From assembly GCA_016744115.1 (NCBI GenBank), contig JADGEZ010000009.1:1-56259 (forward strand): a DNA stretch of 56,259 bases, written 5' to 3'. This DNA comes from Sulfurimonas sp. GTDB lineage: Bacteria > Campylobacterota > Campylobacteria > Campylobacterales > Sulfurimonadaceae. The notes under the pieces are model-generated. The model did no database searches, was not told the origin of the DNA, and saw only the letters and a program-made list of their open reading frames with translations. The position numbers and the translations under genes are program-made. Positions 1 through 56,259 of the stretch are shown piece by piece; position 1 is the first letter of the stretch, and each line of letters begins with the position of its first letter.

Positions 1-1
1 A

Positions 2-79
2 AAAAGGTTCAATCTTCGCTTCAATCTGATATGTGGATTAGTTAATTTTGACCGTGGATTTGAGGTTGGTGGAAAATGA
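2..79 (+). other. Possible 3' end of an upstream open frame (unrecognised)
   Basis: Reading from base 2 gives about 25 codons (ending ...FEVGGK) before a TGA at 77-79, so the tail of a coding sequence may enter from the left. It is too short to assign to a family. The stop overlaps the left arm of the inverted repeat at 78-152, which could equally mean that the repeat inserted into and truncated something. No function is claimed. Confidence 0.25.
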
Positions 80-152
80 GTTTTGCAAGAAGTCTATTAC
101 ATCTTTAGCAGAATTTACCATTGGTTCATATAATAGACTTCTTGCAAAACTC
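78..152. repeat. 22-bp perfect inverted repeat with 31-bp spacer
   Basis: Bases 78-99 and 131-152 are perfect reverse complements over 22 bp, with core AATAGACTTCTTGCAAAA in the right arm. The core recurs at 41236-41254, and a shorter related piece lies near 279-291. Perfect arms and dispersal suggest the ends of a small non-autonomous mobile element or a REP-like repeat. There is no coding sequence between the arms. Confidence 0.6.
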
Positions 153-165
153 CTATATGTCTCAG

Positions 166-262
166 CACTTTATAGAGAGTTTTAATCAAGGCAAATATTC
201 TCAAGCGTAGCCAAAGCTACGGTTGGGGTTATTTAACGCTGAGTAAAGCTCTCTATAAAGTG
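166..262. repeat. Nested palindromic element, family B copy 1
   Basis: Outer 14-bp arms (CACTTTATAGAGAG at 166-179 and its exact complement at 249-262) enclose a second imperfect stem and a central hairpin, CGTAGC-CAAA-GCTACG (206-221). The flanks of the inner part (CAAGGC on the left, TTTAACGC on the right) match the two elements near 55671-55850, although the arm sequences differ. Together with the repeat at 78-152 it fills the 409 bases before dnaJ, where no gene is seen. Confidence 0.55.
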
Positions 263-409
263 TCCTACGGAAGTGATAAGAAGTCTATTTGCTTAATTGT
301 ATCAAAAGTAAATTTGTGTTTATAGTTTCTAATCTAGTGACTATAGCATAATTACTTTAAGTCATAAAAGAGTATAATTTCTAAAAATTTAGTAGGAATA
401 TATTAAAAT

Positions 410-1537
410 ATGGAAGAATTAAGCTATTATGAGATACTAGAAGTCTCACAAAGTGCGGATAAAACAACTATAAAAAAAGCTTATAGATTAATGGCAAAGA
501 AGTACCATCCTGATAACAATCCAGGAGATGAAGAGGCAGAACATAAGTTTAAACTTTGCAATGAAGCATACCAATGCTTAAGCGATACACAACAAAAAAG
601 TCTTTATGACCGCTATGGTAAAGAGGGACTACAAGGTATGGGTAGTGGAGGTCGTCGCTCTAGCGGTGGGTTTGATGATTTAAGTTCTATGTTTGAAGAT
701 ATGTTTTCAGGCTTTAGTGGAGGTGCTAGATCTAGTCAAAACCCAGAGAATATGGATAAATACCAACTCGACATGAATGTTGATATGTACATCTCCTTTC
801 AAGAAGCTATCTTTGGTTGTGAAAAAGAGATTGAATTTCAGTATAAAAATTCTTGTAAACCTTGTAAAGGAACTGGTGCAAAAAACGCGAAACTTTCAAC
901 ATGTAAACAGTGTAAAGGTCAGGGTCAAGTTTATATGAAACAAGGCTTTATGACTTTCTCACAAGCCTGCCCTGCTTGTCATGGTGCTGGTTCAGCTCCT
1001 AGTGATCCTTGTAAATCTTGTAAAGGGAAAACTTATGAAGAAAAAAGAGAAAAAGTAAGTATAAAAGTTCCCGCTGGTATTGATTCCAATAATCGCTTAA
1101 GAGTTTCAGCGAAGGGAAATATCGGTAAAAAAGGGATTAGAGGTGATTTATATGTTACATTTAATGTTAAAGCTGATAAACATTTTCAAAGAGAGGGAAA
1201 TGATGTTTATATCGCTATCCCTGTTTTCTTTACACAAGCTGTTGCTGGAGATACACTCAATATCCCATCTTTAACTGGAGAGTTAGAGTTAAAACTAGAT
1301 GTTGGAACAAAAGACAAACAACACTTTACTTTTAAGGACGAGGGTATAACTGATGTACATGGTCATGGAAAAGGTAACCTTATAGTTCAAGTTGATATTA
1401 CTTATCCAAAAAATCTTAATAGTGAGCAGCGAAAACTCTTATCTCAACTCCAATCAGCCTTTGGAGAAAAAGAATCAAGACCACATGAAAGTGTACTTGA
1501 CTCCGTAATAGGTACTATGACGGCTTGGTTTAAGTAA
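410..1537 (+). CDS. dnaJ: Chaperone protein DnaJ (Hsp40)
   Basis: Co-chaperone that delivers unfolded clients to DnaK and stimulates its ATPase in the cytoplasm. The 375 residues show the full type I layout: J domain at 1-70 with HPD at 33-35, a Gly/Phe-rich stretch (about 75-110), a zinc domain with four CxxCxGxG-type repeats (CKPCKGTG, CKQCKGQG, CPACHGAG, CKSCKGKT, the last one degenerate), then the substrate-binding C-terminal domains. Length is normal for the family. AGGA lies about 13 bases before the ATG. It stands alone here; dnaK and grpE are not in the window. Confidence 0.97.
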   Translation: MEELSYYEILEVSQSADKTTIKKAYRLMAKKYHPDNNPGDEEAEHKFKLCNEAYQCLSDTQQKSLYDRYGKEGLQGMGSGGRRSSGGFDDLSSMFEDMFSGFSGGARSSQNPENMDKYQLDMNVDMYISFQEAIFGCEKEIEFQYKNSCKPCKGTGAKNAKLSTCKQCKGQGQVYMKQGFMTFSQACPACHGAGSAPSDPCKSCKGKTYEEKREKVSIKVPAGIDSNNRLRVSAKGNIGKKGIRGDLYVTFNVKADKHFQREGNDVYIAIPVFFTQAVAGDTLNIPSLTGELELKLDVGTKDKQHFTFKDEGITDVHGHGKGNLIVQVDITYPKNLNSEQRKLLSQLQSAFGEKESRPHESVLDSVIGTMTAWFK

Positions 1538-1542
1538 AAAAT

Positions 1543-1995
1543 TTATTTATAGTTTTTTTGTAAAAATGCATTTAATTGATTAGCAAAATTTTGTGCATCT
1601 TTTACTCCAAAAGCTTTAGGTCCTTTTGTCAGTTCTCCACTTTCTCTAATCTTTTCCATTAAATTTCTCATGGCTAAATACTGTTTTATATTATCAACAC
1701 TAAAAAGTTCCCCTCTATGGTCTATTGCATGAGCATTTTTATTTATCACCCTATCTGCTAACGGTATGTCAGCTGTAATCACTAAATCATCCTCTTGCAC
1801 CATCTCAACTATCTTATGATCGGCTTCATCAGCTCCTGCATCAACTATCAGGTAAGTGATGAGATCACTTTTACCAATAGAAACTTTTTTATTAGAAACT
1901 ACTAAAGTGACAAGCTTAAGCCTGAGAATACAACGCAATAATATAGGCTTCAATAAGTTAGGAAAAGCATCCGCATCAACATATATTTTAAACAT
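1543..1995 (-). CDS. YaiI/YqxD family protein (UPF0178, DUF188)
   Basis: A 150-residue member of the DUF188 family, which has a PIN-like nuclease fold but no proven function. The N-terminal VDADAFPN and the mid-region ITADIPLADRVI are family hallmarks, with acidic residues placed as in PIN domains. It overlaps the 3' end of the GIY-YIG gene by 8 bases, so the two are probably co-transcribed on the minus strand, convergent with dnaJ. Assignment rests on motif and length; any nuclease role is inference. Confidence 0.88.
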   Translation of the reverse strand: MFKIYVDADAFPNLLKPILLRCILRLKLVTLVVSNKKVSIGKSDLITYLIVDAGADEADHKIVEMVQEDDLVITADIPLADRVINKNAHAIDHRGELFSVDNIKQYLAMRNLMEKIRESGELTKGPKAFGVKDAQNFANQLNAFLQKNYK

Positions 1996-2233
1996 TTATA
2001 AGCTCCATTTTTTTCGCACGACTTAAGTGTTTTATCTCATACTCACGCGTTGAAGCCAAGCTTCTATTTGTAAGCTCTTCTTTATACATTAAAATAAGAG
2101 GTCTTCTTGCTTTTGTGTATTTTGCAGCTTTAATTGAGTTATTATGCTCACTTAAACGCCTTTTAACATCTGTTGTGATCCCTGTATAAAGAGTACCATC
2201 ATTACATTTTAAAATATAGACAAAATAAGACAT
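1988..2233 (-). CDS. GIY-YIG domain protein (UPF0213 type)
   Basis: An 81-residue stand-alone GIY-YIG domain: FVYILKCNDGTLYTGIT carries the YIL...YTG pair, followed by the conserved Arg of DVKRRLSEHN, and a conserved Glu in STREYEIK. Such minimal proteins (YhbQ-like) have the endonuclease fold; nucleic-acid cleavage is known for relatives but not shown here. I chose the ATG at 2233, preceded by GGAG at a spacing of 6, over an in-frame TTG one codon upstream. The gene starts about 150 bases from the divergent response-regulator gene. Confidence 0.88.
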   Translation of the reverse strand: MSYFVYILKCNDGTLYTGITTDVKRRLSEHNNSIKAAKYTKARRPLILMYKEELTNRSLASTREYEIKHLSRAKKMELINV

Positions 2234-2287
2234 CAAAGCTCCATTAAATTTATATTTTGTATGGTACTATAATATGCTAAATATAAG

Positions 2288-2330
2288 AATATTTATTGAT
2301 TAGATTATTTCAGTTAGAATAATAAATATT
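2288..2330. promoter_or_regulatory. 10-bp inverted repeat upstream of response regulator
   Basis: AATATTTATT (2288-2297) and its exact complement AATAAATATT (2321-2330) flank 23 bases in the divergent intergenic region, about 55 bases before the response-regulator start. It is AT-rich, so chance is possible. A dimeric regulator site, perhaps autoregulatory, is a reasonable guess. Confidence 0.3.
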
Positions 2331-2383
2331 TATACTATACTTCATTTATCATAAAATAATTATTTTTTATAAAGGTAAATTGA

Positions 2384-3133
2384 ATGAATGAAAAAAAAGT
2401 TCTTATTGTTGAAGACGATGAGATAACAGCTTTAAACTTAAAAATATCACTTCAAAAACAAGGGTATAATATTCTTTGTATTTCAGATAATATAGCTGAT
2501 GCTAACATTCAAATAGCTAAACTTCATCCAGAAATTATTATCATAGATATTTCACTTGAAGAGAGTTCCGATGGAATTACCTTAGCTAAAGAGATTAAAA
2601 CAAGACACCATCTCCCTTTTATCTACCTAACATCTTATACGGACAATGAAATAATAGCACAGGCAAAAGAGACAGAACCCTATGGTTATATCGTAAAACC
2701 ATTTGATCCAAACTCCCTTCATGCTACCATTCAAATGGCTTTACATAAATACGATTCAGAAAAAAATAGAAAGAATGAGCTTTTATCCCTTAAAATGGAT
2801 AAATCAAACCTAGAAAAACTCCTTTATAGTAAAAAAGAGGCACATGAACCTATAGTTAATTTTGGAAAAAATTACCATCTTGATATTAGTATCTGTGAAA
2901 CATTTTACAAGGGTACAAAGATAAAACTAACTAAAAAAGAAAATGCTTTTTTACGCCTACTAGTATCGCAAATGGGAATGGTTGTGAACTTTGAACAAGC
3001 CATGAAATATGTTTGGGAAGAGAGTGGTGCAACCGAAAATAGTGTAAGAACACTTGTCTGGAGACTTAGAAGTAAACTCAAAGATGACATTATCAAAAAT
3101 GCTTCTGGACTTGGCTACTTCATAGAAGAATAA
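2384..3133 (+). CDS. Response regulator transcription factor, OmpR/PhoB-like
   Basis: A 249-residue two-component regulator. The N-terminal receiver domain has the acidic pair D11/D12, phospho-acceptor D55 (IIIIDIS), the switch Ser/Thr in LTSYTD and the Lys of YIVKPFD. After a short charged linker, residues 150-249 form a winged-helix DNA-binding domain ending in SVRTLVWRLRSKL...GLGYFIEE, as in OmpR/PhoB. AAAGG lies 9 bases before the ATG. It converges on the hybrid kinase gene with a gap of only 7 bases, so the kinase is the obvious partner candidate. Targets are unknown. Confidence 0.92.
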   Translation: MNEKKVLIVEDDEITALNLKISLQKQGYNILCISDNIADANIQIAKLHPEIIIIDISLEESSDGITLAKEIKTRHHLPFIYLTSYTDNEIIAQAKETEPYGYIVKPFDPNSLHATIQMALHKYDSEKNRKNELLSLKMDKSNLEKLLYSKKEAHEPIVNFGKNYHLDISICETFYKGTKIKLTKKENAFLRLLVSQMGMVVNFEQAMKYVWEESGATENSVRTLVWRLRSKLKDDIIKNASGLGYFIEE

Positions 3134-3140
3134 CAATCTC

Positions 3141-5492
3141 TTAAGATTCAACTATCTTTATGCTTGAAACTATTTTTTTAATCTCTTGATACTTACTCAT
3201 GTAGTTGTATTCGCTGTTATTTTTTCTTGCCATCTCTTCTAAAGTATTTGCTTTTTCTTGTAACTCCTCCATTCTAAAATTTGCACTTGAACCTTTTATA
3301 GCATGAGAAAGTGATTGTATTTTTTTATAATCCATTGTGTCGATAGCATCTTTTAACTCTGGTATAGATTTACTCATTTTTTTAATAAAAAGATTTACTA
3401 GCATTATTATTTCATCTTTATTAAGGGCAAGTTCTTCTCTTAGTTTTGTCATATTTAAACCAAAAATAAGTTTTTGAGTAGCACTTGGCTCTATTGCGAC
3501 ACTCTCAGCACCAGATAAGATTTTAAGATACATCGAAAAAACTCTCTCTAAGTCTTTCATAATAATAGGCTTACCTAAAAATGAATCAAAGCCATTTAAC
3601 AACCCTCTTTCTTTAGCACCCTTAATTACATTTGCTGTTAAGGCTGATATTGGAGTATGTCGTAATTTATTTTGATTTTCGTATGCAATAATGAGAGTTA
3701 CCGATTCATTCCCATCCATAATAGGCATCTGTTCATCCATTAAAATTAAATCATAATCATTTATTTTGTACAGTTCATAAGCTTCTAAACCATTGTTAGC
3801 CATATCATAAGTAAGACCATATTTTATTAAAATAATTTTTATAAGTTCTTGATTAGCTTCATTGTCTTCTGCAATAAGTATATGTCCTGAAAATTGAGCT
3901 AAAGATTTTTTATTTGGTGTATAAGACTGATCAGGATTTGACAATTCTTCAAAGGCTGTGAAAATTTTAGAACAGTACAAAGGAAAACACATAGAACTAA
4001 TATTATTAAACTCATAATATTCATCATAGTCTTTACTCATTAATACAATATACTTTTTAGAAGATTTAAATATTATTTGTTTTGTCTTTAAGTCTATCTC
4101 TTCATGAACAAAGATAAAAACATCAAAATTAGCTTCTATCGAATTTGTTATCGTGGTATTCATCTCAAATATATCAAAATATTTTATGAGTGTTTGATAT
4201 TGAAAAGAGATATGACCATCTTGAGAGAAAAGACCTATTTTTAACTTTTTCATATCATTATAACCATCGAATATTTTACATTGATTTGTGTGAATATCTA
4301 TAGGGATATTCATAGAAAAACTACTACCCTCTCCAAATGTTGATTCTGCATCAACACTCCCATTCATTAACTTTGCTAATTGAAGACAGATTGAAAGTCC
4401 TAATCCAGTTCCTGTATGAGAACTATTTTCATTAAACTGAGCTTGTGCAAAAGCTGTAAATATATTTTTAATATCAGCTTCTTTAATTCCCATTCCATCA
4501 TCGCTAACACTTATTTTTAAGTTTCTATCATCACAACTAGCCTCTACACAAATTACACCACCATTTTGTGTAAACTTGATTGCATTACTTAAAAAATTAG
4601 AAAGGATTTGCTTTATTCTAAGAGAATCACCAAACAATTCTTTAGGAATCATTGGGTCTATAAAAGAAGTAATAGTTATATCTTTACTTGTAGCACTTGC
4701 AATAAAAAGTTCCATCGTATGGGATACCTCTTCATGTATAGAAAAAAACTTAGGCTCTACGCTAAACTCTCCACTTCTAAGTTTAGAAAAATCTAAAATA
4801 TCATTAATTATACTGAGTAAATTCTTGCCACTGTCTTGAATAATATTTAGATAAGAATTTTGTTTTTTTGTAATATCCTCATCAAGCATTAAGTTAACAA
4901 AACCTAAAATGGCATTTAAGGGTGTACGAATTTCATGAGACATATTTGATAAAAAATAATCTTTTGCTTGTCCAGCCATCTGTGCTTCATGCTTAGCATC
5001 AATGAGTTTATTAAAAATAGAGTTTGTATAAAAATGTAATACACCTCTAAAATTTGTGTCAAACATATGCCAAATTTCATCAAATATCTCTTTAGAATCA
5101 ATATTCGCTTCATATGTAAAATTTATCATAGATTTTCTAAATTGAGAACACAAATCAAACACTTCATCAGCACTTGTCTCTCTATCTTTTAGATAAACTA
5201 AAAGTCTATTCATTACAGGGCAATCACCTATTACTAACTCGCCAACAACCACACCCATAAAATAATCGAATACTCCACTAGCATATTCATCTATAAATAT
5301 TCCAGGATTAATATTATGTAATTTTAAAATATTTTTAGGAGAGGGGGAAGATATCCATTTAACTAAAATATTCTTTTTTGAGCTTTTAAAGATTTCTTGA
5401 TGTTGGATTAAGTTGGGGAATATACTTAGCACTGGCTTCCTTAGCTCATAAAAAAATATGATAAAATCATTATAAGTGTTAATTTTATACAT
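3141..5492 (-). CDS. Hybrid sensor histidine kinase with receiver and HPt domains
   Basis: A cytoplasmic-looking phosphorelay kinase of 783 residues from the ATG at 5492. Order of parts: an N-terminal region of about 170 residues that I cannot assign (it contains NPGIFIDEYASGVFDYF and a conserved-looking GDCPVM); HisKA with H186 in SNMSHEIRTPLNA; HATPase with LSNAIKFTQNG, DDGMGIK and GTGLGLS; a receiver with EDNEAN, LILMDEQMPIMDG and GKPI; and a C-terminal HPt with LSHAIKGSSANF. No membrane segment is evident. The start overlaps the pseudo-deformylase gene by 52 bases; a TTG 39 bases further upstream is possible but less likely. The HPt could pass phosphate to the adjacent response regulator. 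A kinase of sulfide or redox state is an inference from the neighbouring sqr. Confidence 0.9.
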   Translation of the reverse strand: MYKINTYNDFIIFFYELRKPVLSIFPNLIQHQEIFKSSKKNILVKWISSPSPKNILKLHNINPGIFIDEYASGVFDYFMGVVVGELVIGDCPVMNRLLVYLKDRETSADEVFDLCSQFRKSMINFTYEANIDSKEIFDEIWHMFDTNFRGVLHFYTNSIFNKLIDAKHEAQMAGQAKDYFLSNMSHEIRTPLNAILGFVNLMLDEDITKKQNSYLNIIQDSGKNLLSIINDILDFSKLRSGEFSVEPKFFSIHEEVSHTMELFIASATSKDITITSFIDPMIPKELFGDSLRIKQILSNFLSNAIKFTQNGGVICVEASCDDRNLKISVSDDGMGIKEADIKNIFTAFAQAQFNENSSHTGTGLGLSICLQLAKLMNGSVDAESTFGEGSSFSMNIPIDIHTNQCKIFDGYNDMKKLKIGLFSQDGHISFQYQTLIKYFDIFEMNTTITNSIEANFDVFIFVHEEIDLKTKQIIFKSSKKYIVLMSKDYDEYYEFNNISSMCFPLYCSKIFTAFEELSNPDQSYTPNKKSLAQFSGHILIAEDNEANQELIKIILIKYGLTYDMANNGLEAYELYKINDYDLILMDEQMPIMDGNESVTLIIAYENQNKLRHTPISALTANVIKGAKERGLLNGFDSFLGKPIIMKDLERVFSMYLKILSGAESVAIEPSATQKLIFGLNMTKLREELALNKDEIIMLVNLFIKKMSKSIPELKDAIDTMDYKKIQSLSHAIKGSSANFRMEELQEKANTLEEMARKNNSEYNYMSKYQEIKKIVSSIKIVES

Positions 5493-6253
5493 ATAATAAC
5501 GAATGTACCAACAATATTTCCTATCTGGCAACTTGTACAGGATGTAAACAATCTCCCCTCATACTGTGCATAAAAGAAATATATTATACTCAAACTAAGT
5601 GTAGCAAAAGATAAATATAATTGATAATTTAAAAGAGAAGTTCCCTCCTCTGCCCTTTGAATAAAAAAAGAACTCAAGAATAAAAGTACCATAAAAATCA
5701 TACTAAAGTTGATTATTTTAAGAATATAATCTCTCTTAAATGTTGTAGGGCAAGACTCTGATATAGCAATATCACTTCCATGTTCTAGTTTTTGCTCAAA
5801 AATTACCTTCTCTTCTTGAGATAACTTGTTTAAAAAGCTTGAGCCAAAAGTGTAGTCTATTTTTCTCTGCAATAAAATACTAAAAGCACCCTCTGCCTTA
5901 AATGAATGTTGTTGCAGTTTTCTATCCTCATAAATGATAGATATTTTTTCATGTCTTGTCACTTTTGCCGTAATACCTGGAAAGTAAGCTGTTGATTCAC
6001 TTGTAGTAACCCTACCCTTTGTACTTAACATTCTTGGATTTATAAGTTCTAGGAAAGTTCCATCTTCTTGTTTAATAACTATAACATTATACATGCTGCC
6101 AATCTGAAAAGCAGTAAGTGCGTCAAGAGAGTTATGATTTATAGTGTCTTTTAAATCATCTATTAAAGAAGATATTTCATCTGTGAAAATTCGTACATCT
6201 GTTGAGTATTCTACACTTGGAGGTCTTGGGTATGTGATTATTTCTTTAACCAT
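5441..6253 (-). CDS. Membrane-anchored peptide-deformylase-like protein, active site lost
   Basis: Residues 1-148 follow the peptide deformylase fold step by step: YPRPPS (usual YPDPRL), a helix ending SSLIDDLKDTI, LTAFQIG for motif 1 (usual GLAAPQIG), LELINPRML, ESTAYFPG (86-93) for motif 2 (usual EGCLSxPG), EGAFSILLQRKIDY (121-134) for motif 3 (usual QHExDH) and FLNKLS. The metal Cys, both His ligands and the catalytic Glu are all replaced, so deformylase activity is not expected. Residues about 178-198, 211-229 and 246-268 are three hydrophobic segments, which ordinary deformylases lack. AAGGG precedes the ATG. It lies between a 54-residue gene downstream of sqr and the hybrid kinase, probably in one operon; a binding or sensing role is my inference. 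Confidence 0.75.
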   Translation of the reverse strand: MVKEIITYPRPPSVEYSTDVRIFTDEISSLIDDLKDTINHNSLDALTAFQIGSMYNVIVIKQEDGTFLELINPRMLSTKGRVTTSESTAYFPGITAKVTRHEKISIIYEDRKLQQHSFKAEGAFSILLQRKIDYTFGSSFLNKLSQEEKVIFEQKLEHGSDIAISESCPTTFKRDYILKIINFSMIFMVLLFLSSFFIQRAEEGTSLLNYQLYLSFATLSLSIIYFFYAQYEGRLFTSCTSCQIGNIVGTFVIICIKLTLIMILSYFFMS

Positions 6254-6270
6254 GTATATTCCCTTGAAGT

Positions 6271-6287
6271 TCTCCCAAAAAGGGAGA
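6271..6287 (-). other. Small hairpin between the 54-residue gene and the deformylase-like gene
   Basis: TCTCCC-AAAAA-GGGAGA forms a perfect 6-bp stem just upstream of the ribosome-binding site of the deformylase-like gene. No run of U follows in the minus-strand transcript, so it is not a standard terminator. It might tune mRNA decay or translation between the genes. Confidence 0.35.
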
Positions 6288-6295
6288 GATTAAAA

Positions 6296-6460
6296 TTAGT
6301 GACTTTTACCAACCACAATTAACATTTTAATATTGATCACAATAAATCTAATAAATTGAAAAATAACACAAGTTCTTAGTTTCTTTTGAAATGCACCTGG
6401 TGTCATTGTTCCAAAGTTTTGTGTATATGCCCTAATATTTCTTTCTTCTTTTAATGCCAT
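6296..6460 (-). CDS. Small 54-residue cationic protein between sqr and the deformylase-like gene
   Basis: An ATG at 6460 with AAAGGAAA about 8 bases upstream opens 54 codons ending in TAA. The product starts MALKEERNIRAY, has TPGAFQKKLRT in the middle and a hydrophobic, Arg/Lys-studded C-terminal half (VIFQFIRFIVINIKMLIVV). That half could lie on or across the membrane. Spacing to sqr (42 bases) and to the next gene (42 bases) fits an operon. I do not recognise the family. The good ribosome-binding site and full-length frame in a compact genome argue that it is real; low complexity is a caution. Confidence 0.6.
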   Translation of the reverse strand: MALKEERNIRAYTQNFGTMTPGAFQKKLRTCVIFQFIRFIVINIKMLIVVGKSH

Positions 6461-6502
6461 AATATATTTCCTTTAATTTAGTCTATTCATAAAACTTTCA
6501 TC

Positions 6503-7972
6503 CTATTCAGGGATGAGAGTCCAACCTGGCTTTAATTTTGCTTTGTAGATAAACATATGATGAAGTATATGTTTAATCCAATGACCAGCAAGACCAATTT
6601 CACCAAATGTATGATTAGTATCACGCCCTGTTCCAGGATATTTATCAAAATCAGGAATAACAGGATAAACAGTCATCGCAGCTGCTGTTCCATCAAAAAT
6701 TCCTTTACCAGTTGATGCAACACAGGCTGCCCCCATATCTGCCATTGAAATTTTATGAAGTTCTGCATCTTCACCCTTAGTAATCAAATCACAAACACTA
6801 TGAGCAACAGCCTTACCAATGATACCAGCAGGCATACCTGTTCGTGGTGGTGCTGGAGTAATTACAGTACCATTTGGCGATTTCATTGGTTTTGAAATTG
6901 GATGTGGTGGTGCAAAAGCAATACCAGGTGCAAAAATATTTTTATACGCTGAACTCTGATATGTAGAAGGCCAATCAGATGCTTTCCATTGATTATAATC
7001 AGTAACACCATATTTAGCATCAACTTTCATAAATTTATTTGGAGCAAACATAGTATCAGAAATATCTGAACCATCTTTTGCTATAGCTTTTAAATCAACT
7101 CCAGTAAAAGGAGGAATAAGCATCGCAAAGTCAAACTCTTCTTCACCCATTTCGCCATCAAGGAGTTCGTAATGAACCTTGCCCTCTTCGACTTTGTTTA
7201 CATGAGCACCAACTATCCAAGGGATACCACGCTCGGTAAATAATGACTCTGCAAATATCTTAGAACTAACAGCAAATCCCATAGATTTCATATGCAGTCC
7301 ACCCATACCAAAGTCGCCTAGAAAAGACTCGTTTGATATCCATTTGATGTCTGCCATATCACGAACACCAGCCTTATTTAACTCATGCTCAACATTGAAA
7401 ATATACTCAAATGCAGCACCTTGACATGTACATAGACCATGACCAGTACCGACAAGGATTTTTTGACGAACACCTGATTTCATCTTTTCTATTGCTTCTT
7501 TAAGCTTATCATTTGCATGAACAGCATGACCAGCGGTACAAACAGAAACTGTATGTTCCCCTAACTCACTCCCTTTTCCTAGACCCTCAGTCGCACCAAA
7601 GTTTAACTTAGGACCAGTAGCATTTACAAGATAATCATACTCAACTGTTGTAACTTCACCCTCTGAACCTGAGCTAGTTGATTCAACGGTTACAAAAGCC
7701 TTCTCTATTGTATCGCTTCCCTCTGGATGAATTTCGGTAGCTTTTGCTTGAATAAATGTAATTCCAGCTTTTTTATATACAGGAGCCAAATCAAAAGTAA
7801 CTTCTTCTTTTTTCATTTGACCAACACCAACCCAAATATTCGATGGAATCCAGTTCCATTGAGAGTTTGGAGTTACAACAATAACCTCATGCTCTGAGCC
7901 TAACCATTTCGCAGCGAATGTTGCAGTCGTATGACCAGAAACACCACCGCCTAATATAACTAATTTTGCCAT
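6503..7972 (-). CDS. sqr: Sulfide:quinone oxidoreductase family flavoprotein
   Basis: Peripheral membrane flavoenzyme expected to oxidise sulfide to sulfur or polysulfide and pass electrons to the quinone pool. The 489 residues start with an FAD-binding GGGVSG (8-13) and include ATGPKLNFG (118-126), a second nucleotide-fold segment VGTGHGLC (174-181), PPFTGVD (287-293) and an FAPGIAFAPPHP block (348-358). Cysteines at 145, 181, 183, 394 and 417 are candidates for the redox site; GLCTCQGAAFEY is distinctive. The C-terminus (HWIKHILHHMFIYKAKL) is amphipathic, as in quinone-reducing members. AGGGAG precedes the ATG. SQR subtypes are hard to separate by eye, so I do not assign one. It leads a probable operon with the small protein, the pseudo-deformylase and the kinase. 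Confidence 0.88.
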   Translation of the reverse strand: MAKLVILGGGVSGHTTATFAAKWLGSEHEVIVVTPNSQWNWIPSNIWVGVGQMKKEEVTFDLAPVYKKAGITFIQAKATEIHPEGSDTIEKAFVTVESTSSGSEGEVTTVEYDYLVNATGPKLNFGATEGLGKGSELGEHTVSVCTAGHAVHANDKLKEAIEKMKSGVRQKILVGTGHGLCTCQGAAFEYIFNVEHELNKAGVRDMADIKWISNESFLGDFGMGGLHMKSMGFAVSSKIFAESLFTERGIPWIVGAHVNKVEEGKVHYELLDGEMGEEEFDFAMLIPPFTGVDLKAIAKDGSDISDTMFAPNKFMKVDAKYGVTDYNQWKASDWPSTYQSSAYKNIFAPGIAFAPPHPISKPMKSPNGTVITPAPPRTGMPAGIIGKAVAHSVCDLITKGEDAELHKISMADMGAACVASTGKGIFDGTAAAMTVYPVIPDFDKYPGTGRDTNHTFGEIGLAGHWIKHILHHMFIYKAKLKPGWTLIPE

Positions 7973-8117
7973 ATATTGTTTTCTCCCTATAAAAAGAATT
8001 TTTTAAACTTTAATCTAACTAAATTATAACCATATTTATTATAGTTTCAATTTATTTTTATAATTATGTTTATTTTTATTTATATGTGTGTATATTTACT
8101 ACATCAATAAAGACTTA

Positions 8118-10682
8118 TTAACTAGCTTTTAAAATCTTTGAGATAATCTCATATACATTTTTAGATATATTTTCTGTACTAAGGATAAACTCTAATTCTG
8201 TTTTCATTAAAATCTTATTTTTCTCATTCATTTTTTCATACAACTTAAATGCTCCTGCTAGACCTGATGCCATTTGTGCATTTATTTTATCTATCTCTAC
8301 AATCTTTTTTGATACAAATTTATATCCACTTCCATCTTTAGCATGAAAATGTTTATAGTTTCTTGCAAAAACTCCGATAAGTGAACGTACGAGGTTTGGC
8401 ACTTTTACATCATAAACTGCATCATTTTGTAAATCTATGACCCTCTTTAGTGTGCCTTCTCTTTTTGATGCTGCTAAAATTGCAAAATATTTATTCATAA
8501 CAAGAGTATCATCTTTATATTTTTCATAAAAATGTTTTTGAGCTATCAAAGCTTCCTCTTTTGATGAGTTTTCTAAAATATCAAGTGCTGATATTCTATC
8601 CGTCATAGTGAGAGAGTTTTCATACTGTTGTTTTACTATCTTCGTTATTGCATCATTTTCTAAGATACTTAAAAGTCTTAAAACTCTATTTTTAAGAGAG
8701 CGTTTAGCCATACTCTTAGCATCAATAGTATCAGACTTAGGTTCATGATATTGATTATAGACACTTAAAAGTTTCTCTTTATAGGCATTTGCTAAGTATT
8801 TTGAGAGTTTTTCTTTTGCAGTATAAATCTGATCAAAATCAACTATATCTTGTCTTTGCATCAAGCTTGAAACTGAGGGTAACTCTAACAAAAGTGCTTT
8901 AAAAGATAAATCCACATCTAAATCAAGTAAGTATCCATAGGCGTCTGTAAATTCAGCATCTATTTCTTTGCCTTGCATCAATGCTTCTAGGGTTTCTAAT
9001 GCAAATGTCTGTGCTGATTCGTATTGTACAAAGCTATTCGTATCATGTTTCATCAAAAAAGATAGATTTGTTTTTTCCTCTTTGATTATAATAGGTGCTG
9101 AAAAATCACGGTTTAAAGAGAGTATAGGTTCATCTTCTAAAGCATCAAAGCTAAATACCTCTTCTTCTTTAGAAACTATTAATGTTTTGGCTAAAATCTC
9201 TAAACCATTTTTATCTAATAATGCTATTTTCAAAGGGTAAAGATAGGCTTTTTGCTTTTTTCCATCTATTGAGTTTGGAATATCTTGGGTTAAAGTTACT
9301 CGCAATACCCCTTTTTCAAACTCCGTTTTTACATGGAGTATTGGTGTTGCATTTTGATGATACCATCTCTTAAACTGTGTTAAATCAATACCACCTGCCT
9401 CACTCATAGCCCATAAAAAATCTTCTATTGTAACAGCCTGTGCATCAAAACTCTCAAAATATAAATCAGTAGCTTTACGGTATTTTTCTTCCCCTAAAAG
9501 AGTATGAATCATACGGATAACTTCCGCACCTTTTTCATAAACTGTAGCGGTGTAAAAGTTGTTCATAGATATATACGATTTTGGCTGTATAGGATGGGAT
9601 GTTGGTGATGAGTCTTCAACAAACTGTCTCTCACGAAGTGCTTTTACATCTTCTATTCGTTGTACTTCTAAAGAGTTTAAATCTGCTGAGAAACATTGAT
9701 CTCTAAAAACCGTAAGACCCTCTTTGAGTGTTAGCTGAAACCAATCACGGCATGTGATTCGATTGCCAGTCCAGTTATGAAAATACTCATGTGCGATAAC
9801 AGACTCAATCCCCATAAAATTAGCATCAGTTGCAGTATCATGATTTGCTAAAACATACGCAGAATTAAAAATATTTAAGCCCTTGTTTTCCATCGCACCC
9901 ATGTTAAAACTATCTACTGCTACTATGTTATAAATCTCTAAATCATATTCTCTATTATATTTTACTTCATCCCAGACCATAGCCTCTTTTAAGGATTTCA
10001 TAGCATGAAAGCACTTACTTTCATTGCCTATATCACAATATATATTTAACTCTACCACATCTCCTGATGCAGTTGTAAAAGTATCCTCAAGCTCTCCTAA
10101 ATCTCCAACCACTAAAGCAAATAGATAGCATGGTTTTGGATGTGGGTCATGCCAAGTAGTTTGGTGTCTTGAAGCATCTATGTTAGTAGATTTTTGTTTA
10201 TTTCCATTTGAAAGTAATATAGGGTATTTTTTTTTCTCGGCAATAACAGTAGTAGTGAAAATACTCATAACATCAGGGCGGTCAAGGTATGGGGTTATTC
10301 TTCTAAAACCCTCTGGTTCATTTTGTGTGCAAAAAATATCTGCTGATTTATAAAGTCCTTCTAGTTCTGTATTGTTTTGAGGATAGATTTTATTTATAAT
10401 TTTTAAACTAAACTCATTGGGAACATTAAAAATACTTAGTTTCTCATTTTCATAAACATAACGAGTATCTTTTAATAACAAATCATTTAACCATAACTCT
10501 TTTAGTTCAAGGTCTATGCTATCTAGTACAATATCTTTAGCTATATCATCTAACTTGCTAAGCTTCATAGTATTACTAACTAAGGCGTAGTCTTCATATA
10601 AATCAAATGTTAATTCAACACTTTTAATTTCATATTTTGGTTTGGTATAATCTATTAGGTAATTAGTTTGCATCTCTGACAT
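8118..10682 (-). CDS. pepN: Aminopeptidase N (M1 family zinc metallopeptidase)
   Basis: Removes N-terminal residues from peptides in the cytoplasm. The 854 residues carry the exopeptidase motif GAMEN (262-266), the zinc motif HEYFH (298-302) followed by NWTGNR, and the third ligand E321 in LKEGLTVF. Length and the bacterial PepN ending (DUF3458-type Ig-like and helical parts) are normal. It is monocistronic in appearance, divergent from the SH3 protein gene with about 100 bases between them. Confidence 0.96.
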   Translation of the reverse strand: MSEMQTNYLIDYTKPKYEIKSVELTFDLYEDYALVSNTMKLSKLDDIAKDIVLDSIDLELKELWLNDLLLKDTRYVYENEKLSIFNVPNEFSLKIINKIYPQNNTELEGLYKSADIFCTQNEPEGFRRITPYLDRPDVMSIFTTTVIAEKKKYPILLSNGNKQKSTNIDASRHQTTWHDPHPKPCYLFALVVGDLGELEDTFTTASGDVVELNIYCDIGNESKCFHAMKSLKEAMVWDEVKYNREYDLEIYNIVAVDSFNMGAMENKGLNIFNSAYVLANHDTATDANFMGIESVIAHEYFHNWTGNRITCRDWFQLTLKEGLTVFRDQCFSADLNSLEVQRIEDVKALRERQFVEDSSPTSHPIQPKSYISMNNFYTATVYEKGAEVIRMIHTLLGEEKYRKATDLYFESFDAQAVTIEDFLWAMSEAGGIDLTQFKRWYHQNATPILHVKTEFEKGVLRVTLTQDIPNSIDGKKQKAYLYPLKIALLDKNGLEILAKTLIVSKEEEVFSFDALEDEPILSLNRDFSAPIIIKEEKTNLSFLMKHDTNSFVQYESAQTFALETLEALMQGKEIDAEFTDAYGYLLDLDVDLSFKALLLELPSVSSLMQRQDIVDFDQIYTAKEKLSKYLANAYKEKLLSVYNQYHEPKSDTIDAKSMAKRSLKNRVLRLLSILENDAITKIVKQQYENSLTMTDRISALDILENSSKEEALIAQKHFYEKYKDDTLVMNKYFAILAASKREGTLKRVIDLQNDAVYDVKVPNLVRSLIGVFARNYKHFHAKDGSGYKFVSKKIVEIDKINAQMASGLAGAFKLYEKMNEKNKILMKTELEFILSTENISKNVYEIISKILKAS

Positions 10683-10785
10683 TGTTTATCTCTTTTTAGA
10701 AATAATATCATAATTTTTAGCAAAATTCTATGGAAATTAAGTTCTTTTCACTATAATTCTACTTATAAAAATTATAAGGTAGATT

Positions 10786-11361
10786 ATGTCTCAAAAAATA
10801 TTTATTTTTTTATTGCTAGTATTAAATGTTTCTGTATTCGCTTCATCTTTAAACCTAGGTCTTCATACTATAGATGCTAATGCTCTTAAAGTCAGAACAG
10901 GTTCAAGTTCTCAATACAAACATAGTTATAATATCTATAAAAACCAAACAGTAACTGTACATGAGTTTAAAAATGGATGGGCAAGAATTTCCAAATCTGA
11001 AGACACTCCGAAATGGGTTTATGCTAAGTATTTAAAGAAAATAAATAAACAAGAAAAATCTCCTAAAAAAAAGATTCAAAAAAAAGAGACAGGAAAAACT
11101 ACAGTTGATAGCAGGTTACTTAGATATATTTCAAAATCTGATAACTATATAAAACATTCCAAAGTATTTATCAATGTTTCTCAAAGACTAATAGCTTCTC
11201 ATGTCTGTAGAATTTCAGACTTTAGAAAAACAAGTGGATGGATAGAACTTTCAAAAGATGAAATTTATTTTACTTATTGTGGCGGTTTTAACAAAAAAGA
11301 TAAAATCTATATTAATTTATTAACAAATAAAATTATTGGTAATATGAAAAAATATAAATAA
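10786..11361 (+). CDS. Exported protein with bacterial SH3 domain
   Basis: A signal peptide (first 19 residues, ending VFASS) leads into an SH3b-type domain at about 27-85 with the hallmark ANALKVRTGSSSQY and WARIS...KWVYAKYL. A Lys-rich linker (90-105) separates it from a C-terminal part of about 85 residues with two Cys (VCRIS, TYCGG) that I do not recognise. SH3b domains often bind peptidoglycan, so a periplasmic cell-wall role is possible. AAGGTAG precedes the ATG. Specific function unknown. Confidence 0.8.
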   Translation: MSQKIFIFLLLVLNVSVFASSLNLGLHTIDANALKVRTGSSSQYKHSYNIYKNQTVTVHEFKNGWARISKSEDTPKWVYAKYLKKINKQEKSPKKKIQKKETGKTTVDSRLLRYISKSDNYIKHSKVFINVSQRLIASHVCRISDFRKTSGWIELSKDEIYFTYCGGFNKKDKIYINLLTNKIIGNMKKYK

Positions 11362-11447
11362 TATTAAAAAGAAGTTCAAGCACAACAATCTCTAATATAA
11401 TTATAATTTTTTGTTCTAAGAACTCAAGAAACAGCAAAAAATAAATA

Positions 11448-12077
11448 CTAATTACTTAAGACTATGAGTCTTTTATCAATTTTGACTGACTTAAATCCAA
11501 ACTCATTTTTTATCCATTGAAAAGTTTTATTTGAATAAAAAAATACATGAGTGGGGTCGTTTTTATAGTACCATGAACTAAAATCAGTCTCTTCATTGTA
11601 AAGTTCACTCATAAGATATATCTTCGAATTTTCTTTGAGTAAACTTTTTAACAGTTTAAATTCTTTATAGGGTATATAAAAATGCTCAATAACCTCACAA
11701 GAAGATATATAATCATATTTTTGCTCTAAAAGCTTTGGATATATATGGAAATATGGATCATAGTTTTTTATATCATAATTATGTTCTTTTAAAATAACTG
11801 ATATTATCGCTGAAGTCCCAGCACCAAAATCTAAACCCTTATCTGTACTCTTATAATCATCTAAAATAGACGATACTATAGGGTTTGCAAATTTTCTATA
11901 TCCTGCGTCTGCTGTATCATCATCATGTAATTCATATCGTTTTTTTTCAGATGCTAAGTCTAGTTTATTTTCTTCATCTGCATAAATACCAAAACATACG
12001 CTACACTTGTAATAAATCTCTTGCTCTTGAAAAAAAATTTCATTTTCTGTAGAACATAGAGGGCAATCTGTTTTCAT
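11448..12077 (-). CDS. Class I SAM-dependent methyltransferase with N-terminal zinc ribbon
   Basis: The 209 residues begin with a four-Cys knuckle (C5, C8, C25, C28), as in methyltransferases that scan a zinc-bound substrate or carry a rubredoxin-like head. The Rossmann methyltransferase core follows: GLDFGAGTSAI for SAM binding, an acidic residue in NYDPYF, and SSCEVIEHF as the post-motif. The substrate is unknown. The gene starts 14 bases after the cytochrome gene on the same strand, so the two may be co-transcribed. Confidence 0.82.
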   Translation of the reverse strand: MKTDCPLCSTENEIFFQEQEIYYKCSVCFGIYADEENKLDLASEKKRYELHDDDTADAGYRKFANPIVSSILDDYKSTDKGLDFGAGTSAIISVILKEHNYDIKNYDPYFHIYPKLLEQKYDYISSCEVIEHFYIPYKEFKLLKSLLKENSKIYLMSELYNEETDFSSWYYKNDPTHVFFYSNKTFQWIKNEFGFKSVKIDKRLIVLSN

Positions 12078-12091
12078 TAGACTTAAAGTTT

Positions 12092-12502
12092 TTATTTGAA
12101 CTCAATATTTTCATATCTGTCATAAAGCCATACAGCTACAGCATGTGCTTCTTTTTTTGTAATTTGCTCTTTCATAGAAGGCATAGTTCCGAATTTTTCT
12201 AATGCACCTGCATGGCACATACTAAAATCAAGGTTTGGATGCATGATATAGTCTTTAACAAAGAGTATAAATAAATGGCGATCTACATCGTCTTCTTCAT
12301 CTTTAGTTTTTATATTTTCTTTGAGTCTTGCTGAGACTTCAATCATTGGAGGTGCTTTCATTTTAGAAAGCTTAGCCATAACTTCTTTTTCACTCATTAT
12401 TTCAACATGGCAAGATTTACAGTTTTTTTTATATACTTCATAGCCCTCATTAGCAAAAAGACTAGCACCTAGGAGAAAAGAGGATAAAAATATTTTATTC
12501 AT
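12092..12502 (-). CDS. Periplasmic c-type cytochrome, single haem
   Basis: A signal peptide (MNKIFLSSFLLGASLFA) and one haem-binding motif, CKSCH (28-32), indicate a periplasmic c-type cytochrome of 136 residues. A Met in FGTMPSM near the C-terminus is a plausible sixth ligand. The stretch between has many charged residues (TKDEEDDVDRH) and a lone Cys in MCHAG. It probably shuttles electrons to an oxidase or another periplasmic enzyme; the partner cannot be told from context. Confidence 0.85.
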   Translation of the reverse strand: MNKIFLSSFLLGASLFANEGYEVYKKNCKSCHVEIMSEKEVMAKLSKMKAPPMIEVSARLKENIKTKDEEDDVDRHLFILFVKDYIMHPNLDFSMCHAGALEKFGTMPSMKEQITKKEAHAVAVWLYDRYENIEFK

Positions 12503-12606
12503 TGTGTACCTTTAATTAATCTAACATATATTACAGTAATTTAGTTAAGTTATTGTTAATATAAGTAATAGGGTATAATGATGAAAAAAAGTTAGGGAGT
12601 AATCAA

Positions 12607-12990
12607 ATGAAAAATGTTTATTTAATATTGGTGTTTATCTTATTAAGTGGATGTCAAGCAGACAACTCTGATAGAACTAGTACTGGAGGAATTAGTAACT
12701 CTGGCAATTCAATAAGTACTAAAACAACTAACACACATCAACAAAACTCTCAAGCCGCAGTATTATATGAACGATACCAACCTTGTCATGGTCAAAATGC
12801 TGAAAAAAATGCTTTAGGAAAGTCCAAAATTATAGCAAATTCTGAAAAAAAAGATCTTGTGGATGCAATAAATGCATATAAAAATGGTACAAGAAATATT
12901 TATGGCTTTGGTGGTTTAATGAAAGGTCAAGTCGCTAAGCTAACAGAAAATGAAATAATTATACTATCTGATTATATTTCTCAATTTTAA
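12607..12990 (+). CDS. Lipoprotein cytochrome c-like, single-Cys haem motif (YQPCH)
   Basis: A 127-residue lipoprotein: LLSGC (12-16) is a lipobox, followed by a Ser/Thr/Asn-rich linker to about residue 50. The rest reads as a small cytochrome c (LYERYQPCHGQNAEKNALGKSKII, then GFGGLMKGQ with a likely Met ligand at 105, and LTENEIIILSDYIS). The first haem Cys of CxxCH is Tyr57 (TAC); one base change would restore TGC. Single-Cys attachment is known in euglenozoan mitochondria, but in bacteria this more often means decay or a sequencing error. The rest of the domain is intact, so loss of function would be recent. Confidence 0.75.
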   Translation: MKNVYLILVFILLSGCQADNSDRTSTGGISNSGNSISTKTTNTHQQNSQAAVLYERYQPCHGQNAEKNALGKSKIIANSEKKDLVDAINAYKNGTRNIYGFGGLMKGQVAKLTENEIIILSDYISQF

Positions 12991-12998
12991 TATTTTAC

Positions 12999-13015
12999 AG
13001 GAGACATAATCTCCC
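12999..13015 (+). terminator. Weak hairpin between convergent genes
   Basis: GGAGA (13000-13004) pairs with TCTCC (13010-13014) just after the cytochrome-like lipoprotein gene, followed by an AT-rich stretch with only a short T run. The position between convergent genes fits a terminator, but the stem is short. Confidence 0.25.
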
Positions 13016-13033
13016 TAAATAATTTTGCGTAAA

Positions 13034-14098
13034 TCAGCCGTGTAACAAGGGTAGTTTAGATAGTAAGTCTTTGCAATACTCATACTGTTCTAAATCCTCA
13101 AGCCATTCACTTTTAATAGCTCCAAGACCTTTATAAGCTCCTAAAACCATTCCTATAGCAATAGAACGAGAGGCGTTATCTCCGCCTACCATTGCATTGG
13201 CTTGGATTGCTTTATTTAATCCATCCACATCATCGACATATTTTAAGATTAAATATACTGATGCAGGTAGCGTCCCCTCCGTTGGACTTGCTTTACCAAC
13301 ACGGATAGGCTCACTTCTCCCAATATCCCAAAGCCTTGCCATAGAAGTAATAGCTAAATCATCACTAAACTTCTCTTTTGAGAGGTCTGAATTTTCATCT
13401 TCCACTTCTTTTACTTTTGCAATAGCTTGAGCAACTTTAGCTTGTATAAAGTCGCTCATAACTACCGCTACATTTTCAATTGCATCTCTTGGGTGTTCAC
13501 CGTTTATCACTCTAAAAGTTACACGAGCAAAAAATTCACCTCCGCTTAATGCTTCTTCACTTTTATGAGTAAACATTGTTTTTCTTGCAAAATTTGCTAT
13601 CTCTTCTTCATCATCATAGTAAGCATATCCAGATACATGACGAATAGCCATCGCATTTGAGATGCCACCTAGGCTTTCTATAGGGCGACCCTCTTTTACT
13701 TGTGCATAAGTTTCTTTAGTCATTGTACAAATCCAAGAACCCCAATTGTTTTCAAAACGATTCATCCAATGTGGAAGCATTACACTTAAATCAAAAGCAC
13801 GAGCAGGTTTAGAAATTGACGCAAGATGTTCTAATACTAAAATATTATAATCGCCATAGTCTGTTGTTCCTCCTGCTTTTTTCCCAGGATGATAATTTCG
13901 CTCGCCCCAACCTATTCCATGCGTTTGCCCACCCATCATTTCACCAGGAGACATAAACTTCTCTATGGGCTTATTTCCATACGCTTTATATATTTTTTTT
14001 GCATCATACTCATAGTGTGAACCCAAGCATAAAGCATCACCAACAATTGCTCCATAAAATGCACCTTGAATCCTATCCGTTTTAAATAATGTTTTCAT
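13034..14098 (-). CDS. ADP-ribosylglycohydrolase family protein, J1-crystallin-like branch
   Basis: The 354-residue helical protein opens with GAFYGAIVGDALCLGSHYEY, the ARH signature, and ends with MVGGDNASRSIAIGMVLGAYKG. In catalytic ARH enzymes the metal sites are TDDT and GGDTDT/S. Here they read TTDYGDY (near 78-84) and GGDNAS, so several magnesium ligands are missing. From memory, GGDN(A/C)SR is typical of the J1-crystallin/selenoprotein J branch, whose activity is uncertain. The gene is isolated, between a convergent cytochrome-like gene and a divergent DUF2237 gene. Confidence 0.78.
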   Translation of the reverse strand: MKTLFKTDRIQGAFYGAIVGDALCLGSHYEYDAKKIYKAYGNKPIEKFMSPGEMMGGQTHGIGWGERNYHPGKKAGGTTDYGDYNILVLEHLASISKPARAFDLSVMLPHWMNRFENNWGSWICTMTKETYAQVKEGRPIESLGGISNAMAIRHVSGYAYYDDEEEIANFARKTMFTHKSEEALSGGEFFARVTFRVINGEHPRDAIENVAVVMSDFIQAKVAQAIAKVKEVEDENSDLSKEKFSDDLAITSMARLWDIGRSEPIRVGKASPTEGTLPASVYLILKYVDDVDGLNKAIQANAMVGGDNASRSIAIGMVLGAYKGLGAIKSEWLEDLEQYEYCKDLLSKLPLLHG

Positions 14099-14230
14099 AA
14101 ATCTACCTAATATTTTTAAAAGATTTTATCCAAGGCTATATTTAATTGAAGTACTTTTTTAAGTGTATATTTTTATTTTAAGTTAAACGATACTGGTTAG
14201 AATTAGACAAACTATTAAAAGAGATATATC

Positions 14231-14605
14231 ATGCAAAAAATGACTGAGTTAAATGCACTAGGTGAAACACTTGAACCTTGTAGTTTAGACCCAATGACTG
14301 GCTACTTTCGCACAGGATCATGCCAATGTGGTTCCAAAAATGAGGGAATACATACGGTGTGTATTTATGCAACTGAAGAGTTTCTTAACTATTCTAAGAA
14401 AGTAGGTAATGATTTATCAACACCTATGCCCCAATATAATTTTCCAGGAGTAAAAGTAGGTGAGAGTTGGTGTCTAAATGGTCCTAGCTTTGTAAAAGCT
14501 TTATCAGAGCAAATAGATATAAAAATATTTATCCACTCAACTCATATAAATGTACTTAAACTCATAGACTTAGAAACTCTTAAAAAATGTGCTATTGACT
14601 TATGA
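14231..14605 (+). CDS. DUF2237 family protein
   Basis: A 124-residue cytoplasmic protein with the family pattern NALGETLEPCSLDPMTGYFRTG, SCQCG..EGIHTVCIYATEEFLNYSK, GDDLSTP-like GNDLSTPMPQYNFPGVKVGESWCLNGPSF and a final THINVLKLI. The several Cys and conserved Asp/Trp suggest a real fold, but no biochemical role is established for the family. It stands alone, divergent from the ARH-like gene. Confidence 0.85.
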   Translation: MQKMTELNALGETLEPCSLDPMTGYFRTGSCQCGSKNEGIHTVCIYATEEFLNYSKKVGNDLSTPMPQYNFPGVKVGESWCLNGPSFVKALSEQIDIKIFIHSTHINVLKLIDLETLKKCAIDL

Positions 14606-14678
14606 AAGTTCTTTATCGTTAATTATAACTTAACCATAACTTAGTACAATGTTAAATAAATTAATATTTGGACTTTGA

Positions 14679-16439
14679 ATGAAACATTTTTTACTTTTAC
14701 TTTTTATACTAACCTCCTCTTTTTCTTCGACAAAATTTTTGATGCCTGATGAAGCTTTTATACCTAATGCGAAGTTAAACAATGCGATGCAAATAGAGGC
14801 AAATATCAAACTTTCTGATGATATTTATCTTTATGCAGATAAAATACAAATGCAAATTCTTGATAGCACTAGTCTCAGTATCGCTCATATACAATCGCCT
14901 GAGAGTATAAATCATCATGATGAGTTAGCCTATATAGTCTCGCCGAGTTTTCTAGTTACACTTCAAAATAAAGACCTTAGTGGCATGCAAACTATTAAGT
15001 TTAAACTTTCTTATCAAGGTTGTTCAGAACAAGGTTTGTGTTATGAACCCTTACATAAAATATTTACATTTGATATAAATACCGATAAATTAATCTCTTC
15101 TAAAATCTCACAAGATATAAAATCACTTGATATTCAAAGCTCCTCAAACATAAAAGAACAAGGCGAGCTTTCCCAAAGTGATGCTATCGCAGATACTATA
15201 AAAAATGGAAACATTGGCATTATTTTGCTAACATTTTTAGGTTTTGGTCTTTTACTTGCACTTACTCCATGTGTATTTCCAATGATTCCTATTATTTCTG
15301 GTGTTATCATCTCTCAAGGTAAAGATATAACTACAAGAAAGGCATTGATGCTCTCTATTGTTTATGTTCTTGCTATGGCAGTAGCTTATACAATCGCTGG
15401 TGTTTTAGCTGGTTTATTTGGTTCTAATCTTCAAGCTGCTCTTCAAACACCTTGGGTTATTTATTCTTTTTCTGGAGTTTTTGTAGCTTTAGCCTTTAGT
15501 ATGTTTGGTTTTTATGAGTTAAAACTTCCAGATTCTCTAGTGGCAAAGGTAAGTTCTTCTGGAAGTCGTGGGGGTTATGTTGGGGTTGCTATTATGGGAT
15601 TTTTATCAGCACTTATTGTAGGTCCTTGTGTGGCTGCTCCACTTGCTGGTGCTCTTGTATATATCGGTCAAACAGGAGATGCTCTTCTTGGTGGTATGGC
15701 ACTTTTTTCTATGAGTATTGGTATGGGTTTACCACTCATCGCAGTTGGTGTAAGTGCTGGTAAGTTTATGCCTAAACCTGGGATGTGGATGACTATGGTA
15801 TCAGCGATTTTTGGCGTTATGATGCTGGGTGTTGCTATTTGGATGTTAGAAAGAATAGTTGATCCCTATATCACTATGCTTCTTTACTCAATCCTTGGGC
15901 TTGGCTTTGCAATATACCTTGGTGCTTTAGAAAAAGGTGGTCATATCTTTAAAAAAAGTGTAGCGGTAATCATGTTTATCTATTCTTTTGCCCTTCTTAT
16001 AGGTGTTTTAGCTGGTTCAACAAGCCTTATAAAACCTTTGGAGTTTTTAAAACCTCAAGCTAACACTGCGATAGCTGAGCTAAATCACCTAAAGTTTCAA
16101 AAAATTACTTCTATAAAAGAACTTAATGTATTACTAGCAAAAAACAAGGGTAAAAAAATTATGTTGGACTTTTCAGCTGAGTGGTGCAGTTCTTGTAAAG
16201 AGCTTGAAGAGCTAACATTCGCTGATGCTTTAGTGAAAGAAAAAATGAGTGAATTTGTTTTGATTCAAGCTGATATAACTGAAAATAGTAAGGAAAATAA
16301 AGCTCTTAGTAAAAAGTATGGTGTTTTTGGACCTCCTGCAATATTGTTTTTTGATGAAAACTCTCAACTCTTACACTCCAAAACACTCATAGGTTTTGTT
16401 CAAGCTGATGTATTTTTAAAACATTTAAATCAACTCTAG
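14679..16439 (+). CDS. dsbD: Thiol:disulfide interchange protein DsbD
   Basis: Inner-membrane protein that carries electrons from cytoplasmic thioredoxin to periplasmic thiol proteins. All three parts are present in 586 residues: a signal peptide plus the immunoglobulin-like alpha domain with C115/C121 (GCSEQGLCYEP), an eight-helix beta domain with its paired Cys in LTPCVFPMIP and VGPCVAAPL, and a C-terminal thioredoxin-fold gamma domain with WCSSCK. Length is typical for full DsbD. A thioredoxin-like gene follows after 8 bases. The pair likely serves cytochrome c maturation or disulfide repair, fitting the nearby cytochromes. Confidence 0.95.
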   Translation: MKHFLLLLFILTSSFSSTKFLMPDEAFIPNAKLNNAMQIEANIKLSDDIYLYADKIQMQILDSTSLSIAHIQSPESINHHDELAYIVSPSFLVTLQNKDLSGMQTIKFKLSYQGCSEQGLCYEPLHKIFTFDINTDKLISSKISQDIKSLDIQSSSNIKEQGELSQSDAIADTIKNGNIGIILLTFLGFGLLLALTPCVFPMIPIISGVIISQGKDITTRKALMLSIVYVLAMAVAYTIAGVLAGLFGSNLQAALQTPWVIYSFSGVFVALAFSMFGFYELKLPDSLVAKVSSSGSRGGYVGVAIMGFLSALIVGPCVAAPLAGALVYIGQTGDALLGGMALFSMSIGMGLPLIAVGVSAGKFMPKPGMWMTMVSAIFGVMMLGVAIWMLERIVDPYITMLLYSILGLGFAIYLGALEKGGHIFKKSVAVIMFIYSFALLIGVLAGSTSLIKPLEFLKPQANTAIAELNHLKFQKITSIKELNVLLAKNKGKKIMLDFSAEWCSSCKELEELTFADALVKEKMSEFVLIQADITENSKENKALSKKYGVFGPPAILFFDENSQLLHSKTLIGFVQADVFLKHLNQL

Positions 16440-16447
16440 GAGATAAA

Positions 16448-16834
16448 ATGAAAAAAATAGTATTTCTAACACTTATTTTAGCAGTTTCATTATTTGCTGA
16501 TTCTATACAATGGATGGACTACAACAAAGCTCTAAAGATAGCTAAAAAGCAAGATAAAGTGATAATGCTAATGCTAGGGCGTGAGAGTTGTGGTGCTTGT
16601 AAATATATGAAAACAGTAGTATTTGAAGATAAAAGTATCATAAAAGAAATCAATAAAAAATACCTAGCTGTTTACATAGAACTTGATTTTGATGATGTAC
16701 CAAATGATTTAGAGTACTTCGGAACACCAACATTTTACTTTTTAGAAAAAAATGAAAAATCTATTTATAGGATAGATGGAGGAAAAAATGTCCCTAGTTT
16801 TATGAAAGTATTAAAGAAACTTAGTTCCCCTTAA
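16448..16834 (+). CDS. Periplasmic thioredoxin-fold protein (CGAC)
   Basis: 128 residues: signal peptide (LILAVSLFADS), then a thioredoxin fold with ESCGACKYM (C48, C51), followed by KTVVFEDKSIIKEINKKY and the cis-Pro in FGTPTFYF. The pattern resembles SoxW/thioredoxin_7-type proteins that are reduced by DsbD. AGGAGA lies close before the ATG, 8 bases after dsbD, so translation is coupled. Its last 14 bases overlap the convergent lpxB gene. Confidence 0.88.
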   Translation: MKKIVFLTLILAVSLFADSIQWMDYNKALKIAKKQDKVIMLMLGRESCGACKYMKTVVFEDKSIIKEINKKYLAVYIELDFDDVPNDLEYFGTPTFYFLEKNEKSIYRIDGGKNVPSFMKVLKKLSSP

Positions 16835-17867
16835 TGATTTTAGCTACATTTTTAGAGCTACCATTTTGTAAATACTCTCTTAAGGCTTTGGAGTCATTTA
16901 AGAAATTTTGCTTATCATACTCTGTATAAGCTTTAAGTAAATTTCGAGCACTTACCTCATCTTGAATAAACTCAGGGTGCATAGCCCTTTGATTAAACTT
17001 AGAAAACATGATGTTACTTAAACCTAAATAATCAAGTTTCACTAAACGACTAGCAATAAAATAATCAAAACTCTTTGCAATATAAGAGAGTATAAATGGC
17101 GTCCCAATAAGTGAAGCTTCAAGTGTTGCCGTTCCACTACAAATAAAAGCAAAATCAGCATCATAGAGTGCCTTATGTGAATCATACACCACTTCAAACT
17201 TTGACAAATTCCCATAAATTTCTTGAATTTCTTTAGGGGAAAAATACTCAGGAATTGCGATAACTGCTTCAACATCTAGCTTCGCTCTCACTTGATGAAA
17301 GATAGGCATTAGTTTATTTATCTCCCCTTTTCTACTCCCTGGCATAAATAAAATATTTTTCACCTCATCTTCAAGCGAATTTTTAAATACTTTTATCTGA
17401 TCAAGTAAGGGGTGTCCGACATACTCTATGGGAGCATCAAAAGGATAATAATCTTTCTCAAAGGGTAAGATTGATGCGAGTTTGTCAATTGTTTTTGCCA
17501 ATACAGGTATGCGTTTTTTCTTCCAAGCCCAAGCTTGAGGTAAAATATAATAAATTATCTCTTTATTGGGGTATCTCTTTTTAATTTTTTTGGCAAGTGG
17601 GAGATTAAATCCTGATGAGTCAATGAGTAAAACCTTATCTGCGTCTTGAGCTAAATCCACCATTTGAGTATTTAATTTCAAAAAGAAACGAATTTTTTTC
17701 AGAACATCTATAAAACCCATAATGGCAAGACTTCGTAAATCAACGATAGGTGTTCCTAGCTCAGCATCAAAAATTCCTATAAATTCAGTATCTTCATCTA
17801 AGTCTTTTTTAAGAGATTTTAAATGAATATTTGCCGAATGTTCAAGCGCACTTACTAAAATTTTCAT
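16821..17867 (-). CDS. lpxB: Lipid-A-disaccharide synthase
   Basis: GT19 glycosyltransferase that joins UDP-diacylglucosamine and lipid X into the lipid A disaccharide at the inner membrane. The 348 residues show the family blocks LLIDSSGFNLPLAKKIKKRYP, YYILPQAWAWKKKRI, LPFEKDYYPF..YVGHPLLD, FMPGSRKGEI and FICSGTATLEASLIGTPFIL. Slightly shorter than the E. coli enzyme (382), as is usual in this group. It starts inside the last codons of the upstream cytochrome gene (ATGA overlap). The organism therefore makes lipopolysaccharide. Confidence 0.95.
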   Translation of the reverse strand: MKILVSALEHSANIHLKSLKKDLDEDTEFIGIFDAELGTPIVDLRSLAIMGFIDVLKKIRFFLKLNTQMVDLAQDADKVLLIDSSGFNLPLAKKIKKRYPNKEIIYYILPQAWAWKKKRIPVLAKTIDKLASILPFEKDYYPFDAPIEYVGHPLLDQIKVFKNSLEDEVKNILFMPGSRKGEINKLMPIFHQVRAKLDVEAVIAIPEYFSPKEIQEIYGNLSKFEVVYDSHKALYDADFAFICSGTATLEASLIGTPFILSYIAKSFDYFIASRLVKLDYLGLSNIMFSKFNQRAMHPEFIQDEVSARNLLKAYTEYDKQNFLNDSKALREYLQNGSSKNVAKIIKGN

Positions 17868-18226
17868 GAACCACCATCCCCATGTGTTTGAAAACTATAA
17901 TCATAACTCTCTTTTGATATAACATCTACATAGTCATACATATAAGTAGTTAAATGTTCAATGTCTTCATCACTTAAATCTACTGAGTATGTTATCATCA
18001 TCTCTTGAGCTTGAGTATCTGCTTTTTTTGAACGAAATCTTTTTAGCTTGTACGCCATATAACCTTTTGCACGATTTGCTAGACGAGGAAAAGTATTCAT
18101 CCCCTCTAGTTTGTGTCCATGACAAGAGTAACATACTTTTGAGGTATAGAGTTCTTTGCCTTTTTCATAGGAGGTTTTAGCAAAAGAAAATGATAAAATA
18201 GATAAAAAAATAAAAATAAAACGCAA
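17864..18226 (-). CDS. Periplasmic c-type cytochrome, TTG start
   Basis: 120 residues with a signal peptide (MRFIFIFLSILSFSFA) and one haem motif, CYSCHG (32-37), in the usual YTSKVCYSCHGHKLEGMNTFPRLA context. Two Met follow in QEMMITYSVDLSDEDIEHLTTYM, either of which could be the distal ligand. It starts with TTG, preceded by AAGG at 8-9 bases; no ATG before the signal peptide is available. Its stop overlaps the lpxB start by 4 bases. Role: soluble electron carrier, partner unknown. Confidence 0.87.
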   Translation of the reverse strand: MRFIFIFLSILSFSFAKTSYEKGKELYTSKVCYSCHGHKLEGMNTFPRLANRAKGYMAYKLKRFRSKKADTQAQEMMITYSVDLSDEDIEHLTTYMYDYVDVISKESYDYSFQTHGDGGS

Positions 18227-18280
18227 TTCTAAGCCTTAATGATTTATAATATCTACATTATATCAAAGGTGGTCTAAAGA

Positions 18281-19471
18281 ATGCTTATAAAAAATGCAAT
18301 AGTATGTGATATTGAGGGTGAAAGAGAAGTTGATGTACAAATACAAAATAACATTATTACAAATATAGGACACAATCTTCAAGACACGGATGTGATTGAT
18401 GCCAAAGGTTCTTACCTCTTGCCTCAACTCGTAGATACAAATGTAAGGCTTCAAGATTCTATCCTCAATGCTAAAAATATTAAAAAAATATCCGATGAAG
18501 CACTTAGGGGAGGTATTGGGCATATTGTTTTAAATGCTGATTCTAATCCCGCAATTGATAATGAAATAGTTTTAGAATTTGCACAAAATGGTTTAAGAGA
18601 TTTAAAGGGAGCAAAGGTTGATTTGATGCTCAACTCTCTTAAAGAGGATATGACACTTAGCAATATTGCAATACTTCTTAAAAAAGGTGTCATTGCCCCC
18701 TATATGAGTACTATTGCAAAAAATGATATAGTGATTAAAATAGCCGAGTATGTTCAAATGTATAAGGTGACTATTTTTTGCAAGGCTGAGGATAACTCAC
18801 TTATTAATTCTGGGGTGATGTTAGATGGAGATGTAAGCTCACAGTTAGGTCTTGCAGGGATTCCAGATTTAAGTGAGGTGCTTCATGTTTCTCGTATGAT
18901 AGAAATAGCAAGACACTTTAAGATTAAAATACTTTTTAAAGCTATAGCATCGCCACGCTCTATCTATCTTATAAACAAGGCTAAAAAAGATGGTCTGGAT
19001 GTTTCATGTGAAGTCTCTATCCATCATTTACTAAAATCTGACAAAGAGTGTGAAAATTTTAATACCACCGCTAAACTCGACCCACCCTTAGCATCTCAAG
19101 GTGATGTAAAAGAGCTGATAATTGCCCTTAAAAACTCTCAAATAGATTGTCTAACTCTCCTACATCAACCCTCATCACCTGTAAATAAAGAGGTAGCCTT
19201 TTATGATGCAGCTTATGGGTGTGAAGCCTTATGTGACGCTCTTCCTTTATACTATACTAAACTCGTTAAAACTGGCTTATTATCTATGAGTAAACTTTTA
19301 AAACTTACAGTACAAAATCCAGCCAAACACCTAAACTTAGATAAGGGTAAAATTCAAGTTCGAATGAGGGCAGATTTATTACTTTTTGATACACAAAAAA
19401 GTTATGTCTTAGAAAATGTTCAATCTCTTTATAACAAAGAAACACTTGATGGTAAAATATTTATAATATGA
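18281..19471 (+). CDS. Dihydroorotase-like protein without metal-binding residues
   Basis: 396 residues with the amidohydrolase fold of PyrC (multifunctional-type): LPQLVDTNVRLQDS, GGIGHIVLNADSNP, CEVSIHHLL, FYDAAYGCEAL and a normal C-terminal ADLLLFD block. In active dihydroorotases the first motif is D-x-HxH; here both His are lost (N54, R56), and the DHAPH loop is replaced by LHQPSSPV. Catalysis is not expected. Inactive PyrC homologues act as structural partners of aspartate carbamoyltransferase in some bacteria, which is the likely role. AAAGGTGG precedes the ATG. pyrB and a true pyrC are not in the window. Confidence 0.82.
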   Translation: MLIKNAIVCDIEGEREVDVQIQNNIITNIGHNLQDTDVIDAKGSYLLPQLVDTNVRLQDSILNAKNIKKISDEALRGGIGHIVLNADSNPAIDNEIVLEFAQNGLRDLKGAKVDLMLNSLKEDMTLSNIAILLKKGVIAPYMSTIAKNDIVIKIAEYVQMYKVTIFCKAEDNSLINSGVMLDGDVSSQLGLAGIPDLSEVLHVSRMIEIARHFKIKILFKAIASPRSIYLINKAKKDGLDVSCEVSIHHLLKSDKECENFNTTAKLDPPLASQGDVKELIIALKNSQIDCLTLLHQPSSPVNKEVAFYDAAYGCEALCDALPLYYTKLVKTGLLSMSKLLKLTVQNPAKHLNLDKGKIQVRMRADLLLFDTQKSYVLENVQSLYNKETLDGKIFII

Positions 19472-19486
19472 TGATAAATTATTTTA

Positions 19487-19570
19487 TCACCCTGAACTAG
19501 ATTCAGGGTCTAGCTTCTTATTCTAGATTCTAAATCAGGTTCAAAATGACAGACTGTATTAAACAGCCGT
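19487..19570. repeat. Palindromic intergenic element, family A copy 1
   Basis: ACCCTGAA-CTAGA-TTCAGGGT (19489-19509) is a perfect hairpin, followed by a second weaker arm around TTCTAGATTC...AGGTTCAAAATGACA and a short CTG...CAG end. The same layout recurs at 39901-39976 (inverted) and 55549-55634. It sits between the convergent dihydroorotase-like and groEL genes and may also stop transcription. Confidence 0.7.
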
Positions 19571-19590
19571 AGTATATCTGCAATCTTAGA

Positions 19591-21490
<1,900 letters not shown>

Positions 21491-21533
21491 ATTTTTCCTT
21501 CATTAATATTTGACGAAATTCTATCATAATTTG

Positions 21534-21571
21534 ATTATAAAAATTTTAATTTACTCAACTTAGCACGCTAA
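21534..21571 (-). promoter_or_regulatory. groE promoter region with a short palindrome, no full CIRCE
   Basis: On the minus strand a TATAAT (21534-21539) lies about 45 bases before groES. TTAGC-AC-GCTAA (21560-21571) just upstream recalls the outer parts of the HrcA operator CIRCE (TTAGCACTC-N9-GAGTGCTAA) but lacks the rest. Either heat-shock control differs here or this is a collapsed site. Confidence 0.3.
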
Positions 21572-21582
21572 ATCAAAACTAA

Positions 21583-21607
21583 TGTCATTCTCAGCCTGAA
21601 GGTGACA
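21583..21607. repeat. Short relic of the family A palindrome
   Basis: TGTCATTCT at the left and GGTGACA at the right match the two ends of the family A elements, with most of the middle missing. It lies between groES and the methyltransferase gene. It may be a deletion product of a full copy. Confidence 0.4.
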
Positions 21608-21610
21608 AAT

Positions 21611-22297
21611 TTAGTACTTTTTCTTAAAAATAAGCAGCGTCTTATCTTCTGTATCGTAAAGAGAAAAAGTTTGCTTGTCGACTAGCTTTAAACTACTCAA
21701 TTTTTGAAATATTTGTATTTTATGAAAATATTGAACTATTGTATCTTGATACTTTATAAAAGTTCCATCTTGATTTTTATTAAAGAGTGTAAAGTTTGTA
21801 TGGAGTTCATTATCAAAAAACTTAGCATCAACACTTAAAAATTCATCTACGGTATCTTTACTCATTGTTCCCTCAGCAACATCACAAAAACCATAGAGAG
21901 TATTTATATCGGCTATAAACATACCATCATCGTTTAACTTATAAGAGATGCAATCTAAAAATTTTACAAGACTTTTTTTATCCATAAAGTTTAAAACATC
22001 AAAAATACTTACTATGGCATCATAAGTACCCTCAACTTTGGATATGTCAATACATTGAGTATCAAGCCCTTTGTCTTGGCACTCTTGCACCATCACTGAA
22101 CTAAGATCTATCCCTTTGCATTTTACGCCATCAGAAATCATCCTTTGCATAAAACCACCACGACCACAACCTACATCTAAAAGTGTTTGCACATCCTTAC
22201 CATCAAGTTCACTTCTATATAGGTCATAAAGAGCTTCTGTCGCTTCTTCAATACCGAGTAAATGTTCTGCTTTTGCGTAAAGGTCTAAGTTTGTCAT
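21611..22297 (-). CDS. Class I SAM-dependent methyltransferase
   Basis: 228 residues; SAM motif LLDVGCGRGGFMQRM, acidic D in KGIDLSSVMV, and VSIFDVLNFM as the next motif. Downstream half has aromatic and charged residues with FADINTLYGFCDVAEG. It starts right after the hisG stop, so the two are translationally coupled. The methyl acceptor is unknown; linkage to histidine synthesis may be only operon sharing. Confidence 0.85.
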   Translation of the reverse strand: MTNLDLYAKAEHLLGIEEATEALYDLYRSELDGKDVQTLLDVGCGRGGFMQRMISDGVKCKGIDLSSVMVQECQDKGLDTQCIDISKVEGTYDAIVSIFDVLNFMDKKSLVKFLDCISYKLNDDGMFIADINTLYGFCDVAEGTMSKDTVDEFLSVDAKFFDNELHTNFTLFNKNQDGTFIKYQDTIVQYFHKIQIFQKLSSLKLVDKQTFSLYDTEDKTLLIFKKKY

Positions 22298-22912
22298 TTA
22301 TGGATTTATAATTTCATTGATTTTTTCATAAATATCAAGCACTTCATCTTTTTTAGCAATATAAGAATTTTTGTTTGCAATAAGATATGTTGATGAAGTC
22401 ATAATGTCCTCAACAACACTTAATCCATTTTGTTTCATCGTAGCACCAGTCTCAACAACATCAACAATCATATCAGCTAAACCAATAAGCGGAGCTAGTT
22501 CTATAGAACCATATAGCTTGATAATCTCAACACTCACCGCTTTTTCTTCAAAGTAACGCTTTGTAATATTTACCATCTTTGACGCAACTTTTAAATCTGG
22601 CTTATTCAAATCAAGCGTTTCACCGTTTTTCATCCCTATAGAAACCTTGCAAATACCTTTTTTTAAGTCAAGTAAACGAACTACATCAAGACCTTGTTCT
22701 TCTAAGGTATCAAGCCCTACTACACCAATATCTGCGGCTTGATGAAATACATAAGTAGCCACATCTTGATTTCTTACAAGTAAAAAACGAAATGAAGGTG
22801 TTTCTAAAATCAGTTTTCTATCATCAAACTTAAATTCATCACCAAATATTGTGCCAAATATTTCAAGCGTATCTTTAGCGATACGCCCTTTTGGAAGTGC
22901 TACTGTTAACAT
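22298..22912 (-). CDS. hisG: ATP phosphoribosyltransferase, short form
   Basis: Catalyses the first step of histidine synthesis (ATP + PRPP). The 204 residues are the short HisG_S type: LTVALPKGRIAKDT, a conserved ADIGVVGLDTLEEQG, and the PRPP loop DMIVDVVETGATMKQNGL. The C-terminal regulatory domain of long HisG is absent, so a HisZ regulatory partner must be encoded elsewhere. Coupled to the following methyltransferase gene. Confidence 0.95.
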   Translation of the reverse strand: MLTVALPKGRIAKDTLEIFGTIFGDEFKFDDRKLILETPSFRFLLVRNQDVATYVFHQAADIGVVGLDTLEEQGLDVVRLLDLKKGICKVSIGMKNGETLDLNKPDLKVASKMVNITKRYFEEKAVSVEIIKLYGSIELAPLIGLADMIVDVVETGATMKQNGLSVVEDIMTSSTYLIANKNSYIAKKDEVLDIYEKINEIINP

Positions 22913-22985
22913 CTATTGTATCCTATGTACTTAAATTATATTTTCGCATTTTACCTAAATATAACTCAAAATATGATTTATTATT

Positions 22986-25199
22986 TTAAATAATTTCTCT
23001 AATTCCTTTGGCATTAACACACGAGAGTATTCCCTTTGATTCAAGTTGTTCAATAATACGAGCGGAACGGTTATAACCAATTTGTAATTTTCTTTGCAAA
23101 TAGGATATAGAAGTTTTTCTATCGGTTAAAACTACAGTCTTTGCTTCTTCATATAGTGCGTCAAGTTCTTCAAATGCATCTCTTGTTGAAGAATTAATAT
23201 TTTCACTCTCCTCTACTAAAAAACTTTTATCATAATTTGGTTCTCGTTGTGATTTTATAAATTCAACTATATTTTCTATCTCATCTTCTGTTGCCCATGG
23301 AGCATGAAGTCTCACTAAGGCTGGTGAACCAGGCGGAGTAAATAACATATCCCCACGACCAAGAAGAGATTCAGCACCCATTTGATCTAAAATAATTTTA
23401 GAATCTATTTTTTGCCCTACCCTATATGAAATTCTTGATGGAAGATTAGCTTTAATAAGTCCCGTTACTACATCAACAGATGGTCTTTGTGTTGCTACTA
23501 TAAGATGGATACCACATGCACGAGATTTTTGAGCGAGCCTTGCGATAGATATTTCGACATCTTTTCCGCTTGTCATCATCAAATCAGCTAATTCATCAAT
23601 AATTACTACGATGTATGGAAAATGTTCCCCACCCTCTTTTATGATTTTTTCATTATAGTTTTCAATGTTTTTTGTTCTTGTAGCCGCCATAAGTTCATAA
23701 CGCCTTTCCATCTCTAAAACCATATTATTTAAAGCTACGATAGCCTGTTTTGGTTTTGTGATTACAGGAGTGAGAAGATGAGGAATATCATTATAAGTTG
23801 TAAATTCTAACATCTTTGGGTCTATCATAAGAAGTCTCAACTGATCTGGAGAATTTTTATAAAGCAGTGAGAGTATCATCGCATTTATACCCACACTCTT
23901 CCCACTTCCAGTAGTCCCTGCAATGAGTAAATGTGGTAATTTTTTTAAGTCTGTTACAAAAGGTTTTCCAACTATATCCTTTCCAAGTGCAATAGTAAGT
24001 GGTGAAGATGAATCTTTAAAAAGATTAGAGTCAAGCAACTCTCTTAGATAAATAGTATCTACTGTTTCATTTGGAATCTCTATCCCAACAACATCTTTTC
24101 CAGGAATTGGAGCTTGTATACGAATAGTTTCAGCTGAGAGTGCCATAGCTAAATCATCTTGAAGATTGAGTATTTTAGATACCTTTACATTTGCCGCTGG
24201 CTTAAACTCAAAGGTAGAAACAACAGGGCCGGTATATGTACGAACAACATCTCCCTCTATTTTAAAATGTGCTAATTTTTCTATAAGGTAACGAATTTTA
24301 TCATCAAGTTCATTTTCATTTACTACTTGGGATTTTGCACCTTGCTTTTGTAAAAAATCAATAGGAGGAAGTTGGAAATTTTTTGGTTTTTCAACTTCTC
24401 CTTTTTCAATTTTTTCTAAAAGTTTTGCATTTTCTTCAAGTTCTTCAACGACAATAGCATTTTTTTGTTCCTTAACATTCTTCGCTAAGTCTAATAAGTT
24501 ATCTTGCTTTTTAACTTTTTTGTTTTTTACTTCAAAATCTTCTTTTGATGTATCCATATCTATTTCATTTTCTATACTTAGCTTTTCTAGTGTTTTAATT
24601 TCATCTATTTCTTGAGGTATATTTTCATTTTCTATAATTTTTTGTATTTCTAATTGAGGTACAGCTATATTTTCTTTAATTTCTTGTATTTGAATATATC
24701 TTTCTTCCTCAGGAATAACTTGAGAAATACTTTTTTCCTCTTTTATAGAGTGTAAAAATTTTACTATTGCTGAAAATATTTCTTGTGAACTTTTGTCGAG
24801 TATCATAATAATTGAAAGTGAAGTAATAATAAATAAGAATATAGACAATCCAAATATTCCAATATAAGGAGATAAGAAATCTACAAAAGTACCTGCAAAC
24901 TCACCTCTAAACCCATTTTGAATCAGCATTGCTTGAATTAATAACAATGAATAAAATGATAAAAATATGGCTACACTAAGTTCTAATTTTCTAAAATTGA
25001 ATTGAGTATGCTTATAAACTAAATATAATGGGTATAAAAGAGCCAATATATATACATAAGAAAGATAACCAAAGTACAAATGATTGTATAGAGCAAAAGT
25101 ACTTCCATAACGACCCATCAGACCAGTATCACCAAAAATTGTCGCAAAACCTAAATAAATAAATAAACTAAATATTATAATAAAAATACTATCTTTCAA
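22986..25199 (-). CDS. ftsK: DNA translocase FtsK
   Basis: Septum-located DNA pump that clears chromosome ends during division. 737 residues: four hydrophobic segments within 1-135, an acidic/Lys-rich linker (about 150-300), then the motor with Walker A GTTGSGKS (428-435), Walker B IVVIIDELADLM, and RPSVDVVTGLIKANLP. The C-terminal winged-helix gamma domain (TSISYLQRKLQIGYNRSARIIEQLE) is present. Start is TTG with AAGGTG at 8 bases. Shorter than E. coli FtsK because the linker is short. Confidence 0.95.
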   Translation of the reverse strand: MKDSIFIIIFSLFIYLGFATIFGDTGLMGRYGSTFALYNHLYFGYLSYVYILALLYPLYLVYKHTQFNFRKLELSVAIFLSFYSLLLIQAMLIQNGFRGEFAGTFVDFLSPYIGIFGLSIFLFIITSLSIIMILDKSSQEIFSAIVKFLHSIKEEKSISQVIPEEERYIQIQEIKENIAVPQLEIQKIIENENIPQEIDEIKTLEKLSIENEIDMDTSKEDFEVKNKKVKKQDNLLDLAKNVKEQKNAIVVEELEENAKLLEKIEKGEVEKPKNFQLPPIDFLQKQGAKSQVVNENELDDKIRYLIEKLAHFKIEGDVVRTYTGPVVSTFEFKPAANVKVSKILNLQDDLAMALSAETIRIQAPIPGKDVVGIEIPNETVDTIYLRELLDSNLFKDSSSPLTIALGKDIVGKPFVTDLKKLPHLLIAGTTGSGKSVGINAMILSLLYKNSPDQLRLLMIDPKMLEFTTYNDIPHLLTPVITKPKQAIVALNNMVLEMERRYELMAATRTKNIENYNEKIIKEGGEHFPYIVVIIDELADLMMTSGKDVEISIARLAQKSRACGIHLIVATQRPSVDVVTGLIKANLPSRISYRVGQKIDSKIILDQMGAESLLGRGDMLFTPPGSPALVRLHAPWATEDEIENIVEFIKSQREPNYDKSFLVEESENINSSTRDAFEELDALYEEAKTVVLTDRKTSISYLQRKLQIGYNRSARIIEQLESKGILSCVNAKGIREII

Positions 25200-25260
25200 A
25201 CAAAATCACCTTTACTCTTATAAATAAAATGAAGTATATCTAAAGAAATTTAAAAAAGCA

Positions 25261-27303
25261 CTATAGATAATTTACTAAGCTAAGCTTAGAAATCTTTCCT
25301 ACAGTAGAAAGCATTGCATCATAATTTAAAGTCAATTGCGTTAAGGTGAGTGCGGATTCTGCTAAATCTGTATCAATCACTAGTGATCGCAAATTTGTTG
25401 TACTTAGCTTAAGTAATTCTGTTCTTGCTAAGGATTCAGAAAGAGCATTAGAGTTTGCACCCACTAAAGAATGTGAACTAAATATATGATCTTGTAAATC
25501 ATCCATCATTGAAATAGCACTTTCTATTCCTACAACTCTTTGATTACCTACCCTATGGTCTGGGTAAAGCTCATAATTTTCTACTGAAACAATCATTTCA
25601 TTTATTGTGTTAAAAAAATCTGTTTTTGGATCTCTAATTGTCAATGAATTATTTGTATTAAAGGTAAGTACAGAAGCTTCACCTGCGTTAAAACTCCCAC
25701 TATTTACATCGTGGATAGCTAGTGTTGCTTTTGTGGTTGAAGATAAGGCATCCGTAAAAGAAATTTTTCCATCTTGAGTTAGGGCAACATTGCCTAAATA
25801 ACTAGCGGATTTTATAGCATCATCATATTGAGTGATATTATTTGTTGTTGCAGGTAAAGCACTTCCTGTTACTGCTAAATTAATCACATCCATTAGCTGC
25901 TTGTAGGTCATATCATCCGCATTTACAGCTACTCTTGGTACTCCAACATCATAAAGGTTATAATTTGTTACTCCACCATCTAAAGAGTAAGTAGTCCCCC
26001 CTCCAGCAGTATTTTTCATATCAACCTGAAGTGTAAAAGCAGCACCTGTATTCCCTGTTGTTCCACTTACTATTAATTGAGTTGAATCAAGAGTTCCTGC
26101 TATACCTTGTGATAAATCAGCAACCTGTGATAATTTTGTTGAAGCTGTAGCAAAAGCATTTGTTTCTTTATCTATTTGCATCGAGTTAGAGGACATAGTG
26201 TTCCCATCAATGCTAAACATAGTTTTATCGTATTGTAAATCTCCATTAGCAGCAGGAGCTCCAGAAGCAGGGATAAATCCAGACTTATTAAATTCTCTAA
26301 TATACAACTGATTTGGGCTTGCTAATGCTGTTGGGTAATCTGTAGTTCCATTAGTCGCTAAAAGATTTATATCTGTAACATTTGATTCATCAGTTCCACT
26401 AAAGTCAGAAGCACCAATCATATGAAAATCCAATTTACTAGAACCTCTTAGCCTATCTTCTACTACTATTTGTCCACTTGTACCCATAGTGACATTTACT
26501 ACTTTATCTCCTCCTACATTTCCATAGGCTACACCTATAGCTGTGAGTAAAGAGTTTATGTCATTATTTCCATCTAGCTGTATTTGATTATTTATTGCTG
26601 TTCCATTGCTTTGCATACCTCGGAGATAAAAATTATGCTTTCTTCCCACGGGAACAGCTCCCATAAAGTCATCCATACTCGTGTCAAGACTAAGTTCTGC
26701 TCCAATATTTGGAGACTGAACAACATTTGAACTCACTTCTCTTCTTATCTTTAACTCTTCACCTAAAAATAATTCTGACCCACTGATATTATACTGTTGG
26801 TGAATGCGTGAACCCAAAAAGGACTTCATTTTAAAATCATTTCCATTATAAGTACCATCTTCAGAGATGGGTCTAATATCAACAGCTGAACCAGAAAATA
26901 AATACTGCCCATTAATAGAAGTATTTGCAAGATTTTTTAAATGAGATTCTTTCCCTCTAAGTTCTGCTGCAATTGAGTTGAGTGAAATAGGATCGTTTGT
27001 GCCATTAGCAGCTTGGAGCAGTAATTTTCTTATACGGTTCATCCCATCTACAAATTCATTTAACACTACATCTGTTTGGTTTGAAATCTTGTAGCCAGTA
27101 TCTGTACTTGCTTTAATCTGATTTAATATCGTAATCTCATTGTCTAGTCTCATAGTTTCTGCAAAAGTGGTAACATCCTGATGAGCATATTGAATTTTTA
27201 ATCCTGAAGCTATTTGCTTATTTACATCAAAAAGCTTATTATTAAGCTGCGAGTTATTTATTCCATACAAACTTTTATAATACATACTTTGCATAATTCT
27301 CAT
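25261..27303 (-). CDS. flgL: Flagellar hook-associated protein 3 (hook-filament junction)
   Basis: Forms the junction between hook and filament outside the cell, exported by the flagellar type III system. The N-terminus (RIMQSMYYKSLYGINNSQLNNKLFDVNKQIASGLKI) and C-terminus (TDLAESALTLTQLTLNYDAMLSTVGKI) are the coiled flagellin-like ends. The 680 residues far exceed the enteric length (about 317); the extra part is a Thr/Gly-rich surface domain, as is common in Campylobacterota. GGAGG precedes the ATG, and a sigma-28 site lies upstream. Confidence 0.92.
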   Translation of the reverse strand: MRIMQSMYYKSLYGINNSQLNNKLFDVNKQIASGLKIQYAHQDVTTFAETMRLDNEITILNQIKASTDTGYKISNQTDVVLNEFVDGMNRIRKLLLQAANGTNDPISLNSIAAELRGKESHLKNLANTSINGQYLFSGSAVDIRPISEDGTYNGNDFKMKSFLGSRIHQQYNISGSELFLGEELKIRREVSSNVVQSPNIGAELSLDTSMDDFMGAVPVGRKHNFYLRGMQSNGTAINNQIQLDGNNDINSLLTAIGVAYGNVGGDKVVNVTMGTSGQIVVEDRLRGSSKLDFHMIGASDFSGTDESNVTDINLLATNGTTDYPTALASPNQLYIREFNKSGFIPASGAPAANGDLQYDKTMFSIDGNTMSSNSMQIDKETNAFATASTKLSQVADLSQGIAGTLDSTQLIVSGTTGNTGAAFTLQVDMKNTAGGGTTYSLDGGVTNYNLYDVGVPRVAVNADDMTYKQLMDVINLAVTGSALPATTNNITQYDDAIKSASYLGNVALTQDGKISFTDALSSTTKATLAIHDVNSGSFNAGEASVLTFNTNNSLTIRDPKTDFFNTINEMIVSVENYELYPDHRVGNQRVVGIESAISMMDDLQDHIFSSHSLVGANSNALSESLARTELLKLSTTNLRSLVIDTDLAESALTLTQLTLNYDAMLSTVGKISKLSLVNYL

Positions 27304-27373
27304 AATGCACCTCCATCAGATTTTTATAAACTCTTAATATCAATAACTAAGCATTTATAATTCCATATGGTAT

Positions 27374-27400
27374 AAATCGACTAAAATTTATTTATCTTTA
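27374..27400 (-). promoter_or_regulatory. Sigma-28 (FliA) promoter for flgL
   Basis: On the minus strand TAAAGATA (27393-27400), 11 bases, then GTCGATTT (27374-27381) matches the sigma-28 consensus TAAAGTTT-N11-GCCGATAA in both halves and in exact spacing. It lies about 70 bases upstream of flgL, a late flagellar gene in many bacteria. Confidence 0.65.
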
Positions 27401-27446
27401 AGCAAATATTATGCTAGATATAACTATCATTTCATGTTTTACATCT

Positions 27447-27530
27447 GCCAGAGTGATGGAATGGTATACATAGCGGATTCAAAATCCGCCGCCGCAAGGC
27501 TTGTGGGTTCAAATCCCATCTCTGGTACCA
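27447..27530 (+). tRNA. tRNA-Leu (anticodon CAA)
   Basis: An 84-base tRNA with acceptor stem GCCAGAG/CTCTGGT (one G-U pair), anticodon stem GCGGA/TCCGC enclosing loop TTCAAAA (anticodon CAA, codon UUG), a long type II variable arm, T arm TGGGTTCAAATCCCA, discriminator A and an encoded CCA. The long variable arm fits tRNA-Leu. It is divergent from flgL; nothing recognisable lies in the 241 bases after it. Confidence 0.96.
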
Positions 27531-27771
27531 TAACTTTACAAACCCTTTATATAAGTACTTCTGGCCTAGAAGAACCCAAAATACCAGTGATATTTATAGC
27601 TTTTTTACTGATAGTGTATTCTTACGCCATTAGAAGCTAGTTTTATAATTCTTGTAAGTGTTTGCTAAACCCACTTGATTCTTTAAAATAATCTTTTTTA
27701 ATCCAATCCTGACTTAATTAAAACTTAGTTAAAATTTCAATAATAAAGAACATTACATTTGCAAGTAGCTC

Positions 27772-29589
27772 TTAAGATAACTGAAATTTATTATATATTT
27801 TATCTTCTAAATCCCAAATATTTCTCTTTTTTAAAGAATCCACTACACTTATAGTACACTCAACATCATCAGGCCATTGCCTATGGTAATCATCAAATTT
27901 ATTTTTATTAGTTCCATCAATTCCAACCATAAGTTCAGATAGATAAATATCTCTTTGAGCGTCAATATTATTTGTAACTCTCCAAACTAGCATATACGGA
28001 TTAAAAATATCATTTTTTTCTTCATCTACAAAAACAACAATTCTAATATTTTTATTTAATTCTTCTAGCATTTGAAAATATTCTTTTACTGATTTACTCT
28101 TTTTTAAAGATATAACCGTAATTGGATTTTTAGTTATTGTCATATATTGATGTAAATTTACTGCATCGGGTAGAAGTTCTTTGACCTTTAGAAATAATTC
28201 TTCATCATCTAATAACTGCGGTGCTTCTACGCTATGAGCAGAGGTAAGATCTATTCCTAATTTTCCACCCACTAAGGTTTCAGGTGAGGAGTGATCAAGT
28301 GCATCAAGTATCCCCTCTGTTATAAACATACATTTTGGTGTAAATCTATTAAGTGCATACATACTAAAAGATTCATAGTTCTCTAAATTAGGTGCTTTTT
28401 CATCCACAAAAATTGCATGTTTAACAAAACTCATTTGACCCACGCCCCAAAATGCATGCATAAACTGTTTAGCATGTCCCTTATAAAGTGTTTGCATTTT
28501 TGCAAGTATAAGATTATGAAAACCTGCATTTTCTGGCATATGATAATCAATTAAGTCAGGTACTGTTGTTTTTAAAAGAGGGAAAAATATTTTTCCTGTT
28601 GCCCAACCCATGTACTTGTCTTCCAAAGGTGGTTTACCCACAACTGTGGCTAAAAAAACTTTGTCTTTTTTTGTTGTAATGCAGGAGACTTCCATAACAG
28701 GATAAGGCTCTTCTAAAGTGTAATAACCCGTATGATCTCCAAATGGACCCTCGGTTTTTAAGTCGTGCGTATCTACCCAGCCCTCAATCACATAATCGAC
28801 ATCGCTGGGAATGTATAAGGGCGTTGTAAGTGATTTAACTAACTTTGCAGGTTCTTTAGTAATAAGTCCATACATAAGAAGTTCATTTACCCCATACGGT
28901 AGTGGAGCAGTCGCACACCATGTATAGAGTGGATTTCCTCCTATTGCAATAGAAACTGGCATCTTTTTTCCAGCTTTTTGATACTGGTCGAAAAAATGTG
29001 ATGAATCTTTATGAATTTGCCAATGCATTCCTAAATGATTTTTATCATATACTTGAAGTCTATACATACCAAGATTTACCATCTCTCCATCAAGACTTTG
29101 AGTATAAACTTGAGCCATAGTAATAAATGGACCTCCATCTTGTTCCCAAGTTGTTAGTACAGGTAATTTATATAAATCAATATCACTCCCAAAATATTGA
29201 ACTTCCTGACACTCACCTTTTTTTGAAAGTCTTTTTGGAAAAATATTTTTTAATGAAAATATTTGTGATGCCATAGAGAGTTTATCTGCGATACCTCTAG
29301 GTGGTTTCATGTGTAAAATCCCACTAATCTCAGCAGCTACAGATTCAATTGTACGACCAAACATGAGTTCACATCTTTTATAAGAACTAAATACATTCAT
29401 AAAGACTGGCTCATCAAAATTTTTATTATTTTTCTTATCTACAACATTAGTAAATAAGAGTGATTTACCGCCATGCTTTTTCTTAACTTCTGCATAAGCT
29501 AAATGAGGAATTTCTAAGTATATATCTAATTCATCATCAATTATTTTAATTTCATCATGTGTTTTAAAAAGCTCTATTGTTTTTTTCAT
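27772..29589 (-). CDS. UbiD-family decarboxylase, menaquinone-biosynthesis type
   Basis: Prenyl-FMN-dependent decarboxylase, 605 residues. Family blocks include CQEVQYFGSDIDLYKLPVLTTWEQDGG, VNLGMYRLQVYD, HWQIHKDSSHF, EGPFGDHTGYYT and LEDKYMGWATGKIFFPLL. The length (about 600 rather than 490) fits the branch proposed to act in the futalosine route of menaquinone synthesis, the usual route in Campylobacterota. The matching cofactor enzyme UbiX is at 49301-49822. hemC starts 3 bases upstream, so they are co-transcribed. The pathway assignment is inference. Confidence 0.85.
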   Translation of the reverse strand: MKKTIELFKTHDEIKIIDDELDIYLEIPHLAYAEVKKKHGGKSLLFTNVVDKKNNKNFDEPVFMNVFSSYKRCELMFGRTIESVAAEISGILHMKPPRGIADKLSMASQIFSLKNIFPKRLSKKGECQEVQYFGSDIDLYKLPVLTTWEQDGGPFITMAQVYTQSLDGEMVNLGMYRLQVYDKNHLGMHWQIHKDSSHFFDQYQKAGKKMPVSIAIGGNPLYTWCATAPLPYGVNELLMYGLITKEPAKLVKSLTTPLYIPSDVDYVIEGWVDTHDLKTEGPFGDHTGYYTLEEPYPVMEVSCITTKKDKVFLATVVGKPPLEDKYMGWATGKIFFPLLKTTVPDLIDYHMPENAGFHNLILAKMQTLYKGHAKQFMHAFWGVGQMSFVKHAIFVDEKAPNLENYESFSMYALNRFTPKCMFITEGILDALDHSSPETLVGGKLGIDLTSAHSVEAPQLLDDEELFLKVKELLPDAVNLHQYMTITKNPITVISLKKSKSVKEYFQMLEELNKNIRIVVFVDEEKNDIFNPYMLVWRVTNNIDAQRDIYLSELMVGIDGTNKNKFDDYHRQWPDDVECTISVVDSLKKRNIWDLEDKIYNKFQLS

Positions 29590-29592
29590 TTA

Positions 29593-30552
29593 TTATAATC
29601 TTTGTGGCATTTCGTCTTTAAAAGCAAGCTTTTGAGCATCAGCTAAAAGTTTCATTGCACCATTCTCTATCATTTTTTGTGCTAGGTCTAAACCTAAACC
29701 ACTACACTGAGTTATTTTTTTAACTATCTTTTCTTGCATAATATTTGTTCCATCAGAAAAACCAATCATTACTCTAAATATTATATTTTCATCATCAATA
29801 ACAGCATTACAAGCAACTGGAGCTGAACATCCTGCTCCAATTTCGGATATAAAATCTCTCTCAATCTGTGTGCATATAAATGTTCTTTCATCATTTAAAC
29901 TCATTGCAATTTCACGAATTTTATCATCACCACAAATTATTTCTATCCCTAAAGCGGCTTGACCCATGGGAGGTATCATCATATCAAGAGAGAGTTTTTG
30001 TTTAAAAGGCACATCTTTTAATAAATCCAATCGCTCAAGACCTATCCATGCTAAGATGATAGCGTCATACTGCCCCTCTTTGAGCTTTTTTAGTCTAGTG
30101 TTTACATTACCTCGTAAATCTTTTACTTTTAAGTCAGGTCTTTGTTTTAGCAGTTGCATTCTTCTTCTTAAGCTTGTTGTTCCAACTACTGCACCCTTAG
30201 GAAGTGCGTTAAGGTCTTCATATTTATGGGATAAAAAGACATCACTTTGATCTTGTCTTTGAGTAACTGAGACAAGTTCTAATCCTTGAGGTATATATGT
30301 TGGAACATCTTTTAAACTATGCACTGCAATATCAGCTTCACCTGCAAGCATTGCATCTTCAAGCTCTTTTGTAAAATGTCCTTTTCCGCCAATGAGGGCT
30401 AGAGGTTTATCTAAAATTTTATCGCCATTACTAACAATCTTGTTTAAAACTACTTCAACATCTAAAAAAGTTTCTTCAATTTTGCCTTTAATATAATAAG
30501 CCTGCCAAAGTGCTAAATCTGAAACTCTTGTTGCTAGTGTTATTTTTCTCAA
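29593..30552 (-). CDS. hemC: Hydroxymethylbilane synthase (porphobilinogen deaminase)
   Basis: Joins four porphobilinogens into hydroxymethylbilane in haem synthesis. The 319 residues have LATRVSDLALWQA, HSLKDVPT, VGTTSLRRRMQLL, DLRGNVNTRLKKL, PPMGQAALGIE and the dipyrromethane-binding Cys in GAGCSAPV. The first motif has Val where Gly is usual (TRGS to TRVS). Start is TTG, one base after the preceding stop, so translation is coupled. hemA is in the same minus-strand run. Confidence 0.95.
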   Translation of the reverse strand: MRKITLATRVSDLALWQAYYIKGKIEETFLDVEVVLNKIVSNGDKILDKPLALIGGKGHFTKELEDAMLAGEADIAVHSLKDVPTYIPQGLELVSVTQRQDQSDVFLSHKYEDLNALPKGAVVGTTSLRRRMQLLKQRPDLKVKDLRGNVNTRLKKLKEGQYDAIILAWIGLERLDLLKDVPFKQKLSLDMMIPPMGQAALGIEIICGDDKIREIAMSLNDERTFICTQIERDFISEIGAGCSAPVACNAVIDDENIIFRVMIGFSDGTNIMQEKIVKKITQCSGLGLDLAQKMIENGAMKLLADAQKLAFKDEMPQRL

Positions 30553-30553
30553 A

Positions 30554-31387
30554 CTATTTAAGACTTTGATATTTTCTTTTTGATTTATCTATTTTATCAT
30601 CAAAAAACATAGTCGGTGTCCCTGATACCATTACTTCATCAGCGATTTTCACATCACTCACAAAGTGTTGCATCACTTCTTGAGATTTTAAATCAGATAC
30701 TTTTATATTTGTTTTCATAGTTTTGTTAAAAGCTTTTAAAATCTTGTTAACATCTCTTTCTTTTGGATTAATTTCAACCTTATACATATTTAAAACTACA
30801 TCTTTATGCCCTTGTAGTTCAGCAGCAATTGCTGCTTGAGATAACTCAACTGCAGCAGGATGAATAGATGCAAGTGGAAAATGATAATAATAAATTGCGA
30901 ACTTTTTAGGTTCATTTTTCATCTCATTAATAGCCTCAGGCACAAATGTTCTACAAAACGGACATAAAGGATCTGAAAAAATCGCTATCTTATGTTTTGC
31001 ATTTGCATTGCCATATATTAAATTTTCTTTTTTGTAGTACTCTTTTTTAAAACTTAGATTTACTAAATCTTTTAAAGATTCCCCTGTTTTTATACTTATC
31101 AACTCTTTAGTAATAACTTCACCATTACTAAACCAAATCATTTTTTGTCTTACTTGACGCTCTTTAGGCTTTGCTTTTAACTTTGCATCTATAACAATAA
31201 TTAAAGCTTTCCAACCGTCCATCGTTGGCACATCCACTGTATCTTCAATTTTTACATCTAAGCTTATTATAGCTGGGTTATTAGAGAACGATTCTTTTAA
31301 AAAATTTTCAATTTTTTTATTTTGATTTGCAACAAGAACACTACTAAGTATGAGTGTTGTCACTAATAATTTCAACATCAATAACAT
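30554..31387 (-). CDS. Periplasmic thiol:disulfide protein, DsbA/DsbC-like
   Basis: A signal peptide (to about residue 20) precedes an N-terminal domain of about 100 residues and a thioredoxin fold with FSDPLCPFCRTF (C142, C145), helical insertion, and cis-Pro in VSGTPTMFFDD. The bipartite layout resembles DsbC/DsbG or the suppressor-of-copper-sensitivity type, but the N-terminal domain is not a clear match. The 5' end overlaps fxsA by 44 bases; an internal ATG at 31378 would also give a good signal peptide. Probable role: disulfide formation or isomerisation. Confidence 0.82.
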   Translation of the reverse strand: MLLMLKLLVTTLILSSVLVANQNKKIENFLKESFSNNPAIISLDVKIEDTVDVPTMDGWKALIIVIDAKLKAKPKERQVRQKMIWFSNGEVITKELISIKTGESLKDLVNLSFKKEYYKKENLIYGNANAKHKIAIFSDPLCPFCRTFVPEAINEMKNEPKKFAIYYYHFPLASIHPAAVELSQAAIAAELQGHKDVVLNMYKVEINPKERDVNKILKAFNKTMKTNIKVSDLKSQEVMQHFVSDVKIADEVMVSGTPTMFFDDKIDKSKRKYQSLK

Positions 31388-31769
31388 CTAAATCCTTTTT
31401 ATTTTGTTTTCCCTCACGAGAATTATTACATCTATCTGATTGTACATGATAACGGTTAACCAGCATAGAGGTAAAAACACTAAACTGCATTATAGAACCT
31501 ATTATATCTGTCAAAAAACCTGGTATCATTAAAAAAATAGCTCCAAATAATGTAAATAAGTTCAATCTTTGAAACTGTTCTAAATCTATACAGTTATAAG
31601 AAACTGCTGTCATATTCTCCACTAGTGAGTTTCTAAAATTAATAAGAATAGAAATACCTATTAAAGCAGTAAGAACAATAGTGAAAAAAGTAATTAAGCC
31701 TCCAAGTAATGATGCTATATTTGTAGAAATAATAACTTCTAAAAAAAGATACAATAAAAAATATATCAT
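31344..31769 (-). CDS. fxsA: FxsA family membrane protein
   Basis: 141 residues with three to four hydrophobic segments: an N-terminal FLLYLFLEVIISTNIASLLG, ITFFTIVLTALIGISILI, and FLTDIIGSIMQ preceded by LFGAIFLMIPG, the FxsA (suppressor of F exclusion) signature. The tail is hydrophilic with Cys and Arg. Function outside phage exclusion is unknown. It sits between proS (gap 1 base) and the thiol-disulfide gene, which it overlaps by 44 bases. Confidence 0.85.
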   Translation of the reverse strand: MIYFLLYLFLEVIISTNIASLLGGLITFFTIVLTALIGISILINFRNSLVENMTAVSYNCIDLEQFQRLNLFTLFGAIFLMIPGFLTDIIGSIMQFSVFTSMLVNRYHVQSDRCNNSREGKQNKKDLDVIDVEIISDNTHT

Positions 31770-31770
31770 T

Positions 31771-33075
31771 TTATATCAAATCCATTATCTTCGACATTAC
31801 ATCATCAACATTCACAGATACTTTTTCTGTCGTTTTTCTATCATAAATCTGGACTTCCCCATTTACGAGTTCTTTCCCAATGATTATAGTATATGCAAAC
31901 CCAATAAGTTCTGCATCTTTCATTTTAAAACCAAATCTTTCTTTTGTGTCGTCTAAAATCACTTCTACATTTTTGGCTCTTAACTGCGTATATAATTTTT
32001 CGCCTAAATCACTTTGCTCTGAGTCTTTAATATTTGAAACCATTATATTTATTAAATAAGGTGTAGTTTCTTTTGTCCAGATACACCCATTATCATCATG
32101 GTTTTGTTCTATAACAGATGCGATTAAACGACTTACTCCTATCCCAAATGTGGCCATTAAAAAGGCTTGTGGTTTACCGTTTTCATCAGAAAACTTTGCA
32201 TCAAGGGAAGCAGAGTATTTATCTCCGAGTTCAAATATATGCCCTACTTCTATACCTTTTTTAAAGCTAAAATCTCCACCACACTTACATTTTACATCAA
32301 GAGTTTGAGATTGAAGTTGCTCATAAGACTTTTCATTATAAGCCTCAATCTTTGATTCATCTTCAAAAATTGTTTCAATATTTGCACCATAATCACATAC
32401 ATTACATACGATAATAGTATCTTCGCCACTATTGGCAAGAACATGAAACTCTTTACTTCCGCTTCCACCAATCGCTCCACTATCAGCATCAACTACTCTA
32501 AAATCAAGTCCTAGTCTTGTAAAAATCTTTTTGTATGTAGCTTCCATAAGCTCAAACTCTCTTTGCATATCTTCTAGTGATGCGTGAAAAGAATAGCCAT
32601 CTTTCATCAAAAATTCACGAGCACGAAGTAAACCATATCTCGGTCTTGCTTCATCACGAAACTTTGTATTTATTTGGTAGAGATTTATAGGTAGATTTTT
32701 ATAAGATTTCACTCTATTTTTAACAAGTTCAACCATCGCCTCTTCATTAGTGGGACTTAAAACAAAATCCTTATCATGTCTATCTTGAACTCTAAGCATC
32801 TCTTTACCCATAGTATCAGCACGACCACTTTTATCCCAAAGTGAAATAGGTGTTACAAATGGTAATTGTACCTCTATACATCCAGCCTTGTCTAATTCTT
32901 CTTTTACAATGTTTTTAATTTTTTCTAAGACTATTTTTCCTAAAGGCAGATAGTTATAAAGACCTGCCCCTTGCTGGTTAATAAATCCACCACGCACTAA
33001 AAACTGATGACTTGCTAGAATTGCATCAGAGGGTGCTTCTTTGCTTGTTGGTATGAAAGCTTTACTTCTTCTCAC
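31771..33075 (-). CDS. proS: Prolyl-tRNA synthetase lacking the INS editing domain
   Basis: Charges tRNA-Pro. Class II motifs are clear: [65 protein letters not shown] and [14 protein letters not shown]. The protein has only 434 residues, where bacterial-type enzymes with the insertion reach about 570. The segment after [14 protein letters not shown] jumps within about 40 residues to [19 protein letters not shown], so the roughly 130-residue INS (Ala-tRNA-Pro deacylase) domain is absent. GTG start with AGGAAA close by; overlaps the hemA end by 14 bases. Confidence 0.95.
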
Positions 33076-34354
33076 TAATTTCCTTTATAAAATCTGGTTT
33101 TTTTAATTTTGTTTTATCTATACTTTTAGAAAAAATGTTCATCATATTTGTAGATATACTTGAGACCGATTCATCATTAGAATTTCTCATACTTCTTGTC
33201 ATCTCATGCAAAAACTTTTTAAGTGCTTGTTCACACATTTTTTTTGCTTCTTTTTCATACTGCTCGGGGATAAAACCTTTTGAAATTACACGAAAACTCT
33301 CTTCGTTTGCAACCTTATATGCTTTTTGATAGATCTCTTTTATGATAGGTTCAATATCTAAGGATGCTAAAGATTCAAAAAACTCAACTATAGCACGACC
33401 TATAATACCATGAGCTGCTTTTGCTGATTCTTCTCTTATTCCGATATTTTCATCTACGATAAGCTTTAAATCATCAATCACATAAAGATTTATTCTCTCG
33501 CCCTTATGATAGTTAATATCCCTAGGCATTGCCAAGTCAAACCAGTATCTATCAAAATCACATGAGTGAATTATCTCATCTGTAATGATAGCCACAGGAG
33601 ACGAGGTTGCGGTAAAAAGAATATCAAATTCATTAATCACTTTTGGCAACTCTTCGTAAGCTATAAGCTTTGCTCCACAAGAGTGTGCTAATTCTTGAGC
33701 CTTATGTTTAGTACGGTTCATGATATAGACCTCAGTACCACAAGACATTAAATGTTTTGCTGTAATCTCTGACATCTCTCCAACACCTATAACTAAGGCT
33801 TTTTTAACAGTCATATCATCAACTAAAGATTTTAATTTACTTACAGCAACACTTGCTAAAGAGACTGGTTTAGATGAAATATCTGTAGCATTTCTTACTT
33901 TTGCAGCACACTTAAAAGCACTTTTCATAGTACGAGCCAATTTTTTACCACAGTAGCCATTATCGTGTGAAAACCTAAAAGCTTCTTTAAGCTGACCTGC
34001 AATTTGTGTCTCACCTATTACCATTGAATCCAATGATGCTGCTACAGAAAAAACATGATGAATTGCTGAACTATCATCAAAAACATCTGCACGACCCTCA
34101 AGCTCTTCTATGGTAATTTTAGTACGACGACTTAAAATTTCAAAAATATATTTTGTAGCTCCTACTATGTCACTGCATGAACATAAAACTTCCATTCTAT
34201 TACATGTTGATATTAAGATAACTTCATTGATAACATCAGATGAATTTAACTTTTTTAAACAAGCGTGCATGTCACTATCATGAGGGTAAGATAGTTTTTC
34301 TCTTATATCTATACTTGAATTTTTATGCGAAAAGCTTATGACTAGGTAATGCAT
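33062..34354 (-). CDS. hemA: Glutamyl-tRNA reductase
   Basis: First committed step of C5-route haem synthesis: reduces Glu-tRNA to glutamate-1-semialdehyde with NADPH. The 430 residues show [11 protein letters not shown] with nucleophile C51, [26 protein letters not shown] for [17 protein letters not shown], and a C-terminal dimerisation helix. Its stop and the GTG start of proS overlap; ispB ends at its first base. A haem (hemA, hemC) and quinone chain (polyprenyl synthase) grouping is apparent. Confidence 0.96.
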
Positions 34355-35241
34355 TAATAACTTCTTTTTATCATTGTTTGTAAAATACTCACAAGTTCTA
34401 CATCTTCTTTAACGGCTTGCATAGCTTCATGTGAGAGTTTTTTAGCTAAGGCAAATGATTTTTCTATACATCCATGTTGGAGCATTTTTTCTTTTATCCA
34501 GATAAGTTCTTCATCTATATGTTTTTTTGCATGTAGGTTTTGAAGCTTATTTTTATCATCTTTATCTAAATCATGATAGAGATAAATATAAGGAAGCGTG
34601 CATTTTCCCTCTACAAAGTCATTCATAACAGGTTTTCCAAGGGTCTTAGCATCGGAAGTAATATCTAAAATATCATCTATGATTTGAAAGGAAAGTCCTA
34701 GATTTTTTCCATATATTGCATATTTTTGTGCATCTTTACCTACAAGTAAGGCAGATGCAATGGACGCTGACTCTATGAGTGTTGCTGTTTTAAGATAGAG
34801 CATATCAAGATATTTTTTTTCATCATAGTTAAATGCTTGTGCTATCTTAACATCCATCATCTCGCCCTTAGACAATTCTGTAACAGACTTCGCAATTACT
34901 TTAGCCACATCTTTATCAAAATCAACCAGCTCTGTGAACGCTTTTGAGTAAAGTATGTCTCCGAGCATAATAGCGGTCTTACTTCCATGAATAGCATTTA
35001 CCGATGCTACACCCCTGCGTGTTAGCGATTCGTCAATCACATCATCATGGAGTAAACTTGCAGCATGAATCAACTCTACAACTGCTGCTAATAGTGGGGC
35101 TTTTTCACTTTTTTCTGCAATCTTTAAAATCAATTTTGCTCGAACTCTTTTTCCACCACTAAGCATTTCAAAAAGACGAGTTACCTCATCATAGTCTATC
35201 TCTTGTATAAGTCTTGCTATTTCACTCTCAACTCTTTGCAT
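34354..35241 (-). CDS. ispB: Polyprenyl diphosphate synthase (quinone side chain)
   Basis: Trans-prenyltransferase that extends farnesyl diphosphate into the quinone side chain. The 295 residues have GGKRVRAKLIL, the first Asp-rich motif LLHDDVIDE (D66, D67, D70) and the second IIDDILDIT. The chain-length product (C30-C40) cannot be told by eye, so the gene symbol is by family similarity. It ends at the first base of hemA, and starts 10 bases after a small secreted-protein gene. Confidence 0.9.
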   Translation of the reverse strand: MQRVESEIARLIQEIDYDEVTRLFEMLSGGKRVRAKLILKIAEKSEKAPLLAAVVELIHAASLLHDDVIDESLTRRGVASVNAIHGSKTAIMLGDILYSKAFTELVDFDKDVAKVIAKSVTELSKGEMMDVKIAQAFNYDEKKYLDMLYLKTATLIESASIASALLVGKDAQKYAIYGKNLGLSFQIIDDILDITSDAKTLGKPVMNDFVEGKCTLPYIYLYHDLDKDDKNKLQNLHAKKHIDEELIWIKEKMLQHGCIEKSFALAKKLSHEAMQAVKEDVELVSILQTMIKRSY

Positions 35242-35251
35242 TTGCCCTCAT

Positions 35252-35674
35252 TTAATTCTCTTGCTTTAAATACTCTAGTCTTACTTTAGAATGAGTATCT
35301 GATAAAAACAACTGGAATATTGCTTCATCTGTTTTGTAATCAAATTCTATAAACTTTACCAAGATATACGGTACTGCATAATGCGACCCACCTCTTGTCA
35401 TAAGCTCAACTCTAAAACTTCTACTTTTTAGCTTATCGTAAAGTATATTTTGCCCAACGATTCTATCATAGGAGCGTAAAATAACTAAGCCTCCATCGGT
35501 ATATAAAGTCCATCTAAATTTAAATAACTTTTCATTTTTACCATATTTTACAAGAATTTTTTTATGTACATCTTTTTTCAATTTTACATTTACAATCTCT
35601 TTATATTCATTTGCATACAAAGATAAGGAGATAAAAACTACAAAAATAAGAACTCGTAAAATATATTTCAGCAT
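35252..35674 (-). CDS. Exported protein of unknown function
   Basis: 140 residues with a clear signal peptide (ILRVLIFVVFISLSLYA). The mature part is a basic, beta-rich domain (KEIVNVKLKKDVHKKILVKYG, RWTLYTDGGLVILRSYDRIV, FRVELMTRGGSHYAVPYILVKF). I do not recognise a family. It lies between argB and the polyprenyl synthase gene, on the same strand with short gaps, so it is likely part of that operon. No haem or metal motif is seen. Confidence 0.75.
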   Translation of the reverse strand: MLKYILRVLIFVVFISLSLYANEYKEIVNVKLKKDVHKKILVKYGKNEKLFKFRWTLYTDGGLVILRSYDRIVGQNILYDKLKSRSFRVELMTRGGSHYAVPYILVKFIEFDYKTDEAIFQLFLSDTHSKVRLEYLKQEN

Positions 35675-35697
35675 AATTTTCTTGTATTATAGCAAAT

Positions 35698-36549
35698 TTA
35701 TTTAACTATTTGCGTACCGATACCCTCAGAAGTAAATAATTCTAATAACATTGAATGTTCTAAGCGACCATCAATAATATGTGCTTTTTTTACACCACCG
35801 TTTATAGCTTCTAAACATGCATCAACCTTAGGCACCATTCCCCCATGGATAGTTCCATCAGATTTTAATTTTTTAACTTGTGCTTTTGTCAAAGTATCTA
35901 AGAGTTTTTTATCCTCATCAAGGACCCCTGATGTATCTGTTAAAAAAATTATCTTATTTGCTCCTATCGCTTTAGCTACATAGGATGCACATAAATCTGC
36001 ATTTATATTAAAACCAGGATGCCCCATCTCATCCCCCGCAGCAATAGGTGCAATAACTGGGATAAATTTTTCTGCCATTAAATTATTAATAACTTCCGCT
36101 TTGACATTTGTGATATTTCCAGTAAGTCCCCATTTTGCAAAGTCTTTTGCCTTTGCTGTAATAAAATGAGCATCTTTGCCACTTACGCCAATCGCTTTAG
36201 CTCCATGAGAATTTAGAAGCGAAACAAGATCCTTGTTTATCTCACCACTTAAAATCATCTCAGCTATTCTCATAACCTCTTTAGTAGTTACTCTTTGACC
36301 CTCTATAAATTTTGTTTCTATACTCAAAGCATCAAGCATCTCAGTAATCTTACTCCCGCCACCATGAATGATAACAGGACGGATACCCACTAGGTACATA
36401 AGTAAAATATCCTCAGCAAATTTTTCTTTTAACTGCGGTGATGTTTGTGCTGAACCACCGTATTTTATAACAACTATCTCTTTGTTAAATTCTTTGATAA
36501 ATGGTAAGGCTTCAAGAAGAGTTTTTACTGTTTCGATTTTTTTTTGCAA
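35698..36549 (-). CDS. argB: Acetylglutamate kinase
   Basis: Phosphorylates N-acetylglutamate in arginine synthesis. The 283 residues have VIKYGGSAQTS, VIIHGGGSKITEML, INADLCASYVAKAIGA and IIFLTDTSGVLD, with GGMVPKVDACLEAI near the end, all as in the amino-acid kinase family. Start is TTG, preceded by AAGGAAA at about 9 bases; no ATG fits. First gene of its run, with about 200 bases to the divergent yggS-like gene. Confidence 0.95.
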   Translation of the reverse strand: MQKKIETVKTLLEALPFIKEFNKEIVVIKYGGSAQTSPQLKEKFAEDILLMYLVGIRPVIIHGGGSKITEMLDALSIETKFIEGQRVTTKEVMRIAEMILSGEINKDLVSLLNSHGAKAIGVSGKDAHFITAKAKDFAKWGLTGNITNVKAEVINNLMAEKFIPVIAPIAAGDEMGHPGFNINADLCASYVAKAIGANKIIFLTDTSGVLDEDKKLLDTLTKAQVKKLKSDGTIHGGMVPKVDACLEAINGGVKKAHIIDGRLEHSMLLELFTSEGIGTQIVK

Positions 36550-36660
36550 TGTTGGTTTTCCTTCTAAGAAATAATAATATCCCTATTTTAACTAATCTTA
36601 GATTATTTTGCCTTGATAGTCATCGATTTAATATTTTTCTACTCCTTTGGTGTAAAGTTT

Positions 36661-36690
36661 TTGGCTTATTAATATTATATTTGATATAAT
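36661..36690 (+). promoter_or_regulatory. Candidate sigma-70 promoter for the YggS-like gene
   Basis: TTGGCT (36661-36666), 18 bases, TATAAT (36685-36690) lies about 57 bases before the GTG start. The -10 is perfect and the -35 is a 4/6 match to TTGACA. Confidence 0.4.
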
Positions 36691-36746
36691 TTTATGCAAA
36701 AATAGGGATTTAAAACTATTTCAAATAGCTAGACTAGGACAATAAA

Positions 36747-37421
36747 GTGACACAAACACAATATAAAATATATATAGATGATATAGTGAGACGAGTAGAG
36801 TATGCTAGACTTAGAGTAAGTGATTACCATATAGTAAAAACAGTAGCCATTAGTAAAAATTCTACAACTGATGAGATAACTAACCTATACAAGATTGGAC
36901 AACGAGCATTTGGCGAAAATAAAGTTCAAGATTTAAAAACAAAATCTAAGGAGCTTGAAGCACTTCCAATTGAGTGGCACTTTGTTGGAAACTTACAAAA
37001 AAATAAGATAAATAATCTCCTAGATATTAACCCTAGCCTTTTTCATTCCCTTGATTCTTTAGACTTAGCACAAGAGTTACAAAAGAAGTTATTTACCAAA
37101 GATATGACACTAGATGCACTCTTGCAAATAAATTCTGCAAAAGAGAAATCAAAACGAGGAGTGATGCCAGAACTAGCATCAGACATTTATAAACAAATTC
37201 AAAATGAGTGTCCAAATATCAAACTTAAAGGTCTTATGAGTATCGGTGCTAACTCCGACAATCCAGCTCTTGTTAAAAAAAGCTTTGAGATAACTTATGA
37301 CATTTATAAAAATCTAGATGGAGCTACAATCTGTTCTATGGGTATGAGTGGAGATTTTGAATTAGCAATCGAATGTGGGTCAAATATGATTCGACTAGGT
37401 TCAGTGATGTTTGACAAATAG
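36747..37421 (+). CDS. YggS/PROSC family PLP-binding protein
   Basis: A 224-residue PLP homeostasis protein with an alanine-racemase-like barrel. The cofactor Lys is in VKTVAISKN; further blocks are RAFGENKVQDL, WHFVGNLQKNKI, IKLKGLMSIGA and CSMGMSGDFELAIECGSNMIRLGS for the phosphate. GTG start with AGGAC 8 bases upstream. The next gene begins close to its stop. Role inferred from the family: buffering PLP and affecting amino-acid pools. Confidence 0.93.
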   Translation: MTQTQYKIYIDDIVRRVEYARLRVSDYHIVKTVAISKNSTTDEITNLYKIGQRAFGENKVQDLKTKSKELEALPIEWHFVGNLQKNKINNLLDINPSLFHSLDSLDLAQELQKKLFTKDMTLDALLQINSAKEKSKRGVMPELASDIYKQIQNECPNIKLKGLMSIGANSDNPALVKKSFEITYDIYKNLDGATICSMGMSGDFELAIECGSNMIRLGSVMFDK

Positions 37422-37428
37422 CAACTCC

Positions 37429-38673
37429 ATGAAAAGTAAAAATATCTATGATGCCATTGTTATTGGTTCTGGAGCTGCTGGGATAATCTCTGCCATTATA
37501 TCAGCAAGAGAGGGAAAAAAAGTACTTCTCTTAGAAAAGCTTTCTCAAATAGCATCAAAACTCAAAGCAACAGGTGGTGGTCGCTGCAATCTCACTAATA
37601 CTCTTTCAAATGAAGATTTTATGGCTAGATTTGGAAAAAATGGCAGATTTATGCAAGATGCTTTAGCTGATTTTAATCATAAAGATTTAATCTCTTTTTT
37701 TAAAGACATTGGTGTTGAGACTCATGCTCCTGATGGCTTTAGAGTTTTTCCACTTTCTCATTCATCTCTAACTATTATAAAAGCATTAAAAGATGAGATG
37801 CAAAGACTAGGTGTCAAGCTTATATGTGATGAAAAAGCTCAAGAGTTTTTAATCCATGATTCACAAATAACCGCTGTAAAAACTCTCAAAAGTACCTTTT
37901 ACACTTCACATGTTATCTTAGCTACAGGAGGGCTTGGTTATCCCGTTCTAGGAGCCCAGGGAGATGGACATAGTATCGCAAAAGATATAGGACACACTTG
38001 TACACAACTCCATCCAGCCATGATGCCACTTAAAACAAAAGAGACTTGGGTAAGTGAGTGTCGTGCGGATACCATTGCAAAAGTTGAGCTAAGAGTTGAT
38101 TTGAAAAAGCATAGAAAACTGAAAGAAAAAGGTGATTTGATTTTTACAAAAACTGGGATTAGAGGTCCTGTAGTTTTGGACTTTGCTAGAGAAGTTACAC
38201 CCTTACTACAAAAATACGGTGAAGTACCCCTACTTTTAAATCTCACAAAAGGGATGAATGAGGAAGATATTATAAAACATATCAAAAGAGAAGTATCTCA
38301 TAATCCGCACATCACTTTTTTAGAGATTGTCAAAAAACTACTCCCCGATGCCATAAGTCATGAACTTTGTAAACTTTGTGATATTAATCCTAGTCTCACG
38401 AACAAAGAAGTTGAAGGCAAAAACAAGGCTAAACTCATCCAAATCCTAGCATGGACACCCCTTACAGTTACAAGCCATGATGGTTTTAAAATGGCAATGA
38501 TGACAAGAGGTGGGATAAAACTAACAGAGATAAATCCTAAAACTATGCAAAGTAAATTTATCAAAGGCTTATACTTTTGTGGAGAGATTATGAACCTAGA
38601 TGGACCTTGTGGGGGCTACAACTTACAATGGAGTTTCGCAAGTGGAGCATTAGCAGGAAAACTATTGGATTAG
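37429..38673 (+). CDS. BaiN/HI0933-type FAD-dependent oxidoreductase
   Basis: 414-residue flavoprotein: AIVIGSGAAGIISA (FAD), LLEKLSQIASKLKATGGGRCNLTN, FRVFPLSHSS, VILATGGLGYPVLGAQGDGHSIA, FTKTGIRGPVVLDFAR and the C-terminal GLYFCGEIMNLDGPCGGYNLQWSFASG. These are the family's standard blocks. The substrate is unknown; relatives act on steroids or unidentified enones. I chose the ATG at 37429, 7 bases after the preceding stop; a TTG at 37411 is the alternative. It overlaps the convergent methyltransferase gene by 4 bases. Confidence 0.9.
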   Translation: MKSKNIYDAIVIGSGAAGIISAIISAREGKKVLLLEKLSQIASKLKATGGGRCNLTNTLSNEDFMARFGKNGRFMQDALADFNHKDLISFFKDIGVETHAPDGFRVFPLSHSSLTIIKALKDEMQRLGVKLICDEKAQEFLIHDSQITAVKTLKSTFYTSHVILATGGLGYPVLGAQGDGHSIAKDIGHTCTQLHPAMMPLKTKETWVSECRADTIAKVELRVDLKKHRKLKEKGDLIFTKTGIRGPVVLDFAREVTPLLQKYGEVPLLLNLTKGMNEEDIIKHIKREVSHNPHITFLEIVKKLLPDAISHELCKLCDINPSLTNKEVEGKNKAKLIQILAWTPLTVTSHDGFKMAMMTRGGIKLTEINPKTMQSKFIKGLYFCGEIMNLDGPCGGYNLQWSFASGALAGKLLD

Positions 38674-39224
38674 TACTTTTTTGCTACTAAAGAAGCTACT
38701 TTATTTTTTTCGCCCCTAAGGTTTACGCCATCTTTTTCTTCATAATATATAATATCTAAGTCGCTAAAAACATCTAAGAGTTCGTTTATTTGAAGTAGAT
38801 AAGCTGGATTCATACTTCCATTTTCTGGTGTATCATGGGCAACGATAAAGGTTTCAAATATTAACAAGCCACCTTCTTTTAAAGAGCTTATCATCTGATA
38901 CATTAAGCGACGATTTAAATAATTACAATTAAGGATCAAGTCATAAGTATTTTTTTTTAAATCATACTCATCTAAATCTTTTTCTATTTTTATGATATTT
39001 TGAGTATCTTTAACTTCAGAGAGTGCATAATCAGAAAAATCTACAGCATCAACTACAAAACCTAAACTCTCTAAATAATGAGTATTTCTACCCGTTCCAC
39101 AGGCTAAATCTAAAGCATAACCGTGATTAGCGTGTTTGATATAGTCCTGTAAAATTGGGCTTACTTTATGAAGCATTGGTTTTTCAACATGTCTCTTGTT
39201 CCAGCGTTGTTTATCTTCTATCAT
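38670..39224 (-). CDS. Class I SAM-dependent methyltransferase (TehB-like)
   Basis: 184 residues: WNKRHVEKPM near the start, SAM motif ALDLACGTGRNTHYLESLGF, D in VDAVDFS, LILNCNYLNRRLM and GGLLIFETFIV. Resembles the TehB/thiopurine-type small methyltransferases that handle toxic small molecules, but the substrate is unknown. Start is the ATG at 39224 with AGGAG 8 bases upstream; the longer in-frame TTG version would swallow this site. Confidence 0.85.
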   Translation of the reverse strand: MIEDKQRWNKRHVEKPMLHKVSPILQDYIKHANHGYALDLACGTGRNTHYLESLGFVVDAVDFSDYALSEVKDTQNIIKIEKDLDEYDLKKNTYDLILNCNYLNRRLMYQMISSLKEGGLLIFETFIVAHDTPENGSMNPAYLLQINELLDVFSDLDIIYYEEKDGVNLRGEKNKVASLVAKKY

Positions 39225-39276
39225 TAAACTTCTCCTCAAAGTTGTAAATTATTGTAATATTCTAATATCATGATTA

Positions 39277-39298
39277 TAAGTAATAGGGCATAAATAAC
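39277..39298. repeat. 22-bp direct repeat shared with 55637-55658
   Basis: Bases 39277-39298 (core AAGTAATAGGGCATAAATAA) are identical to 55637-55658. This copy also carries the left arm of an inverted repeat: ATAAGTAATA at 39276-39285 pairs with TATTACTTAT at 39360-39369. Both copies sit beside accessory or broken genes. Confidence 0.55.
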
Positions 39299-39394
39299 AT
39301 AAAATAATTTATCAAGCACTCAATGATACTTCTTTCGGAATCTTAGGCTAGTAAGATGTTATTACTTATGCAGTTTTAAATTACAGGAGATTCC

Positions 39395-39424
39395 ATGAAA
39401 CACTTGATTACAAAAAACCAATGA
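39395..39424 (+). pseudogene. Nine-codon stub of a truncated gene
   Basis: GGAG at a good distance precedes ATG and codons MKHLITKNQ, then TGA at 39422-39424. The stub ends exactly where similarity of the opposing methylase fragment stops, so it looks like the 5' end of a lost gene cut at a deletion junction. The family is not identified. Confidence 0.4.
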
Positions 39425-39794
39425 ATGTATATCATCTTAATTTGTTCAGCATAAGCATTTTTAAGATGTTTTAATACTTCAAGATTATCACCTTTGATTA
39501 AAAGATTTTCACTATTTTTATTTTCTATTTTTGTATTATGTTCTACATCTTCTTTTAAAAATGTCAAAGGATTTTCATTGCTGAGTAATCTAGCATAAGA
39601 TTTACCAAGCCAATTTAAAGAGTAACTTTCTTTTGAGAGTTCAAGCCCATTAAGTTGAACTATCTCTTGTATCTTTTGAGAAATAATGCACCATTTTTAT
39701 CAAAACAACTAGGAAAATTCTTTTTTAATATCTCTAGTTGTGTACTATTTACAGTTATATTTGAATTATCATTTATTATCTCTTTGTTAAGCAT
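39424..39794 (-). pseudogene. Remnant of a type III restriction DNA methylase (mod)
   Basis: An ATG at 39794 opens MLNKEIINDNSNITVN...FDKNGA, then the frame breaks. Shifted by one frame it continues IISQKIQEIVQLNGLELSKESYSLNWLGKSYARLL (split here as IISQKIQEIV and LNWLGKSYARLL) to ENLLIKGDNLEVLKHLKNAY and KMIYI. In intact Mod proteins the next residues are DPPYNT, the catalytic motif IV; here the sequence stops matching at 39424. So one frameshift plus loss of roughly five-sixths of the gene. No res gene is in the window. Confidence 0.75.
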
Positions 39795-39900
39795 TAATCT
39801 TTATCTCCAACATAAACTTATATGAATAGATTTTATCGCTTTAATGATGTTAATTTGATAAAGTTAATTAAGAATACACCTTTTAAGTTGGTTTAATAGC

Positions 39901-39976
39901 ACGGCTAATTCATACAGCCTGTCATTCTGAACTTAATTGAGAATCTAGTAGACCCTAAATAAAGTTCAGGGTGACA
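39901..39976. repeat. Palindromic intergenic element, family A copy 2 (inverted)
   Basis: Reads ACGGCTAATTCATACAGCC, TGTCATTCTGAACTT, GAGAATCTAG, then AGACCCT...AAGTTCAGGGTGACA. This is the reverse orientation of the copies at 19487-19570 and 55549-55634. It lies just downstream of the aminotransferase gene. The rest of 39795-40028 shows no gene. Confidence 0.7.
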
Positions 39977-40028
39977 GCGGATTTAATTCTTTTCAAATTA
40001 AACCCTTATAGGAAACGAGGGTAAAAAA

Positions 40029-41195
40029 TTATTTTAAACTCTCAACAAACTCAGCAATTCTTTTTATCCCCTCACGAATAGTATCTATATCTGTTGCAAA
40101 GGAAAGTCTAAAGTATCCCTCACTACCAAAAGCAACACCTGGAACAACAGCTACGAGCTTTTTATCTAACAACTCTTTTGCAAATGTAAGTGAATCAGAA
40201 CTTATTTTTTTAATGTTTACAAAGAGATAAAATGCACCATCAGGAGTTTGAACACTTAAACCCTCTATCTCATTCATAAGTTTTACAGCCTCATCTCTAC
40301 GAGAAATAAAGGCTTTTTTCATCATAGCAATATCAGCGTCAGCACTTCCATTAAGTCCAGCGATAGCCGCTAGTTGAGTGATAGAGTTTATGTTTGATGT
40401 ACTTTGAGATTGAAGTTTTTTTGTTGCTTTAATTAGCTCTGTATTAGCCGCTGCCATATAGCCAAATCTCCAACCAGTCATAGCGACTGATTTTGAAAGA
40501 CCGTTAATAGTTACGGTGCGTTGAAACATATCATCACTTACAGCGGCACATGATGTAAAAGTCCCCTCATAAGTAAGTTTTTCATACATCTCATCACTAG
40601 CCACGACAATATCAGTTCCCTCTAAGACTTTTCCAAGTGCTTTTAACTCTTCTCTTGTATAAATAGAACCTGTAGGGTTTGATGGTGTCGTTAAGACAAG
40701 CATTCGTGTTTTGTCTGTTATGGCATTTTTTAATTGTTTTGGAGTGATTTTAAAGTTACTTGTATCATCTGTTTGAATCTCAACAACCTTTCCTCCACAG
40801 TAGTTTACTAACTCTGGATAGGTAACCCAATAAGGAGCAGGGATAATCACTTCAGCACCATCTTCAATAAGAGCTGAAAAAAGGTTAAACAAGGAATGCT
40901 TTGCACCATTATTTACCATTATCTGATTTGGAGCATATATAAGACCGTTATCTCTTTTGAGCTTGTTTGCAATAGCTTCTCTTAAAGCGATAACACCATC
41001 AACAGCAGTATATTTTGTAAAATCTTCATTGATAGCAGTAATTGCCGCATCTTTGATTACTTGAGGTGTCCCAAAGTCAGGCTCACCCGCAGAAAAACTA
41101 AGTATATCTTTCCCCTCAGCCTTAAGCTCTTGTGCAAGCGTTGTGATAGCAATTGTAATTGATTCTGAAAGTATATTAACGCGTTTTGTTAGCAT
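40029..41195 (-). CDS. aspC: PLP-dependent aspartate aminotransferase (class I)
   Basis: Transfers the amino group between aspartate and 2-oxoglutarate. 388 residues from the ATG at 41195 with GAGGA at 8 bases (a longer in-frame version from further upstream has no ribosome site). Blocks: FSAGEPDFGTP, KYTAVDGVIALREAIA, NNGAKHSLFNLF, LTTPSNPTGSIYTREEL, ASDEMYEKLTY, and the cofactor Lys in TINGLSKSVAMTGWRFGYMAA, with RLSFA at the end. The fold is the AspC-Ib (prephenate/aspartate) type. Gene symbol is by function, not orthology. Confidence 0.92.
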   Translation of the reverse strand: MLTKRVNILSESITIAITTLAQELKAEGKDILSFSAGEPDFGTPQVIKDAAITAINEDFTKYTAVDGVIALREAIANKLKRDNGLIYAPNQIMVNNGAKHSLFNLFSALIEDGAEVIIPAPYWVTYPELVNYCGGKVVEIQTDDTSNFKITPKQLKNAITDKTRMLVLTTPSNPTGSIYTREELKALGKVLEGTDIVVASDEMYEKLTYEGTFTSCAAVSDDMFQRTVTINGLSKSVAMTGWRFGYMAAANTELIKATKKLQSQSTSNINSITQLAAIAGLNGSADADIAMMKKAFISRRDEAVKLMNEIEGLSVQTPDGAFYLFVNIKKISSDSLTFAKELLDKKLVAVVPGVAFGSEGYFRLSFATDIDTIREGIKRIAEFVESLK

Positions 41196-41235
41196 GAAAA
41201 ATCCTCTAAAATTATATAGGAACATTATACTTAAA

Positions 41236-41254
41236 TAATAGACTTCTTGCAAAA
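41236..41254. repeat. Third copy of the AATAGACTTCTTGCAAAA motif
   Basis: Identical over 19 bases to the right arm of the inverted repeat at 131-152, here as a single arm upstream of the aminotransferase gene and the broken secreted-protein gene. Confidence 0.5.
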
Positions 41255-41377
41255 AGTAGTTAAAACCTTTTTAACTCCCTTGATAATTGATATAAAATAA
41301 ATCATGTTCATAAATTCTCTTTAAAGTTAGTCTACTATAATGGGTGCGAATGAATAGTTATAGAAAGGATTAAACAC

Positions 41378-41827
41378 ATGAAAAAGATTATTATTCATAT
41401 TTTTATAGTTTCAAATTTGCTTTTTGGAGGAATGAATAATAGTAACATTATTGATTATGAAAAATTCGATTGAATGTCATCAAGGGAACTTACAAGGTCA
41501 ATTGCAAATGAGTTTGCTAAAAATTTACCTTTACAAATTGATTACCTAACCCAAATGACTAGTATTCTTGGTTTAGGTAACAGCGTTCTAACAAGAAAAC
41601 AAATTAATATAAAACATAAAAATATCAATAGTTTTTGGAAAACAAATAAGAACGAATTTATTAAAGCTATGTATAAAATTGATTCTCAAAATATCTGCTA
41701 TGAGCCTATTTGGCAATATTTTATTATAAAAAGAAATATAATAGCAAAGTTTAATTATACTGATACTGATAATAAACCTTTGTTTAATTATACAGTAGAA
41801 AAATTTGATTGTAAAAAAATAATATAA
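41378..41827 (+). pseudogene. Secreted small protein interrupted by in-frame TGA
   Basis: ATG at 41378 (AAAGGA about 10 bases upstream) opens a signal peptide (MKKIIIHIFIVSNLLFGG) and runs to ...YEKFD, then TGA at 41471-41473. The same frame goes on for 117 codons (MSSRELTRSIANEFAKNLPLQ... to VEKFDCKKII). Similar exported families have Cys at this point (DC-x-S-x-x-ELT), and TGT to TGA is a single change, so the full product would be about 149 residues. The downstream part has no signal peptide and no own ribosome site, so it is unlikely to work alone. Confidence 0.65.
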
Positions 41828-41975
41828 CTAATAGACCATTGTCAAGACAAAAGTATAAACAGTATAAGCTAAAAGGATACCAGTTAGAAAATGTATAATC
41901 TTATATTTAAAAAATAAGTACCTTCTCAAACAGTTATTAATGCTTTGCTCAGAAAAGAACTACAAGTAGTATAGT

Positions 41976-42731
41976 ATGGAATTTTCAGCAGAATTATTAT
42001 CAATCTTATTTTGTGTGGGAATACTCGCTGGGATAATAGATACTATAGCAGGTGGAGGTGGATTGATAACTATTCCAGCACTATTATTTACAGGTATGCC
42101 TCCAGCAATAGCCCTTGCTACAAATAAACTACAGTCAGTTTTTGGTACTTTTACTGCTTCTTTATATTTCATTAGAAAGAAAATAATTAATTTAAAAGAT
42201 ATGAAATTAATGATAATTATTGCTTTTTTTAGTTCTATATTAGGAGGATGGGCTTTACTTAAAATTGATTCATCTTTGCTAATAAAAATTATTCCTATTC
42301 TTTTAATACTAATTGGAATATATTTTTTATTTTCCAAAGATATAGGCAAAGTAGAAAAACATAAAATAGTATCGACTATCTTTTTCACATTAACATTTGT
42401 AGTAATAATAAGTTTTTATGATGGTTTCTTTGGACCAGGAACAGGTTCATTTTTTACAATTGCTTTTATATATTTCTTAGGTAACAATATATTACAAGCT
42501 ACAGCACAAACAAAAATATTAAATCTTGCTACAAATCTAGGTTCATTATTGGTTTTTTCTTGTTTAGGAGAAATATATTTATTAATTGGTTTAGTTATGG
42601 GATTTGGACAAATAATTGGTGCAACTATTGGAGCTAAACTAGTTATATCAAAGGGGCAAAAATTAATACGACCACTTGTCATAATTATTAGTTTTGCAAT
42701 GTCTTTTAAGTTATTATTTTTTTCAACATAA
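41976..42731 (+). CDS. TSUP/TauE-SafE family membrane transporter
   Basis: 251 residues with about seven to eight membrane helices in two repeats. The repeat hallmarks are GGGGLITIPALLFTGMPPAIALATNKLQ (GGGGLITIP and PPAIALATNKLQ) and FYDGFFGPGTGSFFTIAFIYF. Members export sulfite, sulfoacetate or similar anions; which one is unknown. In a sulfur oxidiser, sulfite export would make sense. The ribosome site before the ATG is weak. Confidence 0.88.
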   Translation: MEFSAELLSILFCVGILAGIIDTIAGGGGLITIPALLFTGMPPAIALATNKLQSVFGTFTASLYFIRKKIINLKDMKLMIIIAFFSSILGGWALLKIDSSLLIKIIPILLILIGIYFLFSKDIGKVEKHKIVSTIFFTLTFVVIISFYDGFFGPGTGSFFTIAFIYFLGNNILQATAQTKILNLATNLGSLLVFSCLGEIYLLIGLVMGFGQIIGATIGAKLVISKGQKLIRPLVIIISFAMSFKLLFFST

Positions 42732-42752
42732 AATAAATAATCAAATTTAAGG

Positions 42753-43454
42753 CTAGTTTTTCATAGCTGTAATAAAAGTTTCATAAATATTTTCTAACTC
42801 TAAATCCTCTTCTAGTACATTTTTGTTGTCTTCAACAAGGATATGTTCTAAAACTGCTACACGCTTGAGAAGGTATTCAAACATCTCTTTATTAATATCT
42901 GGAAGCATATTGTGCATAAAAGGATCTGTACATCTTCCTTTTTCAATCACATGAGCTGGAATACCAATCGCAGTAGAACAATCAGGTACTTCTTTTACGA
43001 CAACAGAATTTGCCCCTATTTTAGCGTATTCGCCAATGGTGATGTTTCCAAGAATTTTTGCACCAGCACCTAAAACAGCACCTTTTCTTATAGTAGGATG
43101 TCGTTTTCCATGTTTGAGTGAAACACCACCAAGCGTAACTCCTTGATATATAACAACATCTTCTTCTATGATGGCAGTCTCGCCTATGACAACACCATTT
43201 CCATGATCTATAAAAACTCTTTGACCAATTCGTGCGGCTGGATGAATATCAATATGAGTTAAGATTTGAGTAAATCCCATAATCATTCTCGCAAAGCGTT
43301 TAAAACCTGAGTTATAAAGCCTACTTGCTATTCTGTACCAAGCTATTGCCCAAACACCAGGGTAGTTAAAAAGAAAATCAAGCCTTGAGGACAGTGCTGG
43401 ATCATTCTTGTAAGCGTTTGCAAAGTCTTCTTTTATATCGCTGTAAATTCCCAA
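42753..43454 (-). CDS. cysE: Serine O-acetyltransferase
   Basis: Acetylates serine for cysteine synthesis. The 233 residues have an N-terminal helical part (IKEDFANAYKNDPA), then a left-handed beta-helix of hexapeptide repeats with IDIHPAARIGQRVFIDHGNGVVIGETA, VTLGG...KHGKRHPTIRKGAVLGAGAKILG and IGANSVVV. The catalytic His/Asp are in place. TTG start with AAGGA at 8 bases. It follows speA by 10 bases, so the two may be one unit. Confidence 0.93.
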   Translation of the reverse strand: MGIYSDIKEDFANAYKNDPALSSRLDFLFNYPGVWAIAWYRIASRLYNSGFKRFARMIMGFTQILTHIDIHPAARIGQRVFIDHGNGVVIGETAIIEEDVVIYQGVTLGGVSLKHGKRHPTIRKGAVLGAGAKILGNITIGEYAKIGANSVVVKEVPDCSTAIGIPAHVIEKGRCTDPFMHNMLPDINKEMFEYLLKRVAVLEHILVEDNKNVLEEDLELENIYETFITAMKN

Positions 43455-43464
43455 ATTTTGATCC

Positions 43465-45294
43465 TTATTTTGTAGTTCGTAAATAAGTATTTTGTTGTAA
43501 AAATATATTTAATTGAAGAAGTGTATCGTTTTTTTCTTTTTCTGTAATAAAATCGCTGTTTAAAATATCCTTTTCAAGCTTATCTAAAATTTCATCTTTA
43601 GTGTAGCCTATAGAATCTAAAGTATTTAAAATTGACTTTGACTCAATAGAATTAGTGATTTTATATGTAGAGTTGGTGATAGTAATCGTATATTCACTAG
43701 GTTTTGTAAATAAATTATGATTCATCCCTAAGGTTTCTTGATATGCACCGAGATTGAAAAATCCAAGAAAATAATCGTCTTTATCAAGATTAATATCATG
43801 TAAGTAAAGAGGCTTTTCTGGTTTAAAGCCTATCTCTCCATCGCTATCACAAGTTATATCCCAAAGAGCAGCTGCACGATGAGGAGTGTCATTTAAATGA
43901 TGTATGGGCATCACAGGGAAATGTTGTTTTAGACCCCAGTAATCAGGAAGACTTTGAAAAATAGAAGCATTTATGAGGTATCTCTCTTGAAGTTTACTTT
44001 GAAGTTGTTCTAGTTCTATTGTAGGGCTAGCTGATTTTAAATAGAGTGCTTTTTTTATAATATTATGGACAAGAATTTCGCCATTAGAACGATCTTGCAA
44101 GTCGATATAACCTAAATCAAAAAGGGTTAAAATAGATTCGATATGATCAAGAGCATCGTGAAGGTATTCAATGGCATTGGCATGATTTAACAATTTGTTT
44201 AAATCTACAAGTTCATCAATTAAAGGTGGATTTTTTTCTTTAAAGTGTAAAAATTCTTCTTGATAGTCTTGAGAAAATAATTCTAAAACAGGAGTGATTA
44301 AAACTAGATGTGAGGCTATGATAAACCTTCCAGATTCTGTAAAAATATTTGGATGTTTTACATTTTTAGCGTCCATTATTTCACCGAGTAAAAATACAAC
44401 GGAGCTTGAAAATTCTTTGATTGAGTAATTTCTTGATTTTGAATGAGAATGTTGTTCATATTCAACTGCTAGTCCTCCACCAATATTTAGATTATCAAGA
44501 GATGAAGCACCTAGCCGTCTAAGTTCAGCATATATATTTCCAACTTCACGAAGAGCTTTTTTTATAGGAGCAATATCTTGCATCTGTGAGCCAATATGAA
44601 AATGAATCATAGTAAGTTTATTTAAAAGTTTAGCATCTTTTAAAAGTTTAATGGCTTGGATAATTTCTGTAGCCGTTAAGCCAAATTTTGCGTCCATTCC
44701 AGAACTTTTTGCCCATGTTCCTTTTCCAACACTATGAAGTCTTACTCTAATTCCAATATTTGGTACTCTTAAAGAGTTTTCACTTGCAACCTCTATAATA
44801 GTCTTGAGTTCGTTTAGTCCCTCTATCGTTAAAGTTATTTCATGCCCACTTTGTGCTGCGATAAATCCTAAGCTAATCATCTCCTTATCTTTAAAACCAT
44901 TTACGGTAATATTTGCACCTAGAGGAGTTTTATACATAGCTAATGCAAGTTCTGCTTTACTTCCAGCCTCTAGTCCGTATTGGTATGATTTTCCCTCTTT
45001 TATGATAGCCTCGACAGCGTGAGGAAACTGATTTACCTTGAGTGGAAATACTGCTTTAAAATCGCCTTTGTAGTTGTTTTCTTCAATAGCGTGTTTAAAG
45101 TTATCATAAAGACTATCTATTTGTTTTCTGATTAAATGTGCAAAACGAAGTAAGACAGGACCTCTTACTCCAGAGGAGCGAATCTCTTCTATGATTTTGA
45201 GTAAAGAGGGTTTGCTTTTATAGTTGAGTTTTAACTCTCCATTTTCTATAATAAAATTATCACTTGCCCATAAGTCAAGACCATAATTTTTCAA
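43465..45294 (-). CDS. speA: Biosynthetic arginine decarboxylase
   Basis: PLP enzyme making agmatine, the first step of putrescine/spermidine synthesis. The 609 residues match SpeA: YGLDLWASDNFII, FPLKVNQFPHAV (PLP Lys), YGLEAGSKAELALAM, MIHFHIGSQM, NIGGGLAVEYEQ, FTESGRFIIASH and CDSDGEIGF near the C-terminus. TTG start with AGG at about 8 bases. agmatine-processing genes are not seen here. Confidence 0.94.
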   Translation of the reverse strand: MKNYGLDLWASDNFIIENGELKLNYKSKPSLLKIIEEIRSSGVRGPVLLRFAHLIRKQIDSLYDNFKHAIEENNYKGDFKAVFPLKVNQFPHAVEAIIKEGKSYQYGLEAGSKAELALAMYKTPLGANITVNGFKDKEMISLGFIAAQSGHEITLTIEGLNELKTIIEVASENSLRVPNIGIRVRLHSVGKGTWAKSSGMDAKFGLTATEIIQAIKLLKDAKLLNKLTMIHFHIGSQMQDIAPIKKALREVGNIYAELRRLGASSLDNLNIGGGLAVEYEQHSHSKSRNYSIKEFSSSVVFLLGEIMDAKNVKHPNIFTESGRFIIASHLVLITPVLELFSQDYQEEFLHFKEKNPPLIDELVDLNKLLNHANAIEYLHDALDHIESILTLFDLGYIDLQDRSNGEILVHNIIKKALYLKSASPTIELEQLQSKLQERYLINASIFQSLPDYWGLKQHFPVMPIHHLNDTPHRAAALWDITCDSDGEIGFKPEKPLYLHDINLDKDDYFLGFFNLGAYQETLGMNHNLFTKPSEYTITITNSTYKITNSIESKSILNTLDSIGYTKDEILDKLEKDILNSDFITEKEKNDTLLQLNIFLQQNTYLRTTK

Positions 45295-45302
45295 TAAAGA
45301 AC

Positions 45303-47030
45303 CTATATATGGAGTTTTTGATGAAAATAATTGTCTATGTCAAAGTATATTTCACCATTTTGATTTTTAAAGGTTAGAAGATTTTTGTTTAAATCTTTCA
45401 TATTTTTAACACCCATAACACATAAAACAACTTTCATACTTTTAATAAGATTTTTATGATAATTTCCTATCTCCAAACCTTGTTTTACAACAAGATAAGA
45501 GGCTCTTTTTTTCTTATCTTGTGTAGCCATTCCAACAGGACATACATGAGAACCAAAACCTGAACACATTTTTGCACGAATACAACCACCACTCATCATA
45601 AACCCACGAGCAATACCAACGGCATCAGCACCCATAGCCATAGTTATAACTGCATCATCTGGTGTTAAAATTTTACCACTAGAAATAATTCTAATATTTT
45701 GACGAATACCATATTTTTTAAGCATAGTGTCTAAAACATACAGAGCATTATTTGTTGTGAGACCTACTGATTCCATAAGTTCTAATGGGGCAGTTGCACT
45801 TCCTCCCTCACCAGAATCAACGGAAATAAAATCTGGGATACTTCTTCCCTCATCTTTTCTTTTTGCCATCTCTGCAACCATCTCATCTATAGCCGAAGCA
45901 TCAGAAATAACGATTTTAAAACCAACAGGTTTGTTTGAGAGTTTTTGGAGTTTTTCTACAAAATCAAGTAAGTGAGCCGTAGTGTCTGCATAAGGAAATC
46001 TATTTGGAGAAAAGATATTTTCTCCCTCAGGTACGCCTCTGTAGTAAGCAATATCTGGTGTAACTTTAGCCCCAGCGAGTTTACCACCAGTTTGTTTTGC
46101 ACCTTGAGCAATCTTAATTTCTGTCATTTTACAAAACTTCATTACTTTTTGATATTTTAGTGCATCAAATTTACCGTTTTCATCACGAACACCATAGAGT
46201 CCTGAACTCATTTGAAATATCATATTTGGAATACTTGAAGGAACTTCTGCTGGAAAATCTTCAAGTTTTGCCTGCCAGTTTACACGAAACAAGACATGTG
46301 ATTGAGTATCATATATATATGTATTTTGAGTTTTTTTATTGAGTAAAATAGTTCTATACCATTTCATTGCAATTTTTCTGTTAAATAACATGTCACCAAT
46401 ATTAAAGGCAAATTCCGCAAAAGGTGTATTTCTAATTATCTCTAAATATTTTGCATTTTCAAGGTCTGGTTTGAGTGTAAAGAGATGGTTGGATGTAAGT
46501 GACCCCTCCCCTGTGTTAATAGTTAGCTTAGAATTTTTTCCAGCGATAGAAAAAGCACGAACAGCCTCGGGGCTTAATGCTCCATCACTCATAGCTGAGC
46601 GAATAATCGGAGTATGAGATACAAAAGGAATCTCTCTATCTTCCCCAAATACAACACTTGTATCCTCATCAACCTCATCTTCATTTAAAACATTCGTGGC
46701 GTGTTTTATGATAAACCTTGAACCTGAAAAAGGTTGTGTTACTGAAAATGATTGATAATTTGGTAAATCTTTTGCAGCCTTATAGACCCAATCTACCTTA
46801 TCTTTTGAATCATAAAAAGTTTCTTCTGCAAAATATTGACGCATTGGTTCACGAAGTGCTTCTAAAAGGTATCTACCTCTTCCTATGATAGGATAGTTGA
46901 TGAGTAAAGAGTGTTTTCGTTGAACATATTTATCATGGATAAAGAGAGCAAATAAACCTATAAGTCCAGCAAATATAAAAAATTCAATAAAATCTAAAAA
47001 CAGACTCCATGATTGGTGTAGCATTTCCAT
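45303..47030 (-). CDS. Membrane-anchored FMN/Fe-S glutamate-synthase-domain protein
   Basis: 575 residues. A membrane helix at about 12-32 (FLDFIEFFIFAGLIGLFALFI) is followed by a GltB-type FMN barrel: PIIRSAMSDGALSPEAV, QGAKQTGGKLAGAKV, ISVDSGEGGSATAPLE, and GADAVGIARGFMMSGGC followed by MCSGFGSHVCPVGMATQD, the Cys cluster for a [3Fe-4S] centre. It lacks the glutaminase domain of real GltB. Such proteins are often annotated as glutamate synthase but their substrate is not established. AAAGGAG precedes the ATG, which follows the hisS stop directly. Confidence 0.85.
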   Translation of the reverse strand: MEMLHQSWSLFLDFIEFFIFAGLIGLFALFIHDKYVQRKHSLLINYPIIGRGRYLLEALREPMRQYFAEETFYDSKDKVDWVYKAAKDLPNYQSFSVTQPFSGSRFIIKHATNVLNEDEVDEDTSVVFGEDREIPFVSHTPIIRSAMSDGALSPEAVRAFSIAGKNSKLTINTGEGSLTSNHLFTLKPDLENAKYLEIIRNTPFAEFAFNIGDMLFNRKIAMKWYRTILLNKKTQNTYIYDTQSHVLFRVNWQAKLEDFPAEVPSSIPNMIFQMSSGLYGVRDENGKFDALKYQKVMKFCKMTEIKIAQGAKQTGGKLAGAKVTPDIAYYRGVPEGENIFSPNRFPYADTTAHLLDFVEKLQKLSNKPVGFKIVISDASAIDEMVAEMAKRKDEGRSIPDFISVDSGEGGSATAPLELMESVGLTTNNALYVLDTMLKKYGIRQNIRIISSGKILTPDDAVITMAMGADAVGIARGFMMSGGCIRAKMCSGFGSHVCPVGMATQDKKKRASYLVVKQGLEIGNYHKNLIKSMKVVLCVMGVKNMKDLNKNLLTFKNQNGEIYFDIDNYFHQKLHI

Positions 47031-48242
47031 TTAAAACTCCTTTAAAGTTACTGTTTTTTCTGTATTGTCTTTTAAGTTTCTAATCACCATTGTAGCACTT
47101 TGTATCTCGTTTGAACCAATAATTATAAAATATTTTGCATTCACTTTCTCAGCGGCTTTTATATGGTTCTTAAAGTTTTTTGCCTTGTAGTCAATACTCA
47201 CTTTATGAGTTTTTCTTTTTTTATGAGAAAGCTGAACGATTAAATCAACAGCATTTTCATCCATTGCACCGATATAATAACCATTTTTTGGACTCTCTGG
47301 CATCACAATAAGCTCCATAAGCCTCTCAATTCCCATAGCAAAACCCACCGCAGGAGTGGGGCGACCATCAAGGAACTCTACAAGCTTGTCATAACGCCCA
47401 CCACCAGCTATCGCACTTTGACTACCGATATTATCACTTACAAACTCAAATGCAGTTTTTGAATAGTAATCTAGCCCACGAACAAGGTTTGTATCTATTT
47501 CATAATCAATATTATTTGAATCAAGGATATTTTTGAGTTTAGAAAAATCATCTTCACAAGATTGACAAAGATTGTTTATAAGTTTTGGAGCATCTTTATA
47601 AATCCTTTGGCATATTTTATTTTTACAATCTAGGACACGAATGGGATTTGTATCTAAGCGTCTAATACAGTCCTTGCAAACCTCATCTTTAAACTTTGTT
47701 ACATATTTTACTAAGTTATCATGATACGCTGGCATACACTTAGCATCACCGAGGGAGTTTAATTGCAATCTATAGCCAATTCCACATGCTAAAAGAATAT
47801 CACAAACCATCATAATCATATTAGCATCTTCATAAATACTCTCTACACCAAAGCTTTCTACTCCAAATTGGTGGAATTGTCTTAAGCGACCTTTTTGCGG
47901 TCTTTCATATCGAAACATTGAACCATGGTAAAAAAAGCGATGTATTCCACCAGCCTTGTCAAGTTTTTTTTGGATAAAAGCACGAACAACACCTGCTGTT
48001 CCCTCAGGACGAAGGGATACATCATTTTCGCCCTTATCTATAAACTGATACATCTCTTTTCCAACAATATCACTAGATGCTCCAACTGATCGCTTAAAAA
48101 GGGCAGTTTCTTCTAGTAAAGGAGTTTGGATAAAGTGAAAACCATACTTTTGTGCGACATCTGATGCAGTATTTATAAAGTAAGTAAATCTTTTATAGTC
48201 CTCACTTAAAATATCGTTCATTCCTCTGAGTGATTTAATCAT
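47031..48242 (-). CDS. hisS: Histidyl-tRNA synthetase
   Basis: Charges tRNA-His. The 403 residues have class II motifs and the His-specific blocks LRGMNDIL, LRPEGTAGVVRAF, MFRYERPQKGRLRQFHQFGVE, LVRGLDYYSKTAFEF and AIAGGGRYDKLVE, with a C-terminal anticodon-binding domain. A Cys-rich insert (CKDCIRRL, CKNKICQ, CQSCEDD) is usual in this subgroup. Overlaps tmk by 8 bases. Confidence 0.96.
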   Translation of the reverse strand: MIKSLRGMNDILSEDYKRFTYFINTASDVAQKYGFHFIQTPLLEETALFKRSVGASSDIVGKEMYQFIDKGENDVSLRPEGTAGVVRAFIQKKLDKAGGIHRFFYHGSMFRYERPQKGRLRQFHQFGVESFGVESIYEDANMIMMVCDILLACGIGYRLQLNSLGDAKCMPAYHDNLVKYVTKFKDEVCKDCIRRLDTNPIRVLDCKNKICQRIYKDAPKLINNLCQSCEDDFSKLKNILDSNNIDYEIDTNLVRGLDYYSKTAFEFVSDNIGSQSAIAGGGRYDKLVEFLDGRPTPAVGFAMGIERLMELIVMPESPKNGYYIGAMDENAVDLIVQLSHKKRKTHKVSIDYKAKNFKNHIKAAEKVNAKYFIIIGSNEIQSATMVIRNLKDNTEKTVTLKEF

Positions 48243-48819
48243 CGTTTTCCTTAATATTATAGAGTATATTTTGTGTTATAGCAGATCTGCTTTGTGTGGC
48301 ATCAATCTTTATGAGTTCTATCCCTAAGAGTTCTGTTGCTTCTATGATGGCATCTTGAATGCTTAAAAGGTATTGAGATCCTCGAAGTTCAATCCCATCT
48401 AATTTTTTTTGAGAAAGTCTATGTTCTAACTCTTTTTGAGTTAAGTAAAGCAAAAAAACTTTTTTTGGGTATATCTTGTTTGTTGCAAAGTCATTAAGGG
48501 CAAGTAAGTCTTTTTTTGAGATTTCTTTTTGTACTAAGGCATAGGCAATACCGCTAACAGCACTTCTATCTGAAATAATCATTTTATCAAGGTTTGGCTG
48601 GATTATTTCTTGTATATGTTCAGCCCTATCTGCTAAAAAAAGTAAAAATTCAGCCTTATTACTTTGAGCCTTAGCGGATAATACTATATTTCTAATCTCT
48701 TTGCCAACTTGTGTAGCCCCTGGTTCTTTTGTAATGATAGCATCAGAAAAATGTTTTGAGAGTTTTGTGATTTGTGTGCTTTTTCCAGCGGTATCAATTC
48801 CCTCTATTGCGATATACAT
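48235..48819 (-). CDS. tmk: Thymidylate kinase
   Basis: dTMP to dTDP phosphorylation. The 194 residues start YIAIEGIDTAGKSTQI (P-loop; the usual Gly/Cys after D is Thr), then ITKEPGATQVGKEIR, FLLFLADRAEHIQEII, ISDRSAVSGIAYALVQ and a short lid. Its stop and start overlap neighbours (1 base with coaD, 8 with hisS), a tight operon. Confidence 0.95.
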   Translation of the reverse strand: MYIAIEGIDTAGKSTQITKLSKHFSDAIITKEPGATQVGKEIRNIVLSAKAQSNKAEFLLFLADRAEHIQEIIQPNLDKMIISDRSAVSGIAYALVQKEISKKDLLALNDFATNKIYPKKVFLLYLTQKELEHRLSQKKLDGIELRGSQYLLSIQDAIIEATELLGIELIKIDATQSRSAITQNILYNIKENDD

Positions 48820-49298
48820 TAGTTTTTATTTCCTATGATTTTTTGTACTTCTTTTGGAAGTAAATGAGATGTTTTAGCATTAAACTTTAAAAGGTTTCTT
48901 ACGATAGAAGAACTGATAAAAGCATGTTGGAGTTTTGGCATCAAATATACTGTTTCTATAGAGTTATCTAAAGAGTTGTTTAAATATCCAAGTTGAAGCT
49001 CATACTCAAAATCACTTACAGCACGCAATCCACGGATAAGAATGCTCGCATTGTGTGTATGAGCTAACTCAACTGTGAGATTATTAAAACCAACAACACT
49101 TACATTGTCTAAATCTTTTACAGCTGCATTTATCATTTTGATTCTTTGCTCAAGAGTAAACATGGGTTTTTTATCCTCAGAAATAGCAACGGCAATGATT
49201 ACATTGTCAAAGAGTCTTAAGGCTCTCTCTATAACATCAAAATGTCCATTTGTAATAGGATCAAAAGTCCCTGGATATAAGGCTATACGCTTTGTCAA
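48819..49298 (-). CDS. coaD: Phosphopantetheine adenylyltransferase
   Basis: Penultimate step of coenzyme A synthesis. 159 residues from the TTG at 49298: TKRIALYPGTFDPITNGHFDVIERA with the TNGH nucleotidyltransferase motif, VAISEDKKPMF, ILIRGLRAVSDFEYELQLGYLN and ISSSIVR. The TTG has AGGTGGG about 8 bases upstream; a GTG four codons earlier would bury this site, so I prefer TTG. It begins 2 bases after the ubiX stop. Confidence 0.95.
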   Translation of the reverse strand: MTKRIALYPGTFDPITNGHFDVIERALRLFDNVIIAVAISEDKKPMFTLEQRIKMINAAVKDLDNVSVVGFNNLTVELAHTHNASILIRGLRAVSDFEYELQLGYLNNSLDNSIETVYLMPKLQHAFISSSIVRNLLKFNAKTSHLLPKEVQKIIGNKN

Positions 49299-49300
49299 TA

Positions 49301-49822
49301 CTATTCCCACCTTTTATATAAATCGTTTTGTATTCCAAGTAAATCAAACCATTTACCGATGATAAAATTTTCCATATCATCTAAGGTTTGTTGCTCTGAA
49401 TAGTACGCCATGAGAGGGGGAGCTATGATTATTCCAAGTGCTGCTAATTTTTGCATATTTTCTAAAGCAATAGCAGAAAAGGGCATCTCTCTAGGAGCAA
49501 GAATGAGTTTTTTTTGCTCTTTTATCATTACAGCGGCACTACGAGTGACTAAGTTATCACTAATTCCAGAAGCAATTTTTGCTAAAGTATTCATACTACA
49601 AGGTGCAATAATCATAGCATCAACACCAAATGAGCCAGAGGCAATACTTGCTGATATATCTTGATTATCATGTTCTATAACGCTTAATTCTTTGTCTAAA
49701 ACTATTTGAGAGTTTTGAGACATAATAAAGTGTTTTTCTATCTCTTTTGGCAGAAGTTTAAGCATTTTTACGCCAATGTTTACGCCACTTGCACCACTCG
49801 TTGCTATAATGATTTTTTTCAT
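49301..49822 (-). CDS. ubiX: Flavin prenyltransferase UbiX
   Basis: Makes prenyl-FMN, the cofactor of UbiD-type decarboxylases. The 173 residues have IIATSGASGVNIGVKML, IIAPCSMNTLAKIASGISDNLVTRSAAVMIKE (APCSMNTLA), LILAPREMPFSAI and IIAPPLMAYY. Directly follows flgA. It would activate the UbiD-type enzyme at 27772-29589, linking two distant parts of the window. Confidence 0.94.
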   Translation of the reverse strand: MKKIIIATSGASGVNIGVKMLKLLPKEIEKHFIMSQNSQIVLDKELSVIEHDNQDISASIASGSFGVDAMIIAPCSMNTLAKIASGISDNLVTRSAAVMIKEQKKLILAPREMPFSAIALENMQKLAALGIIIAPPLMAYYSEQQTLDDMENFIIGKWFDLLGIQNDLYKRWE

Positions 49823-50689
49823 TTATTTTAACTCTACCATATTTTTACCTATTATTCTTACTCTTATTTTTTGTCTATTATTTTTTTGAACTGTTATTAT
49901 ATCTTGAAGTTTTCCATTTTGTAATGCTTTAGCAAAAAAAGATATATTTATATTTCCATTTTTAAGGCTTACGCTGACATGAGCGTTTTTTTTCACAAGA
50001 TCTAAACTTTGTATATCACGAATCGTTAAAATTTTTCCTACTTTTAAATTTCGTTTTGCTTGACTTGTATTTAAATGAGAAATATTAATAGGCAAGGCTC
50101 TAAATTTATCAAATACAATATTTTTTTTTATAGTATTTAAGGTAGAGACTCTATCTCCTCTATGAAGTTTTCTTTTACTTGTATATACATAAAGATTAGC
50201 GTCAATGAGATAATCAAAAAAAAGTTTTTTATTATCTATGGTTTTAATACTAAGTGTCCCTTTTTTAGATAAGTATGCTTTTTTATTTAAAGAGACTTGA
50301 AATTTTTTTGCTAATGATTTTACAAAACCTCTTGGCATAATAAGAACTGAATTAATTTTTAAATCTGGATAATGTTCTTTATAATTTTCTATAAGTTGTG
50401 ACTTAATATTAGAAGTGTCTATAGGGCTTTTTTGAATAAAACGAATGTAGCGACTAGAACTTTTAGTGATTTTATAAGCATACTGACTTAGTAAAGCTAT
50501 TAAGTCTTTTGTTTTAATTTTTTTTGTATATTTATGTTGATTTATTGTATATAAGCTAATATTGGGTTTAGCATTAGGAATAATATCTTGAACTTGTATA
50601 TTTTTAGAATCAACATAATAGACACTATGAAGCTCGTAGGAAAATAGATGTATTGTAAAAAATAATAACAAAAATATTTTTTGAAGCAT
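49823..50689 (-). CDS. flgA: Flagellar basal body P-ring formation protein FlgA
   Basis: Periplasmic chaperone for P-ring assembly. 288 residues from the ATG at 50689 (a GTG three codons earlier is possible): signal peptide (IFLLLFFTIHLFSYE), a long N-terminal part, then the SAF-type domain with KRKLHRGDRVSTLNTI, AKRNLKVGKILTIRDIQ and the final block KNRQKIRVRIIG as in FlgA. The N-terminal extension is usual in Campylobacterota. Its stop abuts the ubiX start. Confidence 0.88.
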   Translation of the reverse strand: MLQKIFLLLFFTIHLFSYELHSVYYVDSKNIQVQDIIPNAKPNISLYTINQHKYTKKIKTKDLIALLSQYAYKITKSSSRYIRFIQKSPIDTSNIKSQLIENYKEHYPDLKINSVLIMPRGFVKSLAKKFQVSLNKKAYLSKKGTLSIKTIDNKKLFFDYLIDANLYVYTSKRKLHRGDRVSTLNTIKKNIVFDKFRALPINISHLNTSQAKRNLKVGKILTIRDIQSLDLVKKNAHVSVSLKNGNINISFFAKALQNGKLQDIITVQKNNRQKIRVRIIGKNMVELK

Positions 50690-50751
50690 TAAAATCACTT
50701 TAATTAGAATAAATTGATTTTAGCATACTTGTAGTTAGCTATAGTTTAATC

Positions 50752-51408
50752 TTAAAGACAACTTTTTATAGTTTTTAAGTCATTAAATGTTGTTTTTTTG
50801 AGCTGGGGATTTCTTAATAAAAATTCAGGATGATATATTGGGATAAGTTTAGATTGTTTAAAATCCATAACATGACCTCTTACATTTTCAAAATTATCAC
50901 TTTCATTAGTAACTTTATAATAAGCATCCCAGCCTAAGGTAACAATCACTTTGGGTTGAACAAACTCTATTTGTGAAAATAGATAGGATTTGCATGAATT
51001 GAACTCTGATGTTGAGGGAATATTTGAATTAAGAGTTTTACATTTTATTGCATGAGTAAAATAAACATCATTTACATCTAACTTTAAAACATTTTGTATC
51101 ATTTTTTTTAAGCTTTCTCCAGATCTACCAACATAGTAAGAGTTTTGAGAATCTTCACTCGTAGATACACTGAAGTCTATCAACATCAAGTCCGCATTAG
51201 TATTTCCATAGCCACTCATACTTTGAGTTCTGGATTTACTCAAATCACATAAATGACAAGTTGATATGTTTTGTCTTAATTCTTCAAAAGTAGTAGCCGT
51301 TTTATTTTCAGATGCTTCGTTGATAGAAAAAGGATCACTATAGCTAAAGCCAAGTGCCTTTTGACGGTGTAAATTTTGTAGTAAAACAAGATTTTGATAG
51401 GATTTCAA
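50752..51408 (-). CDS. Family-4 uracil-DNA glycosylase-like Fe-S protein
   Basis: 218 residues. C51, C54, C123 and C139 (CHLC, KCKTLN, SCKSYL) match the four [4Fe-4S] ligands of family 4/5 UDGs, and YYVGRSGESLKKMI, VIVTLGWDAYY and YHPEFLLRNP match later motifs. The first catalytic motif, normally GEAPG, reads LIDFSVSTSED (76-86), so the water-activating part is altered. Uracil removal is uncertain; it may act on another lesion or be structural. TTG start with AGGAAA at about 8 bases. Confidence 0.8.
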   Translation of the reverse strand: MKSYQNLVLLQNLHRQKALGFSYSDPFSINEASENKTATTFEELRQNISTCHLCDLSKSRTQSMSGYGNTNADLMLIDFSVSTSEDSQNSYYVGRSGESLKKMIQNVLKLDVNDVYFTHAIKCKTLNSNIPSTSEFNSCKSYLFSQIEFVQPKVIVTLGWDAYYKVTNESDNFENVRGHVMDFKQSKLIPIYHPEFLLRNPQLKKTTFNDLKTIKSCL

Positions 51409-51646
51409 GTAATTTTTCCTTTTAATAAACAGAATGAAAAGCTTATTTAATACAGTATATATGATATATATTATAAAGTCAAATTAGGAAAATTAACTTT
51501 ATATAAAACAATTAGTTAATATAGATATAAATGAATTTCATTACTACGCAGTGAATGATGTTTGTAAAAAAGTATTTGAAGTGATACTAAATTGAATTTT
51601 TGGAGTTGTTCAAAGGTGTAGTTAAGCCCTAAAATAGGACTTGAGA
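51409..51646. other. AT-rich spacer with no visible gene
   Basis: Very AT-rich, with no open frame carrying a ribosome site. An imperfect hairpin (51624-51630 with 51636-51642, closed by a G-U pair only in minus-strand RNA) lies 5 bases past the superoxide reductase stop and may weakly end that transcript; there is no U run. Confidence 0.35.
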
Positions 51647-52033
51647 CTACTGAGCTACAGCTATTTCTACAGGAGTTGATTCCCAGATACCGTGTTTTGT
51701 GCAGTAACCGTGAGCGATTAGGTTTAATTTTTTACCCATTGGTCTGATGTTAAATGTTACTTCTGAGTGAGATTTTGCATTTCCTAAAGCACCTGCTACA
51801 AGAGTAGTCATTGCTAATTTAGTTTCGCCATTAAAAAGTGTGATACTTTCTATATAGTGATCAAGATCGTCTGGATGAGTGTATTCCTTACCCATTTTAA
51901 CATTTACTGCAAGCATCTCGCCTTTTTTAGCTTCACCCTCAACTGTGATGAATGGTGAGTGACGATCGATTAAATCTTTTTTAGCTTCTCTTTCTACTGT
52001 GTCTATATCAACATATTTGTTAATCTTTGGCAT
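51647..52033 (-). CDS. Superoxide reductase (desulfoferrodoxin-like, single iron centre)
   Basis: Reduces superoxide to peroxide without making oxygen. 128 residues with the five iron ligands of the SOR centre: H25 (DRHSPFI), H53 and H59 (YTHPDDLDHYI), C111 and H114 (CTKHGIWE). No N-terminal desulforedoxin domain, so it is a one-iron enzyme. The usual Glu-Lys before the first His is Asp23-Arg24 here. AGGA-type site before ATG; it is divergent from glyS with about 170 bases between. Fits a microaerophile. Confidence 0.88.
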   Translation of the reverse strand: MPKINKYVDIDTVEREAKKDLIDRHSPFITVEGEAKKGEMLAVNVKMGKEYTHPDDLDHYIESITLFNGETKLAMTTLVAGALGNAKSHSEVTFNIRPMGKKLNLIAHGYCTKHGIWESTPVEIAVAQ

Positions 52034-52201
52034 GGTTTATCCTTATGTATTTTAATTTAAGTTGATATTGTAACAGTAAAACTTTCAGTTAAACATAAAC
52101 AAGAATAAAGACATCCTAATTAAGATGGATTTAATTTTTTCATAAACTTTTAACCAAAATATAGATAAAATCGCGACAACTAAATATAAAGAGTCCCTAA
52201 T

Positions 52202-54223
52202 ATGTTAAAACCTTTACTCATTGAAATCGGAGTTGAAGAGCTTCCTGCTGTACCACTTTTAAAAGAATTGAAAAATATTGAAAAAAAATATGCTGATATT
52301 TTAGAAAGAAATTCACTTCTAGGTGAGTTTGAATTTCACTATACTCCTCGGCGTTTAGTGATTTATCATGCTGAATTTAAAACACATCAAGAAGATAGTG
52401 TAGAGGAGTTTTTTGGTGCACCTATCTCTGTTGCCTACAAAGATGGCGAGCCAACTCCAGCAGCAAAAGGTTTTGCAAAAAAATGTGGTGTTGATTTAAG
52501 TGAGATAACAAGAGGCAAAAAAGCTAATAAAGAAGTCCTTTATTACAAAAAAGATGTAAAAGGAAAATCTTCATTAGAGTTGTTATCTAGTATCATCCAA
52601 GAATGGATTAAGTCATTAGAGTTTGGTAAGTCAATGCGATGGGGTAGTGCAAGTGAGAGTTTTATCCGTCCTATTCGCTGGTTAATCGTAATGCTTGGAG
52701 ATGAACTTGTAGATGTTAATCTTTTTGGAGTAGCATCAAGTAAAACTACATTTGTGCATCGCATCGCTAACTTTGAAGCAGTTGAAATTAGTTCTATTAA
52801 AGAGTATTTTGCAACACTTAAAAATGGGGGTGTAACACTCTTCGCTGATACTAGAAGAAAAAATATTTTACATAACTTTGATGTTATTGAGAAAGAAAAT
52901 GATTTTACAATTGAGATAGATGAAGACTTACTAGATGAAGTAGTGGCAATAACAGAAAATCCAACAGCACTTTTAGGTTCATTTGATGTAGATTTTTTAA
53001 GACTTCCTCCTGAGGTAATTATCATTTCAATGAAAGAGCATCAGAGATATTTTCCAGTTTTTAAAGATAAAAAACTTATCAACAAGTTTATTGTTGTCTC
53101 AAACGCTTTAACGGATGATTTTTCAAAAGTGATAGAGGGAAATGAAAAGGTTTTGCGTCCTCGTTTAGCAGATGGACTTTTCTTTTATGATAATGATTTA
53201 AAGAGCGGTCTCTCTACAGCAGGATTAGAAAAAGTTGCATTTTTTAAAGGTCTAGGAACTCTAGGGGATAAGATTCAAAGAGAGTTAAAAATAGCAAATA
53301 CTTTTTTTGATATTTTTAAGCTTGATGGAGATAAAACAGACTTAAATAGGGCGGTAGAACTTGCCAAAGCTGACCTTATGAGTGAGATGGTATATGAGTT
53401 TACAGAACTTCAAGGTCTTATGGGTGGCTATTATGCAAGTGCAGCAGGAGAGAGTGAAGCCGTTGTTAGTGCGATAAAGCAACAGTATTTACCAGATGGC
53501 GAAGATAGTGAACTTCCATCAACTCCTTTGAGTGCTATAGTTGCTATGAGCTTAAAGTTAGATACCTTACTTGCACTCTTTAGTGTCAAAGAGATTCCAA
53601 CAGGCTCTCGTGATCCCTTTGCACTTCGCCGTGCAGTCAATGGCATTATTCGCATTAGTATTGAGCATAAGTTTGAGTTCGATATTGTCAAAACATTAAC
53701 ACATCTCTCAAGTGGATACGCTGAGATAGATATGCAGAAATTAGAAAACTTCTTTTTAGAGAGAGTAAAGCAGTATTTTAAAAGTGTTAATCCTTCTATT
53801 GTTGAAGCGGTATTAGTCACAGGGGAGAGAGAACTTTTAGCTCTTGAACAAAAGATACAAGCCTTAAATAACATTGTAAATTCTGAGGGATTTACGGAGT
53901 ACTTTACAACATTTAAAAGAGTTGCAAACATCACTAAAGATGTAGATTTATCACAGCCTCTTTTTATCAACAAATGCTCTTTTGAATTTGAAGCAGAGGC
54001 GATACTTTTTGATAAATATACAGAAATTACAAGTTCAAAATATGAAAACTATGAACTAGAACTCGATGCTCTTTTAGGCTTAAAACCACAACTAGATAGA
54101 TTTTTTGAAGATGTTATGGTAAATGTTGAAAACGAAGTAGTTAAAAACAACAGAAAATGTCTTATCGCATCGGTGTATAAAAGTATATTAAAAATTGCAG
54201 ATATTAAAGAGGTAAGTATTTAG
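52202..54223 (+). CDS. glyS: Glycyl-tRNA synthetase beta subunit
   Basis: Beta chain of the alpha2-beta2 GlyRS. The 673 residues start PLLIEIGVEELPAVPL, with FHYTPRRLVIYH, FGAPISVAYKDGEPTPAAKGFAKKCGV, GSASESFIRPIRWLIV, SMKEHQRYFPV and VLRPRLADGLFFYDND, and end with the anticodon-binding domain SRDPFALRRAVNGIIRI. The alpha subunit glyQ is not in the window. A good terminator follows. Confidence 0.96.
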   Translation: MLKPLLIEIGVEELPAVPLLKELKNIEKKYADILERNSLLGEFEFHYTPRRLVIYHAEFKTHQEDSVEEFFGAPISVAYKDGEPTPAAKGFAKKCGVDLSEITRGKKANKEVLYYKKDVKGKSSLELLSSIIQEWIKSLEFGKSMRWGSASESFIRPIRWLIVMLGDELVDVNLFGVASSKTTFVHRIANFEAVEISSIKEYFATLKNGGVTLFADTRRKNILHNFDVIEKENDFTIEIDEDLLDEVVAITENPTALLGSFDVDFLRLPPEVIIISMKEHQRYFPVFKDKKLINKFIVVSNALTDDFSKVIEGNEKVLRPRLADGLFFYDNDLKSGLSTAGLEKVAFFKGLGTLGDKIQRELKIANTFFDIFKLDGDKTDLNRAVELAKADLMSEMVYEFTELQGLMGGYYASAAGESEAVVSAIKQQYLPDGEDSELPSTPLSAIVAMSLKLDTLLALFSVKEIPTGSRDPFALRRAVNGIIRISIEHKFEFDIVKTLTHLSSGYAEIDMQKLENFFLERVKQYFKSVNPSIVEAVLVTGERELLALEQKIQALNNIVNSEGFTEYFTTFKRVANITKDVDLSQPLFINKCSFEFEAEAILFDKYTEITSSKYENYELELDALLGLKPQLDRFFEDVMVNVENEVVKNNRKCLIASVYKSILKIADIKEVSI

Positions 54224-54233
54224 TCTTTGTTCG

Positions 54234-54273
54234 AGAGACTTCTTACTTTCAAGAAGAAGTCTCTAAGTTTTTT
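54234..54273 (+). terminator. Rho-independent terminator of glyS
   Basis: AGAGACTTCTT (54234-54244) pairs perfectly with AAGAAGTCTCT (54254-54264) around a 9-base loop, followed by AAGTTTTTT. The T run is on the plus strand only, so it serves glyS, not the convergent nusA. Confidence 0.8.
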
Positions 54274-55414
54274 AGTTAAATAAAGCTTCTAGTGCATCAA
54301 CACCATCTTTAGCTTCTTCTATCTCACCAGTCTCAGCATTTGTTGTGCTATCTGTTTCAACAAGTTCTATGTTCATACCAGTAAGCATTGAAGCAAGACG
54401 GATATTTATACCACTTCTACCAATCGCTTTAGATTTTTGATCCCCAGGAAGAGTGATGATGGCTTTTTCATTTTCGCCCTCTTCATTTTTAACAATCTCT
54501 ACATGAGAGATAATAGCAGGACTCATAGTACGAGATACAAAAAGTTCAGTGATGTTAGTGTATTCGATACAGTCGATATTTTCGCCAATTAGCTCTTCAC
54601 TTACAGCATTGATACGAACACCTTTAACCCCGACTGTAGCACCAACGGCATCAATTTGAGGATGTGTTGAGATAAGTGCTATTTTTGCTCTCTCTCCAGG
54701 AATACGAGCAGCTTTTTCAACGATAACTGTCCCATCAGAAATTTCAGGTACTTCTAGTTCTAAAAGTGCTTCTAAAAACTTAGGTGATGTGCGTGAGAGT
54801 TCTATTTGGATACCATTTTCTTTGTCCATATTTACACAACGGACAACGGCTTTGATATGATCTCCAACCTCAAACTTTTCACCCTTGATACGGCTTTTCA
54901 TAGGTAAAACCGCTCTTACTTCATCAACTTCAATATATGTTGATTGTTGTCCATCAACCCTTGTCACTCTTCCTGAGACAAGATTACCGACCTTAGACTT
55001 GTATTTGTTATAAAGTTCATCTTCTACTAATCTTTGGATATGAAACTCTATCTCACGATGGAGTTGAGATGCTCCAGTTCTTCCATAATCTTCTAGGCTA
55101 TGTTCATCTTGGAGTTGATCACCAACTTCAACCTGATCATCATAAGCTTTGGCATCAGCTAAAGACATAAAAGCAGGATTTACATCACCAGATTCTGTGT
55201 ATAAATCCTCATTATCATCCGAAAGTACAGTAATTGTTTGAATAATATTTATAGTTTTAGTTTCATCATCAATCTGTGCCTCAAAAGCAAAGTCTCTGTT
55301 AATTACTCTTTTTGCAGTTTGAACAAAGGCAGTTTTAAGTGCTTCTATTACTTTTTGGGGTTCTAAACCTTTCTCATGTGCAATTGCATCAGCAATATCA
55401 AGGATTTTTTCCAT
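54272..55414 (-). CDS. nusA: Transcription factor NusA
   Basis: RNA polymerase-binding elongation/termination factor. 380 residues: N-terminal domain (MEKILDIADAIAHEKGLEPQKV), an S1 domain (VGNLVSGRVTRVDGQQSTYIEV), then KH domains with PGERAKIALIS, GATVGVKGVRINAVSEEL and GRSGINIRLASMLTGMNIEL. The acidic C-terminal repeats of E. coli NusA are absent, as in most non-gamma bacteria. It converges on glyS. Confidence 0.96.
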   Translation of the reverse strand: MEKILDIADAIAHEKGLEPQKVIEALKTAFVQTAKRVINRDFAFEAQIDDETKTINIIQTITVLSDDNEDLYTESGDVNPAFMSLADAKAYDDQVEVGDQLQDEHSLEDYGRTGASQLHREIEFHIQRLVEDELYNKYKSKVGNLVSGRVTRVDGQQSTYIEVDEVRAVLPMKSRIKGEKFEVGDHIKAVVRCVNMDKENGIQIELSRTSPKFLEALLELEVPEISDGTVIVEKAARIPGERAKIALISTHPQIDAVGATVGVKGVRINAVSEELIGENIDCIEYTNITELFVSRTMSPAIISHVEIVKNEEGENEKAIITLPGDQKSKAIGRSGINIRLASMLTGMNIELVETDSTTNAETGEIEEAKDGVDALEALFN

Positions 55415-55548
55415 AGTTGTACCTTTGTTTTTAAGCTAGTTTCACAAAAAATAAAATATTTAAGTTTAGGGGATTTCTTATGAAGTCCAAAAGTATAGCT
55501 AAAGTAGCATAAAAACATCTTTAATTCATACAAGCTTATTCGTCTTTT

Positions 55549-55634
55549 TGTCACCCTGAACTTGATTCAGGGTCTAGTTTATTATGCTAGATTCTGAATC
55601 AAGTTCAGAATGACAGGCTGTATGAATCAGCCGT
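55549..55634. repeat. Palindromic intergenic element, family A copy 3
   Basis: The best-preserved copy: TGTCACCCTGAACTTGATTC, AGGGTCTAG, a short spacer, CTAGATTCTGAATC, AAGTTCAGAATGACA, then GGCTG-TATGAAT-CAGCC. It matches copies at 19487-19570 and, inverted, 39901-39976. It forms the left part of the 55415-56100 gene-free stretch upstream of nusA. Confidence 0.75.
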
Positions 55635-55636
55635 GG

Positions 55637-55658
55637 TAAGTAATAGGGCATAAATAAC
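55637..55658. repeat. 22-bp direct repeat shared with 39277-39298
   Basis: Identical over 22 bases to 39277-39298. Here it sits between a family A palindrome and a family B palindrome. Confidence 0.55.
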
Positions 55659-55670
55659 TTCATAGCTAAT

Positions 55671-55764
55671 GAAAAGATACACTGCAAGGTACAAGGCGAA
55701 AGTTCGCAGGAGCTACTAGTAGCTTTAAGAACTTTTAACGCAGTAGATTGTAGTCTATCTTTTC
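55671..55764. repeat. Nested palindromic element, family B copy 2
   Basis: Outer arms GAAAAGATACACTGCAA (55671-55687) and 55748-55764 pair with one mismatch and one G-T. Inside, AAAGTTC (55699-55705) pairs with GAACTTT (55729-55735), and a 14-bp perfect palindrome AGCTACTAGTAGCT (55711-55724) is the tip. Flanks ACAAGGC and TTTTAACGC match copy 1 at 166-262. Confidence 0.6.
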
Positions 55765-55793
55765 ACCCTACGGGCATCATTTAAAAGGTTTAG

Positions 55794-55845
55794 ATTCAAG
55801 GCGAATTTGACTTGGCGATACTAGTATCATTAAGTTAAGTTCAAC
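55794..55845. repeat. Nested palindromic element, family B copy 3
   Basis: Between TTCAAGGC and TTCAACG lies an 11-bp stem (GAATTTGACTT with AAGTTAAGTTC, two G-T pairs) capped by the perfect palindrome GATACTAGTATC (55817-55828). Same plan as the copies at 166-262 and 55671-55764. Confidence 0.6.
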
Positions 55846-55872
55846 GAAGTAGATTCATTGTAAGTCCCCTCT

Positions 55873-55999
55873 CCCGTCATTCCATGCTTCCCCCTCCCGT
55901 CATTCCATACTTGACACTCCGTCATTCCGTGCTTGTCCTCCGTCATTCCGTGCTTGTCCTCCGTCATTCCGTGCTTGACACGGAATCTAGTTCAGAGTT
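55873..55999. repeat. Tandem repeat, five units of about 21-23 bp
   Basis: GTCATTCC starts at 55876, 55899, 55921, 55942 and 55963, each followed by (A/G)TGCTT or ATACTT and a C/T-rich joint. The last unit runs on into a hairpin, TTCCGTG-CTTGA-CACGGAA, and AATCTAG, like the end of a longer palindromic repeat. So the array looks like stepwise duplication of one arm of such an element. Confidence 0.7.
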
Positions 56000-56100
56000 C
56001 CCCAATTCCCACAGAGACTGTGGAAACGAGTAAAACAAAATACCAATGATATATAATAACTTTAGCTATACTATCATAGACTAAACAGATGGAAAAAATC

Positions 56101-56259
56101 ATGCAATTTTTAGATGTAAAAACAGATTATGCTTTTAAAAAAGTATTTGGGAGTGATACAAGTAAAGATATACTTATAAGCTTTTTAAATGCTCTTGTCT
56201 ATGAGAATAAAACAGTAAAAATAAAAGATTTAACCATAGTAGACCCTTATAATATCCCT
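56101..56259 (+). CDS. N-terminal part of an Rpn/PD-(D/E)XK nuclease-transposase family protein
   Basis: The first 53 codons (MQFLDVKTDYAFKKVFG, then DILISFLNALV and IKDLTIVDPYNIP) match the start of the Rpn/COG5464 family: recombination-promoting DNases often annotated as putative transposases. FKKVFG followed by LISFLNALL is the family hallmark. The gene runs off the window. GGA lies about 9 bases before the ATG. Its place beside a repeat-rich tract fits an accessory or mobile locus. Confidence 0.75.
   Translation, partial: MQFLDVKTDYAFKKVFGSDTSKDILISFLNALVYENKTVKIKDLTIVDPYNIP

Follow-up and report, generated by a model that had tools for sequence, protein, structure and literature searches.

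A sulfide:quinone oxidoreductase module with a small partner protein and a pseudo-deformylase, set beside a separable two-component system in Sulfurimonas

Does a sulfide-oxidation gene in Sulfurimonas form one signaling circuit with the histidine kinase and response regulator encoded beside it, or do the two halves of this five-gene locus belong to different systems? The DNA analyzed here (the window) is a whole contig of 56 kb (C21) from a near-complete, 2.05-Mb Campylobacterota genome, whose closest relative on the kinase tree is Candidatus Sulfurimonas ponti. Four of the genes lie on the minus strand and encode, in order, a sulfide:quinone oxidoreductase of 489 residues (SQR; 6503..7972), a protein of 54 residues (6296..6460), a pseudo-deformylase termed PDFL (5441..6253), and a soluble tripartite hybrid histidine kinase (3141..5432). 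The fifth, for a response regulator of the OmpR family (2384..3133), is on the plus strand and converges on the kinase gene. ORF and family searches located all five genes where the initial annotation had put them, and its spacings of 42 bases between SQR gene and small ORF, 42 bases between small ORF and PDFL gene, and 7 bases between regulator and kinase genes were confirmed. Dozens of Sulfurimonas-type genomes have the genes in this order, which rules out a chance neighborhood.

Two details of the layout required revision. A reported overlap of 52 bases between the kinase and PDFL genes hinges on an ATG at 5492, but the kinase most likely starts at the GTG at 5432, which leaves a gap of 8 bases instead. 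This start is preferred because homologous kinases begin at the residue encoded by that GTG, because AAGGAAG precedes it beside the PDFL stop codon, and because the resulting length of 763 residues is near that of relatives without a PAS insert (mostly 760-764). Likewise, sqr had been described as the lead gene. It is indeed the first of the four, but 145 bases further upstream the same strand carries pepN, which encodes an aminopeptidase N of the M1 family (8118..10682, minus strand) and whose synteny is conserved. The unit therefore need not begin with sqr. Elsewhere in the window are a dnaJ gene near the regulator (410-1537), a gene for a small c-type cytochrome (12092-12502) that precedes the cluster by a few genes, and an imperfect inverted repeat near the contig end (TTTTGCAAGAAGTCTATTA ... 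TAATAGACTTCTTGCAAAA; 70-156) that is possibly a mobile-element end.

The best reading of the locus is that its core is an SQR module and not a signaling unit. Our survey sample comprised 397 Campylobacterota genomes of at least 90% completeness plus the window's own genome, and SQR of the window's type was found in 111 genomes of this sample. Co-occurrence of all five genes across Campylobacterota had been proposed as a check on the cluster, and the outcome is divided. The PDFL gene adjoins sqr in 71 of the 79 genomes that carry it, and within the window's family 43 of 47 genomes with SQR also have the kinase, but it is not found at that strength in the SQR genomes of other families. The SQR module occurs without the kinase and regulator in several of those families (loci L060-L063, and L150-L177 except L164), and at L060-L063 PDFL accompanies SQR. 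Three further loci (L148, L164, and L179) have the kinase beside SQR without PDFL. Because the SQR module occurs without the kinase, and the kinase without PDFL, PDFL is tied to SQR and not to the kinase.

The kinase and regulator, in turn, persist without the module. In four genomes of the same genus that lack SQR (G336, G424, G002, and G024; loci L200-L203), pepN is joined directly to the kinase gene. The convergent regulator is next to the kinase in three of these genomes, and in G424 its ortholog is on another contig. The four genomes occupy four separate places on the kinase tree, each beside an SQR-bearing relative, and the starred branches of that tree force four changes. SQR, the small ORF, and PDFL were thus lost as one block four times, while the kinase and regulator were kept. 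The two-component pair is independent of the SQR module.

SQR enzymes oxidize sulfide and hand the electrons to quinone, and they are usually regarded as stand-alone peripheral flavoproteins. Assignment of the window gene to this family was borne out by a Pyr_redox_2 match and by best PDB matches that are solved SQRs, including the Aquifex aeolicus enzyme 3hyv (phmmer E 1.7e-39 over residues 4-300, with a second domain at 338-422). The cysteines in VCTAGHA, CTCQGAA, and ACVASTG align with those of 3hyv, such that all three conserved cysteines are present. By homology, the gene product is a sulfide:quinone oxidoreductase, and reduction of quinone with sulfide is its predicted reaction. Under the scheme of types I-VI of Marcia et al. 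2010, as applied in PMC4584964 and PMC7952632, the window enzyme resembles the known types in its FAD-binding fold and three conserved cysteines, and it is widespread in Sulfurimonas, as the available portions of these two papers report for both types IV and VI. Those portions mention neither a small subunit dedicated to SQR nor a partner of the pseudo-deformylase kind. A literature search for a deformylase or small protein tied to sqr, with most subscription journals outside its reach, found none.

A small ORF nevertheless follows this type of SQR directly on its 3′ side, on the same strand, in all 114 of the 114 copies in the survey sample, and a 13-row profile of its product matches in 112 genomes of that sample. 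Only two matches lie away from SQR, one beside a second PDFL gene and the other weak and with an in-frame stop. The former, a second pair of small ORF and PDFL without SQR (L182, G344:C95, 5300-6278), suggests that the two proteins can act jointly apart from SQR. Three genomes carry a second SQR copy (L158, G021:C45; L159, G039; and L171, G283), each with its own small ORF and no adjoining PDFL. The association also extends beyond Campylobacterota, where plasmids of Marivivens (Alphaproteobacteria) and Thiodictyon (Gammaproteobacteria) encode SQRs at 62% identity, each followed by a 52-residue 'hypothetical protein' that matches the small-protein profile, with E-values that hold for this five-sequence set only. 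The protein has one hydrophobic or amphipathic helix (residues 32-50) and the invariant motif R..Q..RF..IN.KM..VV.KSH, and conserved Arg, Asn, and Lys residues are present in the helix. It has no match in Pfam or NCBIfam, and a PDB profile search gave nothing convincing. Judged from its sequence and position, the 54-residue protein most likely serves SQR as an anchor or as a small subunit in the membrane.

PDFL belongs to the Pep_deformylase family (E 1.2e-29), and its residues 1-157 are modeled as a deformylase fold (E 4e-13 and TM 0.85 by target length against 2ew5 of Helicobacter pylori). It shares this fold and a sequence relationship with peptide deformylase (PF01327), from which it differs in that the motif I Gly, the motif II Cys, and the HExxH ligands of motif III are gone. 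In the alignment to 2ew5, the deformylase Cys/His/Glu/His positions are occupied in the window protein by T88, R130, K131, and Y134, and the same replacements are found in 96 (T), 97 (R), 97 (K), and 98 (Y) of 100 distinct full-length PDFLs. With every metal ligand and the catalytic Glu replaced, PDFL cannot be an ordinary metallo-deformylase. Nor is it the working deformylase of its genome, which has a separate, ordinary enzyme on contig C74 that is 25% identical. Other residues (E86, Q129, D133, and G137) are invariant among the 100 sequences.

What PDFL has gained, relative to peptide deformylase, is a C-terminal region of three predicted membrane helices with a triad of cysteines, which a disordered linker joins to the deformylase domain. 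C168, conserved in 98 of 100 sequences, lies just before the first helix. The turn that leads into the third helix holds C239 and C242 (C-x-S-C-Q-x-x-N), both present in 100 of 100, as are E232 and Q243. This topology rests on an AlphaFold model that was built on 23 rows and has a pTM of 0.54. In the model, the triad and the deformylase domain are on one and the same side of the membrane, so that the cysteines would face the cytoplasm if that domain is cytoplasmic; no signal peptide was seen. A PDB profile search with the C-terminal domain gave nothing convincing.

Among the surveyed genomes, the PDFL C-terminal domain occurs in 79, all of which have SQR (Fisher 4e-57, a figure that ignores shared ancestry, which inflates co-occurrence), and the 71 adjoining copies lie directly downstream of sqr on the same strand at similar spacing. 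Some genomes have PDFL paralogs away from sqr, beside unrelated genes. Paralogs of a distinct subgroup (PTTPSLEFGANVR...) are found away from sqr at L053, L054, L055, L057, L058, L059, and L065; two of its members are near an NrdB-like gene, and the same Cys motifs are present where the proteins are complete. In database records, the PDFL of Sulfurovum mangrovi is annotated by NCBI as 'peptide deformylase', and on plasmid NZ_CP087125.1 of that species (L218, 5868-6683) an apparently frameshift-split PDFL is annotated as two such genes. A metagenome-assembled contig labeled Helicobacter pylori PMSS1 (L132, CAMCYD010000077.1) carries the trio of SQR, small ORF, and PDFL, and this label is probably wrong.

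The kinase has the Pfam order HisKA, HATPase_c, Response_reg, and Hpt, with the H-box SHEIRTP, the receiver Asp in LILMDEQMP, and the Hpt motif HAIKGS. Tripartite kinases of the BarA/ArcB type share this order, but the window kinase differs from them in having no membrane segment and another input domain. That domain (142 residues; 5007..5432, minus strand) is predicted to be all-helical and globin-like (model pLDDT 91). Its nearest folds are RsbR-N and the Bacillus anthracis pXO1-118 and pXO2-61 inhibitors (2bnl, 3pmd, and 3pmc; VIA Z 12.9-13.8, with 2bnl_A at 12.9 and 3pmc at 13.8), although haem globins follow at Z 11-12 and values of this size are common for helical models. The domain may share the overall helical fold of these non-haem globin-fold sensors but is only about 12% identical to them, is fused here to a hybrid kinase, and has the cysteines C71 and C95, which are invariant in the set compared. 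H39 is its only invariant His, and the helix taken as F (72-83), where haem globin-coupled sensors have their proximal His, has none, though haem might be ligated elsewhere. Searches of Pfam and PDB profiles with the domain gave nothing convincing. It is a general sensor domain, since elsewhere in the order it forms the N-terminal part of further proteins, among them other kinases and one that resembles diguanylate cyclases. At L204-L211 (mostly family f9), it is found in PAS-kinases of about 500 residues beside dnaJ and a 190-residue RecR-like gene. The regulator has a receiver (PF00072, E 1.3e-19) and a winged-helix Trans_reg_C domain (PF00486, E 3.3e-13), as is characteristic of the OmpR/PhoB family.

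Direct repeats with an 11-bp period are the operator geometry of OmpR/PhoB regulators, and scanning the DNA upstream of sqr for k-mers recovered TKTGATA repeats with precisely this period. Two copies at ≤1 mismatch are present in 50% of the 56 sqr upstream regions of kinase loci, in none of 31 from kinase-less families, in none of 40 pepN upstream regions, and in 5% of other upstream regions; periods other than 11 are not enriched. Where the kinase of a locus lacks a PAS insert, three copies are usually present some 35 nt ahead of the sqr start codon, and the repeat is mostly absent from loci with PAS-insert kinases. In 60 whole genomes of the Sulfurimonas type, this triple repeat is found 21 times at ≤1 mismatch, 18 of them upstream of sqr, as do all of its zero-mismatch occurrences, and a reversed control pattern gave two matches. 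A related arrangement at ≤2 mismatches precedes 43% of the regulator genes, versus 4% after shuffling. Because this OmpR-type triple repeat is nearly confined to sqr upstream regions, the regulator probably controls sqr through a putative 11-bp operator in Sulfurimonas. In the window, the homologous site (7973..8117, minus strand; GGTTATAATTTAGTTAGATTAAAGTT) is degenerate, and no copy at ≤2 mismatches was found anywhere in that genome. Control of sqr is therefore likely for the genus and only an extrapolation for the window. A search for an alternative target in the four SQR-less genomes found no copy at ≤2 mismatches, and pepN was ruled out as a target because its upstream region has no repeat.

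Taken together, we consider it reasonably probable that the locus is an SQR module that comprises a small membrane subunit and, as an accessory, a dead deformylase, and that in one family this module is placed under a separable two-component system that controls sqr. The 54-residue protein, as an obligate partner, would dock or orient SQR on the membrane. PDFL would be a second accessory that binds SQR and either holds or relays its sulfane-sulfur product or senses sulfur locally, which is the weakest step of this scheme. In the Sulfurimonadaceae, the module sits between pepN and the kinase gene. There, to judge from domains and gene position, the soluble kinase with its globin-like input would phosphorylate the convergent regulator, which would act on the sqr operon through the direct repeat. 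Because the kinase-regulator pair outlives the module, it presumably serves other purposes too. In a bolder and distinctly tentative extension, this SQR type would be a multi-protein membrane enzyme with an unnoticed subunit of about 54 residues, found in Campylobacterota as well as in an alphaproteobacterium and a gammaproteobacterium at the least. In many Campylobacterota, a dead, tethered deformylase would join it and would take up or sense nascent sulfane sulfur through its Cys triad.

Other interpretations deserve consideration. The initial annotation proposed that the kinase and its partners sense sulfide, persulfide, or quinone state and control sulfide oxidation. In a model of this kind, all five genes would be one circuit, with PDFL as a receptor in the membrane that turns the kinase on or off. 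The tight spacing of PDFL and kinase genes (8 bases in the window, with a median of 11 over 75 loci), the lack of a membrane segment in the kinase, and the sqr-specific putative operator are all consistent with this idea. However, PDFL and SQR occur together in kinase-less families, the kinase is found beside SQR without PDFL, and it is also found without both, and we regard the single circuit as quite improbable. The proposed control of sqr is likely to stand, but a single sensing unit does not fit a kinase and regulator that outlive four losses of the other three genes.

The opposite proposal, that the kinase and regulator are mere neighbors of ancestral pepN linkage which do not control sqr, and that the operator belongs to another regulator, is unlikely but carries somewhat more weight. 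It would explain why four lineages without SQR still have the regulator and the synteny of pepN with the kinase gene and why the window genome has no recognizable operator, and it accommodates the repeat pair of G427 and the degenerate pair of G367, since no regulator ortholog was detected in either genome. Yet the repeat has OmpR/PhoB geometry and is found only in the family with this OmpR-type regulator, the related arrangement precedes the regulator gene itself, and in G020, where only the kinase has been lost, both the repeat and a 68% identical regulator encoded elsewhere are kept. Finally, PDFL might still be an enzyme, whether its chemistry has changed and does without metal or it is a housekeeping paralog of deformylase with nascent SQR as its substrate. 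Its well-kept fold and four invariant residues (E86 to G137) would suit such a role, but the nearly uniform exchange of metal ligands and catalytic Glu for the same other residues, along with the separate ordinary deformylase in the genome, makes this very improbable. We therefore retain the SQR module with separable regulation as the preferred explanation.

A precedent for such regulation is the NreBC two-component system, which senses sulfide and controls sqr in Bacillus licheniformis (PMC9918477). Both systems adjoin sqr, and the regulation of sqr that is reported for NreBC is a conjecture for the window. The window system differs in its OmpR-type regulator and its tripartite hybrid kinase with globin-like input, and the available portion of the NreBC paper names no pseudo-deformylase or small SQR partner. 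Sulfide regulation is also not covered in the available portion of a review of respiratory regulation in Campylobacterota (PMC6682613).

PDFL genes are easy to miss, since at least one record labels them peptide deformylase. The Sulfurimonas/Sulfurovum group dominates sulfidic vents and redoxclines, and where SQR docks and what becomes of its sulfur product matter in these organisms. For docking and for the handling of sulfur, the one-to-one small partner and the pseudo-deformylase restricted to SQR genomes are candidates that can be tested directly. Likewise, the putative operator that is specific to sqr, together with the two-component pair encoded nearby, offers a concrete entry to sulfide regulation in Campylobacterota.
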